From Planctomycetota bacterium (GTDB taxonomy: Bacteria > Planctomycetota > Phycisphaerae > Phycisphaerales > Phycisphaeraceae): a DNA stretch of 64,000 nucleotides. The DNA lies in NCBI GenBank assembly GCA_024279865.1, contig JAJRRC010000063.1, positions 1 to 64,000 on the forward strand. Reading direction: 5' to 3'. Below are positions 1 through 64,000 of the stretch, one piece after another. The notes under the pieces are model-generated. The model had not been told where the DNA came from, searched no databases, and saw only the letters and a program-made list of their open reading frames with translations. Numbering within the stretch: position 1 is the first letter of the stretch; the number at the start of each line of letters is the position of its first letter. A program made the translations under genes and the position numbers.

Positions 1-241
1 AATCACTGCGAGCTCGCACAGAGCCTGTATGAATACCCGATTTGTCGCCACGGCGCAATGCCTAACAGGTGCCGTGCTTAATTGTGCAGTTGCTGTGAGG
101 CAACAGAAATACTGCGGATCACTTGCGAAATGTCATATGCGTTGGCCCTGACCAAAAACCTATCATTTGATATTGGGGGGGATTTTAGATGCGATGGCCC
201 TGCCTTTCGCAGCCTCTATGGATTGAGTACCATATCCCGTT
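1..241. other. Leader region before pyrR, no gene seen
   Basis: I see no convincing gene here. A 74-codon open frame beginning at 82 runs into pyrR in another frame and has no protein-like composition. A short palindrome (GCGAGCTCGC) lies near base 8. PyrR of other bacteria binds the leader of pyr mRNA, but I cannot recognise a binding loop or an attenuator in this stretch. Confidence 0.4.
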
Positions 242-814
242 ATGAGAACATTGGCAGATTCGAATCAACTAACTGGGCTGGTCCAACAACTTACCATCGC
301 AATTGAACATCAAATCACACGCGCGGGGCCTGAGCATCCTTGGGCCATTGTGGGCATTCGCAGTCGGGGCGATCTTCTGGCTACCCGTCTGCACGAACAA
401 TTGGCCAGCACACAGATGCAAGATCGGCTCGGCGTGTTGGATATTACGCTTTACCGCGATGATCTATCAGAAATCAACCGTCAACCGGTGGTCCGCACCA
501 CGGAGATCCCTTTCAATCTTGATGGGCTCAATGTGGTGTTGGTGGATGATGTCTTAATGACGGGGCGGTCCATTCGCGCTGCTTTGCAATCTCTGATGGA
601 TCTAGGCAGACCCAAACGAGTCTGGCTTGCGGTGTTGGTTGATCGTGGCGGTCGGGAATTACCGATTGCGCCTGATTTTACAGCATTGGATCTCACAAAC
701 GAAGCATCCCTCTCTGCTGAAGACATTGTAGAAGTTAATTTGTTGCCGTTGGACCAAACCGATGGGATTGTGGTACAGGCACGCCAAACCGCTGAAAAAG
801 AGGTAACCCCATGA
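242..814 (+). CDS. pyrR: PyrR, pyrimidine operon regulator / uracil phosphoribosyltransferase family
   Basis: A 190-residue cytosolic protein of the PyrR family, which senses UMP/UTP to control pyr mRNA and often has weak uracil phosphoribosyltransferase activity. The PRPP-binding signature is at residues 98-110 (VVLVDDVLMTGRS), and the family-specific VDRGGRELPI block is at 133-142. Length is normal for PyrR. It overlaps pyrB by four bases (ATGA), so the two are translationally coupled, which supports a pyrimidine role. No pyrC or carA/B is in view. I cannot tell from sequence whether it acts as an RNA-binding attenuator, a UPRTase or both. The family call is secure. Confidence 0.93.
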   Translation: MRTLADSNQLTGLVQQLTIAIEHQITRAGPEHPWAIVGIRSRGDLLATRLHEQLASTQMQDRLGVLDITLYRDDLSEINRQPVVRTTEIPFNLDGLNVVLVDDVLMTGRSIRAALQSLMDLGRPKRVWLAVLVDRGGRELPIAPDFTALDLTNEASLSAEDIVEVNLLPLDQTDGIVVQARQTAEKEVTP

Positions 815-1776
815 CCCCCCCCGATTCTGCACCAAAGTACACTTGGCGACATCGGCATCTGCTGGGACTTGAAGAACTCAGTGCCGACGATCTACGTTTT
901 TTGTTTCGCACGGCACGAGGCTTTGAAGAGGTCAGCACCCGTAGCGTGAAAAAAGTACCTGCCCTTCGAGGCAAAGTCGTCGTGAATCTGTTTTTTGAAG
1001 ATTCCACCCGCACGCGATCCAGTTTTCACTTGGCTGCAAGTCGGCTGTCGGCAGATGTTTTAGAATTGGCGGGCAAAGGTTCGAGTATGTCCAAGGGTGA
1101 AACGCTCACGGACACCGCTCGGAACATCGAGGCCATGGGCGTGGATATTATTGTGTGCCGTCACAATCAATCTGGCGCGGCCAGGCACCTCGCCCAAGCC
1201 GTCAACTGCAACGTCGTCAACGCAGGTGACGGCCAACACGAACATCCCACCCAAGGCTTGCTGGACATCTTCACACTCTGCAAACGCTGGGGCCTAGACG
1301 ACACCTTTGATTTAACAGGCAAAACCGTGGCCATCGTCGGCGACATCGCCCATAGCCGCGTCGCCCGATCCAACATCTATGGCCTACGGACCCTCGGCGC
1401 CAAAATCATCCTCGTCGGACCACCCACACTGCTGCCTCAAAGCTTTAAAGACCTTGGCTGTGAAATCTCTCATGACCTAGACCAAGTGCTCGGCCGCGTC
1501 GATGCAGTCAATATGCTCCGCATCCAATTCGAACGCATGACCAGCCAGTTCTTCCCCAGCGTGCGAGAATATGCCACCATGTTCGGCCTTACCGCCAAAC
1601 GAATAAAACTGGCCAAGCCAGACCTTCTGGTCATGCACCCCGGACCGATCAATCGTGGCATGGAATTGGACGCGGCCGTGGCCGACGGCCCAAACAGTGC
1701 CATCCTCGAACAAGTCACCAACGGCTTGGCCATCCGCATGGCCGCGTTGTTCCTCGTAATTAATGCCAAACCATGA
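811..1776 (+). CDS. pyrB: Aspartate carbamoyltransferase catalytic subunit
   Basis: Condenses carbamoyl phosphate with aspartate to give carbamoyl-aspartate, the first committed pyrimidine step. The 321-residue protein shows the carbamoyl-phosphate loop FFEDSTRTR (61-69), the HEHPTQGLLD block (143-152) and the C-terminal HPGPINRG motif (276-283), all diagnostic for ATCase and different from ornithine carbamoyltransferase. It starts inside the stop of pyrR and its own stop overlaps the gmk start (ATGA at both joints), so three genes form one coupled unit. No pyrI regulatory subunit is nearby, consistent with a PyrR-regulated, unfused catalytic trimer. Confidence 0.97.
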   Translation: MTPPDSAPKYTWRHRHLLGLEELSADDLRFLFRTARGFEEVSTRSVKKVPALRGKVVVNLFFEDSTRTRSSFHLAASRLSADVLELAGKGSSMSKGETLTDTARNIEAMGVDIIVCRHNQSGAARHLAQAVNCNVVNAGDGQHEHPTQGLLDIFTLCKRWGLDDTFDLTGKTVAIVGDIAHSRVARSNIYGLRTLGAKIILVGPPTLLPQSFKDLGCEISHDLDQVLGRVDAVNMLRIQFERMTSQFFPSVREYATMFGLTAKRIKLAKPDLLVMHPGPINRGMELDAAVADGPNSAILEQVTNGLAIRMAALFLVINAKP

Positions 1777-2381
1777 CCACCGCACCAACCCCTTCCAATG
1801 GCATGCTGCTGATTATATCAGGTCCCTCAGGCGTGGGAAAAACCACCATCGCCCATCAAATCATCAAACAACTGGGGGCAACCTTCAGCGTCTCCATGAC
1901 CACCAGACCCCAAACATCCGCTGATGTCGAAGGCAAAGACTACTATTTCGTCACGGCTGAAAAATTTCTCGAACACCGCGACCGTGGCGAACTGCTTGAA
2001 TGGGCTGAAGTCTTCGGCCACTTCTACGGGACACCCACCAAACCCGTTGAAAAAGCACTTGCCAAGGGACATCTGATGCTCTTGGAAATTGATGTGCAAG
2101 GCGCTCTGGAAATCAAAGATCAACGGCCAGACACTTTTGCGATCTTTATCCTTCCACCCAATGAAAAACAACTTCTCAAACGCCTCCGCGACCGCGACCG
2201 CGAAGATGAAGAAACCATCCAAAAACGCTTTGCCAAAGCCAAAGACGAAATCGACATGGCCAAAGATTCCAAAGTTTACGATCTTTATCTCGTCAATGAT
2301 GATTTACAAGAAGCCATCACCCATGCAATATGCGCCATTCGTGATGAATGGCTCAAACGCAGATCCAGTGCGAATGTTTAA
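1773..2381 (+). CDS. gmk: Guanylate kinase
   Basis: Phosphorylates GMP (and dGMP) to GDP with ATP. The 202-residue protein has the P-loop GPSGVGKTT at 17-25, the GMP-binding SMTTRP block at 41-46, the EGKDYYFV segment at 53-60 and the EIDVQGA lid region at 105-111, in normal order and spacing. It overlaps pyrB by four bases. Having gmk behind pyrRB puts a purine nucleotide kinase under the same transcript as pyrimidine synthesis. The stop is followed within about seven bases by a dispersed intergenic repeat that continues to 2527. Confidence 0.97.
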   Translation: MTTAPTPSNGMLLIISGPSGVGKTTIAHQIIKQLGATFSVSMTTRPQTSADVEGKDYYFVTAEKFLEHRDRGELLEWAEVFGHFYGTPTKPVEKALAKGHLMLLEIDVQGALEIKDQRPDTFAIFILPPNEKQLLKRLRDRDREDEETIQKRFAKAKDEIDMAKDSKVYDLYLVNDDLQEAITHAICAIRDEWLKRRSSANV

Positions 2382-2387
2382 AAGTTG

Positions 2388-2527
2388 CCAGTCATCAGCT
2401 ATCCGTAAGAACAGAGAAAAAGATGGAGCTTCTTCATCCAAACTGAGAAGAGCATGCTTAAGACGACCTTTGTTAGCGTGCGATCATCACAACGCCGAGC
2501 TCTAAAGTCTTCTGAAGAGCCGGATTC
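2388..2527 (+). repeat. Composite intergenic repeat, copy 1
   Basis: A copy of an approximately 150-bp element found also at 9944-10098 (reverse) and 14348-14501. It starts with TCAGCTATC-type heptamers directly after the gmk stop, followed by an A-rich purine tract, an AACTGA segment, GCTTAAGACGA, then GCGTGCGATCATCACAACG and a hairpin core (CCGAGCTCT...AGAGCCGG, 2495-2520). Order and sequence of the blocks are the same in all three copies. It contains no open frame worth calling. Confidence 0.8.
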
Positions 2528-2622
2528 CCCCCCCCTCTCCCCGGACGCGCACGCTGTTAGCGTGCGGCTGCTTTACAAACAACCCATTTAGTCAAAAGTG
2601 GTAAGTATTTATGCAACACGCT

Positions 2623-3204
2623 CTAGGCTTCAGGATGCCAGGGGATGTCCTTGACGGAGGCTTGATGATTGGCCAATCTCGCCCAAGCAAACAACAAATC
2701 ACTGAGTCGATTGAGATAGGTGATGGCCCAAGGGTTGATCGTTTGGGTTTGTGATGTGGCCACACACTGGCGTTCGGCTCGCCGACAGGCCGCGCGTGCA
2801 AGGTGTAGCCGTGCCGCAAGTTCACAGCCTCCGGGCAGGATAAAATAGCGTAACGGCTCCACCGGATCACACGCTTCATCGATCCAATGTTCCAGTTGGG
2901 TAATTTTTTTTTCGTCGATGCGTAATTTTTTTGAATTTTTTTGTAGCGAAACAGTTTCGTCTTTTGAGGAGGTGTTTGGTGAGGGGGTTGCCAGGTCAGC
3001 GCCCAAGACAAAAAGGTCTTTTTGAACTTCACCCAGAGATTCATTTAAGTTAGCCTCGTCACAAACACAGCGTGTCCAACCAATAACGCTGTTTAGTTCA
3101 TCAACGAGGCCATAGGCCTCCACCCGTGGATCATTTTTCAAAACCCGTGTTAAGCCAAGCAAATCCGTCTGGCCATCATCGCCTCGTCGGGTGTATAGTT
3201 TCAT
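2623..3204 (-). CDS. PduO-type ATP:cob(I)alamin adenosyltransferase
   Basis: Transfers the adenosyl group of ATP to cob(I)alamin to make adenosylcobalamin. The 193-residue protein has the N-terminal ATP-binding YTRRGDDGQTDLLG block (4-17), the VDELNS segment (34-39), FILPGG (121-126), ARAACRRAER (136-145) and the C-terminal YLNRLSDLLFAWAR (163-176), all typical of the PduO/MMAB family. Residues 74-104 form a longer, less conserved loop than usual. It follows the zinc-ribbon gene on the same strand with about 220 bases between. BtuC- and BtuF-like proteins elsewhere in the window support corrinoid use. The family is sure; whether it is named cobO or pduO depends on convention. Confidence 0.9.
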   Translation of the reverse strand: MKLYTRRGDDGQTDLLGLTRVLKNDPRVEAYGLVDELNSVIGWTRCVCDEANLNESLGEVQKDLFVLGADLATPSPNTSSKDETVSLQKNSKKLRIDEKKITQLEHWIDEACDPVEPLRYFILPGGCELAARLHLARAACRRAERQCVATSQTQTINPWAITYLNRLSDLLFAWARLANHQASVKDIPWHPEA

Positions 3205-3274
3205 GGGTCTACCTTTGAATGTCCGAATAATAAAATTTTTAGTTTTTTTAGAAGAAAGTTGTTGTGTTAGAAGT

Positions 3275-3385
3275 TATAATACCGATAGACATAGTAGCCC
3301 GTGAGTTGCTCAACACCATTGCCTAAGACCATTATGGTCACCATCAGGACTTGTATGATAGAGCAAATTTTCACGGGCTTTTTTT
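3275..3385 (+). ncRNA. Candidate small structured RNA with own promoter box and terminator-like end
   Basis: A perfect TATAAT (3275-3280) is followed after about 15 bases by a sequence able to fold into nested stems. AGCCCGTGA (3296-3304) pairs with TCACGGGCT (3371-3379), TTGCTC (3306-3311) pairs with GAGCAA (3361-3366), and an inner hairpin GACCAT/ATGGTC lies at about 3327-3339. The outer stem is followed directly by a run of seven T. This is the layout of an autonomous sRNA of about 95 nt. I see no good -35 box. I could not match it to SRP RNA, 6S, tRNA or a riboswitch. The opposite strand has a 25-codon frame (3267-3344) as an alternative explanation. Confidence 0.4.
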
Positions 3386-3426
3386 ATGCGCCCAGCCAAC
3401 CCGCCCACAAAAAACAAATACTTCTT

Positions 3427-4875
3427 TTAATGGCGAAGCGTGGCCACGTGTTCGTTCATAAAATAAATCTTCCAAGGGCCACTCACCTCTTTGGCAGGCA
3501 AATCAAACAGCAGTGAAAAGTAATACTTGTGCCAAGGCGACCAACTGGCTTTGATTTTTTCATCCTTGATCGCACGCCACATTTCTGAATTGTTTGGAGC
3601 AGTCACGACCATGTTGTCGCCGTTGTACTTGTAGTCGATGACGATGCCGTTGGCATCGGTCATTGTCAACGCCCCTTCAGCAAACAAGCCCGAAGCACCT
3701 GGCCAATTCGACTCTATCGCATAAGCGATATAGTCAAGCTCACCTTGGACACCCATCGTCCCGTCGTAGGTCACTGTTCCACGTGGCGGCGTTCTGCCTT
3801 GGCCCCAACTGGTCTTGTCAGGCACTTTACCCGACGGCAACAGGTGGCGATACTCACTGGTACTTGCTCCCGCTAAATCAATTTTGCACGCCAAAGGCAA
3901 CGTCTGAGCAAGAAGCCTTGCTGGATATGTTTTTTGTCCCACCCGTAATTCAAAAGCGCTGGCGACCAAGACCATGTCATAGCCACTGGTTTGGCCATGA
4001 ATCTCCATTAATTTCTTTTGAATGCCAACAGACACCAGTAGGTTCTGGCCAGTTTTGTCATTGCGAATTGCCGTCAGAATATTGGTCTGCCCTGCGGCCA
4101 TGCGGCCTGGATCACGGGTCAGTGTGGCATTGCCTGCAGAAGTCCCATCGCCTCCTCCACTCGCCCCGCCGGTCAACGCACTTCCCATCCCTTGAACGAG
4201 GCTGCCTCGCATTTGAATGGTCATGGGGATGACTTGCGTTGCATGAACCACCCGTTGATCCACCACGCTAAAAGAAGCTGCTGGCCCGGTGACAAACCAG
4301 TACAACCCACCAAGCAGTCCACCCAATAACGCCAGAAAAACAACCAATTTCCCAAAAGAAAACGGCATGCTTCCCACACTAAAAAGAACCCGCGGCTCAT
4401 CCGTCTCATTTCGCCGAGAGGGCTGTCTCGGTTTCTCAGAAGGTTTTTTCTGACCTGACGGACTAAACCCACAATGGGGACAAGCCCGCGCGACCGCGCC
4501 AAATTGCTGGCTACATTTGGGGCAAGTTGCGACCGAAGTATCAGATTGCACCGGACGAGCTTGAGGCGCAGGCGCAACAGGCAATGGAGGGATCATCGGC
4601 TCGTCCTCCAGTTCATATTCATCCTTCGACCCCGCAGTCGACTGGGACGACTCAATGGGCAACGGCGATGCGGGCTTGGGTACAGATGGTATCGGCGAAA
4701 CAAGCAGATCGTCAGCCAATTCCAGCAACTCGCCTTCGTCTGAAGAAGGCAACGCCTCCTGCGGCATTTGAAGCACTTCACCACAGGCACACTGAAAATC
4801 CTGGCCCGCCAAATAAGATAGCCACGGATGGACTGTTTGGCACTTTGAGCAGGTGGCTCCATTTTCGTTTTTCAT
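3427..4875 (-). CDS. Zinc-ribbon, single-pass membrane protein of unknown function
   Basis: A 482-residue protein I do not recognise. It has an N-terminal zinc ribbon (C9, C12 and C29, C31), a long Pro/Ser/Glu-rich linker, a second zinc ribbon (C118-P-K-C121 and C132-P-H-C135), a basic stretch, one membrane segment (about 177-195, Leu/Gly rich) and a 280-residue extracytoplasmic part. That part contains a Gly/Ala patch (236-250) and a C-terminal region rich in aromatic residues. The Cys pairs imply a cytoplasmic N-terminus. It lies six bases downstream of the CPBP protease gene on the same strand, so the two are probably co-transcribed. Similar zinc-ribbon/TM architectures recur in planctomycetes. 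Confidence 0.75.
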   Translation of the reverse strand: MKNENGATCSKCQTVHPWLSYLAGQDFQCACGEVLQMPQEALPSSDEGELLELADDLLVSPIPSVPKPASPLPIESSQSTAGSKDEYELEDEPMIPPLPVAPAPQARPVQSDTSVATCPKCSQQFGAVARACPHCGFSPSGQKKPSEKPRQPSRRNETDEPRVLFSVGSMPFSFGKLVVFLALLGGLLGGLYWFVTGPAASFSVVDQRVVHATQVIPMTIQMRGSLVQGMGSALTGGASGGGDGTSAGNATLTRDPGRMAAGQTNILTAIRNDKTGQNLLVSVGIQKKLMEIHGQTSGYDMVLVASAFELRVGQKTYPARLLAQTLPLACKIDLAGASTSEYRHLLPSGKVPDKTSWGQGRTPPRGTVTYDGTMGVQGELDYIAYAIESNWPGASGLFAEGALTMTDANGIVIDYKYNGDNMVVTAPNNSEMWRAIKDEKIKASWSPWHKYYFSLLFDLPAKEVSGPWKIYFMNEHVATLRH

Positions 4876-4881
4876 TTGCTT

Positions 4882-5700
4882 TTATCCGGTCAATCGCAAA
4901 AGAACCACCAAAACATCGTACAACGCATGCGTCCCTGCCACGATGCCAAACCCTCTCCCCACATACACACCTGCAAAATACAATCCCGCGCCCATGTAAA
5001 ACAGACCTTTGCCCCATTCAAAGGGATTGTTCGCAGAAAAGTGATATGCCGCAAACAAAATCGCGGAAATCACAATCGCGCCAATGGCTCCCCACTGCTT
5101 GGGAAAACGTAACACGTCCACCAACAACAAATGCAACATCGCAATGGCAATGAGGCGAAACAAAAGCTCTTCATAAATCCCTGCTCCGATACTGCGGACC
5201 AGTAATTCAGGCCAACCGACAGTTGCCTCGGCCCCTTGGCCTTGCGTTTGTTGCAACAACGCCCATGCCGTCGGCGAACGAAACATGACCACCGCAAAAA
5301 TGAACAAGGGAAACGCCCAGATTAACGTTTCAATCCCCATCCAAAAGCACATCTTAAAATCGACCCGCCAAGGATCTTTTTTCGTGATATGCAAAGAAAG
5401 CAACACCACCACCACCAACAGGCCCGGCAGGTAATAGCTGCTAATCCCAAACCAATCAAAAAAATCCCTCAAAAGCGACCGAGCATAAATATACCCCCCT
5501 CCCCCGGAAGCACCCCCGGAAGTTCCACCAGAGAGATTGACGCTTTCTAGACCTGATAGCCGAACGTAGTAGGTCATCCCCAGTTCATACAACACCAACA
5601 GCGGCACAAGAAACAACAACGACTGCAACGGCCGCTGGGATTGTTGCCAGTACGGCTCCGGCGGCAAGTGGGCTTCTGGGCTATCCGGTGTCTTGGCCAT
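4882..5700 (-). CDS. CPBP-family intramembrane glutamic endopeptidase (CAAX protease-like)
   Basis: A 272-residue polytopic membrane protein with the three CPBP (Abi/Rce1) motifs: EELLFR at 177-182 (E177, E178, R182), the AAYHFS block with H220, and the GTHALYD block with H258 and D262. These residues form the active site in Rce1-type proteases. About seven hydrophobic segments can be seen. Residues 58-69 are an unusual Gly/Ser run encoded by a C-tract with the CCCCCGGAAG unit, probably a local expansion in a loop. The gene is followed after six bases by the zinc-ribbon gene. Substrate unknown. Confidence 0.88.
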   Translation of the reverse strand: MAKTPDSPEAHLPPEPYWQQSQRPLQSLLFLVPLLVLYELGMTYYVRLSGLESVNLSGGTSGGASGGGGYIYARSLLRDFFDWFGISSYYLPGLLVVVVLLSLHITKKDPWRVDFKMCFWMGIETLIWAFPLFIFAVVMFRSPTAWALLQQTQGQGAEATVGWPELLVRSIGAGIYEELLFRLIAIAMLHLLLVDVLRFPKQWGAIGAIVISAILFAAYHFSANNPFEWGKGLFYMGAGLYFAGVYVGRGFGIVAGTHALYDVLVVLLRLTG

Positions 5701-5713
5701 GCGTCTTGGTTTG

Positions 5714-5728
5714 CCTATGACTCATAGG
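5714..5728. promoter_or_regulatory. 15-bp palindrome upstream of the CPBP protease gene
   Basis: CCTATGA-C-TCATAGG is a perfect 7-bp dyad with a one-base centre, lying 14 bases before the start codon at 5700. This is a good operator shape, but nothing identifies the binding protein. Confidence 0.35.
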
Positions 5729-5769
5729 TACATTGCGATCAATCACACTCTGCATCAGTATCGGGCTTC

Positions 5770-5794
5770 TTTTTCTGGCTGATAACTGACAACT
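5770..5794 (-). repeat. TATCAG-heptamer arm abutting the apt stop codon
   Basis: Read on the minus strand, this is AGTTGTCAGTTATCAGCCAGAAAAA, beginning right after the apt stop. It matches the left arm of the inverted-repeat elements at 34741 and 16636, so it is probably a partial or decayed copy. Confidence 0.6.
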
Positions 5795-6310
5795 TTAAAT
5801 TTTAATCACGGCGTGAACGTCACCGAACCGGGCGACTTTTTCTCTGCCTGGCAAGAATGTCAGTTCCAGCAACACGGTCATGCCGACAATCTCGCCCCCT
5901 TGATCGGCAACCAGTTGGCAGCAAGCGTCAAGCGTTCCGCCGGTGGCGAGCAGGTCATCGACCATGAGAATACGTTGTCCTTTTTTGATCGCGTCGGCAT
6001 GAATTTCCAGATGGTCCGTGCCATACTCGAGTTCATAGGCTTTGCTGTGAACCGGACAAGGCAATTTACCTGGCTTACGAATTGGAATAAAGCCCGCTGA
6101 AAGGGATTGCGCCAAGGCGGTGCCGAAGATAAAACCACGACTTTCAGCCCCCACGACCAGATCAATGCCTTTGCCTCGAAAGGGGTTGACCATCTGTTCG
6201 ACTGCCATGGACAATCCTGCGGGATTGAGTAACAGTGGCGTGATGTCTTTGAACACAATACCGGGTTTGGGATAATCCCGAACGTCTCGAATCAGTGCAT
6301 TTAAATCCAT
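5795..6310 (-). CDS. apt: Adenine phosphoribosyltransferase
   Basis: Converts adenine and PRPP into AMP in purine salvage. The protein from the ATG at 6310 is 171 residues, the usual Apt length. It shows the family start RDVRDYPKPGIVFKDITPLL, the VGAESRGFIFG block and the PRPP signature ILMVDDLLATGGT. I chose this start over an upstream ATG at 6334 because AAAGG sits eight bases before it and the protein then begins at the family position; the upstream choice adds eight residues. The stop codon is immediately followed by a heptamer repeat arm. The gene stands alone on the minus strand between the CPBP protease and murA, which is divergent. Confidence 0.95.
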   Translation of the reverse strand: MDLNALIRDVRDYPKPGIVFKDITPLLLNPAGLSMAVEQMVNPFRGKGIDLVVGAESRGFIFGTALAQSLSAGFIPIRKPGKLPCPVHSKAYELEYGTDHLEIHADAIKKGQRILMVDDLLATGGTLDACCQLVADQGGEIVGMTVLLELTFLPGREKVARFGDVHAVIKI

Positions 6311-6457
6311 GATAGAACCTTTAATAATTGGCATGGAAGTGTTTTACCATGAATTGCTTTTGAACGCACAAATGAGACGTTGTTTTTTCTTGATTCGGAA
6401 AGTTGATTGAGTCGTGGCAAGTTGCTTTCACAGCCTCAATCTGCGACAACATCGGGT

Positions 6458-7765
6458 ATGGACGCATTTATTATTCAAGGCGGAAAACGGTTACGAGGCA
6501 CAGTCCGAATCAATGGGTCAAAAAACGCCACGTTGCCTTTGATGGCTGCTGCGTTGTTGACGGATGATCCGATCACGCTTAACGATGTGCCGAACCTTGC
6601 GGACATTCGCAATATGGCAGGTTTGCTCGAGTCTCTGGGCTGTCAGATGCAATTCGACACCGCGGCCCATCAGATGACGCTGCATGCGACGGACCGCACG
6701 AAAAACACAGCCCATTATAAAATTGTCCGCACCATGCGGGCGAGCATCAGCGTGCTGGGCCCGCTACTGGCCAAACGTGGTTATGCCCGCGTCTCCATGC
6801 CAGGCGGGTGTAACATCGGCGACCGGCCGGTGGATTTACATCTGCGTGGCCTTGAAGCCATGGGTGTTCAAATTCATCTTGATGAAGGCTACATTGTTGC
6901 GGAGATTCCCCAAGGCAGCCGCCTCCAGGGCGCACGCATCTTCCTCGGCGGAACCTTTGGTTCAACCGTACTGGGAACTGCCAATATTCTCTCTGCTGCA
7001 ACTTTGGCCGAGGGAACCACCATGATCGAATCGGCTGCTTGTGAGCCTGAAATCGTTGGATTGGCGGACATGCTCAATGCCATGGGAGCGAATATCTCCG
7101 GCGCAGGCTCCCCACGCATTACCATCGAGGGCGTGGAAACATTGAGCGGGACCGACGTGACCGTCATGCCTGACCGGATCGAAGCAGGAACCTACATCAT
7201 GGCGGGCGCCATCACCAATGGTGATGTGACGTTGGAAAACTGTCCCATGGATGCGATGAGCGCGGTGCTGGACGTTTTAACCCGCATTGGGGTTGAAGTC
7301 GAAGTCCGTGGCAATGGGGCAGACCCCATGCGTCAAACCGTTCGCGTGGCCTCGGCACGTCGCTTGTCTCCGGTGCATATCACAACTCAGCCCCACCCTG
7401 GATTCCCCACAGACCTTCAAGCCCAAGTCATGGCACTGCTCTGTTTGGCAGATGGCAATTCAATTATCACAGAGAAAATCTTCCCGGATCGCTTCTTACA
7501 TGTCGCAGAACTATTGCGTATGGGCGCGAGCTTGATCCGCAACGGCCCAAGCGTGCTCGTTAGCGGCGTACATGAGCTTATTGGGGCTCCGGTCATGGCA
7601 TCGGACCTGCGAGCCTCTGCGGGCCTGGTGCTTGCAGGTCTGGCTGCTCGTGGGACCACCACCATCAACCGCGTCTACCACCTCGACCGAGGCTACGAAC
7701 GAATGGAACTAACCCTCCAACAACTCGGAGCAGACATTCAGCGGGTGAATCATGATGTGGTTTGA
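6458..7765 (+). CDS. murA: UDP-N-acetylglucosamine 1-carboxyvinyltransferase
   Basis: First committed step of peptidoglycan precursor synthesis: adds enolpyruvate from PEP to UDP-GlcNAc. From the ATG at 6458 the protein has 435 residues, with K22-N23 in NGSKNATLP and the catalytic cysteine C118 in PGGCNIGDRPVDLH. A Cys at this place predicts fosfomycin sensitivity of the enzyme, unlike the Asp variants. An in-frame TTG at 6407 would add 17 residues without family support, and neither start has a strong ribosome-binding site. An intact murA fits the now accepted presence of peptidoglycan in planctomycetes. The stop is followed by a heptamer repeat. Confidence 0.95.
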   Translation: MDAFIIQGGKRLRGTVRINGSKNATLPLMAAALLTDDPITLNDVPNLADIRNMAGLLESLGCQMQFDTAAHQMTLHATDRTKNTAHYKIVRTMRASISVLGPLLAKRGYARVSMPGGCNIGDRPVDLHLRGLEAMGVQIHLDEGYIVAEIPQGSRLQGARIFLGGTFGSTVLGTANILSAATLAEGTTMIESAACEPEIVGLADMLNAMGANISGAGSPRITIEGVETLSGTDVTVMPDRIEAGTYIMAGAITNGDVTLENCPMDAMSAVLDVLTRIGVEVEVRGNGADPMRQTVRVASARRLSPVHITTQPHPGFPTDLQAQVMALLCLADGNSIITEKIFPDRFLHVAELLRMGASLIRNGPSVLVSGVHELIGAPVMASDLRASAGLVLAGLAARGTTTINRVYHLDRGYERMELTLQQLGADIQRVNHDVV

Positions 7766-7769
7766 AGAA

Positions 7770-7808
7770 GTTTTCAGCTATCAGCTATCAGTTTTCAGTC
7801 AGAAAAGA
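7770..7808 (+). repeat. TATCAG-heptamer arm after the murA stop
   Basis: Contains TTCAGCTATCAGCTATCAG followed by TTTTCAGTCAGAAAAGATAAG. It is in the orientation always seen just after a stop codon in this window and begins five bases past the murA stop. There is no matching right arm before the next gene at 7858. Confidence 0.6.
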
Positions 7809-7857
7809 TAAGATACGCAGTCTTAATATCCTAATGACTGATCGATGAAAGCTGCGT

Positions 7858-8079
7858 ATGAAACCTGTTGATCCTCAATTACTGTCCTGTCTTGTTTGTC
7901 CCTTGACCCGTTCAGAACTCCGTCAGGAAGAGGGGTTTTTGGTGGGTACGGTGGGTGGTTTGCGATATCCCATTCGTGATGGCGTGCCTGTGCTACTGGC
8001 CGAGGAAGCGGATTTGCCTGAGGGTTGCGAATCTATAGAGCATTTTAAACAGACCCACCGCGACCAGATTCTCCAGTAA
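7858..8079 (+). CDS. Trm112-like (UPF0434) small zinc-ribbon-type protein
   Basis: A 73-residue protein of the Trm112/YcaR fold. It has the N-terminal LLSCLVCPLTRSEL block and the YPIRDGVPVLL block (about 37-47), which define the family. Only the first Cys pair (C11, C14) is present, as in many bacterial members, so zinc binding is not assured. In eukaryotes Trm112 activates methyltransferases; in bacteria it often lies near lipid A or other biosynthetic genes and its role is poorly known. Here it stands alone 92 bases after murA. Confidence 0.85.
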   Translation: MKPVDPQLLSCLVCPLTRSELRQEEGFLVGTVGGLRYPIRDGVPVLLAEEADLPEGCESIEHFKQTHRDQILQ

Positions 8080-8114
8080 AAATACGGGGGAACCTGGCCT
8101 TGTGAGTTTGACAG

Positions 8115-8190
8115 GATTTAGAGCCATTTGCATTGATTTGTCGCGTTTGGAAAGAATCCGACTCTTCGGCAGACCTCAGAATGTGGCTTA
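8115..8190 (+). repeat. Degenerate repeat fragment with the hairpin core
   Basis: Contains TCGCGTTTGGAAAGAATCC, then GACTCTTCGGCAGACCTCAG. It matches 27407-27490 in the same orientation and the 3-prime hairpin core of the composite repeats in reverse orientation. A heptamer fragment follows at 8205-8222, right against the stop codon of the minus-strand gene at 8227. Confidence 0.55.
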
Positions 8191-8226
8191 AAAAATAGCC
8201 GCAAGCTCATGGCTGACAGCTAGGAA

Positions 8227-9867
8227 TTACTCCCAGCCTTTACCATTTTTGCGTGTACCGCATAGACTGACTTTGATGCCCATGGCCTCGGCCATGGCAG
8301 CTTTGGCGAGCATGGCTTCATCGGCTGACTTGGCATCCTTGGCGTAGACGCATTGGATGTGGTTGGCTTTGTGACGGGCCATCATTTGTTCACGGTCCAC
8401 GCCATAGGTCACTGCGTGCATGATGGGCCATTGCTCGGTGGTTTCTTCCCAGCGGCGTTGGGTTTCAGCCTTGGGCAGCTTCACCACCCCCGCGCGGCCG
8501 AGGTCCATACACAATTGACCACCAGCTTTGGAACCATCGATCCAAATACGCGACCAGATCATTTCGCCGACCTTGGCGATCCCTCGCAACGTAGAGCCAC
8601 CTAAGCGGAAGTACATCGCTGGTTGACGAAGGCCCTCGGAGCCTTTCCATCCGCCGATGTGATGGGCTGGCGGCGCGCTGCCTGAGATCAGAAAGACCCA
8701 GACGTAATCGTCGACGGTTCCTGACTGATCGACATCGCCCCATCGCAAATCGTGCAGGGTGTTCTCGACGGGTTGTCCCATGGCTTTGTGTACGCGATAG
8801 GTCATCAAACCATCAAGGCCCGCACATTCATCCACTTCGTTGAAATGGGGGATGGGTTGTCCTTTGTACAAAACACGTTTGCCGTCGCGGCTACGCACGG
8901 GGGGACGGTCTGCATTGTTCAGTGTACCTTCGACAAGGTCCGAGGCTGGGAGGAGATCTTTGAGTCCTTGTTGATATTGGATGCCGATGGTATGACAACC
9001 AAAGTCATCTGCAATACGGACTGCTGCGACATAGGTTTTACATTGAAGAAGCACTTGGGCTTTGGTGAGATCTTTTTTCTCATTGGTGCCTAGATGAAAG
9101 GTCATGCCTTTTTTGATGTACCAGTCGTAGACTTCTTTGGCTTCTTTATTGGAAACCTGCATGGCTTCGTAATAGAGAGCAGACTGGCTTAAGCGTTCTT
9201 TGAAGACGCCGGTGGCGTTGAGCAGATGATCGGGAATGATGGCATTGAACATACCCATGCAGCCTTCATCGAAGACGCCGAGGATGGCTTTGTTTTTTTG
9301 CAGGTCTGCTGCCAGTTGTTTGCCAAGTTTTTTACATTTGCCTGGGACAGCAACTTTGTTCCAAGACACCACATGTTTGGTGGCATGGGAGCATTTGCCG
9401 GTTTGGAGCCATTTTTCCAATCGGGAGAGGAAGTAGCGGTCGGTAAAGTCATCGGACCACAGGGTGCCATACTTCACGCCCGCTTTGGTGAGTGAGCCGT
9501 TAAGGTTGAGCATGCCGACAAGGCCAGGCCAGGTGCCTGACCAGTTGGCGACGGTGAGGATGGGTGCTTGGTGGGTCAATAGGCCGTGAAGAATATGGTG
9601 GGAGTATTGCCAGACAGCTTCGGCAATAATGATCGGCGTTTTGGGATCGATATTGGCAAAAACGTCCATGCCTTCTTTTTGTGAATTGATAAAGCCATGT
9701 TTTTGGTCTGGCTTGTAAGGATGGGCTCGTTTGAGTTTGTAGCCCAGTTTGCTGACAGCATCAGAAAGGGTTTGTTCCATTTCTTTTTGCGCTTCCCAGC
9801 AGTTTTGGTTTGCAGACAAACGCAGGTCGCCGTTGGCGAGAAGAAGAATTTCTTTGGAGGAGGCCAT
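8227..9867 (-). CDS. L-fucose/L-arabinose isomerase-like protein
   Basis: A 546-residue protein resembling the fucose isomerase superfamily (aldose-ketose isomerases with Mn-dependent active sites). The features I relied on are the [20 protein letters not shown] block near the middle, a following region with [15 protein letters not shown], and a late His in [10 protein letters not shown], where the family places a metal-binding His. The N-terminal third has the Rossmann-like pattern of FucI. Length is close to FucI (about 590). I cannot assign the sugar substrate; with sulfatases and a lyxose isomerase in the window, a role in deoxy-sugar or pentose use is plausible. It is a single gene with repeats at both ends. 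Confidence 0.65.
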
Positions 9868-10269
9868 GATAAAAGTTCCTTAAAAGGGTTTGAGTAAGGC
9901 AAGGTAAGTAAGGGTTGTCGGGAATTAATTTTAAAAGATAGAGGGGAAAATCCGACTCTTCAGAAGACTTCAGAGTTCGGCGTTGTGATGATCGCACGCT
10001 AAACAAGATTCGTCTCAAGCGTTCTTAATCGTCAGTTCAGTTGAGGAAGATATGTCTCTTTGTTTTTTCTTACTGATAGCTGGCAACTGAGAGCTTCAAA
10101 AAAACAGCGTGCGCGTCTTTAGTGAGAGATGGGAGGGCTTGGGCGATTGGTGCGAATGAGACCTTTGTCCGAGGTGGTATCGCGGCCGAAGACGGTAAAG
10201 AAGCTGGATTCAGCGTGTGTCATAGAAGTTTTATCATACCGCGATCAGATCACAATGCAATGAAAAAAT
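9868..10269. other. Intergenic region of about 400 bases, repeat plus unassigned sequence
   Basis: The upstream side of the fucose-isomerase-like gene (9868-9943) could hold its promoter, but I see no clear boxes. 9944-10098 is a composite repeat copy. 10099-10269 has no recognisable gene; a plus-strand frame from 10122 runs antisense into the QueC-like gene and looks like a shadow. No tRNA fold found. Confidence 0.5.
9944..10098 (-). repeat. Composite intergenic repeat, copy 2 (reverse)
   Basis: Reverse-strand copy of the element at 2388 and 14348. Read on the minus strand it runs CTCTCAGTTGCCAGCTATCAG, TAAGAAAAAACAAAGAGACA, AACTGACGATTAAGAACGCT, GCGTGCGATCATCACAACG and the hairpin core CCGAACTCTGAAGTCTTC...AGTCGG. 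All five blocks are in the same order as in the other two copies, so this is one mobile or amplified unit rather than chance matches. Confidence 0.8.
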
Positions 10270-10887
10270 TCAGGTTGCGTCATGATCGACCACGCCTGCG
10301 GCCGCGAAAGCTCCACGTCGTCGAACACATTCCAGGCAGGTTTGGCAAGGCTTTTCGCCGTGAAGATTGCAGCTCCAGCCCAATTCCCATGGGACATGGA
10401 GTTGGCTCCCCATTTCAATGAGCTGTTCATCTGTCAAATCTACCAAAGGAGAGAAAATCTGTATTACAGTGTCTTGCTCAAGCTCTGCAATTTGCTGCGT
10501 TAAGATGATCTGCTCAAGATACCGAGCCTGCTGATCCGGATCTGCATCAAATTGCACTGGCACGGTGATCCGTTGGGCTTCCCATTGCACCCCTTGAGCC
10601 AAGGCCGCAAGCAACATCTGGGGTCGAGCCAGTGAAATGGGGGTTTGCTCCCCATGGGGTTTGGCATCAGGCTGCAAATATGCCAAATTGACTTCAATCA
10701 CGTGCTCAATTTTGAAATATCGAGCTTGTTGCTCAAAATGGTCCTTTCGCTTCGCGGCGTTGGGCGTGGGCAAAAGAAAGTGCATCAATGCAATGGCATC
10801 AGACGAAACCTCACTGGCCAACGATGCAAGGGCAATAAGGCTTCGCAAACCGCCACTATTGAGAACTAAATTTGTGATTTTAGGCAT
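10270..10887 (-). CDS. QueC-like PP-loop protein with altered ATP motif
   Basis: About 205 residues from the ATG at 10887; a longer frame from 10977 would collide with the divergent gene at 10976. The N-terminus has NSGGLRSL where QueC and other PP-loop ATP pyrophosphatases have SGG-x-DS, so the Asp is replaced by Arg. The C-terminus keeps the QueC zinc site: WSCNLHGEKPCQTCLECVRR, then AFAAAG. QueC makes 7-cyano-7-deazaguanine from CDG for queuosine or archaeosine. The changed ATP loop and weak middle make the exact reaction uncertain. No queD, queE or folE is in view. It is divergent from a class I glutamine amidotransferase 88 bases away. Confidence 0.65.
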   Translation of the reverse strand: MPKITNLVLNSGGLRSLIALASLASEVSSDAIALMHFLLPTPNAAKRKDHFEQQARYFKIEHVIEVNLAYLQPDAKPHGEQTPISLARPQMLLAALAQGVQWEAQRITVPVQFDADPDQQARYLEQIILTQQIAELEQDTVIQIFSPLVDLTDEQLIEMGSQLHVPWELGWSCNLHGEKPCQTCLECVRRRGAFAAAGVVDHDAT

Positions 10888-10975
10888 AGAATTGTTTATC
10901 GGCAGACAGACTCTAAATCGTTGAACACGCGGGCCGCCTTGACAGAATGGTGACCAAACGCCAGAATTTTTCACC

Positions 10976-11674
10976 ATGAGCTTATTAATACTACAACATG
11001 AGCCCGACGAAGGGCCCGCGGTTTTCGGTCAAATCCTCCAAGATCAAGGCTATCGCCTGCGTCACACCCCCCTCTACGACGGGGCTTGCGTACCTGACAG
11101 CCTTGATGAAGTCGACGGTCTGGTCATCGTCGGCGGCAATATGAACGTCACCGAAGTCGACCAACACCCATGGATGCAGCCTGAAATGGACTTGATCAAA
11201 AAAGCCCACGAAGCCAACATTCCCATCGTCGGCATCTGCCTCGGTGCCCAACTCATCGCCAAAGCCCTCGGCGGCAACGTCGGCCCGATGGAACAACCCG
11301 AACTTGGCTGGCATGATATTAAAATGGGCTTCCCAGGCACCATCGACCCCATCTATGTGGGATTGACCTGGGAAAGCACGCAGTTTCACCTTCATGGCCA
11401 AGAAATTACCGAATTACCCCCCGGAGCCACCCCACTGGCAGGTTCCAAAGGCTGTCGTACCCAAGCTTTTAAGGTTGGTTTGACGACTTATGGCTTTCAA
11501 TATCATTTTGAGTGGGACCAAGCCCAGTTGGAATACTTTAGCCGTGGCGATTTTGTCAAAAAGGCAGGCCTCGACGCCCAGCAGATCATCAGCCAAAATC
11601 CCACGCATTACCACAACTATCGCCGCCAAGGCAACCGGCTATGCCAAACCCTCGCCACGGTGTTATTTACCTAA
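10976..11674 (+). CDS. Class I glutamine amidotransferase (GMP-synthase-like domain)
   Basis: A 232-residue stand-alone GATase. The nucleophile elbow GICLGAQL holds the catalytic Cys, and FQYHFEWD near residue 175 supplies the His and Glu of the triad. The N-terminal GGNMNVTEVDQHPW block is typical of the YfeJ/GMP synthase-like subgroup, whose members act on small molecules or as free glutaminases. No synthetase partner is next to it; the closest gene is the divergent QueC-like protein, so a shared pathway is possible but unproven. An ATG at 10976 with normal N-terminal start (LLILQHEPDEGP) was chosen. Confidence 0.85.
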   Translation: MSLLILQHEPDEGPAVFGQILQDQGYRLRHTPLYDGACVPDSLDEVDGLVIVGGNMNVTEVDQHPWMQPEMDLIKKAHEANIPIVGICLGAQLIAKALGGNVGPMEQPELGWHDIKMGFPGTIDPIYVGLTWESTQFHLHGQEITELPPGATPLAGSKGCRTQAFKVGLTTYGFQYHFEWDQAQLEYFSRGDFVKKAGLDAQQIISQNPTHYHNYRRQGNRLCQTLATVLFT

Positions 11675-11751
11675 CCCCTTGACAAATTGGCCTCAGGCTG
11701 CTCAAGTGACCGCCCAAAAGAGTGTCAGGATTCCGGACCGATAGAGAGAAC

Positions 11752-14343
11752 ATGGCTAAAACAACCAAAAAAACAGCATCTTCAGCTAAAACACCTTCGG
11801 CCAAAGGCAAGCATCTTGTCATCGTCGAAAGTCCCACCAAAGCCAAGACTATTAATAAGTACCTTGGTCCAGAGTATTTGGTCCTCGCCAGCGTCGGTCA
11901 CGTCCGTGACTTGCCTAGCCGTTCTCCCAAGGGACAAAAACAACCCGTCCCAGGCGTGGACTTGGACAATAATTTCGCACCCACCTACGAAATCTTGCCA
12001 ACCAAAAAGAAAACCGTCGCCCAGCTCAAAAAAGCTGCCAAGGAAGCGGATGAAGTTTGGTTCGCGACTGACCTCGACCGCGAAGGGGAAGCGATTGCGT
12101 GGCATTTGGCTGAGGCACTCAAGGTGCCTATGGACAAGGCAAAACGCGTGGTTTTCAACGCCATCACCAAATCTGAAATCGCCAATGCTTTCTCCAATCC
12201 GCGAACCATTGATGTTAACCGCGTCAACGCCCAACAAGCCCGACGCATTCTCGACCGCATTGTGGGCTATCAGGTTTCCCCTCTGCTATGGAAAAAGGTT
12301 GCAGGCGGCCTCAGTGCCGGCCGCGTCCAATCCGTCGCGGTTCGACTGGTCTCTGAACGTGAAGCAGCCATCGACGCATTCATTCCCGAAGAATACTGGC
12401 GTATCGGCGGCATGTTTACCCTTGACCCAACGCAAGCGTCCACCCTTGCAGACCAATGGAACCAATGGCTCAGCGAAGCCCAAGAAGGCAAAATCCGCAC
12501 GATCAAAGAAAAAAACGCTTGGATCAGTGACCGTCAATGCCTCCAAGGTGAACTTGTCGAAGTTGCTGGCAAACCCTTTAAAACCGACAACCGCTCTGAA
12601 GCTCTGGCCATTGCCACCAAACTGGGCTTTGCCTTAGACGATACCAATGAATGGGAAGTCGCCAAGGCCAAAGGCGTTGATAAAATGCGAGTGGCCTATC
12701 AGGGACACATCGCAAATGCCCCGGATTATGCCATCAAGTCCGTGACCACCAAACGGACCACCCGCAAACCACCACCACCCTTTATCACCAGCACGCTTCA
12801 GCAGGCAGCGGCCAATCGCCTTGGATTCCCCCTCAAGCGAACCATGCGCGTGGCTCAACAGCTCTATGAAGGTATCGATATCCACGGCCGCGAAGGACAG
12901 ACCGGCCTCATTACCTACATGCGTACCGACTCCACGCACCTAGCACCTCAAGCCATCGACATGGCTCGAAACTACATCCAAAGTGAATGGGGCGATGACT
13001 ACCTTCCCGACAAGCCCAACTTTTACAGCAGTTCGAACAAACAGGCGCAGGAAGCTCATGAAGCCATCCGCCCCACCGATGTGCAAATCACGCCCAAACG
13101 CGTTCGCAAAGAACTCACCGAAGAACAATACAAACTCTACAAACTCATCTGGGAACGCTTCCTAGGCGGCCAATCCACCCCCGCCAAATGGGACGCTACC
13201 GCCGTCCTGATTGCGGACAACAAACACGATGCTGTTTTCAAAGCCACCGGGCGAACCCTTGTGTTTGAAGGCTTTTACAAAGCCACAGGCATCCCCAACA
13301 GTGGTGATGAAGCAATCCTTCCACCACTGACTGAAAACCAGCCCACCGGCCCGGTTCAGATTCAGCCGACCCAGCACTTTACCCCGCCGCCGCCTCGCTA
13401 CACTGAAGCATCGCTCCAGAAAAAGCTCGAAGAAGAAGGCATCGGCCGACCGTCCACCTACGCAGCGATCATTCAGACCATTCAAGATCGCAAATATGTC
13501 GAACAGGTGGCCCCCCGTGATCGACGGCTCATGGCCACCGATCTAGGACAAGTCGTCACCGCCAAGCTCATCGAAGGTTTCCCCCGCATCATGGACGTGG
13601 CTTATACCCGTCAAATGGAAGCGGAACTGGACAAGATTGAAGACGAACATCATGAGTGGACCTCGATGCTTCATGATTTCTATGGCCAATTCAAGAAAAA
13701 CTTGGAACAAGCCCACGAAACCATGACCCATGCCAAGGCAGAAATGACCCCCGCGCCGCACAAATGTGCTAAATGTGGTGCTGGGACGGTCTACCGCTTT
13801 GGAAAAAATGGCCGTTTCCTCTCCTGTGATACCTATCCAGAATGTAACTATGCTGCCCCCATCAACCGCGAAGGCGAACCGATGGAGCCGGAGCTGTCAG
13901 ACATCCTCTGCCCCTTTTGTGGCAAAGGCATGACCCGACGGGTGGGACGTTTTGGCCCGTTCTTGGGTTGTGTGGACTATCCCACCTGCAAAGGCATCGT
14001 CAACATTGATACTAAAAAAGGCGTGGTCAAGCTTCCCAAAGCTCCCCCACTCACCACTGACTTGCCTTGCCCCAAGTGTGATGAACCGTTGTACATGCGG
14101 GATTCAAAGCGAGGTTACTGGCTGAGCTGCTCAAAATTCCCCAAGTGTCGTGGTCGTCTCGCATGGTCCAAGGTCGAGGAAGACAAGCAAAAAACGCTCG
14201 AAAATGCCTGGGCCGCTCACCTCAAGGAAAACCCCATTCCTGAAATTCGCAACACGCAAAACGAAGTGCTTGGCGACGACTACATTCCACAGATCCAAGA
14301 AACTGAATCGAGCGACGAAAATCCAAATAACGACGCAGCATGA
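11752..14343 (+). CDS. topA: DNA topoisomerase I (type IA)
   Basis: Relaxes negatively supercoiled DNA through a 5-prime phosphotyrosine. From the ATG at 11752 (AGAGAGAAC upstream) the protein has 863 residues. The TOPRIM domain begins at about 18 (LVIVESPTKAKTI) and contains ATDLDREGEAIAWHL. The active-site block is TYMRTDSTHL with Y389 and R391. Three C-terminal C4 zinc ribbons begin near residues 672, 720 and 770. An alternative GTG start at 11722 would add ten residues without family support. The N-terminus has a Lys/Ser/Ala-rich tail before TOPRIM. The stop is followed directly by a composite repeat. Confidence 0.97.
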   Translation: MAKTTKKTASSAKTPSAKGKHLVIVESPTKAKTINKYLGPEYLVLASVGHVRDLPSRSPKGQKQPVPGVDLDNNFAPTYEILPTKKKTVAQLKKAAKEADEVWFATDLDREGEAIAWHLAEALKVPMDKAKRVVFNAITKSEIANAFSNPRTIDVNRVNAQQARRILDRIVGYQVSPLLWKKVAGGLSAGRVQSVAVRLVSEREAAIDAFIPEEYWRIGGMFTLDPTQASTLADQWNQWLSEAQEGKIRTIKEKNAWISDRQCLQGELVEVAGKPFKTDNRSEALAIATKLGFALDDTNEWEVAKAKGVDKMRVAYQGHIANAPDYAIKSVTTKRTTRKPPPPFITSTLQQAAANRLGFPLKRTMRVAQQLYEGIDIHGREGQTGLITYMRTDSTHLAPQAIDMARNYIQSEWGDDYLPDKPNFYSSSNKQAQEAHEAIRPTDVQITPKRVRKELTEEQYKLYKLIWERFLGGQSTPAKWDATAVLIADNKHDAVFKATGRTLVFEGFYKATGIPNSGDEAILPPLTENQPTGPVQIQPTQHFTPPPPRYTEASLQKKLEEEGIGRPSTYAAIIQTIQDRKYVEQVAPRDRRLMATDLGQVVTAKLIEGFPRIMDVAYTRQMEAELDKIEDEHHEWTSMLHDFYGQFKKNLEQAHETMTHAKAEMTPAPHKCAKCGAGTVYRFGKNGRFLSCDTYPECNYAAPINREGEPMEPELSDILCPFCGKGMTRRVGRFGPFLGCVDYPTCKGIVNIDTKKGVVKLPKAPPLTTDLPCPKCDEPLYMRDSKRGYWLSCSKFPKCRGRLAWSKVEEDKQKTLENAWAAHLKENPIPEIRNTQNEVLGDDYIPQIQETESSDENPNNDAA

Positions 14344-14347
14344 TTTT

Positions 14348-14501
14348 TCAGCTATCAGTTGTCAGCGATCAGTAAGAGAAAGACAAAAGAAACAGACATT
14401 CCTCCGCGAAACTGACGATCAAGCACGCTTAAGACAAACCTTGTGAGCGTGCGATCATCACAACGCCGAACTCTGAAGTCTTCTGAAGAGTTGGATTCCC
14501 C
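14348..14501 (+). repeat. Composite intergenic repeat, copy 3
   Basis: Begins with CAGCTATCAGTTGTCAGCG just after the topA stop, then AGTAAGAGAAAGACAAAAG, AACTGACGATCAAGCACGC, GTGAGCGTGCGATCATCAC and the hairpin core CCGAACTCTGAAGTCTTCTG...AGTTGG (14465-14494). TTGTGA/TCACAA in the fourth block can form a second stem. This is the clearest copy and would serve as query for the family. Confidence 0.8.
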
Positions 14502-14584
14502 TCTGTATTCTTCCTCTTTAATCCTTTTTCTTCTGCCCATCTCAATCGCTTACGTCTCTCAGACAGACACGATGACCTTAACGG

Positions 14585-15733
14585 TTACGAGCGTTTTCCC
14601 GTTTTTAAAAATCGAACGGTGGCCTTTTCGAGTAGTTCTGCAGCCCTTGCCATCGACTCTGCTGTGGAGATGGACAAGCCTTCTCCGATCACCCGATAGC
14701 CTGCGAGTCCTTCCCCCAACGCGCGAGAAACATTGCGTCCAACGCAGCCCACCAAAGCCACCGTCGGCACATCGTAGTCTGCTGCCCGGTTGGCCACACC
14801 CATACAGGCTTTGCCAGAGAGTGATTGGCCGTCAAGTTTGCCTTCGCCGGTGAGGCAAAGATCACAATTTTCGATACGGTCATTGAATCCAACCGCATCA
14901 AGGACCATCTCAATGCCCGGTTGAAGCGTTGCGCCCGCAAAGGTGAGTAGCCCCCAGGCAAGTCCCCCCGCAGCTCCTGCACCGCGTTGCCGAACGTTTT
15001 TTTTACCCATGAGTTCTGAGAGGTAGTTGAGTCCTTCGTCTAGGAGGGCGACTTGTGAGGCTGTGGCGCCTTTCTGTGGGCCGTAGATAGCTGATGCTCC
15101 GTTGAGTCCTATCAGCGGGTTAATCACGTCACAGGCGGCAATCACCTCTGTCCAGGCCAACCGAGGGTCCAGGGTCGCCAAATCAACGCGTTCGAGCATC
15201 GGCAACCGGCCGCCTGTCATCGGTTCGGTCACAGTTTCACCGGTGCGGTCGATAAATCGAGCACCCAAGGCTTGAGCCATCCCTGCCCCGCCGTCGGTGG
15301 TACTGCTACCGCCGAGGCCGAGGATCAAACGTTTGGCACCACAGGCCATGGCCTGACGCATTAGTTCCCCCACGCCGAAGGTCGTCGTGCCGGTGGGATC
15401 ACGCTGATCTTTGGGAACCAGTGCCAAGCCTGCCGCCTCGGCCATTTCAATCACGGCAGTCAGAGGTTCCGATAGGTTATTTTTGGTTTTACCCAGCAGG
15501 CCCCAGCGGGCTTTGACAGGTTTGCCCAGTGGACCAAGCACTTCGGTCACGCGGAGTTCGCCATGGGTCGCGGTTACCAGCGCCTCGACCGTCCCCTCGC
15601 CTCCGTCAGCAATGGGACACAGGTCCACAATCGCATCGGGTAATGCCGCTGCAATCCCGCGTGCCATGGCCTTGGCAGCCTCGACGGCCGTGAGCGATTC
15701 CTTGAAGCTATCAGGCGCGCAAAGAATCTTCAT
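14585..15733 (-). CDS. Glycerate 2-kinase (GarK/GlxK family)
   Basis: Phosphorylates D-glycerate with ATP, feeding glycolysis. The 382-residue protein opens with MKILCAPDSFKESLTA and contains CPIADGGEGTVEAL and the LILGLGGSSTTDGGAGMAQALGA segment, hallmarks of the class II glycerate kinases. The start at 15733 was chosen because it begins at the family N-terminus and overlaps the pyrF stop as TGATG; a longer frame from 15799 would lie inside pyrF. So glycerate kinase is translated right after pyrF. Whether it makes 2- or 3-phosphoglycerate is inferred from the family (2-phosphoglycerate). Confidence 0.93.
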   Translation of the reverse strand: MKILCAPDSFKESLTAVEAAKAMARGIAAALPDAIVDLCPIADGGEGTVEALVTATHGELRVTEVLGPLGKPVKARWGLLGKTKNNLSEPLTAVIEMAEAAGLALVPKDQRDPTGTTTFGVGELMRQAMACGAKRLILGLGGSSTTDGGAGMAQALGARFIDRTGETVTEPMTGGRLPMLERVDLATLDPRLAWTEVIAACDVINPLIGLNGASAIYGPQKGATASQVALLDEGLNYLSELMGKKNVRQRGAGAAGGLAWGLLTFAGATLQPGIEMVLDAVGFNDRIENCDLCLTGEGKLDGQSLSGKACMGVANRAADYDVPTVALVGCVGRNVSRALGEGLAGYRVIGEGLSISTAESMARAAELLEKATVRFLKTGKRS

Positions 15734-16617
15734 CAACCAAGCACCGTCGCAATCTGTTGGTTCAAGTCCAACGCGGCCGCGGCAACTGCTTGCGTCCAAT
15801 TTTCATCAGCAGGGTCAAACGGATAAAGCACCGAACGACTGGCTGTGATAATCGCACCGGTGCCATCAGCACAAAAACAAACTTTGACGTCATCGGCACT
15901 GCCGCCTTGAGCGCCAAAACCAGGGACCAGAAAAATTTGTTGAGGCATCATCGCCCGAAGCCTTGCCGCATCGGCGACCTTCGTGGCCCCCACCACCGAG
16001 CCAAGCAAACTCAAACCTCCCTCACCCAAATGAGATTCACCCAGCTTTGCCACCATGCCCGCCACCTGATCCACCACTTGCCCACCCTCAGCCAGTGCGA
16101 GTGCTTGAAGCTGATCGCCCCCCGGATTACTCGTACGAACCAGCACAAACAAGCCCTTGCCTTGGCTCGCAGCAACTTCAATAAACGGCTCAATGCTGTC
16201 GCCGCCAAGGTAGCTGTTAATCGTCAACGCATCAGGGCCAAGCAGTGTTTCACCATCGCCCAGATCAATATCCGACAGGCAACCTGCTGCATAGTGAGCC
16301 GCACTGATCCCGATGTCGCCACGCTTGGCATCAGCAATCACGATCAATCCCAACTGTTTGGCTTCATGAATCAGGCGATGGTAAGCCTCCACGCCACGCC
16401 AGTGATACCGTTCAAAACAAGCAGACTGAAATTTTACGCATGGCACATGTTCCGCCACCGCATGCAGCACCCCTTGGGTAAACTGCGTGATCCCATCCAC
16501 CGCATCCCCTTTTTGCAAAGACAACGGCAAACGCTCCAGCACCGGGTCAATCCCCACACAAACGGGCGAGCCTTTTTCCTTCACCGCTTCGAATAAACGA
16601 TCTGCGAAATGATCCAA
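15733..16617 (-). CDS. pyrF: Orotidine 5-phosphate decarboxylase, type 2
   Basis: Decarboxylates OMP to UMP, last step of de novo pyrimidine synthesis. The 294-residue protein is of the longer type 2 class: PVCVGIDPVLERLP near the N-terminus, VKFQSACFERY, the catalytic block IADAKRGDIG (D-x-K-x-x-D), DALTINSYLGGDS and FVLVRTSNPG. It is far from pyrRB on the opposite strand. The upstream flank (16618-16787) is occupied by an inverted-repeat element whose inner arm leads into AAAAGGAAC, which may supply the ribosome-binding site. Glycerate kinase follows with a one-base stop/start overlap. Confidence 0.96.
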   Translation of the reverse strand: MDHFADRLFEAVKEKGSPVCVGIDPVLERLPLSLQKGDAVDGITQFTQGVLHAVAEHVPCVKFQSACFERYHWRGVEAYHRLIHEAKQLGLIVIADAKRGDIGISAAHYAAGCLSDIDLGDGETLLGPDALTINSYLGGDSIEPFIEVAASQGKGLFVLVRTSNPGGDQLQALALAEGGQVVDQVAGMVAKLGESHLGEGGLSLLGSVVGATKVADAARLRAMMPQQIFLVPGFGAQGGSADDVKVCFCADGTGAIITASRSVLYPFDPADENWTQAVAAAALDLNQQIATVLG

Positions 16618-16635
16618 GTTTCAAGTTCCTTTTAA

Positions 16636-16787
16636 AGCTGTCAGTGATCAGCTATCAGCAGTCAGTAAGAAATAGGAGCAGAAAAGAGATGGAGAATTTG
16701 GAAAAAACGGGGAACCGGGGGAACCGGGGGAACCGTGTCCGATTCTCTTCTCTTACTGACAACTGATCGCTGACAACTGATCGCTTG
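16636..16787. repeat. Inverted-repeat element with heptamer arms (pyrF upstream)
   Basis: The left arm 16636-16670 (CAGTGATCAGCTATCAG..GTCAGTAAGA) and the right arm 16753-16787 (TCTTACTGACAACTGATCGC...) are imperfect inverted repeats of about 35 bases, roughly 80 percent alike. They flank about 80 bases that include a GAACCGGGG tandem (16711-16734). The same design occurs at 34741-34896. Such paired arms resemble a MITE or a large hairpin; no transposase is present. Confidence 0.7.
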
Positions 16788-16812
16788 AAAAACTTTCATC
16801 GCGGACATTCTC

Positions 16813-16874
16813 ATACCCGATGGGTATATGTTATCTTTTCTTGCTGATGGCTGATAGCTGATGGCTAATCGCTT
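16813..16874 (-). repeat. Short hairpin and single heptamer arm after the BtuC-like gene
   Basis: ATACCC-GAT-GGGTAT (16813-16827) is a perfect 6-bp hairpin. 16838-16874 is a heptamer arm which, read on the minus strand, follows the permease stop codon at 16879 within five bases (AAGCGATTAGCCATCAGC...). The hairpin might help end transcription, but it lacks a clear U-run. Confidence 0.5.
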
Positions 16875-16878
16875 GGAT

Positions 16879-17889
16879 TTATGCTCGGCGACCGAGGTGC
16901 GGCCGCAAGAGCCAGAGAAAACTAATCCCGCCGATCAAGGCTGTAAAAATACCAATCGGCAAACGGCCCCGGCCAAACCACATGTCAATCGTCGTGCTCA
17001 GCAGGTCCGAACCCACAATTAAAATCGCACCACACAACGCTGCCGCCGGGACCACACCCCGATGCACCGGCCCCACAAACAACCTTGCCACATGCGGACA
17101 AACCAACCCGACAAACGCAATCGGGCCTGCCAAGACCACCGCCCCCGCCGCCAGCACCCCACTGATTAAAAACAGCATCAATCGCAAGCGTTTAAGATTC
17201 ACCCCCAAACTCTGAGCTTCGTCTGAGGGAAACGTCGCCACATCCAAAGCAGGCGCGCGATACCACAAAAAAGACACCCCCACAGCCGTAATCAAACCAA
17301 CCCACAAAACCGTGGACAAAGGCAACGCCTCTGACAAATACCCCATCATCCAACGGGCCATGTCTTCACGCATGCCCGCAGGACCCACCAGATAATTCAA
17401 AAGCATCATGATCGCCCCATTGAGCGAACTGAGAATCACCCCCACCAACAACAACCCCAGCGGATCGATCACACCCTGACGCTGGCCAATGAGATAGACA
17501 ATCGACAAGCTGACCACCGCCCCAACGAGAGCGCCAATATGATTCGCTCCGAGATGACGGCCAAGGCTATAGCTGATAAACATCTGCAACATCACCCCCA
17601 CCGCAGCCCCGCTAGACAAGCCCAAAATGTAAGGCTCCGCCAATGGATTCCGCAACAACACCTGCAACGCCACCCCTCCCGTCGCCAAGGCCACCCCCAC
17701 ACAGATCGCTTCAAATACCCGCAACCCACGCAAACGCAAAATCGTGTCCGCCATCTCTCCAGCAGGCCAGCCAAACGACTCCCCCACATGTAGCCGAAGC
17801 AACGTCAATGCCACAAGCATCGCAGTCAAAGCGATCAACCAGAACCGTCGTCTGCGACAGTCGCCTGTATTTATTTGATTCGTTGGCAT
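16879..17889 (-). CDS. FecCD/BtuC-type ABC transporter permease
   Basis: A 336-residue polytopic protein of the BtuC/FhuB/FecCD family that moves corrinoids or Fe-siderophores through the inner membrane. Family blocks include RLRGLRVFEAICVGVALATGG, the LLRNPLAEPYILGLSSGAAVG turn, and the C-terminal PIAFVGLVCPHVARLFVG (the coupling region for the ATPase). About nine to ten hydrophobic segments can be counted. Neither the ATPase nor the binding protein is adjacent; a BtuF-like lipoprotein is at 21137-22042. With the adenosyltransferase at 2623, a corrinoid substrate is the best guess but not shown. Confidence 0.88.
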   Translation of the reverse strand: MPTNQINTGDCRRRRFWLIALTAMLVALTLLRLHVGESFGWPAGEMADTILRLRGLRVFEAICVGVALATGGVALQVLLRNPLAEPYILGLSSGAAVGVMLQMFISYSLGRHLGANHIGALVGAVVSLSIVYLIGQRQGVIDPLGLLLVGVILSSLNGAIMMLLNYLVGPAGMREDMARWMMGYLSEALPLSTVLWVGLITAVGVSFLWYRAPALDVATFPSDEAQSLGVNLKRLRLMLFLISGVLAAGAVVLAGPIAFVGLVCPHVARLFVGPVHRGVVPAAALCGAILIVGSDLLSTTIDMWFGRGRLPIGIFTALIGGISFLWLLRPHLGRRA

Positions 17890-18060
17890 AATCAGTGGTC
17901 GTGGGTTCTATCAAGTTTGCCTGGAGCCTATCGCCAAGCATGGAATTCCAGACGATCCTCTATGCAGCAGAGTCTGTCAAATGGTTTGGCTCAAAGCCTT
18001 GTTCAAAAAGGACCAACACTGGAGTGGAGGCCTGTCTTTTAAGCAAATTCATGCTTCATT
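17890..18060. other. Divergent intergenic region, no motif recognised
   Basis: Separates the permease (minus) from the methyltransferase (plus). Promoters for both must lie here or nearby, but I see no convincing -35/-10 pair, operator or cobalamin riboswitch. Confidence 0.35.
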
Positions 18061-19335
18061 ATGGGAATGGCCGACCCCAATACTATGAATGATTCGATTT
18101 TGTCCCCAGCTTCTGTGAATGGTGGTTGTCAATCAACTGAAAATCCCTGGAAAATCACCCGGCCCGGCAATGGACTGGTCCTTGTTCGTCATACGGACAC
18201 CCCCAACCCCCAACCCACTGATTGGCTAAAAATTCTTGGCTCGTTTATCCCTCGCTTGCCTCGGGTGAAACTCGTGGGCGCCAAACGCTATTTTGCTGAT
18301 GGGCACGTTTTTTCCCTTGGCGAATTTGTGATCCATCCCAAAGGCTTTCATCATCACGGCAAAGGGGTTCATGGCCAGTGCTACCGATTCCCTCAAGAAG
18401 TAGACGTGATCAGCGGCGGGGTCATGGTAGTTGAAGAAGCAGCTTTTGATGCCGCCCATGGCGAAGCATTGCTCAATGCGTTGCCCCAACTTGGGCCGAT
18501 GGCGTTGGGGCTGACAATCAGAATTCAAGGCGGGCGATGCCTGGCGGTTCCTCAGGTGATTGTCACTGATGAATCGACGCCTTGCCCGCAGGATACAGAG
18601 GAAGCCGCGTTCAAAGAAATTTTTGATTTTGATTGGGTTTCCCCTGACATGCGTGATGTTTACGCTCGCCATGAAGGCAATGGTCTTTTGTGGAATTATT
18701 CATTGCACGCGGGCATGATGCCGTTTGAAAAATACGATCAACGCGGAGCTTTGGTCTGGGAGGGGTACAGCAAAGCAGACCCTCTGAAACAGCGTTGCGA
18801 TCATCTGGCTAAATTGGTTGCTGAGTATGCGTTGGGTGAAGAAGAACCTGTCTTGGACATGGGCTGTGGGGATGGGTTGTTCAGTCATTTGTTTGCCATG
18901 GCGGGATTGGAAGTCCAAGGGATTGATCCTGAACCCCAAGGCGTGGCCGTCTCTACCAAAATGTGCAGCACCCAGACCTATCCACCAAGCGCCAAAGGCG
19001 GGCCACGTTTCAAAAAAGGACGCGGCGACGCGATTCCGTTTGAAGATGGTTTTGCAGCTTGTGTGACGCTCTTTGATGTGATTGAACATTTGGCCAACCC
19101 GATTCAAATTCTCAAAGAGATCAGCCGCGTCCTCAAGCCCGGCGGCCACCTGGTTTGCGTGACCCCCGCCTGGCAGTTCGGCGGATCGTCCGATGCGGTC
19201 TATCATGGTTTTGAATACACCGCTGAAGAACTCAACCGCCAGATCAATGCCACGCCCAATTTAAAAATCATCAGAAACGGTAACATCACCGGTATCTACC
19301 GAGACCTCATCGCCATTGCTAAAAAAGAGGCCTAG
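18061..19335 (+). CDS. SAM-dependent class I methyltransferase with an extra N-terminal domain
   Basis: A 424-residue protein. The C-terminal half is a Rossmann methyltransferase: motif I VLDMGCGDG at 264-272, the acidic GIDPEP after strand 2, a CVTLFDVIEHLANP block (motif IV/post-IV) and the VLKPGGHLVCVTP motif. The N-terminal 230 residues are not recognised; they contain LVRHTDTPNPQ and a KRYFADGHVFSLGEFVIHPKGFHHHGKG stretch in separate blocks, and may bind the substrate. In-frame ATGs also occur at codons 3 and 9. The substrate is unknown. It precedes a small minus-strand frame and a sulfatase. Confidence 0.75.
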   Translation: MGMADPNTMNDSILSPASVNGGCQSTENPWKITRPGNGLVLVRHTDTPNPQPTDWLKILGSFIPRLPRVKLVGAKRYFADGHVFSLGEFVIHPKGFHHHGKGVHGQCYRFPQEVDVISGGVMVVEEAAFDAAHGEALLNALPQLGPMALGLTIRIQGGRCLAVPQVIVTDESTPCPQDTEEAAFKEIFDFDWVSPDMRDVYARHEGNGLLWNYSLHAGMMPFEKYDQRGALVWEGYSKADPLKQRCDHLAKLVAEYALGEEEPVLDMGCGDGLFSHLFAMAGLEVQGIDPEPQGVAVSTKMCSTQTYPPSAKGGPRFKKGRGDAIPFEDGFAACVTLFDVIEHLANPIQILKEISRVLKPGGHLVCVTPAWQFGGSSDAVYHGFEYTAEELNRQINATPNLKIIRNGNITGIYRDLIAIAKKEA

Positions 19336-19336
19336 C

Positions 19337-19555
19337 CTAGAGCGTCACCATTCCAAACACAGCCGGCGAATAGAATCCCACGCGTCCCAAGAGAGCCTTA
19401 GAGCGTGTGATAGCCGCCAACTGACCAGCTTCCTGTTTGCCAAAACACCCCTTGAGAACACGTCCTGTCAGTTCATCCCAGACAAACACAGGCATGGTAT
19501 CATTGTCATTTATTTTATAGTCCCATGCCAAGAGGTCCGATTCGATGTGCCACAA
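19337..19555 (-). CDS. Possible small protein of unknown function
   Basis: A 72-codon frame exactly fills the space between the methyltransferase stop and the sulfatase start on the opposite strand. The product begins MWHIESDLLAWDYKINDND and contains VFVWDELTGRVLKGCFGKQE; composition and codon use look protein-like rather than random. No strong ribosome-binding site was seen, and its start would be within a few bases of the divergent sulfatase start. I do not recognise a family. It could be a real gene or a chance frame. Confidence 0.4.
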   Translation of the reverse strand: MWHIESDLLAWDYKINDNDTMPVFVWDELTGRVLKGCFGKQEAGQLAAITRSKALLGRVGFYSPAVFGMVTL

Positions 19556-19559
19556 GCCG

Positions 19560-21083
19560 ATGAACGTGATTTATATTCTTGACGACGATCATCGTGCTGA
19601 ACTACTTGGATGTGCTGGACACCCCATTCTCAAAACCCCGCACCTAGACAAACTCGCCAAGCAAGGCATCCGTTTTAAAAATGCCTTCTGTACCAGTCCC
19701 ATCTGTACGCCCAGTCGCACCTGTCACTACCTTGGACAATGGGAACGCAAGCATGGCGTGAACTTTAACAGCCACTCCAGCGTGGCACCGGAAGCTTGGG
19801 AAAAAAGCTTTCCCCAGCAGCTTAAAAAAGCAGGCTACTTTACAGGATGGGTGGGAAAAAACCATGTCCCCGTCGGCCAAAATGGCTACACCAGTGGATA
19901 CATGGAAAATATTTTTGACTACTGGTATGGGAACCACAACCACTCAGGCTTCTATCCCAAAACACAAGCCCCCGGCGGCAAGATTTACGGTCAGGCTCAA
20001 CAAGACACCCAAGTCGAAATCTTCGAAGAAGGGGCCATGAACTTCCTGGACCCACAGGAAGCCTTTCTTCAAAACGCAAAAAAACCGTTACCCAAACGCC
20101 CCAAGGATCAACCCTTTTGCCTGTGCTTAACCTTTAATCTCCCTCATGCCTACAGCACCGGGAATATGCAGCTTCGCCCGGAGGACGACCCTCTTTATCA
20201 CTTGACCTATCGCGATCAGTTTGACCAAATCGCCTTGCCTAAAACATACGCTCAGGTGGGAACGCCAAGCCCGCCTCGCATTCCGCTTGATGTCTACAAC
20301 AACGTACGCATCCCTTCGTATGACTATGTGCATACGCCTTTGGTCCTAAGAGAACGACGGATTCGAGAATTCCAGGCCATCACCGGCATCGACCGAGCCA
20401 TTGGACACTTGCGAGAAAAACTTGACGAGCTAAACCTGACAGAAAACACCCTCATCATTTTCTCTACCGATCACGGCATCCACCATGGCGAACATGGACT
20501 CGGCGGAAAATGTTTTCTCTATGAAGAAGACCTTCGAATCCCGATGATTGTGTATGACCCACGCCTAGAAAAAGCTGACCAAGGACAAGTCCGTGACGAA
20601 ATGGTCCTTGTCCCGGACCTAGCACCCACCGTGCTGGATTTGTGTGACCAACCCATCCCCGACACCATGCAGGGATGCAGCTTGGCACCGTTACTGAACA
20701 ACCAGTCAACAGACTGGAGGCAAGATTTTTTTGCTGAACAACTCATGGACATTCAAAACTATCCCCGCAGTGAAGCTGTCCGGTCGCACGATTGGAAATA
20801 CATCCGCTATTTCAAACGCACCGAAGACCCTGCCCAAACACACCTGTATTACAAGGGAACCCTCGATCACTACGACGATTGTCTGACCAGCACGCTCAAA
20901 AATGAGCAGCCGATCTACGAAGAATTATTTGACCTCACCAATGATCCGCTAGAAACCCAAAACCTTGCCACGGACCCAAGCCAGCAAGATCGACTCCAAG
21001 CACTACGCCAACGAATCATGACCCTTGGACAACAAGCAAAAGAAGATGACCGTCCCCCATTAACGTTAACATTGCCTGCGTAA
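19560..21083 (+). CDS. Sulfatase (alkaline-phosphatase superfamily), S1-type with CTPSR
   Basis: Hydrolyses sulfate esters; members in planctomycetes act mostly on sulfated polysaccharides. From the ATG at 19560 the protein has 507 residues. D8-D9-D10-H11 (ILDDDHR) is the first metal site, and C49 in FCTSPICTPSRT is the cysteine converted to formylglycine (C-x-P-x-R). A second metal site lies in FSTDHGIHHGEHG (about residues 303-315). There is no clear signal peptide, so it may be cytoplasmic. An upstream in-frame start at 19545 adds five residues only. No maturase gene is in the window. Confidence 0.92.
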   Translation: MNVIYILDDDHRAELLGCAGHPILKTPHLDKLAKQGIRFKNAFCTSPICTPSRTCHYLGQWERKHGVNFNSHSSVAPEAWEKSFPQQLKKAGYFTGWVGKNHVPVGQNGYTSGYMENIFDYWYGNHNHSGFYPKTQAPGGKIYGQAQQDTQVEIFEEGAMNFLDPQEAFLQNAKKPLPKRPKDQPFCLCLTFNLPHAYSTGNMQLRPEDDPLYHLTYRDQFDQIALPKTYAQVGTPSPPRIPLDVYNNVRIPSYDYVHTPLVLRERRIREFQAITGIDRAIGHLREKLDELNLTENTLIIFSTDHGIHHGEHGLGGKCFLYEEDLRIPMIVYDPRLEKADQGQVRDEMVLVPDLAPTVLDLCDQPIPDTMQGCSLAPLLNNQSTDWRQDFFAEQLMDIQNYPRSEAVRSHDWKYIRYFKRTEDPAQTHLYYKGTLDHYDDCLTSTLKNEQPIYEELFDLTNDPLETQNLATDPSQQDRLQALRQRIMTLGQQAKEDDRPPLTLTLPA

Positions 21084-21136
21084 ATCAATCGCAATGAAAT
21101 AGATTGGGGCAGTCTCTTTTGGGCTGTTTGAATCGA

Positions 21137-22042
21137 TCAGGGGCCAGCATCATTTTTTTTGATCTGCGTTTGAAGTTCCGGGTGAATCGCTTGAGTGATG
21201 GCCTGGGCAATCCGTGGCAAGGAAGTCGCAGGCAGAAAAACCAACGGGTCATTGATCAGCACAATCCGATGGTTCAGGACGGCGGGGATCGGCAAGCCTG
21301 CAAAATCAGCGAGACGAGGATCATCGCCATCTTTCGTTAAAACGGGCGCGCCGGGCAAGCACAATAAAATAACCTCTGGCCTCAACGCAATGAGCTTTTC
21401 ACGATCAAAGGTCGGCGCGCTCACACGGGCATCACCTGCGACATTGATGCCTCCGCACAAGGTCACCAATTCATCGATCACCGTCCCCGGGCCACTGGCC
21501 ATCACCGGATCAACGCCAATCACAGGCAAAACCCTTAGCCTTGGCTGTCCATCGGTTTTCTGCTCCAAACGGGTCAACTTGGCAAACATTGCTTTGTGAA
21601 GTTTGGCTGCCCGGTCTGCATATCCCAGATCACGTCCCAAACCCAATACAATTTCTCCCACTGCTGCAATGGTGTCCGGATAGTCATAGGCCAGCAATTG
21701 AAACTGTCCCGTCTGAGCCAATTGCACCAGATGCGAAGGCTTGCCATGACGGCCTGTCATCATGATCACATGCGTGGGGTTCAGGGCCAACACCCGTTCA
21801 GAATTGATATCCAGGTAGTTGCCCACCACCGGCAAATGGCCAATGGCTGTCGCGTCATAATCCGATACGCCTACCACCGCATCAGCCAGCGACAGGTCGA
21901 TCAACATACGGCTCACCGCAGGCGCCAACGTCACCACCCGCAAAGACCCTTTTGCCTTGCGAGGCGTTTGATCCTTTTGATCACACCCGCCACACAAACA
22001 CAGGCCTATGAAAAACAATATCCAAATTCGGTTCAACATCAA
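21137..22042 (-). CDS. BtuF-like ABC transporter substrate-binding lipoprotein
   Basis: A 301-residue periplasmic binding protein of the helical-backbone (type III) family. It has a lipoprotein signal with lipobox LCGGC (Cys20), then VVTLAPAVSRMLIDL, the GVSDYD block, ERVLALNPTHVIMM and PVIGVDPVMASGPGTVIDEL, all typical of BtuF/FhuD-like proteins that bind cobalamin or siderophores. It overlaps the upstream membrane-protein gene by four bases (ATGA). The cognate permease may be the BtuC-like gene at 16879. Corrinoid binding is inference. Confidence 0.82.
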   Translation of the reverse strand: MMLNRIWILFFIGLCLCGGCDQKDQTPRKAKGSLRVVTLAPAVSRMLIDLSLADAVVGVSDYDATAIGHLPVVGNYLDINSERVLALNPTHVIMMTGRHGKPSHLVQLAQTGQFQLLAYDYPDTIAAVGEIVLGLGRDLGYADRAAKLHKAMFAKLTRLEQKTDGQPRLRVLPVIGVDPVMASGPGTVIDELVTLCGGINVAGDARVSAPTFDREKLIALRPEVILLCLPGAPVLTKDGDDPRLADFAGLPIPAVLNHRIVLINDPLVFLPATSLPRIAQAITQAIHPELQTQIKKNDAGP

Positions 22043-23622
22043 GGGTGTTCTGACTCAATAATTGGTTCGGGGGTATCTTCATGACGATCCATGGCAATTT
22101 CATCGAATCGTGTTTTGTCCGCTGAATGGCGCAGCAATAGATAAATCAACACATTGGAACTGTAGTAAAACGAAATGGTGTACGCCCCGATGATGCCAGT
22201 GAGGAAAAAACACCAAACCCAAATCAAGCCCGCAGTCAGCTTGCCTGTGAAGCCCAGGCCTGCATACCAATCCACGTCGTAGAGCAGCTGCCCCAAACGT
22301 GGTGAAGGCATCAAGGCCTCCCAACGTCCAAGGTTTTCAGAGACTTGTGAAAACACACCCATGCCTACAAAAAAGTGAGTTAAACACAACGTTAAATAAA
22401 TCAGCGTGCTAATAAAAATGTAACCAATCGCACCATACACCAGTGACAGCAGTGAATAAAAAAGCCAGTGCCACGGCCGTCCGACCAAGTAACCAAAACT
22501 GCGACTCACCGCATCAAAACTATCCGTCCCTTCAACCACCAAGGCAGGGTAAAACATCGGATGGCCCGCCATGGTCAGAACCAACAACATGGCCATGGAA
22601 AAGCCCAAAAAAAGTGCGACTGCAAAAAGAAATCCCCCAAGCATGTCCAAAACCGGCAAATTAAAAAACACCAACCCGCCCCCTGCCAAAAGCAAGGCAC
22701 AAAAACCCGCCAACAATGCTGGGAACACAGGCGTAAGAATAAACCAGAGATACCGCCTCAAGACAAATCGCATGGCAACCATCACCGAAACATGCGACGA
22801 ATCCGTTGCATCCAGTGCCGCCAAGCGGGCAATCGTGCCACCCAAAATGGAAAACAATGCCAACAAAATTATCCCAAAGAAAATCGAAAAGACCCGATGG
22901 GTATGGTACATCCACCCAGGTAGAACAATCACTAAATCCCGAATCGCTCGCCCCACGGTGTTTGTTTCAAGCCCTTGGGCAGAAGCTGATCCTGCGGGCA
23001 CGATGATATGCTGAAACCCAAAACGCAAGCCCACTGCCGCATTGACCAGCCGTTCAAAGGCACGCAATTGATAGGCAAAGGCAACCTTAAAAACACCTGC
23101 AGGTTCCATTCCCGCCACCGCAGCCAATGCTTGACGGTGGGTGCGGCGAAGTTCTTTTTTTGTTTTATTCAGTTTGTCGAGATTCACCGCTTTGGTCTGG
23201 CCTGCCACCAACTGTTGAATTTGTCGTTCACGTCTATTGAAATGGTCGTGAATCGCTTTGCGGGCCAGGGCGAAGCGGTCAGGCGATTCAATCATTTTCT
23301 CAGGCTTCACATCCAAGAGGTAAAGACTTTTCAGAAGTTTCACGAGCTTGATTCGTGATCGAGCATCATGTTCTTCACGCCATTGTTCAAAGCTCTCGGT
23401 ATTTCGATTGGCATAAACTTCGATTTCACGGGGAAACGCGCGTGGGCCGCACATAACATCCAGGCCATGCCCCAAGATAAAAATCAACACAAGCAGCATC
23501 AAGGCCAGCCCCATTTTGCTCAAGCCAATGGCCATGCGAAAAGCACCGAACAGCCGAAGCCAGGGAAACAAGTGTCCCCAAGCCACCTGATCAACGCGTA
23601 CGGGATGTTTGGATTCACTCAT
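22039..23622 (-). CDS. Large multipass membrane protein of unknown function
   Basis: A 527-residue protein I cannot assign. After a 30-residue cytosolic N-terminus comes a hydrophobic segment (about 35-52), then a long soluble region (70-180) rich in Arg/Lys/Glu, followed by about six membrane segments with a glycine-rich core and a short acidic C-terminus ending in EPIIESEHP. The middle has RDLVIVLPGWMYHTHRV. It is translationally coupled to the BtuF-like gene (stop overlaps its ATG), which hints at co-transcription but not at a shared mechanism. Similar proteins occur in planctomycetes, as far as I recall, without a role. Confidence 0.7.
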   Translation of the reverse strand: MSESKHPVRVDQVAWGHLFPWLRLFGAFRMAIGLSKMGLALMLLVLIFILGHGLDVMCGPRAFPREIEVYANRNTESFEQWREEHDARSRIKLVKLLKSLYLLDVKPEKMIESPDRFALARKAIHDHFNRRERQIQQLVAGQTKAVNLDKLNKTKKELRRTHRQALAAVAGMEPAGVFKVAFAYQLRAFERLVNAAVGLRFGFQHIIVPAGSASAQGLETNTVGRAIRDLVIVLPGWMYHTHRVFSIFFGIILLALFSILGGTIARLAALDATDSSHVSVMVAMRFVLRRYLWFILTPVFPALLAGFCALLLAGGGLVFFNLPVLDMLGGFLFAVALFLGFSMAMLLVLTMAGHPMFYPALVVEGTDSFDAVSRSFGYLVGRPWHWLFYSLLSLVYGAIGYIFISTLIYLTLCLTHFFVGMGVFSQVSENLGRWEALMPSPRLGQLLYDVDWYAGLGFTGKLTAGLIWVWCFFLTGIIGAYTISFYYSSNVLIYLLLRHSADKTRFDEIAMDRHEDTPEPIIESEHP

Positions 23623-23706
23623 TCATTTTGCCAATCACAGAAAAGCCAAGCAACACAGTTCAACCCAACGGCCAAGACAACCAATGGTTTGTGGTTTTAT
23701 TGAAGC

Positions 23707-24174
23707 TCAAGAGCCATGTTCTAAGACCTTGCCTTGTTCAATGGCGGTAATTTTATCCACACGCCGGGCATGACGTCCCCCTTCAAAATCAGATTGAATC
23801 CAGACCTCGAGAATTTGGTCGATGATCCCTCGACCGAGCATGTCTGCCGACAGGCACAAGACGTTGGCGTTGTTGTGTTGACGACAGAGTCTTGCGCCAA
23901 ATTCATCATGCACCAAGGCTGCCCGCACGCCAGCAACTTTGTTGGCGGCAATGCTCATGCCGATGCCAGACCCGCATAGCAGGATGCCCCGCTCTGCTTG
24001 GCCGTCTGCCACGGCTCGCGCGACGGGATAAGCCAAATCTGGATAGTCACAAATGGTGCAACCTTCTTCGAGTACGCCTAGGGGGAGCATTTCGTGGCCT
24101 TGGCTTCCCAATGTTTCAATGATGTGGCGGACCATTTGGCCTGCCCGGTGATCTGCACCAATTGCGATTTTCAT
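23707..24174 (-). CDS. rpiB: Ribose-5-phosphate isomerase B
   Basis: Interconverts ribose-5-phosphate and ribulose-5-phosphate (some relatives use allose-6-phosphate). From the ATG at 24174 it has 155 residues: MKIAIGADHRAGQMVR, the catalytic Cys in ILLCGSGIGMSIAANKVAG, ALVHDEFGARLCRQHNNANV and the C-terminal EGGRHARRVDKI phosphate-binding segment. The start was chosen because it overlaps the stop of the preceding gene as ATGA and matches the family; a frame from 24228 would add 18 residues inside that gene. Confidence 0.95.
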   Translation of the reverse strand: MKIAIGADHRAGQMVRHIIETLGSQGHEMLPLGVLEEGCTICDYPDLAYPVARAVADGQAERGILLCGSGIGMSIAANKVAGVRAALVHDEFGARLCRQHNNANVLCLSADMLGRGIIDQILEVWIQSDFEGGRHARRVDKITAIEQGKVLEHGS

Positions 24175-25316
24175 ACTTGCTGTTCCTTGATTCTCTGTGA
24201 AAGTCTGCGTCGAATAACCTCGGCACACCGAGCGTAAACGGTGACATCGGCACCAAACGGATCGTCAATATCCCCCGACTCATCAAGCATGTGTACCTTT
24301 GAAGCTGCTGCGGGCTCAAGCCTGAGCACATTTTGCAGGTGAGATTCTGTCATACAATAAATCACATCTGCTTCATGCACCATCTGAGCGGTCAACGGTT
24401 GTGATTGATGCGAAGATAAATCCAAGTCCAAGCGATTCATGGTGATTTGTGCCTGCTCGGTGGCTTCAAGGCCCGCACCGGCACTGGTTCCCGCAGAAAT
24501 CACCGCAATGCCCGCAGCTTCAAGGTCTTTCATGGCCACGCCTCGCTGCTCAGCGAGCAACTGCAATGCCAGCATCTGTGCCATGGGGGAACGGCAAGTG
24601 TTGCCACTACAGACGACCAGCATCGTCCAGCGGAGCATGCGTTGGATCATGCGTTTGTCATAAACCCCTTCACGCAGCACTGTAAAATCGGTCAAGCCTG
24701 TGGGGTCTTGTTTCACGCGGACGACGGTGGATGGTTTGGTGAATTGACTCATCCCGCCGTCAAGGGTGATTGCCGCATGCTTGCCGATGGATCGTTGGGC
24801 TGTCTGGGCATCATGTGGAGGCGGATCGCCTCGCAAGTTCGCACTGCTGGCAACGACAGGGCCATGGACCGCGTTCAATGCCACGCTCGCAAGCGGATGG
24901 TCCGGGCATCGCAGGCCTACTGTGTGATTGTGGTAGATACGATCTCGGATTTCAGGGCCGAGTCCCAGGGCTTTGATCTTGCGGCCGATGGTTTCTTCGG
25001 TCACATCCAAAACCAACGTCACCGGTCCGGGAAACGCTTTTCGAATGAGCCTTGACAGCAACGGCGAGGACATGTCCACATAATGGCCCGCTGCCTGAGG
25101 GTCTGGTAAATGAATGGCAAAGGGAGACCCCGGTGGCCGAGTTTTAAGATCGATCAAGGCGCGATACCCCGCATCACTCGCAGCAGCCACGCCGATGCCA
25201 TATACCGTTTCAGTCGGAAAAACGACGAGCTTTCCGTCGTTCATCGCTTGACCTGCTTTGTGGGCAAGCCTAGTCTGCTGACTTGAATCATATTCCTGGG
25301 CGGCAGTTGTTTGCAT
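24171..25316 (-). CDS. Fusion of Sua5/YrdC (threonylcarbamoyl-AMP synthase) and low-molecular-weight protein phosphatase
   Basis: 383 residues as read from a TTG at 25322; the ATG at 25316 removes two. Residues 12-225 are a Sua5/YrdC domain making threonylcarbamoyl-AMP for t6A37 of tRNA: PTETVYG (36-42), the LKTRPPGSPF loop (59-68) and SSAN (159-162). Residues 233-383 are an LMW phosphatase: VVCSGNTCRSPM with C238 and R244 and the acid loop DIDDPFG (D353/D354). Both active sites look intact, so it should be bifunctional. The phosphatase may act on phospho-Arg or phospho-Tyr. Coupled to rpiB by a 4-base overlap. In Firmicutes the two genes and rpiB are often neighbours; here two are fused. Confidence 0.92.
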   Translation of the reverse strand: MQTTAAQEYDSSQQTRLAHKAGQAMNDGKLVVFPTETVYGIGVAAASDAGYRALIDLKTRPPGSPFAIHLPDPQAAGHYVDMSSPLLSRLIRKAFPGPVTLVLDVTEETIGRKIKALGLGPEIRDRIYHNHTVGLRCPDHPLASVALNAVHGPVVASSANLRGDPPPHDAQTAQRSIGKHAAITLDGGMSQFTKPSTVVRVKQDPTGLTDFTVLREGVYDKRMIQRMLRWTMLVVCSGNTCRSPMAQMLALQLLAEQRGVAMKDLEAAGIAVISAGTSAGAGLEATEQAQITMNRLDLDLSSHQSQPLTAQMVHEADVIYCMTESHLQNVLRLEPAAASKVHMLDESGDIDDPFGADVTVYARCAEVIRRRLSQRIKEQQV

Positions 25317-25322
25317 AGTCAA

Positions 25323-25715
25323 TATATTATACCAATCCTATTTAAAACTCGTGCGAAGGGTTATTCGCGGAGACTGAATTGATAAGGCTTTATGAAAGTC
25401 TCAACGCGAACATCATATATGCGTTGCATATTAGCCAATGCAATGGCCCATTGCCAAGTTGAACCCCACAGTCCTGTTCCTCATTCACAGAAACAAGTTC
25501 AGCAAGAACCATTTGAGACCTCTTTTTCATTGGGATATTGCGTGCAAAAGTGTCGATGATGGACTGGCAAAGCCACCCACACCCAAGGCACAACTCAAAC
25601 ACCAAAGCAGGTCAAGCCTTCGCCTTGAGCATCCTCAATCATATCCCAAAATTCATTCAACGGTTGGCTGTATTTCATGCTTCGCAAAACAAGGGGAAGT
25701 CTTGTTGCTTGAGCT
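25323..25715. other. Intergenic region of about 390 bases, no gene seen
   Basis: Frames on both strands here are short or run antisense into the OmpA-like gene. No tRNA, terminator or dispersed repeat was recognised. The part near 25320 is A/T rich (TATATTATACC) and may hold the promoter of the fusion gene to its left. Confidence 0.4.
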
Positions 25716-26609
25716 TTATTTGAAAGCTTCAGGCGCTCGCCGAGCGGGTGTCACATTGATGGGCGCACGCTTTGGAGCAAAGCCAGGCACACTGCTGTGG
25801 GATTTTCCAGAGGCGGCAGGCGCGTTCTTCAGAAAATCAGGCTTCTGATAGGTGGAAGGATGAATGTAAATTTCCACACGACGGTTTGCAGAGTTGCCAC
25901 GTCGGCTATTGGGAGCCACGGGGCGAAATTCGCCATGTCCGGAAACAACCAAGCGATCTGAAGAGATGCCAGCCTTGGCAAGGATGTCTTTGACCGCAAT
26001 CGCGCGGTGCAGGGAGAGATGCCAGTTGGTAGGATGCTTGGCACGGGTGGCGGCTTTGCCGATGCGTACGTTGTCGGTGTGGCCGACCACACGCAGTTCA
26101 AATTTCTGAGCGATGGGTTTTCGCATCAGAGTCGCCAATTGCAAAAGTCCTTTGCGGGCTTGTGGATTGATTTTCACACTGCCACTGCCGAAGGTCAGGT
26201 CACTGGCAAACTTGAGCATGCCTCGATTTTTATCGTACTGCATCAATTGCTGATTGGAGTCAGCCAGTTCGACCAGTTCATTGTTCAGCTCAGCAGGCAA
26301 CACGGTGGTCATGCTCGCTTGGATCAAAGCGCGTTTGGCTTGGGCCAAGGCTGCGTTGAGGCGATCACGTTCGGCCATGGCTGCTTCGAGTCGTCCGAGC
26401 AGGACGGGGTCTTGCTGAGGGGGAGCCGATTCAATGAGTCGGATCCGTGCATTGGCTTCAGCAAGCTGGGCCTTGAGATCAATGATCTGTTCCTGGCTGC
26501 GTCGATACAAGACCTGTAAATTGTCGGCCTGTCTCTGAGAGACACAACCCACGCTCATCAGCATCACAACAGCCATCAGTACCACAAAAATGCGTCGAAA
26601 ATTGAACAC
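25716..26609 (-). CDS. OmpA/Pal-domain lipoprotein with coiled coil
   Basis: About 297 residues from a GTG at 26609, chosen because AAAGGTG lies six bases before it; a TTG at 26624 is the next option. A lipoprotein signal ends in LMSVGC (Cys22). Residues about 30-105 form a coiled coil rich in Gln/Ala/Glu, and the OmpA peptidoglycan-binding domain spans about 125-260, with VVGHTDNVRIG and NSRRGNSANRRVEIYI. The tail is Pro/Ala rich. It likely ties the outer membrane or another envelope layer to peptidoglycan, in keeping with the presence of murA. MotB-like roles are less likely since no transmembrane motor segment is present. Confidence 0.85.
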   Translation of the reverse strand: MFNFRRIFVVLMAVVMLMSVGCVSQRQADNLQVLYRRSQEQIIDLKAQLAEANARIRLIESAPPQQDPVLLGRLEAAMAERDRLNAALAQAKRALIQASMTTVLPAELNNELVELADSNQQLMQYDKNRGMLKFASDLTFGSGSVKINPQARKGLLQLATLMRKPIAQKFELRVVGHTDNVRIGKAATRAKHPTNWHLSLHRAIAVKDILAKAGISSDRLVVSGHGEFRPVAPNSRRGNSANRRVEIYIHPSTYQKPDFLKNAPAASGKSHSSVPGFAPKRAPINVTPARRAPEAFK

Positions 26610-26842
26610 GGCAACACCTTTCAAGCAAGCTTATTCACGGTTAAACAAATAATTTTTCATTAGCCAGCCTATCAAAGTACCGTTTATACTTGAAAAATCA
26701 ACTTAATAACCATATAGCCTGACATCACCAGACTGTTTTTTGCGGTTTTAACGGGTTTTGCCGCTTCAAGGCAAATTTTTATCTGTACTGAGCCCTTAAA
26801 GCATGACCAAGACCTCCCAATCAGACACTCAACATCGCGTTT

Positions 26843-27310
26843 TTATTTTAATTGGGTTCGAGCAAGCCAAAGATCGTGTTTGTTGCAATAAGACAAAACA
26901 TATAAATCTTGGGACTGGCCCTGAGGCAACTTCATTTCATGGTTCGAAATAGGCTTGTCGTCCCAATGAAACGTTTCGCCACCGAGCACTTGGCCATCAG
27001 CGGTGACCACCGTGTGGCGAACAATGTAGTGGCGTTCACTCATGCCATGCTTGGTTTCAATTTCCAGAGAAATTTTATTGTCATGACGCACCGCTTTGAT
27101 TTGAGGCACATGGCTGCCTGCTTTGCCCTTCCATTTGCCAGAGCGTTCTTCGGTATAGATCAAGTTGTCAGGCAACTGGCCAATGGCATCCGCATGTTTT
27201 TCCACATCCGCATAAACCGTCTGGGAACCGGTCTGTGCAAATAAGTTGGCAAGCAGAGCGCCCGTTGAGCCAGCAGAAACCATTTTGAGAAATTCACGTC
27301 GTTCTTGCAT
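26843..27310 (-). CDS. Tat-exported superoxide reductase-like (neelaredoxin/desulfoferrodoxin centre II) protein
   Basis: A 155-residue protein with a twin-arginine signal (ERREFLKMVSAGSTG, residues 3-17) and a domain that keeps the ligands of the SOR iron site: H67 in SHVP, H88 and H94 (spaced six apart as in SOR), C142 and H145 in SYCNKHDLW. In SOR this Fe(His)4(Cys) centre reduces superoxide to peroxide without making oxygen. The Glu that usually precedes the first His (E-K-H) is replaced by Gly-Ser here, so the kinetics may differ. It lacks the rubredoxin-like N-terminal domain. Electrons might come from a periplasmic donor. The family was inferred from motif spacing. Confidence 0.72.
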   Translation of the reverse strand: MQERREFLKMVSAGSTGALLANLFAQTGSQTVYADVEKHADAIGQLPDNLIYTEERSGKWKGKAGSHVPQIKAVRHDNKISLEIETKHGMSERHYIVRHTVVTADGQVLGGETFHWDDKPISNHEMKLPQGQSQDLYVLSYCNKHDLWLARTQLK

Positions 27311-27693
27311 GAGTTGATCCTTTTCATTGAAACCTGGCAGTCAAAGCAAATCGTCTGCGTGACATTATACCAATAAACGCAATATCCACCGACATGCGAG
27401 AACCGTTTTAGAGCGTGATGAATTCATCTATCGCGTTTAAAAGAATCCGAATCTTCGGCCCCCGGGGGACCTCAGAATTCGGTTTTGTCAAAATACAGAA
27501 AACGAAACAGGTGGTTTTGTGACACCCTAATACGCATTGTGTATAAGCAGTTTGCATTGCTTTTTGAGACCGCGTTTTTTTCGAAAATCTCTAATACTGC
27601 AACCGCTGGATTGTCTGAATACTTTTGAGCATCAAAAACCTTCCCTCTCAATTTGAGTGGATTTGTACACAGGCAGCTTCAACAAAATCCTTG
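27311..27693. other. Intergenic region of about 380 bases containing a repeat fragment
   Basis: Lies between the SOR-like gene and the end of the cytochrome b operon. 27407-27490 is a repeat fragment. The remainder is A/T rich with no gene, tRNA or convincing terminator. Confidence 0.45.
27407..27490 (+). repeat. Degenerate repeat fragment with a CCCCCGGGGG insertion
   Basis: Reads TTTTAGAGCGTG, then ATCTATCGCGTTTAAAAG, AATCCGAATCTTCGG and ACCTCAGAATTCGG. It matches 8115-8190 except that CCCCCGGGGG (27459-27468) sits where the other copy has only a few bases. This is a direct example of a C/G tract interrupting another repeat. Confidence 0.55.
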
Positions 27694-28881
27694 TTACAGG
27701 TTCATATTGAATTCAGGCAGGTAGATGAAGTATTTCAGCGTGAACAGCCAACGCAATACCATCTTCAAAGGCATCATGGCCATGATCGCCAGATGGAAGG
27801 CCAGAATCAGGAAGCGGATCGTTCCCATTTGGCCAAAGAGCTTGCGGGCGAAGCCGGAGACTTTGCCGATGCCTGGGATATTGTCCACCATCAAAGGCCA
27901 CCAAGGAACCGTCAGAAACGCCAGGACCCACGCACCGGACAGGACAATGCCAATGCCTTCACGGACAAACGGATTGGTAGGCAATTCCGATTTGAACAGG
28001 TACAGCCAGAAATAATCGCTGAGGTTAATGTTCGTCAGTGGCACTTGGATCAGTGCGTCCCAATATTCATAAGGACCAAAGAAGTTCCAGTTCGGACCGC
28101 GAAGGAACGTGCCAAACACGATCAACACGACCCAGAGAATAATGAAGCCAAACAACCAGGTGGTAATGGCAAAGGGACGTTCTTTGAATGTGTAGTAACC
28201 ATTGCCCTTGGGATTGGTATCGATATAAGGCATGGCAATGAGTCCTGAGACAATCATGCCTGGCAAAATCACACCGGCCATCCAAGGATCAAAATAGACG
28301 AGCATTTCCTGGAGGCCGAGGAAGTACCAAGGCGCTTTCGAAGGGTTTGGAGGGCCCGCAGGGTTGGCAGGCGCTTCAAGCGGAGCAGGCAAGCCCACCG
28401 ACCAAAACAGCAATGCAGCCGAGGCCAGCACCAGGCAGATCAGTTCAATGTAAACCAGGTCAGGCCAAACCAGGACTTTGTCATCACGGTCTGAATAGGG
28501 AATGGGTTTTCCCTCTTCGATGGCCTTGTCGTTGGTGGCTGCTTCACGAAATGCGGTCCACAGACAGATGCCCACGCCAAAAAGCATGATTGTAATGGGA
28601 ACATTGTCCGCTTTGGTCAGGATCAATGAGTAGTTTGAATCAATGGCCATGGAGCCAAAGTAAATTGCCGAAAAGCCCACCAGAATTAGGCCCGCGGGAA
28701 TCGGCCGCGACCATTTTCGGTAGAACACCAGCATCAGCACAAAGAGAATCGTAAACAGCGGCAAGCTGTACTGGGGCTGACTCCAGAAGTTCACGACATC
28801 CTTGAAAGAATCGATGGCGGGACTGGAAAACAACGGTTTCCCCGGTGCGCCACTGGCGAGCATGATTAAACTATCGATCAT
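27694..28881 (-). CDS. Cytochrome b C-terminal subunit (subunit IV-like) of the bc complex
   Basis: A 395-residue membrane protein completing the quinol oxidation site together with the b6-type subunit. Residues about 135-300 correspond to b6f subunit IV/cytochrome b C-terminus; the Qo motif PEWY appears as APWYFLGLQE (183-192), so the conserved Glu is replaced. It is far longer than subunit IV (about 160) because of about 130 extra N-terminal residues with three membrane segments and a C-terminal extension with two more. It is last in an operon with HEAT, Rieske and b6 genes. Function is safe by context; the altered Qo motif is unusual. Confidence 0.85.
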   Translation of the reverse strand: MIDSLIMLASGAPGKPLFSSPAIDSFKDVVNFWSQPQYSLPLFTILFVLMLVFYRKWSRPIPAGLILVGFSAIYFGSMAIDSNYSLILTKADNVPITIMLFGVGICLWTAFREAATNDKAIEEGKPIPYSDRDDKVLVWPDLVYIELICLVLASAALLFWSVGLPAPLEAPANPAGPPNPSKAPWYFLGLQEMLVYFDPWMAGVILPGMIVSGLIAMPYIDTNPKGNGYYTFKERPFAITTWLFGFIILWVVLIVFGTFLRGPNWNFFGPYEYWDALIQVPLTNINLSDYFWLYLFKSELPTNPFVREGIGIVLSGAWVLAFLTVPWWPLMVDNIPGIGKVSGFARKLFGQMGTIRFLILAFHLAIMAMMPLKMVLRWLFTLKYFIYLPEFNMNL

Positions 28882-28911
28882 CGTTTACCTTTGTTATTAG
28901 TTATCACTTCT

Positions 28912-29694
28912 TTACATCGGCCCACTGATGCCACCATCTTTGCGAATACGCCAGAAGTGGATGGCAATGAGAATCGCCGTCACCACAGGCAACGCAATAC
29001 AGTGCAAGACATAAAATCGCATCAATGCGTTTTCGCCCACGCTGGTTCCCGCCAAAAGCAGGTACGCAGCATCGGATCGAACGGTGACCAACGCCACGCC
29101 GCCGGGCAGTTGAGGCAGGTCCGACAGCGGTCCTTGCATCCCCAGAAACGGCGTTGCTTTACCCATGTTCGAGCCGACGGTGATCGCCCAGATGGCCAAC
29201 TGATCCCAAGGCAACAGATAGCCTGTAAACGATAGAAGCATCGTCAAAACCAGCAAAATAACGCCCACACCCCAGTTGAATTCACGCGGCGGCTTGTATG
29301 AACCAGAAAGAAACACACGCATCATGTGCAGCCAGATTGAAATAATCATGGCATGAGCACCCCAGCGGTGAATCTCCCGCAGCAGTCCCAGTGTGACATG
29401 CGCTCGCAAGCCCACAATGTCTGAATAGGCATACTCAGGAACCGGACGATAGTAGAACATCAGCAGCACGCCACTGATTGCTTCAGCGAGGAACAGGAAG
29501 AAGGTCAACCCACCCATACACCAGGTAAAAGACAGGCGGATGCCGCTCTTGCGGATGGCCACCGGGTGTAAATGCAGAAAGACATTGCTCATAATCGCCA
29601 TGACGCGCGTGCGACGATCTCGCGGCACACCATGACGAAAAACGGAATTCCATATCTGCGTGGAAGTAATATAGGCAATAATGGCTTGAATCAT
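28912..29694 (-). CDS. Cytochrome b6-type subunit of the bc complex
   Basis: A 260-residue di-heme membrane protein. Heme ligands are H109 (REIHRWGAH) and H123 (IWLHMMRVF), 14 apart, and H231 (YVLHCIAL) and H246 (AIHFWRIRK), 15 apart; the 15 spacing and the ending RKDGGISGPM are b6-like rather than mitochondrial. LLPWDQLAIWA (160-170) contributes to the Qo site. The split into a short b6 and a separate C-terminal subunit agrees with b6f or menaquinol:cytochrome c reductases. It lies 53 bases after the Rieske gene and 30 before the C-terminal subunit. Confidence 0.93.
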   Translation of the reverse strand: MIQAIIAYITSTQIWNSVFRHGVPRDRRTRVMAIMSNVFLHLHPVAIRKSGIRLSFTWCMGGLTFFLFLAEAISGVLLMFYYRPVPEYAYSDIVGLRAHVTLGLLREIHRWGAHAMIISIWLHMMRVFLSGSYKPPREFNWGVGVILLVLTMLLSFTGYLLPWDQLAIWAITVGSNMGKATPFLGMQGPLSDLPQLPGGVALVTVRSDAAYLLLAGTSVGENALMRFYVLHCIALPVVTAILIAIHFWRIRKDGGISGPM

Positions 29695-29747
29695 AGGACG
29701 TAAATACTAAAGGAGGTTTTCGAAAATCTCAAATAATGAGGTATGAT

Positions 29748-30815
29748 TTACACAGTCAGAAAAGCGCCAGGTTGGTCCCACTGGCCTAATTCTTCACGAA
29801 ACGTCTTGCTTTTGTCGACCACGATCCATTCGCCATCCTTGATGATTTTTAATCGTTCAAGTGGACGCGGAGCGGGGCCTTCAAAGTGGATACCTGACAC
29901 ATAAAAACCAGAGCCATGACAAGGACACTTGAATTTACGGTCATTGTTTAACCAGTTGGGAATACAGCCCAGATGCGTACAAGTGGTGCTGAGGGCAACA
30001 AGTTTGCCTTCTTCAAGGTAAACCAGCCAAACACCTTGGGGCTTGAATTGCTCGTACACGCCTGGCTCAGGAAAATCGCTGAGCTTGCCCGCACGGAAAC
30101 TGCTAGGCGGCTCTTTGGTGACCTTGGGAACCATAAAAGACTGAATCGCAGCCCCCCATGTGCCAAGGGTCGCAATCACAAATGCCCAACCACCCGCAGC
30201 AAACAAAACAAATTGACGACGGGTTACCTTGGATGTTTCAGCTGTGCGGTCTGCAATCGCGTCAATGCGTTCACGCACTCCACTGCGGGGCTTGGTAAAA
30301 CCCGAACCGACCATGGCAGCCTGCTTGGCGTCCGGCGGGGCATTTTCTGGCAACGCAGCAACGATTGCCTCGGCAGGCGCTTTGGCAGGACGTGGGGTGT
30401 TTTGAGAAGGAGCAGGAGCCGGATCAGGCTTGCCGCCACGAGACTCCGCAGTCTGAAGCAAACCAGCCCACTTGGGGTCCGGCGGGCCATCGGGGATCAC
30501 CGTGCCACCTGCTTTTTTAGCACCGCCGCCAGTAGGAACACCCTCGGCAGCCGCTTCTTCTTGACCAGCCCAGGGCTCTGGACCTTCCACATCAACGGTT
30601 TCAAAATGAATCACATCCACCGGGCAACCGTCGGCAGCGTCGATAATGGTCGGCGTTAATGGCTTGGTAAAATCGGGAGATTGAGCCGAGGGGCGAATGA
30701 TGCAACTGTCTTCGAGAACCTCAAATACGGTGGGAGATTCTGTTTCACAGGCATCACAGACGATACAGCCGTCTTCAATCCAAACTTTTGTAATTTCCTG
30801 ATGCGTTTGACCCAT
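29748..30815 (-). CDS. Ferredoxin-Rieske fusion iron-sulfur subunit of the bc complex
   Basis: 355 residues from the ATG at 30815, preceded by AAGGAAACCGCC; a GTG at 30839 is less likely. Residues 10-70 are a single-cluster ferredoxin-like domain with C17, C20, C23 and C64-P. A Pro/Ala/Gly linker (80-180) follows, then a Tat-type anchor (VTRRQFVLFAAGGWAF, R199-R200) and a C-terminal Rieske domain with CTHLGC (279-284) and CPCHGS (297-302); all four [2Fe-2S] ligands and the disulfide Cys pair are present. The Rieske part should be outside the membrane and the ferredoxin inside. It follows the HEAT gene with its start about 20 bases past that stop. Confidence 0.9.
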   Translation of the reverse strand: MGQTHQEITKVWIEDGCIVCDACETESPTVFEVLEDSCIIRPSAQSPDFTKPLTPTIIDAADGCPVDVIHFETVDVEGPEPWAGQEEAAAEGVPTGGGAKKAGGTVIPDGPPDPKWAGLLQTAESRGGKPDPAPAPSQNTPRPAKAPAEAIVAALPENAPPDAKQAAMVGSGFTKPRSGVRERIDAIADRTAETSKVTRRQFVLFAAGGWAFVIATLGTWGAAIQSFMVPKVTKEPPSSFRAGKLSDFPEPGVYEQFKPQGVWLVYLEEGKLVALSTTCTHLGCIPNWLNNDRKFKCPCHGSGFYVSGIHFEGPAPRPLERLKIIKDGEWIVVDKSKTFREELGQWDQPGAFLTV

Positions 30816-30835
30816 GGCGGTTTCCTTAACGAACT

Positions 30836-31876
30836 TCACAGCCCTGTCGGAGCGGCTGTGCTTGTATGTTGGCGAATCAATTGCGTTGCAGCTTTTCGGA
30901 TCACCCGATTGGAATCCTTTTCAGCCAACAACTTTATTTTAGCCCAAACCCGCTCATCCTGCATATCGACCGATGCAGTGAGAGTTGAGAGAATAATTCG
31001 GTCCTGTCCAGCAGGAGACATCATGCGCTGAGCGGCAGGCCCCTGCTGCGCCATCGGCAACAGAGCTAGGGCTTCACGGTCGAGCAACACTTCAGCCACA
31101 ATCTGGCTTCCCAAGGAGTCATTAAGTCTAGCCAACGCCACGGCCGTATTCCAGCCAAGTTCACGCCAACCTGTACCCGTCCGTCCCAAAGCATCCTGTA
31201 ACGCAGCAATCATGACCGCATCGCCAGATTGAGCCAACTCCCCAATCGCGACCGCAGCCTCCGTTGCGACCAACGGGTCTTCGTCCCCAAGAGCCACAGC
31301 CAATTGAGGCAACGCGACTGCTGCTTCGGTTTTATCAGGCCAACTGAGCAAGCCGCCAATCGCAGCCTGACGCACCGTTTTGTGTTTGGAGCCCAATCCG
31401 ATCAAGATCGGTTCAAAACCACATTCCTGACCCAATTGTCCCAAGGCCAGCAAAAGATACGCTTGAAGCATATCCTCTTCATCGCCCACATAGTGATCTA
31501 AAATTTCAGCCAAAGCTTCACTGACCCGCAAACGCTCTGCGGGGTCTTTCATGTCTGGGATCAAGGTCGCGATGTTGTAAGCTGCTAGGCCTCGGTCTTT
31601 ATACCGTGGGTCTTGCATGTTGAACGCCATGCGTCCTGCGCCGCTGTTTTGGCGCAATTTCATGAGATAAGCGTCGATACTGGTCTGCGCCCCAGCGAGC
31701 ATGCCAAACATAATCGCCATGCCGATGCAAAAGATCACAATGAGGGCTGGGATGACGACCAATTGCGCCATCTGCTTACCGAATTTCGGCGGCGGCGGCA
31801 GGTCCACAGAGCCAGACGACTCGCCGGGCATGGCAAGCCCCTTGGCATCCTCAGAGGGGGGTGTTTGTTCACTCAT
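30836..31876 (-). CDS. HEAT-repeat, membrane-anchored protein of the bc operon
   Basis: A 346-residue protein with an acidic/Pro-rich N-terminus, one membrane segment (about 36-60, LVVIPALIVIFCIGMAIMFG) and about six HEAT-like helical repeats between 90 and 335 (for example LLALGQLGQECG, AAIGGLLSWPDKTEAAV, EAAVAIGELAQSGD). It is first in the HEAT-Rieske-b6-b operon. HEAT proteins are scaffolds, so a role in assembly or stability of the bc complex or a partner oxidase is a fair guess. No catalytic motif was seen. Confidence 0.75.
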   Translation of the reverse strand: MSEQTPPSEDAKGLAMPGESSGSVDLPPPPKFGKQMAQLVVIPALIVIFCIGMAIMFGMLAGAQTSIDAYLMKLRQNSGAGRMAFNMQDPRYKDRGLAAYNIATLIPDMKDPAERLRVSEALAEILDHYVGDEEDMLQAYLLLALGQLGQECGFEPILIGLGSKHKTVRQAAIGGLLSWPDKTEAAVALPQLAVALGDEDPLVATEAAVAIGELAQSGDAVMIAALQDALGRTGTGWRELGWNTAVALARLNDSLGSQIVAEVLLDREALALLPMAQQGPAAQRMMSPAGQDRIILSTLTASVDMQDERVWAKIKLLAEKDSNRVIRKAATQLIRQHTSTAAPTGL

Positions 31877-31989
31877 TGCGCCCTATAGTAGACTTCCCCA
31901 CTCGAATCGCAAACCCCCTGCTACGTTGAATCTGGTAAGCTCTGAAAAAATCGAACGCTCGACCATGCAGCCCTTGAGAAAAAAATATC

Positions 31990-32045
31990 TGTTTCAGATG
32001 ACTTTCTCTTGCTGATAACAGACAACTGATGGCTGACAGCTTGAA
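31990..32045 (-). repeat. Heptamer arm just before the squalene-hopene cyclase start
   Basis: TTCTCTTGCTGATAACAG followed by ACAACTGATGGCTGACAGCTTG, then AAAAAGGACC. Right-arm orientation, as seen also upstream of pyrF and hisA on their strands. The AAAAAGGA at its edge may act as the ribosome-binding site of the cyclase gene. Farther out, the segment CTGTTTCAGATGACT resembles the purine block of the composite repeats in reverse. Confidence 0.55.
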
Positions 32046-32061
32046 AAAGGACCGTTTTCTC

Positions 32062-34029
32062 ATGACATTTCCTGTGGTATCTGAACATCTCAATGCGGCT
32101 GTGACTGCCTTGCTGGACCTCCAACAACCAGACGGCTATTGGTGTGCTGAACTTGAGGGCGATTCAATCCTCGAAAGTGAATACATCCTGCTCAAATGGA
32201 TCATCGATCAGGAAAACGACCCCAGACTCCCCCAAATTGCCAACTACCTCCGCAAACTCCAAACTCAAGATGGGTCCTGGGTCCAATACCCCGGCGGCAA
32301 GATCGACCTCAGCGCCACCGTCAAAGCCTACTTCGCCCTCAAACTCATCGGCGATGACCCACAATCTTCCCACATGGTCAAGGCCAAAGAACAAATCATC
32401 GCCCATGGCGGTGCTGAACTGTGCAACAGCTTTACCAATTTCTACCTCGCTGCCCTAGGTCAAATTGACTACAACGCAGTTCCCTCGATTCCGCCTGAAA
32501 TTATCTTTTTGCCTCGCTGGTTTTATTTTAATCTCAGCAAGGTCAGTGCTTGGTCTAGGACCATGATCACGCCGTTGAGCATTGTGACGACCCACCGTCC
32601 GCTGCGGAAAATTCCAAAGAATCTGGGCATCGACGAACTGTACATCGACCATTCCCGTCGTCACAAGCTCATCCCCACAGGCAATACACATCGCACTTGG
32701 ACCACGTTTTTTTATTCGCTGGACCGTTTACTCAAACTGGTCCATAAGTTGGGCATGACCCCGCTTCGTCGTCGGGCGTTGGATCGCATTGAGCAATGGC
32801 TCTTAGATCACACTGAAGATTCCGATGGCGTGGGCGCGATCTTTCCGCCGATGGTTTATATTCTCATCGCACTGCGAGCCAGAGGGTACGCCGACGACCA
32901 TCCCAAAATTCTCGAAGCCCACAAACATCTCGATGACCTTCTCATTCATGACGACGAAAATCAGGAGATTCGCATTCAGCCTTGCTTTAGTCCGATCTGG
33001 GATACAGGCATTGCAGCGTACGCTTTGACCGAAATTGATTTTAAGCAAGGTCAAGATGCTGCTGACCGATGTGCGAGTTGGCTGCTTCAAAAAGAATGCC
33101 GCAAAGTGGGCGACTGGATGGATAATGTTAAACAGCCCGTTGAGCCAGCGGGCTGGTACTTTGAATACAACAACGCTTTTTACCCCGACGTGGACGACAC
33201 CGCCATGGTCGCCATGGCCCTCAAACGCATCGGCGGCGACGAAGCTCTTGCCGCGGCAGAACGTGGCACGCAATGGGTCTTGGCCATGCAAAATGACGAC
33301 GGCGGATGGGCTGCCTTTGACCGCACCGTCGAACGGCCGATTCTCGAACACATCCCCTTTGCCGACCACAACGCCATTCAAGACCCCTCCTGTCCGGACA
33401 TTGTCGGCCGCACGCTCGAATGCCTAGGACACATGGGCTATCGAGCCGATCACCCTGCCGTGATCCGAGCCATTGAATTCATTCGCTCTCGTCAAGAACC
33501 TCAAGGAAGCTGGTTCGGCCGTTGGGGCGTGAACTATGTCTATGGCACATGGCAAGTCCTCGCTGGCCTGGAAGCAGTGCAATGTGACATGCAGCAAGAC
33601 TGGATCAAAAAATCCGCTCAATGGCTCAAACAAGTCCAACAAGCCGATGGCTCCTTCGGCGAATCCTGTGACACCTACGAAGACATCACTCTCATGGGAA
33701 CAGGCGAACCCACCGCCAGCCAAACCGCATGGGGAACCATGGGCATGATGAGCGTCTTTGGCCCCGATGACCCAGCCGTCAAGCGAGGCATCGCCTGGCT
33801 ATGCGAAAAACAATTAACCGAGGACCACCCCACCAGCGGCGACGCGGCAGGCTCTTGGCACGAACCCCAATTCACAGGCACCGGTTTCCCCAAAGTTTTC
33901 TATCTACGCTACCACCTCTACCGACTCTACTTCCCAGTGATGTGTCTGGGACGATGGATGAGAAAAACCTCAGAAGCAACCTGCAAAAAACCGGTGGTTC
34001 AACCTTCTAACGCAACCAGTGCTTCATGA
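32062..34029 (+). CDS. shc: Squalene-hopene cyclase
   Basis: Cyclises squalene to hopene/hopanol for hopanoid membranes. From the ATG at 32062 the protein has 655 residues. The catalytic D-x-D-D-T-A motif is D376-V-D-D379-TA, and several QW repeats are visible (QQPDGYW near the N-terminus, QDGSWVQYPGG, QNDDGGWAAFD, QEPQGSWFGRWG, QQADGSFGE). I preferred this start to the ATG at 32029, because the first 11 codons of the longer version come from a dispersed repeat. The 3-prime end overlaps hisA (opposite strand) by 31 bases. Single membrane-associated enzyme; no squalene synthase genes nearby. Confidence 0.95.
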   Translation: MTFPVVSEHLNAAVTALLDLQQPDGYWCAELEGDSILESEYILLKWIIDQENDPRLPQIANYLRKLQTQDGSWVQYPGGKIDLSATVKAYFALKLIGDDPQSSHMVKAKEQIIAHGGAELCNSFTNFYLAALGQIDYNAVPSIPPEIIFLPRWFYFNLSKVSAWSRTMITPLSIVTTHRPLRKIPKNLGIDELYIDHSRRHKLIPTGNTHRTWTTFFYSLDRLLKLVHKLGMTPLRRRALDRIEQWLLDHTEDSDGVGAIFPPMVYILIALRARGYADDHPKILEAHKHLDDLLIHDDENQEIRIQPCFSPIWDTGIAAYALTEIDFKQGQDAADRCASWLLQKECRKVGDWMDNVKQPVEPAGWYFEYNNAFYPDVDDTAMVAMALKRIGGDEALAAAERGTQWVLAMQNDDGGWAAFDRTVERPILEHIPFADHNAIQDPSCPDIVGRTLECLGHMGYRADHPAVIRAIEFIRSRQEPQGSWFGRWGVNYVYGTWQVLAGLEAVQCDMQQDWIKKSAQWLKQVQQADGSFGESCDTYEDITLMGTGEPTASQTAWGTMGMMSVFGPDDPAVKRGIAWLCEKQLTEDHPTSGDAAGSWHEPQFTGTGFPKVFYLRYHLYRLYFPVMCLGRWMRKTSEATCKKPVVQPSNATSAS

Positions 34030-34721
34030 ATATCGAAAACTTCTTCGTACAACGCGCGGCCGACGATCGCGCCTTGCAAGGGTAACTTTCGTAAATCTCG
34101 AAGATGCTCCAGCGTCCCCACGCCACCAGAAGCAACGACGGGAACTTTGGTTGCCAAGGCAAGCTCATGGGTCGACTCGGCATTGGGGCCTTGAAGCGTT
34201 CCGTCGGTAGCGATGTCGGTGAAGACGATGGCAGCCAAGGGCCAGTCACTGACCTTCTGAGCAATTTCAAGAGCCGTGGTTTCGGTGGTTTGGAGCCAAC
34301 CGTTCACCGCGAGCTTGCCTTTACGGGCATCGAGTCCAAGTACCACACGATGGTGATAAGCAGGATTGTCCATCAAGCCTTCAAACCATTCCCATTGCTG
34401 TAATGCTGCCGTGCCTAGGATCACCCGTTCGACACCTGCTTCGAGGAGTTGGTCGATGGTTTCGGTGGTGCGAATGCCGCCGCCGACTTCGACCTTGAGC
34501 TTGGTATTTTGGCAAATGGATCGAATCTGCTCCAAATGGATCATTTCGCCACTTTTAGCGCCATCAAGGTCCACCACGTGTAGCCAGGTTGAACCGGCAT
34601 CTTCGAAGACCTTGGCCTGAGCGAGCGGATCTTGGCCATAGGTGGTCTGCTGGTCGTAGTCGCCTTTCATCAGACGAACCACCTGGCCACCACGTAAATC
34701 AATTGCAGGAAACAAATACAT
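33999..34721 (-). CDS. hisA: HisA, phosphoribosylformimino-AICAR-phosphate isomerase
   Basis: Histidine biosynthesis, an Amadori isomerase of the TIM-barrel fold. The 240-residue protein starts MYLFPAIDLRGGQVVRL with the catalytic D8, has VVDLDGAKSG, KVEVGGGIRT, LGLDAR with the second catalytic Asp at 129 and ATDGTLQGPN in the phosphate-binding region. It stands apart from other his genes. Its end overlaps the end of the cyclase gene by 31 bases, and upstream it is flanked by a 156-bp inverted-repeat element with AAAAAGG near the start codon. Confidence 0.96.
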   Translation of the reverse strand: MYLFPAIDLRGGQVVRLMKGDYDQQTTYGQDPLAQAKVFEDAGSTWLHVVDLDGAKSGEMIHLEQIRSICQNTKLKVEVGGGIRTTETIDQLLEAGVERVILGTAALQQWEWFEGLMDNPAYHHRVVLGLDARKGKLAVNGWLQTTETTALEIAQKVSDWPLAAIVFTDIATDGTLQGPNAESTHELALATKVPVVASGGVGTLEHLRDLRKLPLQGAIVGRALYEEVFDIHEALVALEG

Positions 34722-34740
34722 GTCAAAAAGCCTTTTTAAA

Positions 34741-34896
34741 AGTTATCAGCTATCAGCTATCAGTAAGAGAAGATATTAGAATGGAAGCCGAAGATAGGGA
34801 AGTTTCAGAAGAAAATGCCCCTTTTACTTTGGAACGACAAGCATGCTCTTTCTGACTCCCCTCTTACTGATAGCTGATAGCTGACAACTGATAGCT
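34741..34896. repeat. Inverted-repeat element with 29-bp arms (best copy)
   Basis: The left arm 34741-34769 and the right arm 34861-34889 are inverted repeats with one mismatch in 29 bases, built of TATCAGC heptamers and ending in AGTAAGAG. They flank a 91-bp, A/G-rich centre without a gene. Both ends touch genes: it begins 20 bases from the hisA start and ends within 60 bases of the oxidoreductase start. The symmetry argues for a MITE-like unit or a transcribed hairpin. Confidence 0.8.
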
Positions 34897-34953
34897 CCCA
34901 ATTCGTACCGCACCGATTTGCAAAAATTCGACAAAAAGGTATCCTTCTGCGCT

Positions 34954-36297
34954 ATGAGCAATCCCAGAGAAATTAACGTCGCTATTCTCGGCGGTGGTAT
35001 GTTCTTTCAGGACATCATTGGCCAGTCCTTTAAGGACTTTGCCAAGGGTGGTATTAGCGGCGCTCTGACGAGTATTGGCATGAGCCACTTGGCCCCGGCA
35101 GTCGCTGATGTCAAAATCAATGTGGTTGCCATCGGAACCCACAGCCAAAAGTCCGGAACCGCAGGCAAACTCGTCCAATGGTTCAAACAAGACTTCCCCG
35201 ATAGCAACATTCAAGCACGCTACGGCGACACCGTCTGGAAAGACATTTTCGCCCAAGACAAACCCGATGTGCTGTTCGTGGCCACGCCTGACCATCTGCA
35301 CCATCAGCCAATTCTCGACGCACTCGATGCTGGCTGTGATGTCATCACTGAAAAACCGCTTTGCTTGACCACCGATCAAGCCGATGCCATCATCGCCAAA
35401 GCTCAAGAAAAACAACTCATTGTCTCCGTGGACATGCACAAGCGATACGACCCGTTCGTGCGAGAAATGCTCACCAACGCAGAAGCGAAATACGGCCCCA
35501 TCAATCGCATCCGAGCCGTCCTCGAAGAACCCCTCCAAGTCAGCACCGAAGTCTTTGCCTGGGCTGAAAAATCCAACCCCTTCGCCTACGTCGGCTGTCA
35601 TTGGCTTGATGTCGTGCATCACTATCTCAAAGTCAAACCGCTGGCGGTCTATGCCACCGGACAAAAAAACCTCTTGGCCAACTGGGACAAACACCACCTG
35701 GAAATTGCCAAGCGAAAGAACCTCGACCCCACGACCTTCAAACGTCAACATGCCATCCAAACATGGGACAGTCTAGATGTGGCGGTGACCTACGACCATG
35801 GCATGCGTGGTGATTACAATAACAATTGGATCAACCCCCAGGAATTTGAAGGGGCGGTCAACCAAGAAATCGAAGTGTACGGCATCTACGGACGAGGGAT
35901 GGTCGATCAACAAGACCGAGGCTTCCGCGAAACCGTCACCGGCGACGGCTCACGCACACGCAACCCAACCTTCGGCGGACGCGTGCAACACCAAGGCGGC
36001 AATCTTGAACTCTTCGGCTACGGAAAAGCCTCCATCGTCTCAGGCTTACTGGCGGTCATCCGCAGACGTATCCTTGGCGAATCCTATGACAGCCTAAACG
36101 AAACTTATCCAACGGCTGCAAGCCAACGTGACGTGGTACGAATCATTGAAGCAGCGGGCATTGTCGCGGAGAAAAACTTCCAGGCCATGCAAAACGGGCA
36201 AGGCGCTCCCGTCAGTGCCAACCCCACCGGCAACAACATCGAAATCATCGAACCCTACCCCCCCCCCCCCGGAACCCCCGGAAGTTTCCCCCTGTAA
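34954..36297 (+). CDS. Gfo/Idh/MocA-family NAD(P)-dependent oxidoreductase
   Basis: 447 residues from the ATG at 34954 (a TTG at 34918 would add 12). The Rossmann start is INVAILGGGMFFQD, an extended variant of the GxGxxG loop. VATPDHLHHQPIL and the catalytic-Lys motif VITEKPLCL are typical, followed by VDMHKRYDPF and the C-terminal beta-sheet domain. These enzymes oxidise or reduce sugars and cyclitols. There is no Tat signal, so it is cytoplasmic. The last 15 residues (YPPPPGTPGSFPL) are encoded by a C-tract with CCCCCGGAA units and look like an added tail. Substrate unknown. Confidence 0.88.
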   Translation: MSNPREINVAILGGGMFFQDIIGQSFKDFAKGGISGALTSIGMSHLAPAVADVKINVVAIGTHSQKSGTAGKLVQWFKQDFPDSNIQARYGDTVWKDIFAQDKPDVLFVATPDHLHHQPILDALDAGCDVITEKPLCLTTDQADAIIAKAQEKQLIVSVDMHKRYDPFVREMLTNAEAKYGPINRIRAVLEEPLQVSTEVFAWAEKSNPFAYVGCHWLDVVHHYLKVKPLAVYATGQKNLLANWDKHHLEIAKRKNLDPTTFKRQHAIQTWDSLDVAVTYDHGMRGDYNNNWINPQEFEGAVNQEIEVYGIYGRGMVDQQDRGFRETVTGDGSRTRNPTFGGRVQHQGGNLELFGYGKASIVSGLLAVIRRRILGESYDSLNETYPTAASQRDVVRIIEAAGIVAEKNFQAMQNGQGAPVSANPTGNNIEIIEPYPPPPGTPGSFPL

Positions 36298-36339
36298 AAC
36301 ATATCTGTGTCGAGGGTTTTTTAGAACATCAATTCAATC

Positions 36340-36401
36340 GCCACAAAAAAAAACACGAAAAACAAAGTTCTGTTTTTGCGCCTTTTTGTGTTTTTTGTGG
36401 C
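36340..36401. terminator. Long A/T-rich inverted repeat between convergent genes
   Basis: GCCACAAAAA...CACGAAAAA (36340-36362) pairs with TTTTTGTGTTTTTTGTGGC (36383-36401). It lies between the oxidoreductase (plus) and the carbonic-anhydrase-like gene (minus) and could end both transcripts. Similar GCCACAAAAAACACAAAAA repeats are common in many genomes, so it may equally be a dispersed repeat. Confidence 0.5.
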
Positions 36402-36438
36402 TATTTCTTCCCTTCCCTCCTATTCCCATGCAAATCAA

Positions 36439-36981
36439 TTAATCACAGGTGCGTTCGCTTTGATTGCCATCCCACGGCCGAACCGTAGGATCATGGGGAC
36501 TCTCCACATGCTGGCGTACCAGTTTCAAATAATGCCTAGGCAATTTCAAGAGATAGGATTTTTCCTGATCGGTTGTTTGACGCACGATCTTGCCAGGCAC
36601 GCCCATCACCACGCTATCATCAGGCACCACCATCCCCGGCGGAACAACCGCCCCTGCAGCAATCAAACATCGCTTGCCCACACGTGAACCGCCCAGTAAC
36701 GTCGCACTCATGCCAATCAAAGACCCATCGCCCACTTCAATCCCATGCAAAATCGCGCTATGGCCAATCGTTACATCACTTCCAATGGTATTGGCCACGG
36801 TATGGTCACAATGAATCACCGCATTGTCCTGCACATTGGTACAAGAACCGATGCTGATCGGCGCGACATCCCCACGGACAGAAGCGCCGTACCAGATGTT
36901 CACATTTTCGCCCAGCGTTAATTCGCCCAGTACGGTTGCTGTGTTGGCAATGTACACGTCTTGGATTTTTTCAAAGCTCAT
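36439..36981 (-). CDS. Gamma-carbonic-anhydrase-like left-handed beta-helix protein
   Basis: About 180 residues from the ATG at 36981, where the family begins (SFEKIQDVYIANTATVLGEL); ATGs at 37032 and 37035 would add about 18. Hexapeptide repeats form the beta-helix. The three zinc ligands of the Cam/YrdA family are present in VIHCDH and IGHSAILHG, with NVQDNAVIH matching the active-site rim. Many such proteins lack measured carbonic anhydrase activity, so only the fold and metal site are sure. It is divergent from the small secreted protein at 37034. Confidence 0.85.
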   Translation of the reverse strand: MSFEKIQDVYIANTATVLGELTLGENVNIWYGASVRGDVAPISIGSCTNVQDNAVIHCDHTVANTIGSDVTIGHSAILHGIEVGDGSLIGMSATLLGGSRVGKRCLIAAGAVVPPGMVVPDDSVVMGVPGKIVRQTTDQEKSYLLKLPRHYLKLVRQHVESPHDPTVRPWDGNQSERTCD

Positions 36982-37033
36982 GTCTGTATTATTCAAATTG
37001 ACAGGCCATTTGTCGAAGCTATGATTCTCCATC

Positions 37034-37447
37034 ATGCGGTCAAGACGATTTCGCATCGCGTTTTTGCTGTTTTTGGGACTCTGGTTCGGCATCGTCGTTC
37101 CCGGTCACCAACGAGGGCAACTCACGCTCCCAGGGACTTCTGCGAACCTGGCCTATGGCAAAGCAGCCATTTCCAATGCATCCTGTTGCCCCGCGAATTT
37201 TGGAAATTCTTCTAAGGCGACTGCTGGGGATAATGCTGGGGAAACTTCCGGGGGAAAGCCCACACGGGCCGACCAACAACGCTGCGCGATGTGTCAATAC
37301 ATGGCCACGCTCCTTCCCCCTCCACCGGTCTTGTTCGTCCCCACCTATCAGCGTTTGAAAATTCAACGCCAATACATTGAACAAAACCTTTGCCCCGTGG
37401 GTTTGGCCATTGGCTCAGTCCCAGGCCGTTCCCCTCCCCACGCCTAA
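37034..37447 (+). CDS. Small secreted Cys-containing protein of unknown function
   Basis: 137 residues with a signal peptide (MRSRRFRIAFLLFLGLWFGIV) and, in the mature part, CCP (about 51-53), CAMCQYM (about 84-90) and one late Cys. A Gly/Ser/Thr patch is coded by CTTCCGGGGGAAAGCC. The pattern is reminiscent of short DUF2946-like proteins near copper genes, but this is only a resemblance. The start is within bases of longer alternatives for the divergent gene. Not recognised otherwise. Confidence 0.55.
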   Translation: MRSRRFRIAFLLFLGLWFGIVVPGHQRGQLTLPGTSANLAYGKAAISNASCCPANFGNSSKATAGDNAGETSGGKPTRADQQRCAMCQYMATLLPPPPVLFVPTYQRLKIQRQYIEQNLCPVGLAIGSVPGRSPPHA

Positions 37448-37641
37448 AACCTTTCTACGCCCATACCATTGATTCGCTTGGCCTAAATGAAGTCTGGCCT
37501 GCGCGCAAACCGCAAGGCTACCGCTCTCATCATCGGTCCACGCGAACGAACTGGGTATGACACATCAATCCACAGGCCACACGGCCACGCCTGCTTGAAC
37601 CTGCGTTTATCACGCATTGTCATCTCTCTACATTCAAAGCC

Positions 37642-37662
37642 AAGAGACCTCCTGCGTCTCTT
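37642..37662 (+). promoter_or_regulatory. Hairpin in the pseudopilin leader
   Basis: AAGAGAC-CTCCTGC-GTCTCTT forms a perfect 7-bp stem 30 bases before the start codon at 37692. There is no U-run, so it is more likely a leader structure or mRNA stabiliser than a terminator. AAGGA (37678-37682) follows as ribosome-binding site. Confidence 0.35.
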
Positions 37663-37691
37663 GAACATCGATCCTCTAAGGACTTTTATCT

Positions 37692-38414
37692 ATGAAACCG
37701 CCCGCAACACAGCCTAAAACATCGGCTTTTACCCTCATTGAACTTCTGGTGGTCATTTCAATCATCGCTCTTTTGATCGGAATCCTTCTCCCAGCACTGG
37801 CAAAGGCCCGCAAAAGCGCCCAAGCCTCCCAGTGTCTCTCTAGCTCCCGACAGCACGGCACTGGCATGATCAGCTATGCCACCGACAACAAAGAAGCGGT
37901 TTACCCCACCTCTGCTATGAGTGGTGGAACCCCTTGGATCACCGTACTCAGTAACCAAAACTACATTGACGCCACCAGCGGCATCCATCGCTGCCCCACC
38001 GACCCATCCACCGATTGGGCCACTCCAAACCGTGTGACGTCTTATGCCATCAACGGCTACCTTGCCCCCAATCACAATCCCTACCGAGGCATTCGCATGG
38101 AAGATATCACTCAGGCCAGTGACAAAATCCTCGTCGCGGAAACCGCAGACAATCACAATAGAGATCATGTGATGCCGATGTACTGGGGAACTGACGCAGC
38201 AATCCACAATGACATGATGGCCACCATGGCCCGCATGGTCGAACTGGACATGATGAGCAAGACACCCAAGAGCATTGCCCGCAATCGTCACAGTAATGGT
38301 GCGAACTATGCCTTTGCCGACGGACATGGCGCACAGCATCATTTTATTGACACTTGGGACGACACCAACACCAGCAGCAACCGAATCATCGACTGGTATG
38401 ATCCAAAGTTTTAA
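37692..38414 (+). CDS. Type II secretion/pilin-like prepilin protein (planctomycete H-x-DG type)
   Basis: 240 residues with a class III prepilin leader: AFTLIELLVVISIIALLIG (12-30), cleaved before the Phe by a prepilin peptidase, with the conserved Glu five residues on. The C-terminal part ends in SIARNRHSNGANYAFADGHG, the RH...DGH pattern found in the hugely expanded DUF1559-like pseudopilin families of planctomycetes. Role unknown; probably a surface or secretion pseudopilus subunit. No other secretion gene is near. A strong hairpin terminator follows at 38430. Confidence 0.88.
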   Translation: MKPPATQPKTSAFTLIELLVVISIIALLIGILLPALAKARKSAQASQCLSSSRQHGTGMISYATDNKEAVYPTSAMSGGTPWITVLSNQNYIDATSGIHRCPTDPSTDWATPNRVTSYAINGYLAPNHNPYRGIRMEDITQASDKILVAETADNHNRDHVMPMYWGTDAAIHNDMMATMARMVELDMMSKTPKSIARNRHSNGANYAFADGHGAQHHFIDTWDDTNTSSNRIIDWYDPKF

Positions 38415-38429
38415 TCAATCAAGAATGAG

Positions 38430-38470
38430 GGTCGCTTCTGTTGATGTCTAAAACATTAACAGAAGCGGCC
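38430..38470. terminator. Bidirectional hairpin terminator
   Basis: GGTCGCTTCTGTT (38430-38442) pairs with AACAGAAGCGGCC (38458-38470), 13 bp with one G-T pair and a 15-base loop. It lies exactly between the pseudopilin (plus) and the ceramidase-like gene (minus), whose stop codons are 16 and 3 bases away. Confidence 0.75.
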
Positions 38471-38472
38471 AG

Positions 38473-39822
38473 TCATGGCGTATGTTCGATCTGACATTTC
38501 GGCGTGGCGGCACGCTTGAGCAATTCAAGATGTTGTTCGACGAGTAGGTCGTCAATGTTTTCCGCTAAGCCGTAGCCGTTGTAGCCTCGTTGCATCCAGA
38601 CTTCGTAACCTTCGCGGTGAGAGGCTTCTCGGGTGGTGAAGTAACCGAAGTATCCATTGGAAACGCTGGTGCACAAGGTGTATGCGAAGGGGCTGTATTT
38701 TCTGAGCCTCAAGGAGATATCCGAAAACACTTCGCCAGGGAATGGGATAAGGACCAGAGGACCGAGGCGTAGAATGGTCTGCTTATATTCTTTGCCTTCG
38801 ACAGGTGTGGATTCATAAGCATCGACGACTTTACGCCACTTGACGTAGTCATAGGTCAGAGCTCCAAAGCCTTCCTTGGCATGTTCAAATTCTTTGAGCT
38901 TGGCTTGAGCTTCTTGAAGCGGAGGCAGTGGTGCGTATTTAAACAAGATGTCTTGGGTGGTTAAGCCCAGCTCGATATGTTTATGCCAAAACTTGATATC
39001 GATGTAGGTTTGCAACGCATCGGTGGCTGCTCGATAGCCGACTTCTCGAATGGCATGAAGGCCCATGCCACCGCCGGCAGAAAATGCGTTTTTATTTTTG
39101 TTTAACCCGTTAGATCGAGGTCCCACATCGCCGAGACTTCCATTGACAAAGACAACGGGAACCCCGGTTTGATCTTCGACTCGGTCGATCATGATGCCGG
39201 GCCAGTCACGGGTCACGGTTCGGTTGGAGCTATAAGCCGTTGGATGAGCGCCGTAGTGGATGAGCGTGGCAACGGGTCCATGCTGAGATTCAAACCGCAC
39301 CACGGTCATGGTGGGGTCGTAAGGTCCAAGTGGATTGCCATCAAAAGAGGTCTTGTTATTTGGAGAAACAGATCGACGGTTTACGCCTGTTTTACTTTGA
39401 ATGGTTCCGATGCCCATTTTCACAGGCTGCAAATTTCTTTCTGCCAGCACAACCGATTCAACGATATGCGGAGTCACGTCTTGAATGTATTGGGCTTCGC
39501 GTTTTCCCCAGCCTGGGATTTCGATTGTATTGGCGGTGGAATGGGAATGGCTCGTGGTAATGATAATATGTTCGGATGGAATACCTGTTTTTTCGGTAAT
39601 TTTTTTACGAATGGAGAAAACTTCTTCTTCCATAATACCAACCCAGTCAAGGTTGATGAGGGCGGTTTTGATATTGCCTTGCAAAAAAACAAGCGTGGTA
39701 GCTGCAAGGCGATCTAAGATTTCCTCGGCAGGACGTTCTTCAATGCCATAGCCACCTAGACGAACACCCAGATCAGGCGTGACATCTGTTCGCCCTACGC
39801 CAACACTTAATTTTTCTGTCAT
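38473..39822 (-). CDS. Neutral/alkaline ceramidase-like hydrolase
   Basis: 449 residues from the ATG at 39822 (a TTG at 39837 adds five). It resembles the N-terminal catalytic domain of neutral ceramidases: VGVGRTDVTPDLGVRLGGYG at the start, LINLDWVGI, then the zinc-site block IIITTSHSHSTAN and later VATLIHYGAHPTAYS and FVNGSLGDVGPR. Ceramidases cut the amide bond of ceramide; bacterial and planctomycete relatives of this size lack the C-terminal Ig-like domain and their substrates are unknown. No signal peptide is seen. It is convergent to the pseudopilin with a shared terminator. Confidence 0.78.
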   Translation of the reverse strand: MTEKLSVGVGRTDVTPDLGVRLGGYGIEERPAEEILDRLAATTLVFLQGNIKTALINLDWVGIMEEEVFSIRKKITEKTGIPSEHIIITTSHSHSTANTIEIPGWGKREAQYIQDVTPHIVESVVLAERNLQPVKMGIGTIQSKTGVNRRSVSPNNKTSFDGNPLGPYDPTMTVVRFESQHGPVATLIHYGAHPTAYSSNRTVTRDWPGIMIDRVEDQTGVPVVFVNGSLGDVGPRSNGLNKNKNAFSAGGGMGLHAIREVGYRAATDALQTYIDIKFWHKHIELGLTTQDILFKYAPLPPLQEAQAKLKEFEHAKEGFGALTYDYVKWRKVVDAYESTPVEGKEYKQTILRLGPLVLIPFPGEVFSDISLRLRKYSPFAYTLCTSVSNGYFGYFTTREASHREGYEVWMQRGYNGYGLAENIDDLLVEQHLELLKRAATPKCQIEHTP

Positions 39823-39883
39823 TGTTTTTCTTTTCAAAAATGTACACGAATTCCAATTTTCAATGAAACATATTTAAGAAGCT

Positions 39884-39889
39884 ATTATA
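39884..39889 (-). promoter_or_regulatory. Possible -10 box of the ceramidase-like gene
   Basis: On the minus strand TATAAT stands about 60 bases before the ATG at 39822. A -35 box at correct spacing is weak (around CTGTCC), so this is only a candidate. Confidence 0.3.
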
Positions 39890-40000
39890 GGAATAAATTT
39901 GATTGCGGACAGATTAAGTTAAGACAAGTATTTGTTTGCAGATTCAACGTTGTCTCCATAGCATCACTGGCGTGAGAGCCTTTTACCTCAAGGAACCAAA

Positions 40001-40603
40001 ATGAATACCATTGAAGCCATTCAAGCCCGCCGTTCTGTGAAGCACTTTGATCCTTTTCATCTCATGACCGAAGCCCAGGAAAAAGAGCTTCTCTCTTTGG
40101 CGATGCTTTCGCCGACGGCGTTTAACATTCAACACTGGAAATTCGTGGTCATCAAAGATGTTGAACTTCGTAAGCAGATCAAGGCTGCTGCTTGGAATCA
40201 AGATCAAGTCACCGACAGTTCATTGTTTATTGTGGTTTGTGCGGACCTCAAAGCTTGGGAGAAAAACCCATCTCGTTATTGGGTCAACGCACCAAAGGAA
40301 GTGGGAGAATTTATGGTTCCCGCGATTGATGGTTATTATCGTGGCAATGACCGGGCCCAACGTGATGAGGCCATGCGTTCTTGTGGCATTGCCGCTCAAA
40401 CACTGATGCTTGCCACCAAAGCAATGGGCTACGATTCCTGCCCCATGGATGGATTTGATTTTGAAAAGGTCGGCAAATTAATCAACTTGCCCGACGATCA
40501 TCTCATTGCGTTGTGCGTTGCCATTGGCAAAGCAGTCGAGCCTGCTCGACCCCGGGGAGGCCAGCTTGAGATGGATGAAGTAATTCTCACGGATCGGTTT
40601 TAA
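40001..40603 (+). CDS. Nitroreductase-family flavoprotein
   Basis: 200 residues: EAIQARRSVKHFDP at the start (FMN phosphate-binding Arg pair), LAMLSPTAFNIQHWKFVVI and the C-terminal GYDSCPMDGFDFEKV and LCVAIGKAVEPARPR blocks of the NfsB/NfnB group. Reduces nitro compounds, quinones or flavins with NAD(P)H and FMN, in the cytosol. AAGGAACC lies six bases before the ATG. It is single; its natural substrate cannot be told. Confidence 0.92.
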   Translation: MNTIEAIQARRSVKHFDPFHLMTEAQEKELLSLAMLSPTAFNIQHWKFVVIKDVELRKQIKAAAWNQDQVTDSSLFIVVCADLKAWEKNPSRYWVNAPKEVGEFMVPAIDGYYRGNDRAQRDEAMRSCGIAAQTLMLATKAMGYDSCPMDGFDFEKVGKLINLPDDHLIALCVAIGKAVEPARPRGGQLEMDEVILTDRF

Positions 40604-40797
40604 CGCAACACCACCTGGGACAGGCATAATCCGACTTCAGAAGACTTCTCGGTTTATAACCTGCGTGTTTGGGGGGCATCCAGTGCTATCAGTGCGATGC
40701 CATTAAAGACAATCCCTCTGTTGTCAGGTGGATTTAATTTCGAAGCATCACACAGGGAGTTGCGATTCTGAATTAAATCCATCGGCATAAAAAAAAC
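40604..40797. other. Intergenic region with a repeat-core remnant
   Basis: AATCCGACTTCAGAAGACTT (40628-40647), then CTCGG, is a decayed copy of the hairpin core of the composite repeats. The remainder shows no gene. Confidence 0.5.
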
Positions 40798-40827
40798 AGC
40801 CCCCCACAACTTGCGTCGTGGGGGGCT
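40798..40827 (-). terminator. Intrinsic terminator of pckG
   Basis: AGCCCCCCAC (40798-40807) and GTGGGGGGCT (40818-40827) form a 10-bp GC-rich stem with a 10-base loop. On the minus strand the stem is followed by eight U. It stands 27 bases after the PEP carboxykinase stop: textbook Rho-independent structure. Confidence 0.93.
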
Positions 40828-40853
40828 GACTATTTTTGATTATCAGATCAGTT

Positions 40854-42674
40854 TTACTTAGCAGCTTCGAGTCGCTGTTTCAGTGCATTGAGCTGATCGT
40901 TGAGTGCTTGTGGCAAACGGTCGCCGAACTTGGCGAAGTGAGCCTTGGCACTGTCGATAAAGGCAAGCCATTCATCGTTCTTGACTGCCAACAGTTCTTG
41001 GATATCTTCGGCTGAGATGTCCAAGCCAGAGAGGTCCAAAGATTCTTCGGTAGGCAAGTGGCCGATGGCAGTTTCGACGGCACCAGCGGTACCTTCGCAA
41101 CGTTCGACGACCCACTTGAGGATGCGGCCATTTTCGCCAAAGCCAGGCCAGAGCCATTTGCCTTCAGCGTTCTTGCGGAACCAGTTAACGTAGAAGACTT
41201 TGGGCATGTTGCTTCCGCCCTTGGCACCCATTTCGAGCCAGTGGGTGAAATAGTCGCCCATGTGGTAGCCGCAGAACGGCAACATGGCCATGGGGTCAAA
41301 TCGCAATTCGCCGAGTCCACCAGCAGCAGCAGCGGTTTTTTCGCTGGCCATGGCAGCACCGAGGAAGGTACCATGTTCCCAATCGAAGGCTTCGAGAGCC
41401 AAGGGCTGGGTGGAGGCGCGACGACCGCCGAAGAGGATGGCATCAATGGCGACGCCAGCAGGGTCTTCCCAGCTATCGGCAATCACAGGACACTGGTGAG
41501 CTGGTGCGGTGAAACGAGCGTTGGGGTGAGCAGCGTTGCGGCCGCAACCGGGGGTCCAGTCCTTGCCTTGCCAATCGATCAGATGATCGGGGGTTGGGCC
41601 GTCGATATCTTCCCACCAGATGTCACCGTCGTCGGTAAGAGCAACGTTGGTGAAGATGCCGTTTTCCTTGATGGAGTTCATGGCATGTGGGTTGGTCGCC
41701 AAGCTGGTACCAGGAGCCACGCCGAAGAAGCCAGCTTCAGGGTTGATGGCGTTAAGTTTGCCATCTTCGCCGAATTTCATCCATGCAATGTCGTCGCCGA
41801 CGCATTCGACTTTCCAGCCGGGGATGGTTGGCTGCATCATAGCCAAGTTGGTTTTGCCACAGGCTGAAGGGAATGCCGCGGCAACATGCTTGACGACACC
41901 TTCAGGGTTGGTGATTTTGAGGATGAGCATATGCTCAGCCATCCAGCCTTCTTCGCGGGCCATGGTCGAAGCAATACGCAGTGCGAAGCATTTTTTGCCG
42001 AGCAAAGCGTTGCCGCCGTAGCCTGAACCGTAGGACCAGATTTCACGGGTTTCGGGGTAATGGGTGATGTATTTGTTGTCACCATCGCAAGGCCACGCCA
42101 CGTCGTCACGGCTATTGCCATCTTTGTCCACGAGTGGGTAACCCACAGAGTGGACACATTTCACAAATTCACCTTCGCTGCCGAGCACATCAAGCACGCC
42201 AGAACCCACGCGGGTCATCAGGTGCATGTTGGCGACCACGTAAGGGCTATCGGAAATTTCCACGCCGATGTGAGCAATGGGTGAACCGACAGGACCCATG
42301 CTAAATGGGATGACATAGAGGGTGCGACCCTGCATGCAGCCATCGTAGAAGCCCTTGAGGGTTTCTTTCATTTCAGCTGCATTCGCCCAGTTGTTCGTTG
42401 GGCCAGCATCTTCTTCTTTTTCGCAGCAGATGTAGGTGCGGTCTTCCACACGGGCCACGTCTGCTGGGTCAGAAAGAACCAATACACTGTTGGGGCGTTT
42501 TTCTTGGTTGAGCCATTGGGCCGAACCAGAATCAACCATCAGATTCAGCATCTTCTGGTATTCATCCTTAGAACCATCGCACCAATAAATGCTCTCTGGT
42601 TTGGTCAAGGAAGCGATTTCCTCCACCCAAGCTAAAAGTTGTTTGTTGGCCGTTGGTGCTTGCACGGTTGTCAT
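40854..42674 (-). CDS. pckG: Phosphoenolpyruvate carboxykinase (GTP)
   Basis: Converts oxaloacetate and GTP into PEP, CO2 and GDP, entry to gluconeogenesis. The 606-residue protein is of the GTP class: hyper-reactive C272 followed by GKTN (273-276) in [18 protein letters not shown], kinase-2 GDDIAWMK (293-300), and substrate-binding blocks [20 protein letters not shown] and [18 protein letters not shown]. No ATP-class signature. Expressed alone: a strong terminator lies behind it and a 17-bp inverted repeat in front (42713). Together with glycerate kinase it suits growth on carbon that must be made into sugars, or amphibolic use of mixed sugars. Confidence 0.97.
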
Positions 42675-42712
42675 AAGTTTTCCTTTGGAAATAGGTTATG
42701 TGCAAAAAAGTG

Positions 42713-42729
42713 TTTGCGATATCCGCAAA
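42713..42729. promoter_or_regulatory. Inverted repeat upstream of pckG
   Basis: TTTGCG-ATATC-CGCAAA, perfect 6-bp arms with a 5-base centre, 39 bases before the ATG. A size and place fitting an operator for a dimeric regulator. No regulator is identified. Confidence 0.4.
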
Positions 42730-42778
42730 ATCCCCTCCATGGTAGGGAAAATTTATAAATTTGCAACTATTACCCTTG

Positions 42779-43954
42779 TTAATTTCCCAGGATTTGATCT
42801 AACTCGTCGCCAATGCCCGGACCACCAATGGCTTTAATGCGTCCCTGAGCATCAATTACAGCAACGCGAGGCAAGGTGGCGATGCCCAGCAATTGGGTCA
42901 AGCTGAATTGGCCTTCTTCCTGGCGATAGACCGGCCAAGCAATGGCTGGCAAGGACAAGCCCGATTGCCTGGCATGACTGAGATCAACAAGCAAAACCTC
43001 TGCTCCCCCCCGGGAAATCCCCCCGCCCCCCCCCCCGGAAGCTTTAGAGAGTGCCCCGGTTTTCCCACCTCCCCCGGTCCCCCCGGTTCTCCCAGCCGTT
43101 TCCCATGTCCGCAGTTGCTGCCAAAGATCGTGGTGGGTCGGGCCTTTGGATTGGCTGCCAATGCGTTCGCCAGGCCAAAAGTAAATGACCACGGGGTGCC
43201 CACGTTTTTCTCGACTGTCCCAGGTCTGACCATCAGCCAAGACTAATTTCACGTTGAAAGTTCTGCCTAGCAATTGACAATAATTAAAGTCTTTCAATGC
43301 TGCGTTTTGAGGATCACGCTTGCGCATCTGACCCACGAGCTTACAAACTTTTTGGCTCATCCCCCGTTGATCCCATAGCGACAACAAAGAGAGTCTCACC
43401 TGATCCACCAAACGCATCGCCACCGGGTCAAACGGCTCGCCATAGCGGGTTTGCTCTTGAATAAACCGTTCGAGGCGATCAATGCTGGCACGCTGGCCTG
43501 CATGGAGATCCTTAGAAAGACGGCGAATCTCGGCCATGTCGGTTAACAAATGCCAATACGCGCCGGTGCTTTGACTGGCCTGATCGCTGTTTTGTCGGAG
43601 CATCCACGCTTCGGTGCGAATGATGCTGATCCATTTGGCCATCTCTCGCAGTCGGCCATGAACCCGGGCATCGACCGCCAAAGCATGGCAAGCCTCCATG
43701 CGAATGCCTGAAGCGCGAAGTGATCGGGTGGTATGAGCCTGTAGCGTGTCCCCCGAGGATAGCTGCGTCTGTAATTGATTCAGTTGCTCGCGGGCTTGGG
43801 GAGCATTGATGGTTTGAAGGGATTGCTCTGCTTGCTCTACCTGCTGACGCAAGTGATCTAGCGAGCTGGGTTTGGCCCACAACACACTGGCCCAATGGCA
43901 GCAAAGGAGTAACGCAAACACGGTCATACATCGTCGGCACAATACCATCGGCAT
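42779..43954 (-). CDS. Secreted protein with a degenerate thioredoxin-like C-terminal domain
   Basis: About 391 residues from the ATG at 43954 (signal peptide with CRRCMTVFALLLCCHWASVL; the frame extends further up into the next gene). Residues 30-240 are helical and Gln/Leu rich. The C-terminal 150 residues look like a TlpA/AhpC-type fold (PVVIYFWPGERI..., then LPAIAWPVYRQEE and TLPRVAVIDAQGRI), but the CxxC is missing (WPGERI instead). A Gly/Ser-rich stretch of about 28 residues, coded by C-tracts with CCCCCGGAAG, interrupts this domain. The role is probably structural or binding, not disulfide exchange. Confidence 0.65.
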   Translation of the reverse strand: MPMVLCRRCMTVFALLLCCHWASVLWAKPSSLDHLRQQVEQAEQSLQTINAPQAREQLNQLQTQLSSGDTLQAHTTRSLRASGIRMEACHALAVDARVHGRLREMAKWISIIRTEAWMLRQNSDQASQSTGAYWHLLTDMAEIRRLSKDLHAGQRASIDRLERFIQEQTRYGEPFDPVAMRLVDQVRLSLLSLWDQRGMSQKVCKLVGQMRKRDPQNAALKDFNYCQLLGRTFNVKLVLADGQTWDSREKRGHPVVIYFWPGERIGSQSKGPTHHDLWQQLRTWETAGRTGGTGGGGKTGALSKASGGGGGGISRGGAEVLLVDLSHARQSGLSLPAIAWPVYRQEEGQFSLTQLLGIATLPRVAVIDAQGRIKAIGGPGIGDELDQILGN

Positions 43955-43995
43955 TATTCTACCATCTGTTTTGGTTTCTTTGGGCAACAACGCTT

Positions 43996-44829
43996 TTATC
44001 CAAACGCCTGCAAACACCGAACCGAATCAGCCAATAACACCGAACTCCAATCCGCCAACCCATAGGCCTGACAATCATGGATCTGCTGTTCACCAAAACT
44101 TCGGGTTTTTTGCGACCATAAAAAGCCAAACAAACCCCAAGGCTCACTGGTGTAATGGTCCGGCTGGGTGTGATACAAATGGTACAAAGCAATCTCCTCC
44201 ACACGAACCGACCATGCTGCGTTCTTGCGAAGCAACGCGGCATTGGCCAACGCGTGAAGCCCGACCAATTCACGATAGGTCCAAGCATCAATGGATTCAT
44301 CTTTTGCCTGTTTGATAAGAGCCCCTTCGTCTGCGGGACTGCTCACTATTTGGTGAATCACGCAGTCGGCCACTTCAATATCCGCGTCACGCTGTTGAAG
44401 TACCGCAGCCTCACCCAAGCACAAGGCCTGCCAAAGGACCACTTCTGTTTGATCTTGTGGCGGCGGCTCTTGGACAAAGTCGTCTACCTCCCGGAGCTGA
44501 TTGACGATTCCCATTAACTGTTCTTCGCAGATTGACCAGATCGCAGGAGGCAACGTTTCAAAATGGGTCGCAAACGCAGCAAGGTACACATGTCCTCGGA
44601 ACCATTGGAACTGTTTTTGAAAGCTCCCAGGCACGTTCGACAAAGAAGTGATCTCTTGTCCCAACGCCAATTGTTTCATTCCTTGGGCAAGGTCCTCGTA
44701 CGCAGTGGGGTCATCGTGAACCATCAGTTTTGCGACCTTTAAAAAGTCTGCCGGGACCCCCGAAGACGACTCTTTAAAAACCAGCGGGCTGACAAGCTGG
44801 GCATAATCGTTAAAATCTCTATTCTTCAT
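43996..44829 (-). CDS. Protein of unknown function, helical
   Basis: 277 residues from the ATG at 44829 (MKNRDFNDYAQLV). A longer frame exists, but an ideal TATAAT lies six bases before this ATG. The product is mostly helical, rich in Gln/Glu/Leu/Ala, with WRELVGLHALA-like segments and no signal peptide or recognisable catalytic motif. It lies 41 bases ahead of the thioredoxin-like gene on the same strand. No family recognised. Confidence 0.6.
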   Translation of the reverse strand: MKNRDFNDYAQLVSPLVFKESSSGVPADFLKVAKLMVHDDPTAYEDLAQGMKQLALGQEITSLSNVPGSFQKQFQWFRGHVYLAAFATHFETLPPAIWSICEEQLMGIVNQLREVDDFVQEPPPQDQTEVVLWQALCLGEAAVLQQRDADIEVADCVIHQIVSSPADEGALIKQAKDESIDAWTYRELVGLHALANAALLRKNAAWSVRVEEIALYHLYHTQPDHYTSEPWGLFGFLWSQKTRSFGEQQIHDCQAYGLADWSSVLLADSVRCLQAFG

Positions 44830-44835
44830 AAGACT

Positions 44836-44841
44836 ATTATA
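44836..44841 (-). promoter_or_regulatory. -10 box for a possibly leaderless transcript
   Basis: Minus strand reads TATAAT-AGTCTT-ATG. Transcription normally starts about seven bases after the -10 box, which would be at or next to the A of the ATG at 44829, so the mRNA could lack a leader. The -35 region was not identified. Confidence 0.4.
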
Positions 44842-44862
44842 TTCTTCAAGAAAGCTCTCGCC

Positions 44863-45207
44863 ATGGCCAAGTGGACCCAAGTTACCACAGAACAGCAACT
44901 CACAGAGAATTCCACGCAATCGGTCATCGCCAAGGGGCAGCCTTTGGTTCTCTGTAAATCAGGTGATCAGATTTATGCGTTTGACAATGCGTGCCCTCAC
45001 GCGGGCTTGCCGTTGGGCGATGGCGCTTTTTGTGGCGAAACAATTATCTGTCCTTTTCACGGCTACACCTATGACGTTAAGACAGGCAAAAATACCGATT
45101 TCCCGGATGATGCAGCAGTGCAAACCTATCCGACACGTTGCGTAGACGGCCAAGTCCAAGTGGACATGCAAGCACCCATCGCCCTGCCTGACAGTCAAAA
45201 CAGTTGA
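44863..45207 (+). CDS. Small Rieske [2Fe-2S] protein (NirD/ferredoxin-like)
   Basis: 114 residues. Cluster ligands: C-P-H (CPHAGLPLGDG) and C-P-F-H (IICPFHGYTYDVKTG), the arrangement of Rieske-type ferredoxins and NirD-like proteins. No signal or membrane segment, so it is cytosolic. Such proteins donate electrons to dioxygenases or reductases, or act as the small subunit of nitrite reductase; neither partner is here. It is followed by the M20 peptidase after 47 bases. Confidence 0.88.
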   Translation: MAKWTQVTTEQQLTENSTQSVIAKGQPLVLCKSGDQIYAFDNACPHAGLPLGDGAFCGETIICPFHGYTYDVKTGKNTDFPDDAAVQTYPTRCVDGQVQVDMQAPIALPDSQNS

Positions 45208-45254
45208 GTTTTTGAATCGTAGCCAAACATTTTACCACCGTGGGACTTTTATCC

Positions 45255-46664
45255 ATGCTCAAACCTGTTTTACAACACCTTCAGACCCAAGCCGACGCAA
45301 GCGTTCAACGGCTATGCGATTTTTTACGCATCCCAAGCGTCAGCACCGACTCAGCCTATGCAGAACATGTGCAAGAAGCAGCCCAATGGGTCCGCGAACG
45401 GTTAACCCAAGCAGGTCTGCAAACCTCCTTGCAAGCAAGTACCACCCATCCCATCGTCATGGCGCACAATGCAGACGACCCAGACCTTCTGCCCAATGCC
45501 CCGCATATCCTGCTTTACGGCCACTATGATGTCCAACCCCCTGACCCTCTCGAACTATGGGAAACCCCGCCGTTTGAACCCACCATCCGCAGCGATGCTA
45601 TCTACGCACGCGGAGCCAGTGACGACAAAGGACAAGTCTGCTGCATGCTCGAAGCACTCGCAGCATGGAAACAAGTTCATGGCCACATCCCCATCCGCGT
45701 CACCGTCCTCATCGAAGGCGAAGAAGAATGCGGCAGCGGTGCCCTGCACCAATTTGTCCATGAACATCAAGAAGATCTCAAAGCAGATGTCGTCATCATC
45801 AGCGATACCACCATGTGGGACAAAAATACCATCGGCATTACCTACGGCCTACGTGGTTTGCTCTACTATGACCTCAAGCTTCACGGCCCAAGCCGCGACC
45901 TGCACAGTGGAATGTATGGCGGCGTGCTGGCCAACCCTTGCAATGAATTAACGGCCGTCCTAGGCAAACTCTTTGATGACCAACACCGTATCACCATCCC
46001 CGGTTTTTATGAGGATGTCCTGGACCTCACCGATGCTGAACGCGAGCAATGGGAAGAACTTAATTTTGATGCCAAGGAACATTGCCTCAAACCCGTGGGC
46101 GTGGAACAACCCCACGGAGAAGCCGGCTTCACCACACTCCAACGCAAGTGGGCCCGCCCCGCTTGTGACATCAACGGCCTCTACGGCGGCTATGGCGGAA
46201 AAGGCGCTAAAACCGTCATCCCCAGCTTCGCAGGCGCCAAAGTCAGCTTTCGACTCGCAGCCAACCAAAACCCCAAAACCATTGCCAAAGCCTTTGAAGA
46301 TTGGCTCGATTCACACGATGTTCACGGCTGCCGCTGGGAACGAACCCATCTGGGTGATGCCACGCCCGTGGTGGTTTCGCAAGACTCTCCTTTTATGACC
46401 GCTGCTTCTAAAGCCATTGAAGATGCCAGCGGAAAATTGCCTGTGCTGGTGCGTGAAGGCGCGACGATCCCCGTCGTCGGTCAGTTCAAGCAAGACCTGG
46501 GGATTGATAGTTTGCTCATCGGGTTTGGGCTCGTGGATGATTCGATTCATTCACCCAATGAGAAGTTTGATTTGAAGTGTTTTCATCTGGGTTGCCGCAC
46601 GCATGCCGCGTTGATCGCGCAGCTAGCGGAGATGGCTCAACCCAGTGCGGTTTCATCTGAGTAA
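45255..46664 (+). CDS. M20-family metallopeptidase (dipeptidase)
   Basis: 469 residues from the ATG at 45255 (a GTG at 45240 adds five). The di-zinc site is visible: H90 and D92 in YGHYDVQPP, D123/D124 in ASDDKGQ and the catalytic Glu in LIEGEEECGS (154-160). The dimerisation domain lies between about 190 and 340, including GPSRDLHSGMYGG and GGYGGKGAKTVIPS, and resembles carnosinase-like dipeptidases. It cuts dipeptides or related amides in the cytosol. It may form an operon with the Rieske gene. Confidence 0.92.
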   Translation: MLKPVLQHLQTQADASVQRLCDFLRIPSVSTDSAYAEHVQEAAQWVRERLTQAGLQTSLQASTTHPIVMAHNADDPDLLPNAPHILLYGHYDVQPPDPLELWETPPFEPTIRSDAIYARGASDDKGQVCCMLEALAAWKQVHGHIPIRVTVLIEGEEECGSGALHQFVHEHQEDLKADVVIISDTTMWDKNTIGITYGLRGLLYYDLKLHGPSRDLHSGMYGGVLANPCNELTAVLGKLFDDQHRITIPGFYEDVLDLTDAEREQWEELNFDAKEHCLKPVGVEQPHGEAGFTTLQRKWARPACDINGLYGGYGGKGAKTVIPSFAGAKVSFRLAANQNPKTIAKAFEDWLDSHDVHGCRWERTHLGDATPVVVSQDSPFMTAASKAIEDASGKLPVLVREGATIPVVGQFKQDLGIDSLLIGFGLVDDSIHSPNEKFDLKCFHLGCRTHAALIAQLAEMAQPSAVSSE

Positions 46665-46733
46665 AAAAAACACGTAAAACTAGCCGCACGCACACTGCGC
46701 CTCCGGGGGCGCGTCGCGTGAATAACACTAGCT

Positions 46734-47822
46734 CTAAGTATTAAACAAGAAGTTACACACATCACCATCTTGCATGACATACTCTTTGCCTTCGGTGCGT
46801 AATTTTCCAGCTGACCGGATAGCAACTTCGGTTTTGTGTTCTTGCAGATCGCTGATGGAATAAACTTCTGCACGAATGAACCCCCGTTCGAAATCGGTAT
46901 GAATCACGCCCGCAGCCTGTGGGCCAGTCGCGCCGATGGGAATGGTCCAGGCACGCACTTCTTTGGGACCCGCGGTGAAATAACTTTGCAAGCCCAACAA
47001 TCTGTAGGCTGCATGTGCCAATGAATTCAACGCAGGCTCGGTCAAGTCCATGCTTTGCAGCAATTCGAGTTGGTCTTCATGATCCAGCTCGGCCAATTCT
47101 GATTCGAGCTTGGCACAAACGGGAACCACTTCGCCGCCTTCAGCCTTGGCTCGATCACGCACTTGTTGGACCAAAGGTCCTTCACCATGAACATTATCTT
47201 CATCCACATTGGCAATGTACAGCACCTGCTTGGCGGTAATAAAGCCATAGCTTTTGACCATTTTGGCTTCTTCGGGAGACAAATCCATGCCTCGGATGGG
47301 TTGCCCTTCACCAAGCCATACAATGATTCGAGCGAGCAGTTCAGCGAGTACCTTGGCTTCTTTGTCACCGGAGCGGGCGGTTCGTTGGGCTTTGGTCACG
47401 CCACTTTCAGCCGAGGCCAAGTCTGCAAAGATCAGTTCCGTGTCAATGGTTTCAATATCTCGAATCGGGTCCACATTGCCATCGACGTGTGAAATATCAC
47501 TATCTTCAAAGCAGCGGACCACGTGCATGAGGGCATCGACGTTACGGATATGGGAGAGGAATTTGTTGCCTAGCCCTTCACCCTGACTCGCGCCTTTGAC
47601 CAAACCGGCAATGTCCACCATACGAAGAACAGCAGGGATCACTTTTTCGGTATTGATAAATTCTTGAATGACTTCGAGCCTTGCATCAGGCACCGCCACC
47701 ACGCCCACATTGGGTTCAATCGTGCAAAACGGGTAATTTTCACTGGGAATCCCTGCGGCGGTCAAGGCATTGAACAGCGTACTTTTTCCGACATTGGGCA
47801 ATCCAACGATGCCTGCTTCCAT
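46734..47822 (-). CDS. ychF: Redox-regulated ATPase YchF
   Basis: An Obg-family NTPase that prefers ATP and is linked to ribosomes and stress responses. From the ATG at 47822 it has 362 residues: P-loop GLPNVGKST (7-15), [30 protein letters not shown], and the C-terminal TGS-like region [26 protein letters not shown] in separate blocks. The frame extends 23 codons further up, without homology. Divergent to gyrA, with 227 bases between. Confidence 0.96.
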
Positions 47823-48049
47823 GGTCGTATCACTTTCTATTGAGCAATTGAACGCAGCAGTGTAATGGATCGGCGCAAAAGAGGAAATCACAGAAGTTCC
47901 AAAGACCCCAGTCAGCCATCGCGCTAAGCGGACTGCCAGGGCTCTCTAAGACCCCCAATGCTGTGAGGCGTTCGCCAAAGGAGGCGATTGGGGGTAAAAT
48001 AGATGTTTTGCCACATGTATAGCCTGATGCCGAAAGGTTGCCCTCTTCG

Positions 48050-50773
48050 ATGAGCGATAATTCCAAAACACCCCCGGAAAACACCCCGGAAAACACTGCT
48101 GAAGAAGCCACGGACCGACCTGCTGTGGGTCGCATTATTGATCAACCCATTGACCGTGAGTTGGCCGAGAGCTATCTCACCTATGCGATGAGCACCATTG
48201 TCGACCGGGCTTTGCCTGATGTGCGCGATGGTTTAAAGCCTTCTCAACGCCGCATTCTTGTGGCCATGAATGACATGAGTCTCACTCCTGGCCGCAAGCA
48301 CTCTAAGTGTGCCGGTATCGTCGGTGAGACGATGAAAAAGTATCACCCCCATGGTGATAGCGTGATTTATCCAACCTTGGTCCACATGGCTCAAGATTGG
48401 AAGATGAATGCTCTGCTTGTGGACAAGCAGGGGAACTTTGGTTCGATTGACCCCGATCCACCGGCTGCCATGCGTTACACCGAAGCCCGGATGCACCAGC
48501 ATGCCATGGAAATGCTTGAAGACCTCAAGCTCGACACGGTCGATTGGCAATCCAACTTCGACGAAACCACCCTTGAGCCCAAGGTTTTGCCTGGCAAATT
48601 GCCCAACCTTTTGGTCAATGGTTCAACCGGTATTGCCGTGGGCATGGCCTGCTCGATGCCGCCTCACAACCTTGGTGAAATTTGCGACGCCATTTTGGCG
48701 ATGTTGGACAACCCTGATTTAACGTTGGTGGATTTGCTTCAGATTATCCCGGGGCCTGACTTCCCCACCGGCGGCATCATCTGTGGCAAAAGTGGTTCAG
48801 CCCAAGCCTACAGCACCGGCCGCGGCCGCATCGTCGTGCGAGGCAAGGTTTCTCACGAGCAGACCAAGGCCGGCCGCAACAAAATCGTCATTACCGAAAT
48901 CCCCTTCCACGTTGCCAAAAACGACAGCATCATCGCCAAAATTGTCGATTCTCGGAAAAACGACCGACTCACCGATATTGCCAATATCACCGATGAATCG
49001 TCCAACCGCGTGGGCATGCGGGTCGTCATCGACCTCAAAAAGGGTGCAGATCCCAACGTCGTCGAAAATCAGCTCTACCAACAGACCCCGCTGCAATCGA
49101 CCTTCAGCATTATCAATATCTCGTTGGTCAAGGGACAGCCCCGTACGCTGACGCTCAAGGAACTGCTTCAGTACTACATTGAGCATCGCTACGAAGTCAT
49201 CCGCCGACGCACAGCCTTCAAACTTCGCAAGGCCAAGCATGAAGCCCATCGCATCGAAGGACTCATCTATGCGGTCTGCGATATCGACGAAATCATCGCA
49301 CTGATCCGTTCCTCCCGCACCCGTGATGAAGCCATTGACAAATTAATGGTTCGTGGATTCCAAATTCCCACCGATCATCCCTATGCACCGAAAATCCCAC
49401 AGCGATTGCTCGATGCCTCCAATGAAAAGCCCATCAAGCTTTCACGCATTCAAGCGGAAGCCATCGGCCGTCTGCAACTGATCCAATTGGTCGGTCTGGA
49501 AATCGAAAAGCTCGTTCGCAACTATGCTGAACTCATTATTGAAATCGAAGACTACGAAGATATTCTCGCCAACCGCGAGCGGATTCGACAGATCATCCAA
49601 GATGATACCGAAGAACTCAAAACCAAATACGCCAGACCTCGCCGAAGCATCTTCTCAGATGAAGAAGTCGGCAACTTTGACTTGGGCGCACTGACCCCTG
49701 AACAACAGGTGGCTGTCACCATCACCCACATGGGCTACGTCAAACGTCTCCCCGTCGAGGAATATCGCACGCAAGGTCGCGGCGGCAAGGGTGTCATCGG
49801 TGCCAACATGCACACCGAAGATTTTACCAAACAGGTTTTTGTCTCCTCCACGCATGATGATTTGCTCTGCTTCACCAACACCGGCCGCGTCTTTAAGATC
49901 AAGGTCTATGCCATTCCAGAATCTAGCCGCACCAGTCGCGGACGGGCCGTGGTGAACTTGTTGAACCTCAAAGAGGGCGAACGCATCTGCAAATTTATGC
50001 CGATTGAAGACTTTGATAATCACCAAACCTGTCTGGTCTTTGCAACGAGACTCGGACGCGTCAAGCGAACATCACTCGCTGAATACCGCAATGTCAATAG
50101 CGCAGGCATCATTGCCATCAACCTTCGAGAAGGCGACGAACTCATCAACGTCACCCACACCAACGGCAACGACCATATCCTGCTCGGCACGTCCAAAGGC
50201 ATGTCCATCCGATTCAATGAAAACGATGCACGCATGATGGGACGCAATGCCTCAGGCGTGAAAGGTATTTCCCTCGCAGCAGATGATTATGTGGTCGATA
50301 TGGTCGACTGCACCCAAGAAGACCAAAACGAACTGCTCACCATCACCGAAAACGGCTACGGCAAACGTACCGCTCTCCATGAATATCTCGTCCATTCCGA
50401 AGACGGTTCAGTCCGCACGCAAGGTCGAGGCGGTAAAGGTCGACGAGACATCGCCACCACCAAGCGCAACGGCCGCGTGGTCGCGACCCTTTCCGTGCTG
50501 GACACCGATGACCTGGTCCTTATCAGCGTCGGCGGCATGATCGTGCGAATCGAAGCCAATAGCATCCGCCAAACCGGACGAGGCACCCAAGGCGTACGCG
50601 TCATCAACCTCAAAGGGGAAGACCAAGTCGCCAGCATCGCCCGGATCGCAGAATCTGACAGCCCCGAATCAGAGGAAGCTTCAGGCACCCCCGGCACCCC
50701 CGGTACCCCCGATGCCCCGGACACCCCCGAGACTACAGAGCAGGTCACGTCTTCGGAGACAAGATCCGATTAA
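48050..50773 (+). CDS. gyrA: DNA gyrase subunit A
   Basis: Cuts and rejoins the gate segment during negative supercoiling. 907 residues from the ATG at 48050. Catalytic Y143 is in PAAMRYTEARM; the quinolone region reads KYHPHGDSVIYPTL with S104 (E. coli S83) and P108 in place of D87. The C-terminal beta-pinwheel has blades with QGRGGKG twice (about 581 and 795), where the GyrA-box is normally QRRGGKG. The tail (GTPGTPGTPDAPDTPETTEQ) is Pro/Thr/acid rich and coded by ACCCCCGG units; the N-terminus has a similar short run. No gyrB in the window. A ParC-like function cannot be fully excluded. Confidence 0.92.
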   Translation: MSDNSKTPPENTPENTAEEATDRPAVGRIIDQPIDRELAESYLTYAMSTIVDRALPDVRDGLKPSQRRILVAMNDMSLTPGRKHSKCAGIVGETMKKYHPHGDSVIYPTLVHMAQDWKMNALLVDKQGNFGSIDPDPPAAMRYTEARMHQHAMEMLEDLKLDTVDWQSNFDETTLEPKVLPGKLPNLLVNGSTGIAVGMACSMPPHNLGEICDAILAMLDNPDLTLVDLLQIIPGPDFPTGGIICGKSGSAQAYSTGRGRIVVRGKVSHEQTKAGRNKIVITEIPFHVAKNDSIIAKIVDSRKNDRLTDIANITDESSNRVGMRVVIDLKKGADPNVVENQLYQQTPLQSTFSIINISLVKGQPRTLTLKELLQYYIEHRYEVIRRRTAFKLRKAKHEAHRIEGLIYAVCDIDEIIALIRSSRTRDEAIDKLMVRGFQIPTDHPYAPKIPQRLLDASNEKPIKLSRIQAEAIGRLQLIQLVGLEIEKLVRNYAELIIEIEDYEDILANRERIRQIIQDDTEELKTKYARPRRSIFSDEEVGNFDLGALTPEQQVAVTITHMGYVKRLPVEEYRTQGRGGKGVIGANMHTEDFTKQVFVSSTHDDLLCFTNTGRVFKIKVYAIPESSRTSRGRAVVNLLNLKEGERICKFMPIEDFDNHQTCLVFATRLGRVKRTSLAEYRNVNSAGIIAINLREGDELINVTHTNGNDHILLGTSKGMSIRFNENDARMMGRNASGVKGISLAADDYVVDMVDCTQEDQNELLTITENGYGKRTALHEYLVHSEDGSVRTQGRGGKGRRDIATTKRNGRVVATLSVLDTDDLVLISVGGMIVRIEANSIRQTGRGTQGVRVINLKGEDQVASIARIAESDSPESEEASGTPGTPGTPDAPDTPETTEQVTSSETRSD

Positions 50774-50782
50774 TGCCCTTGT

Positions 50783-51136
50783 ATGAAAGCGCCCTTTATG
50801 CCCATTGAACAATGGTCTGCTGATATTTGGATTAATCGTGTTCCGGAAAAACCGGGCATGTCTGAGGATCTTGACACGCTCCTCTATGCCATGAAAGAAG
50901 CTTCGACAACCCCGCATTTGGTGGTCGATTTGTCCAATGTGCCTCACGTCACCAGTTCCAATTTATCTCAAATGCTACGTTTGCGTAAATTGGCGATTGA
51001 TAAAGATGTAAAAATGCGAATCGTCGGACCAAGAGATTCTGTCTGGGCGATTTTTCTCACCACAGGCTTGGACAAAGTCTTTGAATTTTCTCCAGACATC
51101 AGTGTGGCCCTAGCCGATCTGCAAATTAACACATAA
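50783..51136 (+). CDS. STAS-domain protein (anti-sigma factor antagonist-like)
   Basis: 117 residues of the STAS fold: LVVDLSNVPHVTSSNLSQML at about 46-65, with a Ser pair where SpoIIAA-like proteins are phosphorylated, then KMRIVGPRDSVWAIF and GLDKVFEFSPD. Would switch partners with an anti-sigma kinase, but none is nearby. It starts nine bases behind gyrA, so it may share its transcript. An in-frame ATG at 50798 is an alternative start. Confidence 0.82.
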   Translation: MKAPFMPIEQWSADIWINRVPEKPGMSEDLDTLLYAMKEASTTPHLVVDLSNVPHVTSSNLSQMLRLRKLAIDKDVKMRIVGPRDSVWAIFLTTGLDKVFEFSPDISVALADLQINT

Positions 51137-51212
51137 CTCAGCAAAGTTGCAACCTGCGGGGCGAGTCAAGAGTAACAACTGTTAACCTAACCTTTTTTTG
51201 GAGCTACAAAAC

Positions 51213-51860
51213 ATGACTCATTCTTTCCGACTAATGACCTTGATTGCCTGTATGGGCTTTTTCTTTGGAACTCCCCTCGTCTCACATGCCGCAGATGCCA
51301 AAGTAGCCACGAAAACTCAACCCAACATCAAAGTAGACAAAAAAGACTGTGACAAAAGTGACAAAGATTGCGATAAGGTCAAAAAAGACTGCGATAAAAG
51401 TGGCAAAAACATCGATAAGGCCAAAAAAGCATGTGCCAAAGATTGCGCCAAGCCTTGCTGCAAAGCAGACAAAAAAGACTGTGACAAAAGTGACAAAGAT
51501 TGCGACAAAAGTGGCAAAAATATCGATAAGGCCAAAAAAGCACGTGACAAAGATTGCGACAAGGCCAAAAAAGATTGCGATAAAAGCGACAAAAACATCG
51601 ATAAGGCCAAAAAAGCATGTGCCAAAGATTGCACCAAGCCTTGCTGCAAAGCAGACAAAAAAGACTGTGACAAAAGTGACAAAGACTGCGACAAGGCCAA
51701 AAAAGACTGCGACAAAAGTGGCAAAAATATCGATAAGGCCAAAAAAGTATATGCCAAAGATTGCGACAAGCCTTGCTGCAAAGCGGTCAAAAAAGATTGT
51801 GACAAAAGTGACAAAGACTGTGATAAGCCTTGCGGTAAAAACGGCAAGAAAAAGAGCTGA
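51213..51860 (+). CDS. Secreted Cys/Lys/Asp-rich repeat protein
   Basis: 215 residues with a signal peptide (SFRLMTLIACMGFFFG, cleaved near SHAAD). The mature protein is almost only Lys, Asp, Cys, Ser, Ala and Asn in a 44-residue unit beginning KKDCDKSDKDCDK and ending AKDCAKPCCKAD, present about 3.4 times (43-86, 87-148 with an 18-residue insertion, 149-192, 193-208). About 24 Cys are regularly spaced. No family recognised. Cys pairs spaced six or seven apart and CC dipeptides suggest metal binding or an oxidised cross-linked fibre. GGAG lies nine bases before the ATG. The next gene shares its signal peptide and Cys motif. Confidence 0.8.
   Translation: MTHSFRLMTLIACMGFFFGTPLVSHAADAKVATKTQPNIKVDKKDCDKSDKDCDKVKKDCDKSGKNIDKAKKACAKDCAKPCCKADKKDCDKSDKDCDKSGKNIDKAKKARDKDCDKAKKDCDKSDKNIDKAKKACAKDCTKPCCKADKKDCDKSDKDCDKAKKDCDKSGKNIDKAKKVYAKDCDKPCCKAVKKDCDKSDKDCDKPCGKNGKKKS
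51339..51836 (+). repeat. Intragenic tandem repeats coding the 44-residue unit
   Basis: Units at 51339-51470, 51471-51656 (longer by 54 bases), 51657-51788 and a partial one at 51789-51836. Nucleotide identity between units is very high, including synonymous sites, so they arose by recent duplication or gene conversion. Long open frames on the other strand are a by-product of this biased sequence. Confidence 0.85.
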
Positions 51861-51906
51861 TCTGACCCCACACCGCAATAGTTAATCCCATACCTGGAGT
51901 TGAAAA

Positions 51907-53637
51907 ATGACAAATTCCTTTCGTTTAATGCTATGGATGGCCTGCATGGGCTTTTTACTTGGGGCTCCAGCCCAAGGACATGCCCTCGCAGCAGAGGAAA
52001 CTTCGCCTGCCAAAGAAACGGCTGTCGTCGTAGAAGAAACGACCAAGGAAACCTCTCCCAAAACCACTATTACTCAAGAGCCTGCCGCCACACCCATCAC
52101 AGAAGAGACTCCCAAAAAAGATGATGTCAAAGAAGTAAAAGAGACCTCTCTACCTGCCACGGATCAAGTCACCTGCGACAAAAACAAAAATTGCACCAAG
52201 CCTTGCTGCAAAAAGAACTGTGAAACACGCGATCAGTCTTGTGACAAGCCCTGTGATGAAAAGGACGACTCCAGTGACAAGGTCCAAGCCAAGGCCACCT
52301 CACCTACCCCCCAACTAGCCAAGCCCACCAAGCAACCCTCTGCATTGAGTCGCATTGAAAAAAAGACCAAGCAATTATCAGCCCAGGCAGCACTGCGAAA
52401 ACAAGTCCAAGGAGCCAAGTTTTTTAAACTCCAAGAAGAAAATACCCAACTCAAACTCGAATACAGCCTGATGAAACAACGCCAGGCCAACGCACTACTC
52501 AAACTTGAATTGGAAAAACAACGCCTCGCAGCCATTGCTTCGCTACGCCAAGCTCAGCAGAAAGAATCTCAGGCCAAGCTCAAAGAAGAATTGGCTTCGC
52601 TCAATGCCAACATGCAATTGCAAGAAGCACAAAACAAGCAAAAACTTCTTCAGATGAAGTCCGAATTAACAACACTCACAACTGAAAGAAGCCTCGCCAA
52701 AGCCCGCGCTGCTCAGAAAATGGGGGACTTGGACGATAAACGTGCAGAACTAGCATCTCTGAACGCCCTTTCTTCGGAAAAATTCCGAGCCACTCAGCTA
52801 TCCATCAACCATCAGTCTGCATTGAAAAAATCCTCCTTTATGGAGGCTCAAACCGATATTCAACTGCGTGAATTGCAGCATAAAAAAGATGCTGAGATTT
52901 CAGGCAAACCCACTTATCGCAAAGACCCGTTGGTTAATGGTACGCTGTACATCTCGGACCGTCGCATCAAATTAACAGGTCCCATCATCACCGGCACGGC
53001 CGATTATGTGTGTGACCGAATTCACTTTTTCAATAATGAATCCAAGGAAAAACCAATTTTCCTCGTGATCGACAACTGCCCCGGCGGTTCGGTCATGCAA
53101 GGCTATCGCATCGTCAAAGCCATTCAATCCAGCACGGCTCCAGTCCATGTGGTGGTTAAATCCTTTGCCGCTTCGATGGCAGCGATTATCACCACCTTGG
53201 CGGACCACTCTTACGCGTATCCCAACGCGATCATTCTGCACCATCAATTGTCCGCAGGCCTGCGAGGCAACATCACCGACATGGAACAGGCCGTCCGAAC
53301 CATGCAGGAATGGGAACGTCGTCTAGCTGAACCGGTCGCCAATAAAATGGGGTTGACCGTCAAAGAGTTCAAAAAACAAATGTACGCTCACCGCGCCACT
53401 GGCGACTGGGATGAATTTGCCGACGAAGCGGTCAAACTCAAATGGGTCAACCACGTTGTTGATGAAATCCGTGAAGAAGGAACCCGCGTGCGACCTGTGG
53501 GCGATCCGCCGAAACCTTGGTACTGGGCCTTCTTTGCTCAGGACGAAAAAGGCAATACGTACTGCAAATTACCGCCTTTAGAACCCATGGATGCCTATTT
53601 CATCCATAACCCCAACCAATTTTTCCGTATGCAGTAA
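51907..53637 (+). CDS. Secreted ClpP/SppA-like serine protease with coiled coil and Cys motif
   Basis: 576 residues. A signal peptide (SFRLMLWMACMGFLLG) is near-identical to that of the preceding gene. Then come a Thr/Glu/Lys-rich region, a Cys motif (C90, C96, C100, C101, C105, C112, C116; NCTKPCCKKNC), a long coiled coil (about 145-330) and a ClpP-fold domain (about 340-525). Probable triad: S423 in SFAASMAAI, H446 in ILHHQLSAG, D502 in GDWDEFADEAV; the oxyanion loop is DNCPGGS (389-395). ClpP is normally cytosolic, so an exported coiled-coil version is unusual; SppA-like membrane proteases are the nearest exported relatives. Starts 46 bases after the repeat gene; a terminator follows. Confidence 0.85.
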   Translation: MTNSFRLMLWMACMGFLLGAPAQGHALAAEETSPAKETAVVVEETTKETSPKTTITQEPAATPITEETPKKDDVKEVKETSLPATDQVTCDKNKNCTKPCCKKNCETRDQSCDKPCDEKDDSSDKVQAKATSPTPQLAKPTKQPSALSRIEKKTKQLSAQAALRKQVQGAKFFKLQEENTQLKLEYSLMKQRQANALLKLELEKQRLAAIASLRQAQQKESQAKLKEELASLNANMQLQEAQNKQKLLQMKSELTTLTTERSLAKARAAQKMGDLDDKRAELASLNALSSEKFRATQLSINHQSALKKSSFMEAQTDIQLRELQHKKDAEISGKPTYRKDPLVNGTLYISDRRIKLTGPIITGTADYVCDRIHFFNNESKEKPIFLVIDNCPGGSVMQGYRIVKAIQSSTAPVHVVVKSFAASMAAIITTLADHSYAYPNAIILHHQLSAGLRGNITDMEQAVRTMQEWERRLAEPVANKMGLTVKEFKKQMYAHRATGDWDEFADEAVKLKWVNHVVDEIREEGTRVRPVGDPPKPWYWAFFAQDEKGNTYCKLPPLEPMDAYFIHNPNQFFRMQ

Positions 53638-53657
53638 AATATCTAATGCTATCAGAC

Positions 53658-53689
53658 AAGGGCCTGGCCAAAGTGCTAGGCCCTTTTTT
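53658..53689 (+). terminator. Intrinsic terminator of the repeat protein/protease locus
   Basis: AAGGGCCT (53658-53665) and AGGCCCTT (53678-53685) form an 8-bp stem with a 12-base loop, running into TTTTTT. It lies 20 bases past the protease stop. Confidence 0.9.
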
Positions 53690-53710
53690 CTATAGCATCA
53701 ACTAAACAGT

Positions 53711-53739
53711 TTGATTCGGTTCTCTTAAACATGTAATAT
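53711..53739 (+). promoter_or_regulatory. Sigma-70-type promoter of the sulfatase/ADP-ribosylglycohydrolase operon
   Basis: TTGATT (53711-53716) and TAATAT (53734-53739) are 17 bases apart. Transcription would begin near 53746, with AAAGGA at 53753-53758 as a somewhat distant ribosome-binding site before the ATG at 53770. Confidence 0.6.
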
Positions 53740-53769
53740 CACTAAGTCATACAAAGGAATTCCAGCCTT

Positions 53770-55314
53770 ATGAAACGCCCTCCCAACATTCTTTTTCTAT
53801 TCACGGATCAACAGCGGTTCGATACACTTGGGGCTTTGGGCAACCCATTGATTAAAACGCCGAACCTGGATCGGCTGGTCAATGAAGGCACAGCTTTTAC
53901 GCATTGCTACACGCCAAGCCCGGTTTGCGTCTCGGCCCGGGCTGCTTTGGCGACGGGTTTACCGCCGCATCTCACTGGCTGTTACGACAATGGCAATCAA
54001 GTGGACCCACAAGTTCCCAGCTTCATGGAAAATCTGAGCAGTCAGGGCTATCAAACCCATGGCGTGGGCAAGATGCACTTTACCCCAGACAGCTATCGTC
54101 CTTGGGGATTTCAAAGTCGTGCTTGTGCAGAGGAAATGTCAGAACGGCCCGAAGATGATTTTCGAAAATTTGTACATCAAAACGGTTACGACCATGTAGA
54201 CGATCTCAACGGTGCCCGTGGCGAAATGTATTACATGCCACAACTCTCTCAGTTGCCTGCAAGGTTGCACAACACCCAATGGGGCGCGGACCGCTCGATT
54301 GATTTTCTAAACAATCGTGATACTTCCAAACCGTTTTTCTTGTGGTCCAGTTGGATCAAACCCCATCCTCCGTTTGAAACCCCCACGCCTTGGAACAAGC
54401 TCTACCGCGCGCCAGAAATGCCTCACCCGCACCGTCCCGAGGGTTTTGAACATTTCCAGGCTTATTGGAACAAGGTTCAGAATCGGTACAAATATTACGA
54501 CCAAGGGTATGACGCCTTGCGAATTCGCTGCATCAAAGCAGCCTATTACGCATGTATTTCATTTATTGATTATCATGTTGGGCGTATTCTTGACGCTCTT
54601 GGTGATGAGATCGACAACACACTGATTCTATTCAGCTCCGACCACGGCGAGATGCTCGGCGACCACGGCTGTGTCGGCAAACGATCCATGCTCGACGCGG
54701 CAGTCCGCGTGCCGATGGTCGTGCGTTATCCCAAACGCTTTGCCGCTGGTCAACAATGCAAAGCACCGACCACGTTGTTGGATGTGTGGCCGACGTTCTT
54801 AGCTGCTGCAGGTCACGATCAGCCTCAGGTCTGTGATGAAGGCGTGGACCTTGCCGATGTCGCTTCGGGCAATACCACCCGCAAAGCTGTCTTCAGTCAG
54901 TTCCAGGAAAAACGTTACGGTCTCTACATGGCTGCCACCGAGCAAGGGAAGTACATTTATTCTGCTGCGGATCAGCAGGAATGGTACTTTGATTCGACCC
55001 AATTTGGCCGTGAAACCAACAGCCAAATCGACAGCCCGATTTATGCTCCTCAAATCCAAGAGCATCGCCAATTGCTACTGGATCGTTTTGAACAAGCGGG
55101 TTATGAGGCCCCGGTTAAAAATGGACAATGGCGTTCGTATTGCAAAGCAGAAATTCCTTCGAGTCCGGATGCGGGCCTGCTCTTTCAAGATCACACTAAT
55201 TTACAAGATCGAATTGATTCACTTGGACCGCAATATACCCGGCCGGTCGCGGTATCAGGTACAGATGGATATAAAATTCTTCAAACCCCCGACAATGATA
55301 TGGAGACATCATGA
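53770..55314 (+). CDS. Sulfatase, S1-type with a CVSAR site
   Basis: 514 residues. First metal site LFTDQQRFDT (D13, Q14); the formylglycine cysteine is C53 in PVCVSARAALATG, where the motif C-x-(P/A)-x-R has Ser in third place; second metal site LFSSDHGEMLGDHG (about 290-303). Otherwise a standard sulfatase. No signal peptide. It overlaps the ADP-ribosylglycohydrolase gene by four bases (ATGA), so both are made together. If maturation by anSME tolerates Ser, it is active; several planctomycete sulfatases have such variants. Substrate unknown. Confidence 0.92.
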   Translation: MKRPPNILFLFTDQQRFDTLGALGNPLIKTPNLDRLVNEGTAFTHCYTPSPVCVSARAALATGLPPHLTGCYDNGNQVDPQVPSFMENLSSQGYQTHGVGKMHFTPDSYRPWGFQSRACAEEMSERPEDDFRKFVHQNGYDHVDDLNGARGEMYYMPQLSQLPARLHNTQWGADRSIDFLNNRDTSKPFFLWSSWIKPHPPFETPTPWNKLYRAPEMPHPHRPEGFEHFQAYWNKVQNRYKYYDQGYDALRIRCIKAAYYACISFIDYHVGRILDALGDEIDNTLILFSSDHGEMLGDHGCVGKRSMLDAAVRVPMVVRYPKRFAAGQQCKAPTTLLDVWPTFLAAAGHDQPQVCDEGVDLADVASGNTTRKAVFSQFQEKRYGLYMAATEQGKYIYSAADQQEWYFDSTQFGRETNSQIDSPIYAPQIQEHRQLLLDRFEQAGYEAPVKNGQWRSYCKAEIPSSPDAGLLFQDHTNLQDRIDSLGPQYTRPVAVSGTDGYKILQTPDNDMETS

Positions 55315-56786
55315 CTTCGCTTTCAAAAACTGAACTGCATCGCCGAATGATGGGGTGCTGGCTAGGCAAGGCCGTCGGCGGCACACTGGGCATGCCGTTT
55401 GAAGGGCACGATGGCCCTTTGGAGCTGACTTTTTACGACCCCGTTCCGACAACTTCACTTCCCAATGATGACTTGGATTTACAGGTCTTGTGGGCTTATG
55501 TGCTGGACAAAATGGAAACCCCTCGTGTGAGCCGTCATGCCTTTGCACAAGCTTGGCTCGACCATGTGGATTTCCCATGGGACGAATACGGCAAGGCAAT
55601 CCGCAACCTCAAAATGGGCTTTGGTCCTCCTTGGAGTGGTTCCTATGACAATTGGTTTCAAACCAGCATGGGCGCTGCGATTCGCAGTGAAATATGGGCC
55701 TGTCTGGCTCCGGGCAATCCACCCTTGGCCATGAAATATGCGTATGAAGATGCGTGTGTGGACCATGCGGGCGAAGGCATCTGGGCTGAAGCCTTTTTCG
55801 CAGCACTCGAAAGTGCTGCCTTTGTCTGCCAAGATCAATCCACGCTGTTGGACCAAGCCCTTGATTGTTTGCCCGAACAAAGCAACATTCGCCTGGCGAT
55901 TGAGGACACCCGACGGTGGTGGTCCCAAAACAATGACTGGCTCGCAGTACGTCAGCAAATTCTCGACAAATGGGGCGTGGACAATTTTACCGATGTCACG
56001 ATGAACTTGTCTTTTACCATTCTAGGCTGGCTTGCGGGCGGTGGTGATTTTGGCAAGAGCATCTGCATTGCCGTCAATTGTGGCAAAGACACTGATTGCA
56101 CAGGCGCGACCCTCGGCGCATTAATGGGCATTATTGACCCGGACTGTATTGATGAACATTGGCTTAAGCCAATCGGCTTGGACTTGGTGGTAAGTCCTGA
56201 GATTCATGACATTGAAGCTCCCAAGACTCTTGGAGGCTTTACAGATTTGATCATGAGTCTGAAGAATCGCCTTGATTCGGTTCCCCCGGAAGACTTTTCT
56301 CAGGACGAGAAACCAGACTTGCCAGGCGTGGCGGCAGACGTTGCGTTTGTGGATGCTAGTTGGCTCACTGGCGATGATCAAACCCCGATGCCCAGTTTCC
56401 CCGACCAGAACAAGCGAACGATCCTTCAAGGCACCAGTGCTTCACTGGCAAGCGATGCGTTTGAAGGCGAGGTTCTTCTGTTGCGTTACCGCATTAACCT
56501 GCCTGAAAAACAGGCGGTTCTTTTTATGTTCAATACGCCCAGTGCCAGTTGTGCGTGGCTTGATGGCAAGTTTTGCTTTTCCCGTGGCGAAGGGTCCATG
56601 GTTCCAGCCCTGCATCGAGCGCCTGACAATCAGATTACCACGCTTGAACTAGAAGCTGGCGAGCATGAGATTGTTGCTGCGGTGGCGAAGCCCGCCGATG
56701 GCAAAGATGCGTCTTGGGTTTGTGGCATCGGCGATGCTCAAACCAAACAGTGGGTCATCAACGTGTTTGAATACGTTTATAGCTAA
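55311..56786 (+). CDS. ADP-ribosylglycohydrolase-family protein with a C-terminal beta domain
   Basis: 491 residues. The all-helical DraG/ARH domain (about 1-310) shows GCWLGKAVGGTLGMPFEGH, the metal-binding PNDDLDLQVLWAY (about 50-62) and CGKDTDCTGATLGALMGI (about 256-273), where Asp residues hold two Mg ions. About 150 C-terminal residues form a probable beta-sandwich, rich in aromatic residues. Proteins of this type next to sulfatases in planctomycetes may split N- or O-glycosidic bonds of carbohydrates rather than ADP-ribose. Start overlaps the sulfatase stop. Confidence 0.85.
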   Translation: MTSLSKTELHRRMMGCWLGKAVGGTLGMPFEGHDGPLELTFYDPVPTTSLPNDDLDLQVLWAYVLDKMETPRVSRHAFAQAWLDHVDFPWDEYGKAIRNLKMGFGPPWSGSYDNWFQTSMGAAIRSEIWACLAPGNPPLAMKYAYEDACVDHAGEGIWAEAFFAALESAAFVCQDQSTLLDQALDCLPEQSNIRLAIEDTRRWWSQNNDWLAVRQQILDKWGVDNFTDVTMNLSFTILGWLAGGGDFGKSICIAVNCGKDTDCTGATLGALMGIIDPDCIDEHWLKPIGLDLVVSPEIHDIEAPKTLGGFTDLIMSLKNRLDSVPPEDFSQDEKPDLPGVAADVAFVDASWLTGDDQTPMPSFPDQNKRTILQGTSASLASDAFEGEVLLLRYRINLPEKQAVLFMFNTPSASCAWLDGKFCFSRGEGSMVPALHRAPDNQITTLELEAGEHEIVAAVAKPADGKDASWVCGIGDAQTKQWVINVFEYVYS

Positions 56787-56818
56787 ACCGCTGACCTCTC
56801 AAATTGATCACCGTGATC

Positions 56819-56855
56819 AGAGACGCCTGAGCCTTACCGCTTGGGCGTCTCTTTT
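56819..56855 (+). terminator. Terminator at the end of the ADP-ribosylglycohydrolase gene
   Basis: AGAGACGCC (56819-56827) pairs with GGCGTCTCT (56844-56852), followed by TTTT. The stem overlaps the last codons of the convergent gene at 56834, so coding sequence and terminator share bases. Confidence 0.7.
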
Positions 56856-59800
56856 GCTTTGGTTGCGATGCGTGTGGCATTGATCGGATTGCCTTTACGA
56901 TCTAGGCCGATGGTATTCCCCTCAAAGTGGAACAGTGCATTGGTACGGGAATCCACTTCAAACGGTTCCGCTGGCGGGACAAATGCGCGTCTGCCGCCGA
57001 CTTTGGGCGGGCCAGGCATAAATGGATAACGGGGAATATCGGAGATACGAAATTCATCAATGACGCACGAGGTTTGGTTGTCGCCGGATACGTTTTCTAA
57101 GCCGCCGAGAAGCAGATACGGCCCAGGCTTGCCAGGTTCAATGGCCAAAGGCCACCAATTGATCAAGTCATATCGGCCAAAGGCATCTCCATAGGCATAC
57201 GGATAGCCGTCAAGGTAGATTCGTCGCATGGCCTTGCCGTTGTCATTGGTATTCCACTGAATGGCAAGGTGATACCAACGCCCCGCTGTGATCTGAGGCG
57301 AGCAAAACCGATCTGTCAGGGCAACTTGCCGTAATTGCCCTCCCCCACTACGAAACACGCCTTGCCAATGGGCTCCCGTTTGAAAGGTCATCATAAAAGT
57401 GGGATCGCCCTGATTTTTCAGCGAAAGCAACATGTTTTGATAACCACCAGCAATGGTACTTCGGCCGAAACGAATGAACATTTCAATCGTTCCCTGCCTG
57501 GCGTTAAAATACTCTCGAACAGTCGGGTCTGTCGTCGGGGCTCCCGTGGGAATTCGCACATAGATTTTACTACCCTGCAAACGAATTCCTCTGCGGAAGC
57601 GTCCGCGTGGAAAAGCCACACGAGCAATCACCGATTTTTCAGGACGCTGCTCAGAAACCGCAATCGGCCGAAACAAACTCTCTTTTAAAGGTGCTACAAA
57701 AGTTGGAATCCCAATCAGTTTTAAATAGTAAGGCATCAGTGTCCCACGTGAAAACGATGTGTTTTCTAGTTCAAAATAGGGCTGCGAACTGCGGACAGAC
57801 CAAACTTTACTGGTCTGTCTTGCATGGGGCTTGAGGGTTGCCTTATCTGATTCAAAGGTCTGTACCTGGCCATCAGGAAGTTCTATGTTGATTTGATTGG
57901 TGTTCGGGTGGGTACGTGCGACATGAACCGTAAATTCTTTGGTGCGTTTGGGAACAAAAAACCAAGCAGGTCCTTCAGCATGAACCAATTTCCCATTGCT
58001 AATATCTTGGACAAACAAGGTTCGCCCGTGCATCACCAACAACAGTTCATTGTCACCGGGCCGCCAGGGCAAGCTGCGGCCCAGGGTGCCGCCGTTGTTG
58101 GTTTCATACATGTTGGGGAGCTTGAACTGTAGACGGTATTGCACGGAAGGAACCGAAGCTGGAATGGTAATTTCATAGATACCGATTTTGCGTTGGCTAC
58201 GAAGTAAATTCGAGGCAATGGGCTTGTTGGCTGAATCGGTAATACTTAACTCGTTTTGACGACAATGCAGTTCAATATGCGTTTGACGCCCTTGTTCGTG
58301 TTTGAGATAAAATGTGGAATCCTGCGGCCTCGCGTAAGTGATCACCTGAGGCACAAGCACATCTTCGACCCCAGGCACATCGCGTAATCCCATCCAGATC
58401 AGCGTACTTCGCAAAGGAGCCAGATTCATCGGCCCCGTCAAGTCCGGAACGCCATTATCTAAAACCGCCCGTGCATTCGCGCCAAAACGTGGGTCTGGCT
58501 CACGCTGCCAAGACCATGCCTGAATCCCCGAAGCGATTGCCCATGTCGTATGAAAACGCATCGGCCCAATGGCCCCTCGGGCAAAAGTCGTCGCCACGCT
58601 CACCCATGTGGGTTTGGGGTTTGGGTCCGCCAGCAATTCGCCCAACGCATACTCAAATGAAATGTCATGGCTAGGCCAAAAGCCCGTCCCCAGTTGCCGT
58701 TGCAGGAACACGGGCGCTTGCTCTTCGAGCATTTGTCGCAGGGAAGAATCCCAAGTCAAACGATAGTAGCTCGCCAAGGCTCCCAGGTAAGACACTGCAT
58801 CATCTGTCACGGGTTTGCGTGGCGTGCGTTGATAGCCTTTAACTATTTCCCCCAAGACATCGAGGGGACGTTGGTTGCCGGTGATTAAAAAAGCGGTTGA
58901 TAAAAATCCAGGCCACACATCACCATTCCAACCGGCATCGCTACCGTCAAAAACCCAACTGCCGGTGTGTTTGTAGACTTGGCCAATTTTACGTCCAAGA
59001 TCACTCGAATACCAGTGAATGATCCTCGCATCCATCACCTGCGTGGTCATCGCCAACGCTCGTTGAAAATAACGTCTCTCACCACTACGAAGGTAGAGTA
59101 ACCACGGCACATCTGGATTGCCATAGCTCATATCATCGTTGGCGTTGATTCCGGAATACTGCCATGAAGTATTTTCTTTGCCTTGACGTGATGGCATCAA
59201 ATCTCGAGGGCAACCACGACCATAGTCCCAAAAACCAACCATGGGTTCAAGGCTCGTTGCGATTTCGACGTATTGATCAAATTGCTCGCGAATTTGTGAT
59301 TCCAGACCTGCAAACCGTTCTTCGTCATACGGTGGAATATCAAACGCCAGCACCCCTGCCTTGCAATTCCACTTGGGTTCAGCCATCGCCAGAGGAGGTT
59401 CCTGCCCCAACGTCCCCACAAGCGAGGCTGCTTGGGCATTAGGGGCATGGAAGTTCAGTGTTAAGTGATGCGTACGCGCAAAGCCCAAGCCGTTGGAAAC
59501 ACGGGTTTCAAAGGGGCCTTGTGTCGCCGCATGTTGATTCATCCGGTCCCAGGACTCTTTCCCCCACAGACGCTTGATAGACTCATGACGAAAGTCCAGT
59601 TCATGACCACCCTTGGCTGACCACGCGTGAAAGGTTAAGCCGCGGGGGTTCACTTCCAACGCGTTGGGAAATTGTAAGTTCATGTCCCGCACGGTGAGTG
59701 TTGCGCCTACTTGTTCGCCAAGCAATGATCCCCAGCCTGCTGCTTGGGAACCCGCAATGGGAGTCGCGTCATCTGCCCCAAGCGCAAAGTGCTGTGGCTG

Positions 59801-60502
59801 ATCTTGTATCAGAAAAACAGAGTTGTCTTTGTTCAGTGGTAGCTCACGGTATTTGGCAAGATCCTTGCGATCTGTACCAAAAACACTCACGGAAGATTGG
59901 CCTAAGGACATCGGAAACGCAAGGCCCAACTCACGGAACCACATCTGATCGGTATCGACAGTGACGATCCAAGTATGATCAATTTTTGCCATGGCCTGAC
60001 CACGGAACAACTGAATCCGTGTCAGATATCGGCAAGCTTTTTCACCATTTTCATTGATGTACCAACCCTCAGCTCGCACCACAACGCGCAACGGGCCAGC
60101 CAACTCCACCGTTAATTGATAATCTTCATCCCGACCGGAAGTGCGATAGGTTCGTCCTTGATTATCAACAAAAAACCCGCCTCGCTTGGGCGTCGGAACC
60201 ATCACGGGCTTGCCATCAACCCACGCAGCCTCGATCAACGTGCCACGTGTTCGGCTCAACTGAACCTTCAAACGGCCTGTGTCCACCGTCACATTCTGTT
60301 TATCTTCAGTCACCACAATTGGGTTGACCACGGCCTGACGCTTGGTGCGACGGCCATACTCGAGCATCAAGTCTGTTGGAACCGACACCTCCGAAAAAGA
60401 GAGCTGGGTATCTACCAACACCCACTTCAGTGAATCCTGTTCTCCCCAAGTTGCCGTGGGCGTGATCTGAGAGGGAATCTCTTGGCCTTGAGAATCCAGC
60501 AA
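56834..60502 (-). pseudogene. Main part of a frameshifted YetA/exo-rhamnogalacturonan-lyase-like gene with a LamG domain
   Basis: 1222 codons, but the nominal start (TTG at 60502) lies inside a conserved block (LLDSQGQEIPSQITPTATW), so the true N-terminus is in the frame at 60427-61338. The N-terminal beta region (DSLKWVLVDTQL) resembles PcRGLX/YetA (PL26-type) lyases, followed by a beta-sandwich and an alpha/alpha-toroid region (about 420-640; GNPDVPWLLYLRSGE, DGSDAGWNGDVWPGF). The C-terminal 180 residues are a LamG-like domain (GRWYHLAIQWNTNDNG, SCVIDEFRISD). Probably a secreted polysaccharide-degrading or binding enzyme when intact. The family call rests on blocks recalled, not on a search. 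Confidence 0.6.
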
Positions 60503-61338
60503 GCGAATCTGGGCGGAATCAAAATCTGGCGGCGTGGCAATGGAACGCCAAACGTCACGGGGTACGTCTGATCAGTCGCCAACACAGATTGAGCCACAAT
60601 CGGCACCAGACGTTTACGCACACGAGAGGACTTCTTTTTGGTTTTCAGAGATGACAGGCTCCAAAGCTCCGGAATATAGCCTGCTTCATGTTGTGTTTGA
60701 CGCAGTTGGTCCTGCACTTGGATCGTTTGGGCAGTATCTGCGGTTGCTTTGGTTTGTACCGTTAAATTCGAAAAGTAAACGGTTCCCTGCCCCACCGTCA
60801 AGGCAATTTGGCCTGGTTCTAAAGGCAACAATGTTTTGCGTTGGGCTATCACTTGCCCATCGATCCACAGGGTCATCATCGTGCCATTGGATTCTGCGAC
60901 CAGTTGATAATGTTTGTTGGGTTCTAGTTTGAACGTGTCCACAAAAACCGCAGGCCTCGCAGGCACTGCCAAGCGAACACCTCTGTTGTTGTCGGCACCG
61001 AGTGTAAATTTCGCGGCCCCTGATTGTCCATGTGCTCCGAGCCCGATGATCACGCCGATGTCGGAAATCGTTTCACCTGTAAACCAGCATTCCACACTGA
61101 CACGAACCGCCGAGGCGTCCAGTACTTGATCAAGCCTCAGCATTCCCCCTTTTTCAGACACAATACTGAGGTGGCCCTTGCTCACAGACCAATCGCCGGT
61201 AGCTTTTAAAGCCTCTACAAGATATGTTTTTTCAAAATTATCGTGGTAAACCGTTTGCCAATCAGACCCCCAGGCCCTTGCCGATGTCCATGACACCAGC
61301 AACAGGGCGAGCAAACACAAACTTGCCCGTCGTTGCAT
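60427..61338 (-). pseudogene. N-terminal part of the same frameshifted gene
   Basis: 303 codons: signal peptide (RRASLCLLALLLVSWTSARA), a LamG/concanavalin-like domain (about 25-195, ending GTVYFSNLTVQ), a linker, and then YPVTFGVPLP, which should continue into PPDFDSAQIRLLDSQGQ. That continuation is found in another frame from about base 60530, so one base or a number not divisible by three is missing (or in error) near 60526-60540. After the shift this frame codes about 25 meaningless residues. Could be a sequencing error, a fresh pseudogene or, less likely, phase variation; no long homopolymer lies at the site. Confidence 0.65.
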
Positions 61339-61557
61339 CGAAATATTCCCTTCTCAAGCCCCAGAGAAATGGTCACTCTTCCTAAAAGAGATTTTCCTAC
61401 GAATCCGTATTTTTTGCAAATGCTTACGCCCAAATAACCCTTTAAAAACCATGGACCCGCTTTAATCTCATCCCATATCAATCGACTCAAAATTATATCT
61501 CCCTTAGAATCCATTATTCCACCTAACACATAAACCACATTAAAATAGGATTTAAAC

Positions 61558-62100
61558 ATGTTAACCGCTGAACAACTCGCAGATTATCAGAAATACGCAG
61601 CATCGCTATTTGATCAAGCGGGTGTTTTTATTACTGAAAATGAAAAACAGAACATTGAAATCGCAGACCTGGGGCTCAACCAATTTGAAACGACTGGCCT
61701 AGGGCTTTTGGTCTACGTCAATACAGAGCGTTGCTGTGCCAAGGAACTGGCCATGTGGCCTGGACAAACATGTCCAGAGCATCGCCACCCCCAAGTGAAC
61801 GGCAAACCGGGCAAAGAAGAAACTTTCCGCTGCCGCTGGGGCAAGGTCTATCTCTACGTCGCAGGAGATCCAACGCCCAATCCGCAATGCAGTCCACCGG
61901 CGGGTCATGAAGCGGTGTACACCGTTTGGCATGAGATTGAATTGAGCCCAGGCGAGCAGTACACCATTGCCCCAAACACCCTGCACTGGTTCCAGGCTGG
62001 GGAGCAAGGCTGCGTGATCAGTGAATTTTCCACGCGCAGCACCGATGAACATGACTTTTTTACGGACAAAAAAATTATCCGTTCCACAGAAATCACCTAA
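61558..62100 (+). CDS. D-lyxose/D-mannose isomerase (cupin, YdaE-like)
   Basis: Interconverts D-lyxose and D-xylulose, or D-mannose and D-fructose. The 180-residue cupin keeps the four metal ligands H75, H77 and E88 in CPEHRHPQVNGKPGKEETF and H143 in NTLHWFQAG. Length and blocks agree with D-lyxose isomerases. AGGA is seven bases before the ATG. Together with the lyase-like gene next door (divergent) and sulfatases it points to sugar use from polysaccharides. Confidence 0.9.
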   Translation: MLTAEQLADYQKYAASLFDQAGVFITENEKQNIEIADLGLNQFETTGLGLLVYVNTERCCAKELAMWPGQTCPEHRHPQVNGKPGKEETFRCRWGKVYLYVAGDPTPNPQCSPPAGHEAVYTVWHEIELSPGEQYTIAPNTLHWFQAGEQGCVISEFSTRSTDEHDFFTDKKIIRSTEIT

Positions 62101-62171
62101 CGCCCTAGTCCCCCGATCCTCTTTGTATGGCTTAGCAAATGGCGATCTGATCTCCACCTGTCAGCAGCCCT

Positions 62172-63167
62172 TTAGTAGGACTGTATTTCCCCGACATAAG
62201 CTTTCCAGTTTTGGTGGAGTTGGGCATCTAGCACGGTGACTTTTGCATCGCGTAATAAGCTTACTGCCAATTGGCGCATTTTGAATTGCTGAATTTCACG
62301 ACGCAAACGCTGGGTCAATGCTTGCCTCACGTCTTCATAGGCCACCAATCGGGCTGTGTTTTTTTGCTCTAGGCGAAGAACCGCAAAACCGTGTTCCAAG
62401 GCAATGATGTCACTGTGTTCACCAATGGATAGCCGCATCATGGCCTTGCGTAAGGCCGTGGGATAGGACGGGTCAAGTGGGCTGATCGCATTGATCCAGC
62501 CGCCTGAAGTATGACTGGCATCGGTGCTGTATTTCTGCACGAGGTCGGTAAAATTTTCGCCTCGTTGCAAAGCTAAAATAATTTGTTCCGCTTCGGTGGC
62601 TTGGGACACGGTAATGAGCCGAATGTCGCGTGTTGGCCCGTATTCAATCTGATAGGCCTGTTGTGCAGCCACCTCGGATATCTGAACTTTTTCATCCACC
62701 AGTAAACGCAGACCAGCTTGGCGTTGGAGGAAAGCTTTGAAGCGATGGGTTCCCAAACCTTCGCGTTGCCTTAGGCGTACGAGCAATTTTTCTGCTCGTG
62801 CGGGGTCTGCATCCAAAGAGGTTAAAAACAGGAAACGTTCTGCATCAATTTGTTCTTGAGAAATGGGCTGATTCCCAAGTTTCTGGCGAATTCGGTTTCC
62901 CAGGATCAACTCTGCGAGAACCTGGCTTCCCGCAGCTTCGATCAAAGCAGGCTTGAACTGGGACCACCGAACACCTACGCCATCGATGACTGCGACTTTC
63001 TCCAGATTCTGGGAGGAAGTTGGCGGGGATTTTTTCGTCGTTTTCCCGGAAGAAACACCTATTTTGGGTGAAATTGAAATCTTTTGTCTTGCTTTTGAGC
63101 CTTGGCTGGTGCAACTGGCGACTGAAAGACATAAAATAACGATAAGCAGGGTTCGTAACCGTTTCAT
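62172..63167 (-). CDS. Parvulin-type peptidyl-prolyl isomerase lipoprotein (PrsA/SurA-like)
   Basis: 331 residues with a lipoprotein signal (LSVASC, Cys19), a Ser/Lys-rich linker, a SurA-like helical N-terminal region (about 55-170, with ISQEQIDAERFLFL) and a PpiC rotamase domain (about 175-270: IRLITVSQATEAEQIILALQ, FTDLVQKYSTDASHTSGGW, LEHGFAVLRLE). A Lys-rich helical tail follows. It helps fold secreted or outer-envelope proteins. The catalytic His/Asp set of the parvulin domain is not fully clear, so it may be a pure chaperone. Confidence 0.85.
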   Translation of the reverse strand: MKRLRTLLIVILCLSVASCTSQGSKARQKISISPKIGVSSGKTTKKSPPTSSQNLEKVAVIDGVGVRWSQFKPALIEAAGSQVLAELILGNRIRQKLGNQPISQEQIDAERFLFLTSLDADPARAEKLLVRLRQREGLGTHRFKAFLQRQAGLRLLVDEKVQISEVAAQQAYQIEYGPTRDIRLITVSQATEAEQIILALQRGENFTDLVQKYSTDASHTSGGWINAISPLDPSYPTALRKAMMRLSIGEHSDIIALEHGFAVLRLEQKNTARLVAYEDVRQALTQRLRREIQQFKMRQLAVSLLRDAKVTVLDAQLHQNWKAYVGEIQSY

Positions 63168-63235
63168 ACTGGCACGCTAAACGGCTCTGCGTAAACTGTC
63201 AAAATTGTTTATGCACACAATCCGGAAATTAATTG

Positions 63236-64000
63236 ATGACGCCAACCAATCAGCCTTACATTCTTTGTCCTTATTGTGGCCACACTCAAAAAGTCACGCC
63301 TCAGTGCGAGCAGTGTCACGGGTTGTTTGAGCCGTTAAGTCGGATGGCCACTCAAATTGCCATGGGACCTTGGTTTGTGCGAAATTTGCATCAACCGTTT
63401 GGGCCGGGGTGCAGCTTTGAAATTCTCAAGAAACAGATTCAAGCAGGTAAAGTGACGACCAAGACCATCATCAAAGGACCGTCCACGCATCAATTTTGGG
63501 CGGTTGCAAAAAATGTGCCTGGCGTTGCTACATTGCTTGGGCTATGTCATCAATGTGGTCACAAGGTAGCACCGACGGACACGCAATGTTCAGCCTGTCG
63601 TGCCGCACTCACGATCCCCAAAGAGCGAAATGAGCTTGGTCTTCAATATCCCACCGCCCAAGCGACACTTGCAGCTCAACAGCAGCTCAATACAAAAGCG
63701 GCTGCCAATGCCCCCACGCCAGTTGGGGGAGCCGGGGGAGCCCGGGGGGGGAATTCCTCGCCGCCAGTGGAGAACAAGGATCTTCTTGACACTGTGTTGG
63801 CGAGTACTTCAAGCCCATCGATGCCCCCTGACGAGGCTGCATTAAAAGCATCGCTCCCCCAAGTTCCAAACACTCAGATAGGCGAACCTTCTTCTATGTC
63901 TGAAGCATCACCCCCCGCCAACCAAGAAGAAGCATTGGATCAGCAGACCCGACGGCTATCGGCCATGACCCTTGTGTTGGTCGGGTTCAATGTGGTGATG
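63236..64000 (+). CDS. Zinc-ribbon/GYF-like protein, truncated by the window end
   Basis: The first 255 codons; no stop before 64000. Zinc ribbon 1: C11-P-Y-C14 with C24/C27. A GYF_2-like domain follows (about 42-95; GPWFVRNLHQPFGPGCSFEI with a run of short strands). Zinc ribbon 2: CHQCGH with CSAC (about 104-121). A low-complexity linker with Gly/Arg residues coded by a G-tract (63724-63752) and Pro/Ser runs comes next, and the frame ends in a hydrophobic segment (TLVLVGFNVVM), probably a membrane anchor. GGAA lies upstream. Similar to the zinc-ribbon membrane protein at 3427 in plan, but not obviously homologous. Confidence 0.7.
   Translation, partial: MTPTNQPYILCPYCGHTQKVTPQCEQCHGLFEPLSRMATQIAMGPWFVRNLHQPFGPGCSFEILKKQIQAGKVTTKTIIKGPSTHQFWAVAKNVPGVATLLGLCHQCGHKVAPTDTQCSACRAALTIPKERNELGLQYPTAQATLAAQQQLNTKAAANAPTPVGGAGGARGGNSSPPVENKDLLDTVLASTSSPSMPPDEAALKASLPQVPNTQIGEPSSMSEASPPANQEEALDQQTRRLSAMTLVLVGFNVVM

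Follow-up and report, generated by a model that had tools for sequence, protein, structure and literature searches.

Cyanobacterial STRR heptanucleotide repeats form degenerate heptamer arrays between genes, as do the repeats described here, with different unit sequences; we know of no gene-edge rule for them. TAACTGA heptamers have been reported from marine Beggiatoaceae, some cyanobacteria and Bacteroidetes, where, in the excerpts of PMC4679880 used here, they sit immediately ahead of start codons and their CTGA strand runs into the gene from the start side. The planctomycete repeats that are the subject of this analysis, hereafter “arms,” share several properties with them as far as those excerpts go: both are intergenic and built of tandem 7-nt units with a CTGA core, both point the CTGA strand toward the start and often end a few nt before it, both change in 7-nt steps, and one TAACTGA array sits right after a stop codon in reverse orientation, which is the polarity seen here (PMC4679880). 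Unlike in TAACTGA repeats, the triplet of the arms varies freely, the array is bounded by fixed ends that are not repeats, and an interior is often present; the arms also use starts and stops equally and belong to one planctomycete lineage only. REPs (the GTAG/CGTC families and the E. coli REPs) are placed <20 bp from stop codons or gene 3′ ends in excerpts of PMC3733652 and PMC12306157, and the same excerpts describe features that the arms share: short length, many copies, intergenic location near 3′ gene ends, and one end that can supply the stop codon. Unlike REPs, the arms use starts as often as stops and have no RAYT-type partner that we have seen, and the GTAG/CGTC-footed hairpin of 20–40 bp that marks REPs and BIMEs is absent from their consensus. 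MITEs and Correia-type elements (excerpts of the Thiomargarita paper PMC4853749, together with general background) are likewise ~100–180 bp, non-coding, multicopy and lineage-specific, and their inverted ends have a partial counterpart in the arms that face each other. Unlike these elements, the arms show no target duplication, many ends are solo, and the ends are variable heptamer arrays that are mismatched within a copy. A literature search with most subscription journals outside its scope turned up no description of these arms from Planctomycetota. The original prediction had put forward strict gene-edge placement as the novelty, which proves only half right. The stop edge is known for REPs and the start edge for TAACTGA repeats; the new part is one family, in a single planctomycete lineage, that uses both edges equally, in one polarity, and whose fixed ends are non-repeat.

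What does an arm look like? The window, which is the whole 64,000-nt stretch of planctomycete DNA analysed, contains 14 copies of TATCAGC, as against a mean of 3.9 in shuffled sequence, and none of 100 shuffles reached 14. Around these copies the arm is laid out as a T-rich flank, AAG, a series of AGYNRTC units and AGTAAGAG. The unit table lists AGCTATC (87), AGTTGTC (55), AGTTATC, AGCGATC and others. The unit is thus TCAG-N3 with a loose triplet which, read outward from the gene, makes up the arrays at the ends of the repeat; the commonest units, AGCTATC and AGTTGTC, are equivalent to CTGATAG and CTGACAA, so that the array is a tandem 7-nt repeat with a CTGA core whose unit is not TAACTGA itself. 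When 73 arms were aligned on their ends, the outer end read TTTTTNA followed by AG, with the T-rich flank outside and an A beside the array, and the inner end was a conserved AGTAAGAGAAGA grading into interior sequence that is either unrelated or shared locally. Between these fixed ends the 73 arms carry mostly 2–4 units and up to 9. An interior behind the arm is common to the window copies at 2383, 10071 and 14343, and another is common to three copies on contig C14. The pattern CTATCAGCTATCAG with ≤2 mismatches has 309 matches in the genome, compared with 4 for the reversed control, and at score 12 there were 209 window hits versus 5 in first-order random sequence of equal size. Strict arrays, with three exact TCAG, number 44, with none inside genes; of the 41 flanked by genes to left and right, 38 have the outer edge as the nearer one. 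No Rfam family matched the window above its gathering score. The genome carries several hundred copies, and the family looks like a short interspersed repeat of mobile type, non-coding, that spread in one lineage and ended up filling intergenic gaps; paired copies are mostly ~104–180 bp long and many copies are one-armed.

The arms of the window are listed in Table 1, with gene identities by Pfam and NCBIfam (for the fucose-isomerase-like gene, a Pfam match below cut-off). All six predicted arms after the stops of gmk, apt, murA, the fucose-isomerase-like gene, topA and the FecCD/BtuC-like gene are present, as are all three oppositely oriented arms before the starts of pyrF, hisA and the squalene-hopene cyclase gene. 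The window holds further arms at 7829 (weak), 10071, 16754 and 34865, which lie 4, 174, 93 and 57 nt, respectively, from the gene on their outer side.

Table 1. Arms in the 64-kb window and their relation to neighbouring genes
Feature	Position	Strand	Context
Arm	2383..2407	+	Outer edge 1 nt past gmk stop (gmk by TIGR03263)
Arm	5777..5794	-	Immediately past apt stop (apt by NCBIfam)
Arm	7769..7800	+	3 nt past murA stop (murA by TIGR01072)
Weak partner arm (score 15.7)	7829..7853	-	4 nt ahead of small called gene
Arm	8197..8221	-	5 nt past stop of fucose-isomerase-like gene
Arm	10071..10095	-	174 nt to next stop; outer edge follows T-run
Arm	14343..14374	+	Overlaps final base of topA stop codon
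Arm	16636..16667	+	18 nt ahead of pyrF start (pyrF on minus strand)
Second arm of pair 16636-16785	16754..16785	-	Outer edge follows T-run; 93 nt to gene
Arm	16842..16873	-	5 nt past stop of FecCD/BtuC-like gene
Arm	32010..32041	-	Just upstream of likely cyclase start ATG 32062, with AAAAAGG between
Left arm	34741..34765	+	19 nt ahead of hisA start (hisA on minus strand)
Paired-element interior	34766..34864		Between hisA and Gfo/Idh-type gene
Right arm	34865..34896	-	57 nt ahead of called Gfo/Idh-type start

Placement was measured in 26 stretches of the source genome (a fragmented assembly of 122 contigs, 3.42 Mb), 716 kb with the window counted in. Long contigs were taken because they had been seen in the pattern listing, and contigs 2–21 contributed their first 20 kb regardless of arms. 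Our own hexamer-based script called 609 genes (85% coding), with exact stop codons and estimated starts. There were 97 arm calls at score ≥12 and 77 at score ≥15. The latter comprise 69 intergenic arms with a gene on either side, 4 beside stretch ends and 4 in called genes, one of these at a gene's last codons (score 20) and the others scoring 15.3–17.4. Four weaker intergenic calls were excluded from the placement nulls and included in the region list; one of the four, C38:109761, was also included in the comparison of arm-pair likeness and in the target-duplication test.

The predicted gene-edge preference and fixed orientation hold in the genome-wide scan: over the 716 kb, the outer edge faces the nearer gene in 66 of the 69 strong intergenic arms. 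Use of the two edges is about equal, with 36 arms on the start side and 33 on the stop side. On the stop side, 20/33 arms lie ≤8 nt from the stop codon, where random placement gives a mean of 1.8 and a maximum of 8 in 10,000 draws; the median distance is 6 nt versus 96 nt under the null. On the start side, 27/36 lie ≤30 nt from the start (null mean 8.5), with a median of 20 nt versus 82 nt. Inner arm sides come within 8 nt of a gene at 0/36 stops and 0/33 starts. A second null drew gap lengths from unarmed gene pairs. Against it, arms ≤8 nt from convergent stops number 9/14 (0.7–1.9 expected), and the counts are 11/19 for tandem stops (1.1–3.9 expected) and 9/22 for tandem starts (1.3–4.5 expected); divergent starts, at 2/14, do not depart significantly from this null. 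With gap lengths taken from relatives, whose gene calling is poor (75% coding), 0.5–1.6 would be expected at convergent stops. Short gaps as the whole cause of edge placement thus fail against both the unarmed-gap and the relatives'-gap null. A target preference for T-tracts fails as a cause of stop proximity, since it predicts 3.4% of arms within 8 nt, compared with the 20/33 observed.

Half of the stop-side arms >30 nt out (5/10) sit directly behind a hairpin plus T-run, compared with 5% of 10,257 control positions. In the divergent gap at C38:91831, TTGACA comes straight after the A-run that lies past the right arm; by its sequence it looks like a −35 box. The outer arm edge abuts a functional boundary: a stop codon, a terminator or a ribosome-binding region. 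Within 30 nt upstream of the start, AAAA occurs at 18/27 armed starts versus 98/436 others, and AAAAGG at 7/27 versus 20/436. AAAAAGG had been suggested as a ribosome-binding site carried at the element edge; the enrichment of A-runs at armed starts lends this idea partial support, and the run may either have come with the element or have belonged to the old site. For the squalene-hopene cyclase gene, the mechanical ORF start at 32029 falls inside the arm, and an in-frame ATG at 32062 stands behind AAAAAGG; the start is likely to be ATG 32062 rather than 32029. Whatever the origin of the edge rule, arms flag stops, terminators and ribosome-binding sites without the help of a gene finder, and start calls could be corrected from them, as in this case.

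Are the arms halves of a paired element? The family had been proposed to consist of inverted-repeat pairs, and as a general description this is not supported: 38 of 56 armed gaps hold a single strong arm with no detectable partner. Fifteen gaps do hold a left and a right arm facing each other. Multiplying counts gives ~2 pairs if arms were independent, so pairing is real. Pair mates are barely more alike than arms from elsewhere (mean rank 0.41 over 15 pairs, where 0.5 is no difference). The 28 of 29 matching bases claimed for the pair at 34741–34896 can be recovered by eye if the inner ends are aligned, and this likeness is not special within the family. Because most arms are solo and mates are hardly alike, “inverted-repeat element” is only partly right, and paired terminal repeats were rejected as the unit. 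We picture an element that is paired, exists in many half copies and evolves by unit turnover. None of the 609 genes is armed at both ends (1.1 expected), and integron-like gene cassettes flanked by arms were rejected on this count.

The arms are best explained, with about as much confidence as doubt on our part, as a lineage-specific, short, non-coding repeat that inserted itself into new sites as it spread and that has its edges up against functional boundaries. The comparison that bears on this is at family level: 51 family genomes were searched, of which no other is of the same genus, and the best matches of one window protein are MAGs labelled Planctomycetota or Planctomycetaceae, at ~69–76% identity. 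With 2 mismatches allowed, the 17-base core ATCAGYTRTCAGTAAGA has 184 matches in the source genome and 0–4 in each of the 50 others; from this contrast, the copies most likely arose after the source lineage split off. Evidence of insertion comes from the gap between mrdA and rodA, genes named after their best NCBIfam matches, which score below cut-off. It measures 162 nt here, compared with a median of 21.5 nt in the 44 relatives with coordinates for both proteins; it is ≤30 nt in 23/44, and exactly 17 nt in 14/44, which include every one of the four genomes from the genus whose RodA is closest. Longer gaps, of 191 and 194 nt, occur in 2/44. The element here takes up 132 of the 162 nt, beginning 1 nt past the stop, and the gained DNA includes non-heptad interior. 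At this one site, judged by gap length, the gap grew by ~145 nt through insertion. Spread by insertion, as originally predicted, is supported by the restriction to one lineage (184 versus ≤4 matches) and by mrdA-rodA, but the gap between hisA and the Gfo/Idh-type gene fails to show it. In the single relative in which hisA and a Gfo/Idh-type gene are adjacent (L040), this gap is 258 bp without arms; the source genome has 232 bp, of which the element makes up 156 bp, so the element did not simply lengthen the gap.

How might such a repeat come to lie against gene edges? First, a short element would insert into gaps, with the enzyme supplied in trans. Second, selection would remove insertions in genes, terminators and ribosome-binding sites. 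Third, leftover spacer between element and gene would be lost, by adjacent deletion or general compaction, until an indispensable base is reached; neither random insertion nor T-tract preference yields the edge placement, so this step is an inference. Fourth, unit number would thereafter drift through slippage. A host function is unnecessary, although the host may have co-opted individual copies, for instance as leader sequence. If the edge rule does reflect spacer loss, the repeats would be a countable record of compact genomes losing DNA down to the last functional base. The insertion reading has weak points. There are no target duplications: in 12 short pairs, the longest shared word flanking the element averages 1.9, versus 2.1 in shuffled pairs, so that no excess is seen. 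No enzyme was found in the Y1 transposase family, the one family searched for a mobilising enzyme. It yielded two Y1_Tnp matches, one of them partial and near a contig end, with no heptad arrays in the examined DNA around either; by sequence, both look like ordinary IS200-type genes, and a REP/RAYT origin is disfavored. Pair mates also lack the near identity that marks the terminal repeats of a young transposon, which counts against this reading.

The placement could instead be set at the moment of insertion, by machinery that recognises the ends of expression units so that copies land at stops, terminators and leaders; suggested cues at gene ends are a hairpin with its T-run, or DNA that is single-stranded or in an R-loop. 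Such targeting gains from an edge placement that greatly exceeds each of the three nulls and from arms that abut terminators where they are not at a stop. It is nevertheless unlikely. TTTT occurs in the 14 nt outside the arm in only 4/23 stop-proximal arms, so the stops revealed no DNA signal in common; the near-equal use of starts and stops (36 and 33) is unexplained by any single known signal; and the search of the Y1 transposase family applies here as well, with no enzyme found. If the edge rule does reflect targeting, a bacterial repeat system would sense gene ends without reading the protein code.

Alternatively, the arms may be cis-acting elements kept by selection, controlling ribosome release or read-through after stops and serving in leaders, or for S1-type binding, before starts. 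The tight spacing to the stop (0–8 nt) and to the ribosome-binding region would fit, and excerpts of PMC12306157 and PMC4679880 propose analogous roles for E. coli REPs and TAACTGA repeats. We regard this as unlikely on several grounds. The two gene ends bear reverse-complementary sequences, and one RNA-binding protein presumably could not read both. Whichever strand is read, the T-run faces the gene, so the arm is not an intrinsic terminator. Genes armed at both ends number zero where 1.1 would be expected, and family members without the motif nonetheless share mrdA, rodA and mreB.

A further possibility is that no element exists and that arrays grow in place, slipping from chance seeds at tolerant sites until they mimic one. 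CTGA-N3 arrays with four exact CTGA and differing spacer sequences occur in 122/392 Planctomycetota genomes (for example, 46/45 versus 0/0 and 116/124 versus 1/0 in the reversed control; other genomes show no excess), which counts in favor of this reading. Slippage also fits an exact difference of one 7-nt unit between arrays of two congeners from another family of the phylum that are ~90% identical (G240 C2, L303, and G217 C21, L334). Growth in place is very doubtful for the arms themselves, however, because non-repeat ends are conserved on both sides of the array, homologous interiors lie behind the arm at different genes (for example, the window copies at 2383, 10071 and 14343), and the mrdA-rodA gain includes non-heptad DNA. 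An assembly or annotation artefact can be dismissed as extremely improbable: the assembly is fragmented (122 contigs) and gene starts are self-called, but the effect is seen at stop codons, which are exact, most arms lie inside long contigs, and the reversed pattern gives 4 matches to 309.

The wider CTGA-N3 arrays follow the edge rule unevenly. In G217, a genome from another family, 20/25 intergenic arrays have their outer edge nearer, and this edge lies at ≤15 nt in 9 (null 4.2). In G333 the rule is absent (outer nearer in 6/13, with 7/20 arrays within called genes), and the G033 and G291 samples contain 4 and 2 arrays, too few to judge. Across 30 single loci from the phylum, where genes were called crudely as the longest ORFs, 15/23 intergenic arrays have the outer edge nearer, and 7/35 arrays lie in called ORFs. 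In the array of the congener pair, the CTGA strand directly follows the stop, opposite to the rule in the source genome. Between the same neighbours there, a ~114-aa gene plus CTGA array is present in one genome and absent from the other, and this is not a clean empty site. The array type CTGAATTCTGACTACTGA or CTGAATTCTGACTTCTGA is recurrent and common in G240 and G217. One might nonetheless propose, as a quite unlikely idea, that CTGA-N3 arrays form one widespread bacterial class, comprising the Planctomycetota arrays and the TAACTGA repeats of Beggiatoaceae, cyanobacteria and Bacteroidetes, in which the CTGA strand runs into the gene from both sides and a shared, putative DNA-level process places or keeps arrays at expression-unit borders.

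Several further short repeat families occupy gaps of the source genome. In all, 126/413 sampled intergenic regions fall in one shared-repeat network, 50 of them with arms. The short contigs C16 and C19 have near-identical intergenic regions (96% over 393 bp), which reflects either a duplication of recent date or a bin that mixes two strains. A ~42-bp palindromic repeat with core GAACTCTGAAGTCTTCTGAAGAGTT is present at 14457–14498 of the window and in ~30 other intergenic places, often without arms; of the 44 matches listed for a 183-base query, most span only this ~42-bp palindromic part. Finally, an intergenic motif with a palindromic core, TTTCATCGCGG-ATATT-TCATACCC-GGGTAT, is found at 16786–16840 of the window, near 17200 on C22 and near 5400 on C38, and is possibly an operator or leader element.

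Follow-up and report, generated by a model that had tools for sequence, protein, structure and literature searches.

A ClpP-type protease family with a conserved signal-like N-terminus and a predicted helical stalk, and a probable partial duplicate of its gene in one planctomycete lineage

Introduction

ClpP is a cytosolic proteolytic chamber driven by AAA+ unfoldases, and the locus described here raises a question: what is a ClpP-type protease with an apparent export signal doing beside a gene for a Cys-rich repeat protein that begins in nearly the same way? The locus lies in a stretch of 64,000 nucleotides (contig C82, hereafter the window) of a draft assembly of 3.4 Mb, and the relatives of this genome are planctomycetes, mainly Phycisphaerae. 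An earlier note, made from the sequence, proposed a self-contained envelope system of two genes, in which the exported protease would process or bind a layer of Cys-repeat protein linked by disulfides or metal. After the analysis below, the main interest lies with the protease family and less with the two-gene locus. Our preferred reading, held at a probability of roughly 0.62, is that of an exported, stalked ClpP-type protease independent of AAA+ unfoldases, with a lineage-specific partial duplicate beside its gene.

Layout of the Locus

The features on which the argument depends are as follows.

48038-50773, same strand as both genes: gyrA, directly upstream
50783-51136, same strand as both genes: STAS-domain gene, directly after gyrA
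51200-51212, plus strand: GGAG ribosome-binding site and leader of the repeat gene, read from the sequence; the start region has an aligned counterpart in the protease gene
51213-51860, plus strand: open reading frame of the Cys/Lys/Asp repeat protein, 215 aa, signal peptide at about residues 1-26; known from one genome
51358-51694, plus strand: tandem array of 186 nt (62 aa), 1.8 copies, 95% match (TRF)
about 51544-51820, plus strand: array of 132 nt (44 aa), overlapping the 186-nt array downstream (TRF)
51907-53637, plus strand: exported ClpP-type protease, 576 aa, putative (Pfam CLP_protease, E 1.7e-24; family alignments)
51907-51993, plus strand: protease signal peptide, about residues 1-29 (N-terminus hydrophobic, with a signal peptidase I-like site; scored crudely)
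52174-52260, plus strand: Cys cluster CDKNKNCTKPCCKKNCETRDQSCDKPCDE, residues 90-118, common to the repeat protein (DNA and protein alignment) and rare in the family
52381-52893, plus strand: stalk, a predicted continuous helix, residues 159-329 (AlphaFold2 model)
52912-53481, plus strand: ClpP-fold catalytic domain, about residues 336-525, with S423, H446 and D500 (model, alignment, structure matches)
53566-53634, plus strand: conserved C-terminal tail KLPPLEPMDAYFIHNPNQFFRMQ, residues 554-576 (loose motif in 85 of 91 distinct relatives)
53658-53685, plus strand: intrinsic terminator-like hairpin followed by a T run (terminator scan)

The gap between the repeat gene and the protease gene is 46 bases, in which the terminator scan found no convincing terminator; a weak match of chance level at 51939-51952 falls within the signal sequence of the protease. 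The pair would thus be read as one operon with a single terminator behind it, and since gyrA and the STAS-domain gene immediately precede the pair in the same orientation, the transcription unit could exceed two genes. A sigma-70 promoter scan found no promoter, though a sigma-70 model says little for this phylum. The earlier description of the locus, with two open reading frames that share a near-identical signal peptide and a Cys motif, separated by 46 bases and followed by one terminator, is confirmed.

The neighbours of the protease gene in the window are gyrA, the STAS-domain gene, a sulfatase and an ADP-ribosylglycohydrolase. The pairing of gyrA with the STAS-domain gene is kept in several relatives, that is to say, it is a conserved linkage. 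Further along, on the minus strand (56834-60502), an open reading frame of 1222 aa carries PcRGLX-like (rhamnogalacturonan lyase-like) and laminin G-like domains, and its position near the sulfatase and the ADP-ribosylglycohydrolase suggests a region of polysaccharide use.

Homologous 5′ Ends of the Two Reading Frames

The likeness of the two genes goes beyond chance at both levels of comparison. The signal peptides share 16 of 26 residues with a BLOSUM62 score of 85, while the maximum over 20,000 shuffles was 47 and the next-best signal peptide within the protease family scored 32 in the same comparison. In DNA, the stretch of leader and signal peptide has 74% identity across 66 nt, and the block encoding CTKPCCK matches at 27 of 28 nt (E 4e-9); aligned as protein, the Cys block of the protease against the repeat protein gave a score that none of 2000 shuffles reached. 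By these alignments the ribosome-binding site, the signal peptide and the CTKPCCK block are homologous between the two reading frames, and a partial duplication of the three is the simplest account, so that the earlier claim of such a duplication is supported. The repeat gene is probably a young, lineage-specific partial duplicate of the 5′ end of the protease gene. The direction of copying (from the protease gene to the repeat gene, or the reverse) we infer, and since the closest relatives of the protease carry neither the signal sequence seen in the window nor the Cys block, either gene may have been the source.

The Repeat Gene and Its Product

The repeat protein contains 25 Cys, 63 Lys and 42 Asp, the mature form has a net charge of about +21, and its Cys residues are often 7 residues apart. 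It had been described as a 44-residue repeat with about 24 Cys; the count stands, there being 24 Cys after the signal peptide, but the array is hierarchical and no plain 44-mer, with units of 7 and 14 aa (21 and 42 nt) nested inside the 132-nt (44-aa) and 186-nt (62-aa) arrays found by TRF. As the assembly is a draft, the number of repeats is uncertain.

Is this gene under selection, or is it drifting? The repeat copies differ by about equal numbers of synonymous and non-synonymous codon changes (4:4, 7:6 and 14:22), which gives no clear sign of purifying selection in these sequences, the changes being too few to inform. That balance, together with low complexity and the restriction to one genome, would suit a non-functional or weakly functional duplicate that drifts and expands by slippage. 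Yet the signal peptide, the ribosome-binding site and the open frame are intact, every one of the strongest repeat shifts is divisible by three, which is consistent with coding, and the Cys positions are mostly kept across copies. We therefore regard the drifting duplicate as a tentative alternative, to be kept in mind behind our preferred reading, in which the product is probably a secreted Cys/Lys-rich polypeptide.

The repeat gene was not found elsewhere in its own genome. It is absent from all 120 relatives searched, where two further matches were weak (E 0.003-0.005, 28-31% identity), and from all 16 protease-bearing genomes, where the best match had an E of 0.012. Several relatives keep the gyrA-STAS pair, yet no Cys-repeat gene follows it there. 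As far as sequence comparison goes, the repeat gene is probably a one-off copy of the front end of the protease gene and no conserved partner of the protease.

Cys Cluster and Neighbours across the Protease Family

The Cys cluster of the protease is rare in the family. Taking a cluster as more than one Cys in the linker, it occurs in 2 of 91 distinct full-length relatives, namely the window protein and the protein of locus L046/L148; the two are not sisters in the tree, and G030 and G072, which form the window protein's sister group, have no Cys block. In L046, and also in L148, residues 44-57 form a Cys cluster of their own, CDKNCTACDRAGQC, which follows the signal peptide and, in this distantly placed member, resembles CDKNKNCTKPCC of the window. 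The two clusters arose by convergence, or else they are an ancestral trait that few members have kept.

Among the named loci that were examined, and likewise in 6 close relatives, no Cys/Lys-rich gene stands next to the protease gene; two Cys-rich reading frames near proteases of relatives look, by sequence reading, like ribosomal proteins of the L33 type. Nor is there any conserved gene neighbourhood around the named protease loci, only synteny at the level of the lineage among close strains, so that no neighbour points to a substrate.

These results bear directly on the two-gene envelope system. The adjacency of the genes, the shared signal peptide and Cys block and the common terminator speak for it, and it might have arisen recently in the window lineage alone. 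They are outweighed by the absence of the repeat gene from 120 relatives and 16 protease genomes, by the lack of the Cys cluster in the closest relatives of the protease, and by the want of Cys-rich neighbours in the loci named above, and we consider the system quite improbable. As a conserved arrangement built on a Cys-rich matrix it does not hold: the protease is widespread without the repeat gene and without the Cys motif, a pattern that the earlier note had itself taken as counting against its claim. That the protease processes a Cys-rich layer cannot hold for the family at large, though it may do so in the window lineage.

Fold, Catalytic Triad and Docking Pocket of the Protease

In the AlphaFold2 model, a linker of low confidence extends to about residue 150 and is followed by a helix (residues 159-329), a ClpP domain with pLDDT of about 95 and a tail whose pLDDT is about 78-89. 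The earlier note had proposed a coiled coil of nearly 190 residues; a long helix is indeed predicted, but it measures 171 residues. When the model was searched against solved structures with Foldseek and VIA-align, all top matches were ClpP, with Z up to 23.0; the match to 9k2b_B (S. aureus ClpP) had Z 22.9 and 1.4 Å over 165 residues.

Placement of the triad relies on this fold match and on alignment, in which S423, H446 and D500 fall on S97, H122 and D171 of E. coli ClpP. For the latter we used what we take to be the reference sequence, with which the canonical ClpP of the same genome (contig C102) agrees. In aligned relatives the Ser and His are kept in 55 of 55 sequences and the Asp in 54 of 55. 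The handle helix (residues 456-481) is present and the oxyanion-type GG is conserved, while the window protease has Gly at the position of R170, which in E. coli ClpP adjoins the catalytic Asp. The proposal of an exported ClpP-fold domain with an apparently intact Ser-His-Asp thus gains support from the conserved triad and a ClpP match at Z 23. Since both the triad and the GG are conserved, the window protease is probably active.

The pocket by which ClpP receives its partners was mapped by sequence alignment; the model is a monomer, and a ring is assumed. Besides Y62 and F82, the pocket is taken to include L48, M92 and V28. Across 55 sequences, Y62 is replaced by V in 52 and M92 by K in 53, F82 becomes A, T, S or G, L48 becomes H, D or N, and V28 becomes R or K, so that the hydrophobic pocket which in ClpP receives the I/LGF loop of its AAA+ partners is not conserved; in the canonical ClpP of the same genome, most of these positions stay hydrophobic or aromatic. 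In B. subtilis ClpP, mutants of Y62 and F82 have been reported to be defective in ADEP binding and casein degradation, and the site is shared with the ATPase loop (PMC11005422). The loss of the pocket in this alignment makes independence from AAA+ unfoldases, as had been suggested, likely.

Behind the ClpP domain, the tail LPxLxPxDxYF..NPDxYYR is strongly conserved and may cover the docking pocket, as the C-terminus can do in canonical ClpP (PMC11005422).

Putative Export Signal

Of the 91 distinct full-length members, 90 have an N-terminus that a crude rule based on hydrophobicity calls signal-like, though some of these stretches may be uncleaved anchors. Export of the family, with the ClpP domain outside the inner membrane, is shown only in the form of this conserved N-terminus. 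It could also mean that the N-terminus stays as a membrane anchor, with the coil and the ClpP domain outside the membrane in an NfeD/SppA-like topology, given that the signals were called by hydrophobicity alone; this we think unlikely, for in many members the hydrophobic core runs straight into A-x-A-like sites and then into linkers rich in Ala and Pro, and the C-terminal part is ClpP, neither SppA nor NfeD. Far less probable still is that the protease is cytosolic, an ordinary paralogue of ClpP that continues to partner an AAA+ unfoldase. The fold and the triad would fit it, but nearly all members carry the signal-like N-terminus, the docking pocket is replaced, a long helix has taken the position of the axial loops, and the same genome has two canonical-type ClpP matches elsewhere.

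Distribution and Membership of the Family

The window protease matches Pfam CLP_protease above the cut-off (E 1.7e-24), with SDH and NfeD matches below threshold. It is not a member of the NCBIfam equivalogs or subfamilies of ATP-dependent ClpP, the best scores being 54-70 bits against cut-offs of 228-347. In the tree, the family forms a clade apart from canonical ClpP with support of 100/100.

A homologue much closer than canonical ClpP occurs in 6 of 60 relatives, and profile searches (E <= 1e-40) were positive in 55 of 400 genomes of the order and in 12 of 392 genomes of the phylum sample. In the collection of named genomes, a scan with the single protease sequence gave no matches, and an alignment-based scan succeeded, with at least 262 family loci from no fewer than five phyla. 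The best 80 of these belong to Planctomycetota, Elusimicrobiota, Verrucomicrobiota, Kiritimatiellota, Myxococcota and a few others, the last perhaps mis-binned. Counts of the catalytic Ser are biased in this collection, where the patterns used for finding loci included AASM; the motif is also carried by 39 of 39 loci from profile searches made without it. The shared architecture consists of signal peptide, helical stalk, ClpP fold and then the tail LPxLxPxDxY...NPDxYYR, which in loose form is seen in 85 of 91 distinct full-length members. A literature search, incomplete in coverage, returned nothing on an exported or periplasmic ClpP, and the family is apparently undescribed.

A viral origin was considered and rejected, there being one weak match to a viral contig (27% identity) and no plasmid match.

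Comparison with Known Systems

With ClpP (S14, PF00574) the window protease shares the fold, the catalytic Ser-His-Asp, the GG motif and the handle helix. It differs in its putative export signal, in an N-terminal helix of about 170 residues that replaces the axial loops, in extra residues before the catalytic Asp and in a conserved C-terminal tail, and its family stands in a separate clade without a conserved AAA+ docking pocket.

Phage head maturation proteases of the ClpP type (PHROG 94, NF045542) have a related catalytic domain, and the window protease scores similarly against their profile, 82 bits beside 87 for Pfam ClpP; to our knowledge they act without AAA+ unfoldases. Unlike them, the window protease has a putative export signal and a predicted helical stalk and lacks a phage context: no prophage or capsid genes were seen at the window locus, and no neighbours are conserved in relatives.

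The membrane proteases of the SppA, NfeD1b and SDH types have a ClpP-class fold and an extracytoplasmic location, but the window protease scores weakly against them, with 22 bits for PF01972 and 17 bits for PF25145, both under the cut-off. SppA as the closest relative was rejected (TIGR00706, 27 bits against a cut-off of 155); where the earlier note had named both the ClpP and the SppA folds, ClpP (S14) is the closest and SppA is neither the closest fold nor the closest family. The TepA protein of Bacillus is a ClpP-like protein linked to protein translocation.

Proposed Mechanism

In our preferred reading, Sec export would place the ClpP domain beyond the inner membrane. The helix would join where canonical ClpP has its axial loops, and because the N-terminus of ClpP sits at the axial pore, the helix should leave from the pore. 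In a ClpP-like ring, assumed here from the monomer model, the helices would then extend as a stalk out of the axial pore and, at the place otherwise taken by an AAA+ ring, would act as a tether or gate for the barrel. Since the AAA+ docking pocket is not conserved, the protease should work without ATP, and its substrates would be unfolded or small, or access would be gated by the stalk or the tail. The repeat gene would have begun as a copy of the 5′ end of the protease gene, with ribosome-binding site, signal peptide and Cys block, and then grown by tandem in-frame repeats; it is speculative that its product may pair with the Cys block of the protease through disulfides or metal.

A bolder form is put forward only tentatively, as we think it the less probable: that exported, ATP-independent ClpP barrels are widespread, that a heptameric helical stalk from the axial pore replaces the AAA+ ring as anchor and gate, and that in the window lineage the protease has also acquired a Cys block, together with a secreted partner of Cys repeats made from its own front end.

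Significance

The genes of this family are probably named automatically as subunits of the ATP-dependent Clp protease, which may have hidden the family. The Cys-repeat gene is a neat example of a gene for a secreted repeat protein whose 5′ end has a counterpart in the adjacent gene, from which it probably derives. If the preferred reading is true, an exported family spread over several phyla would give envelope proteostasis a protease of the ClpP type, and would make it possible to examine how a ClpP barrel is gated when no ATP is used.
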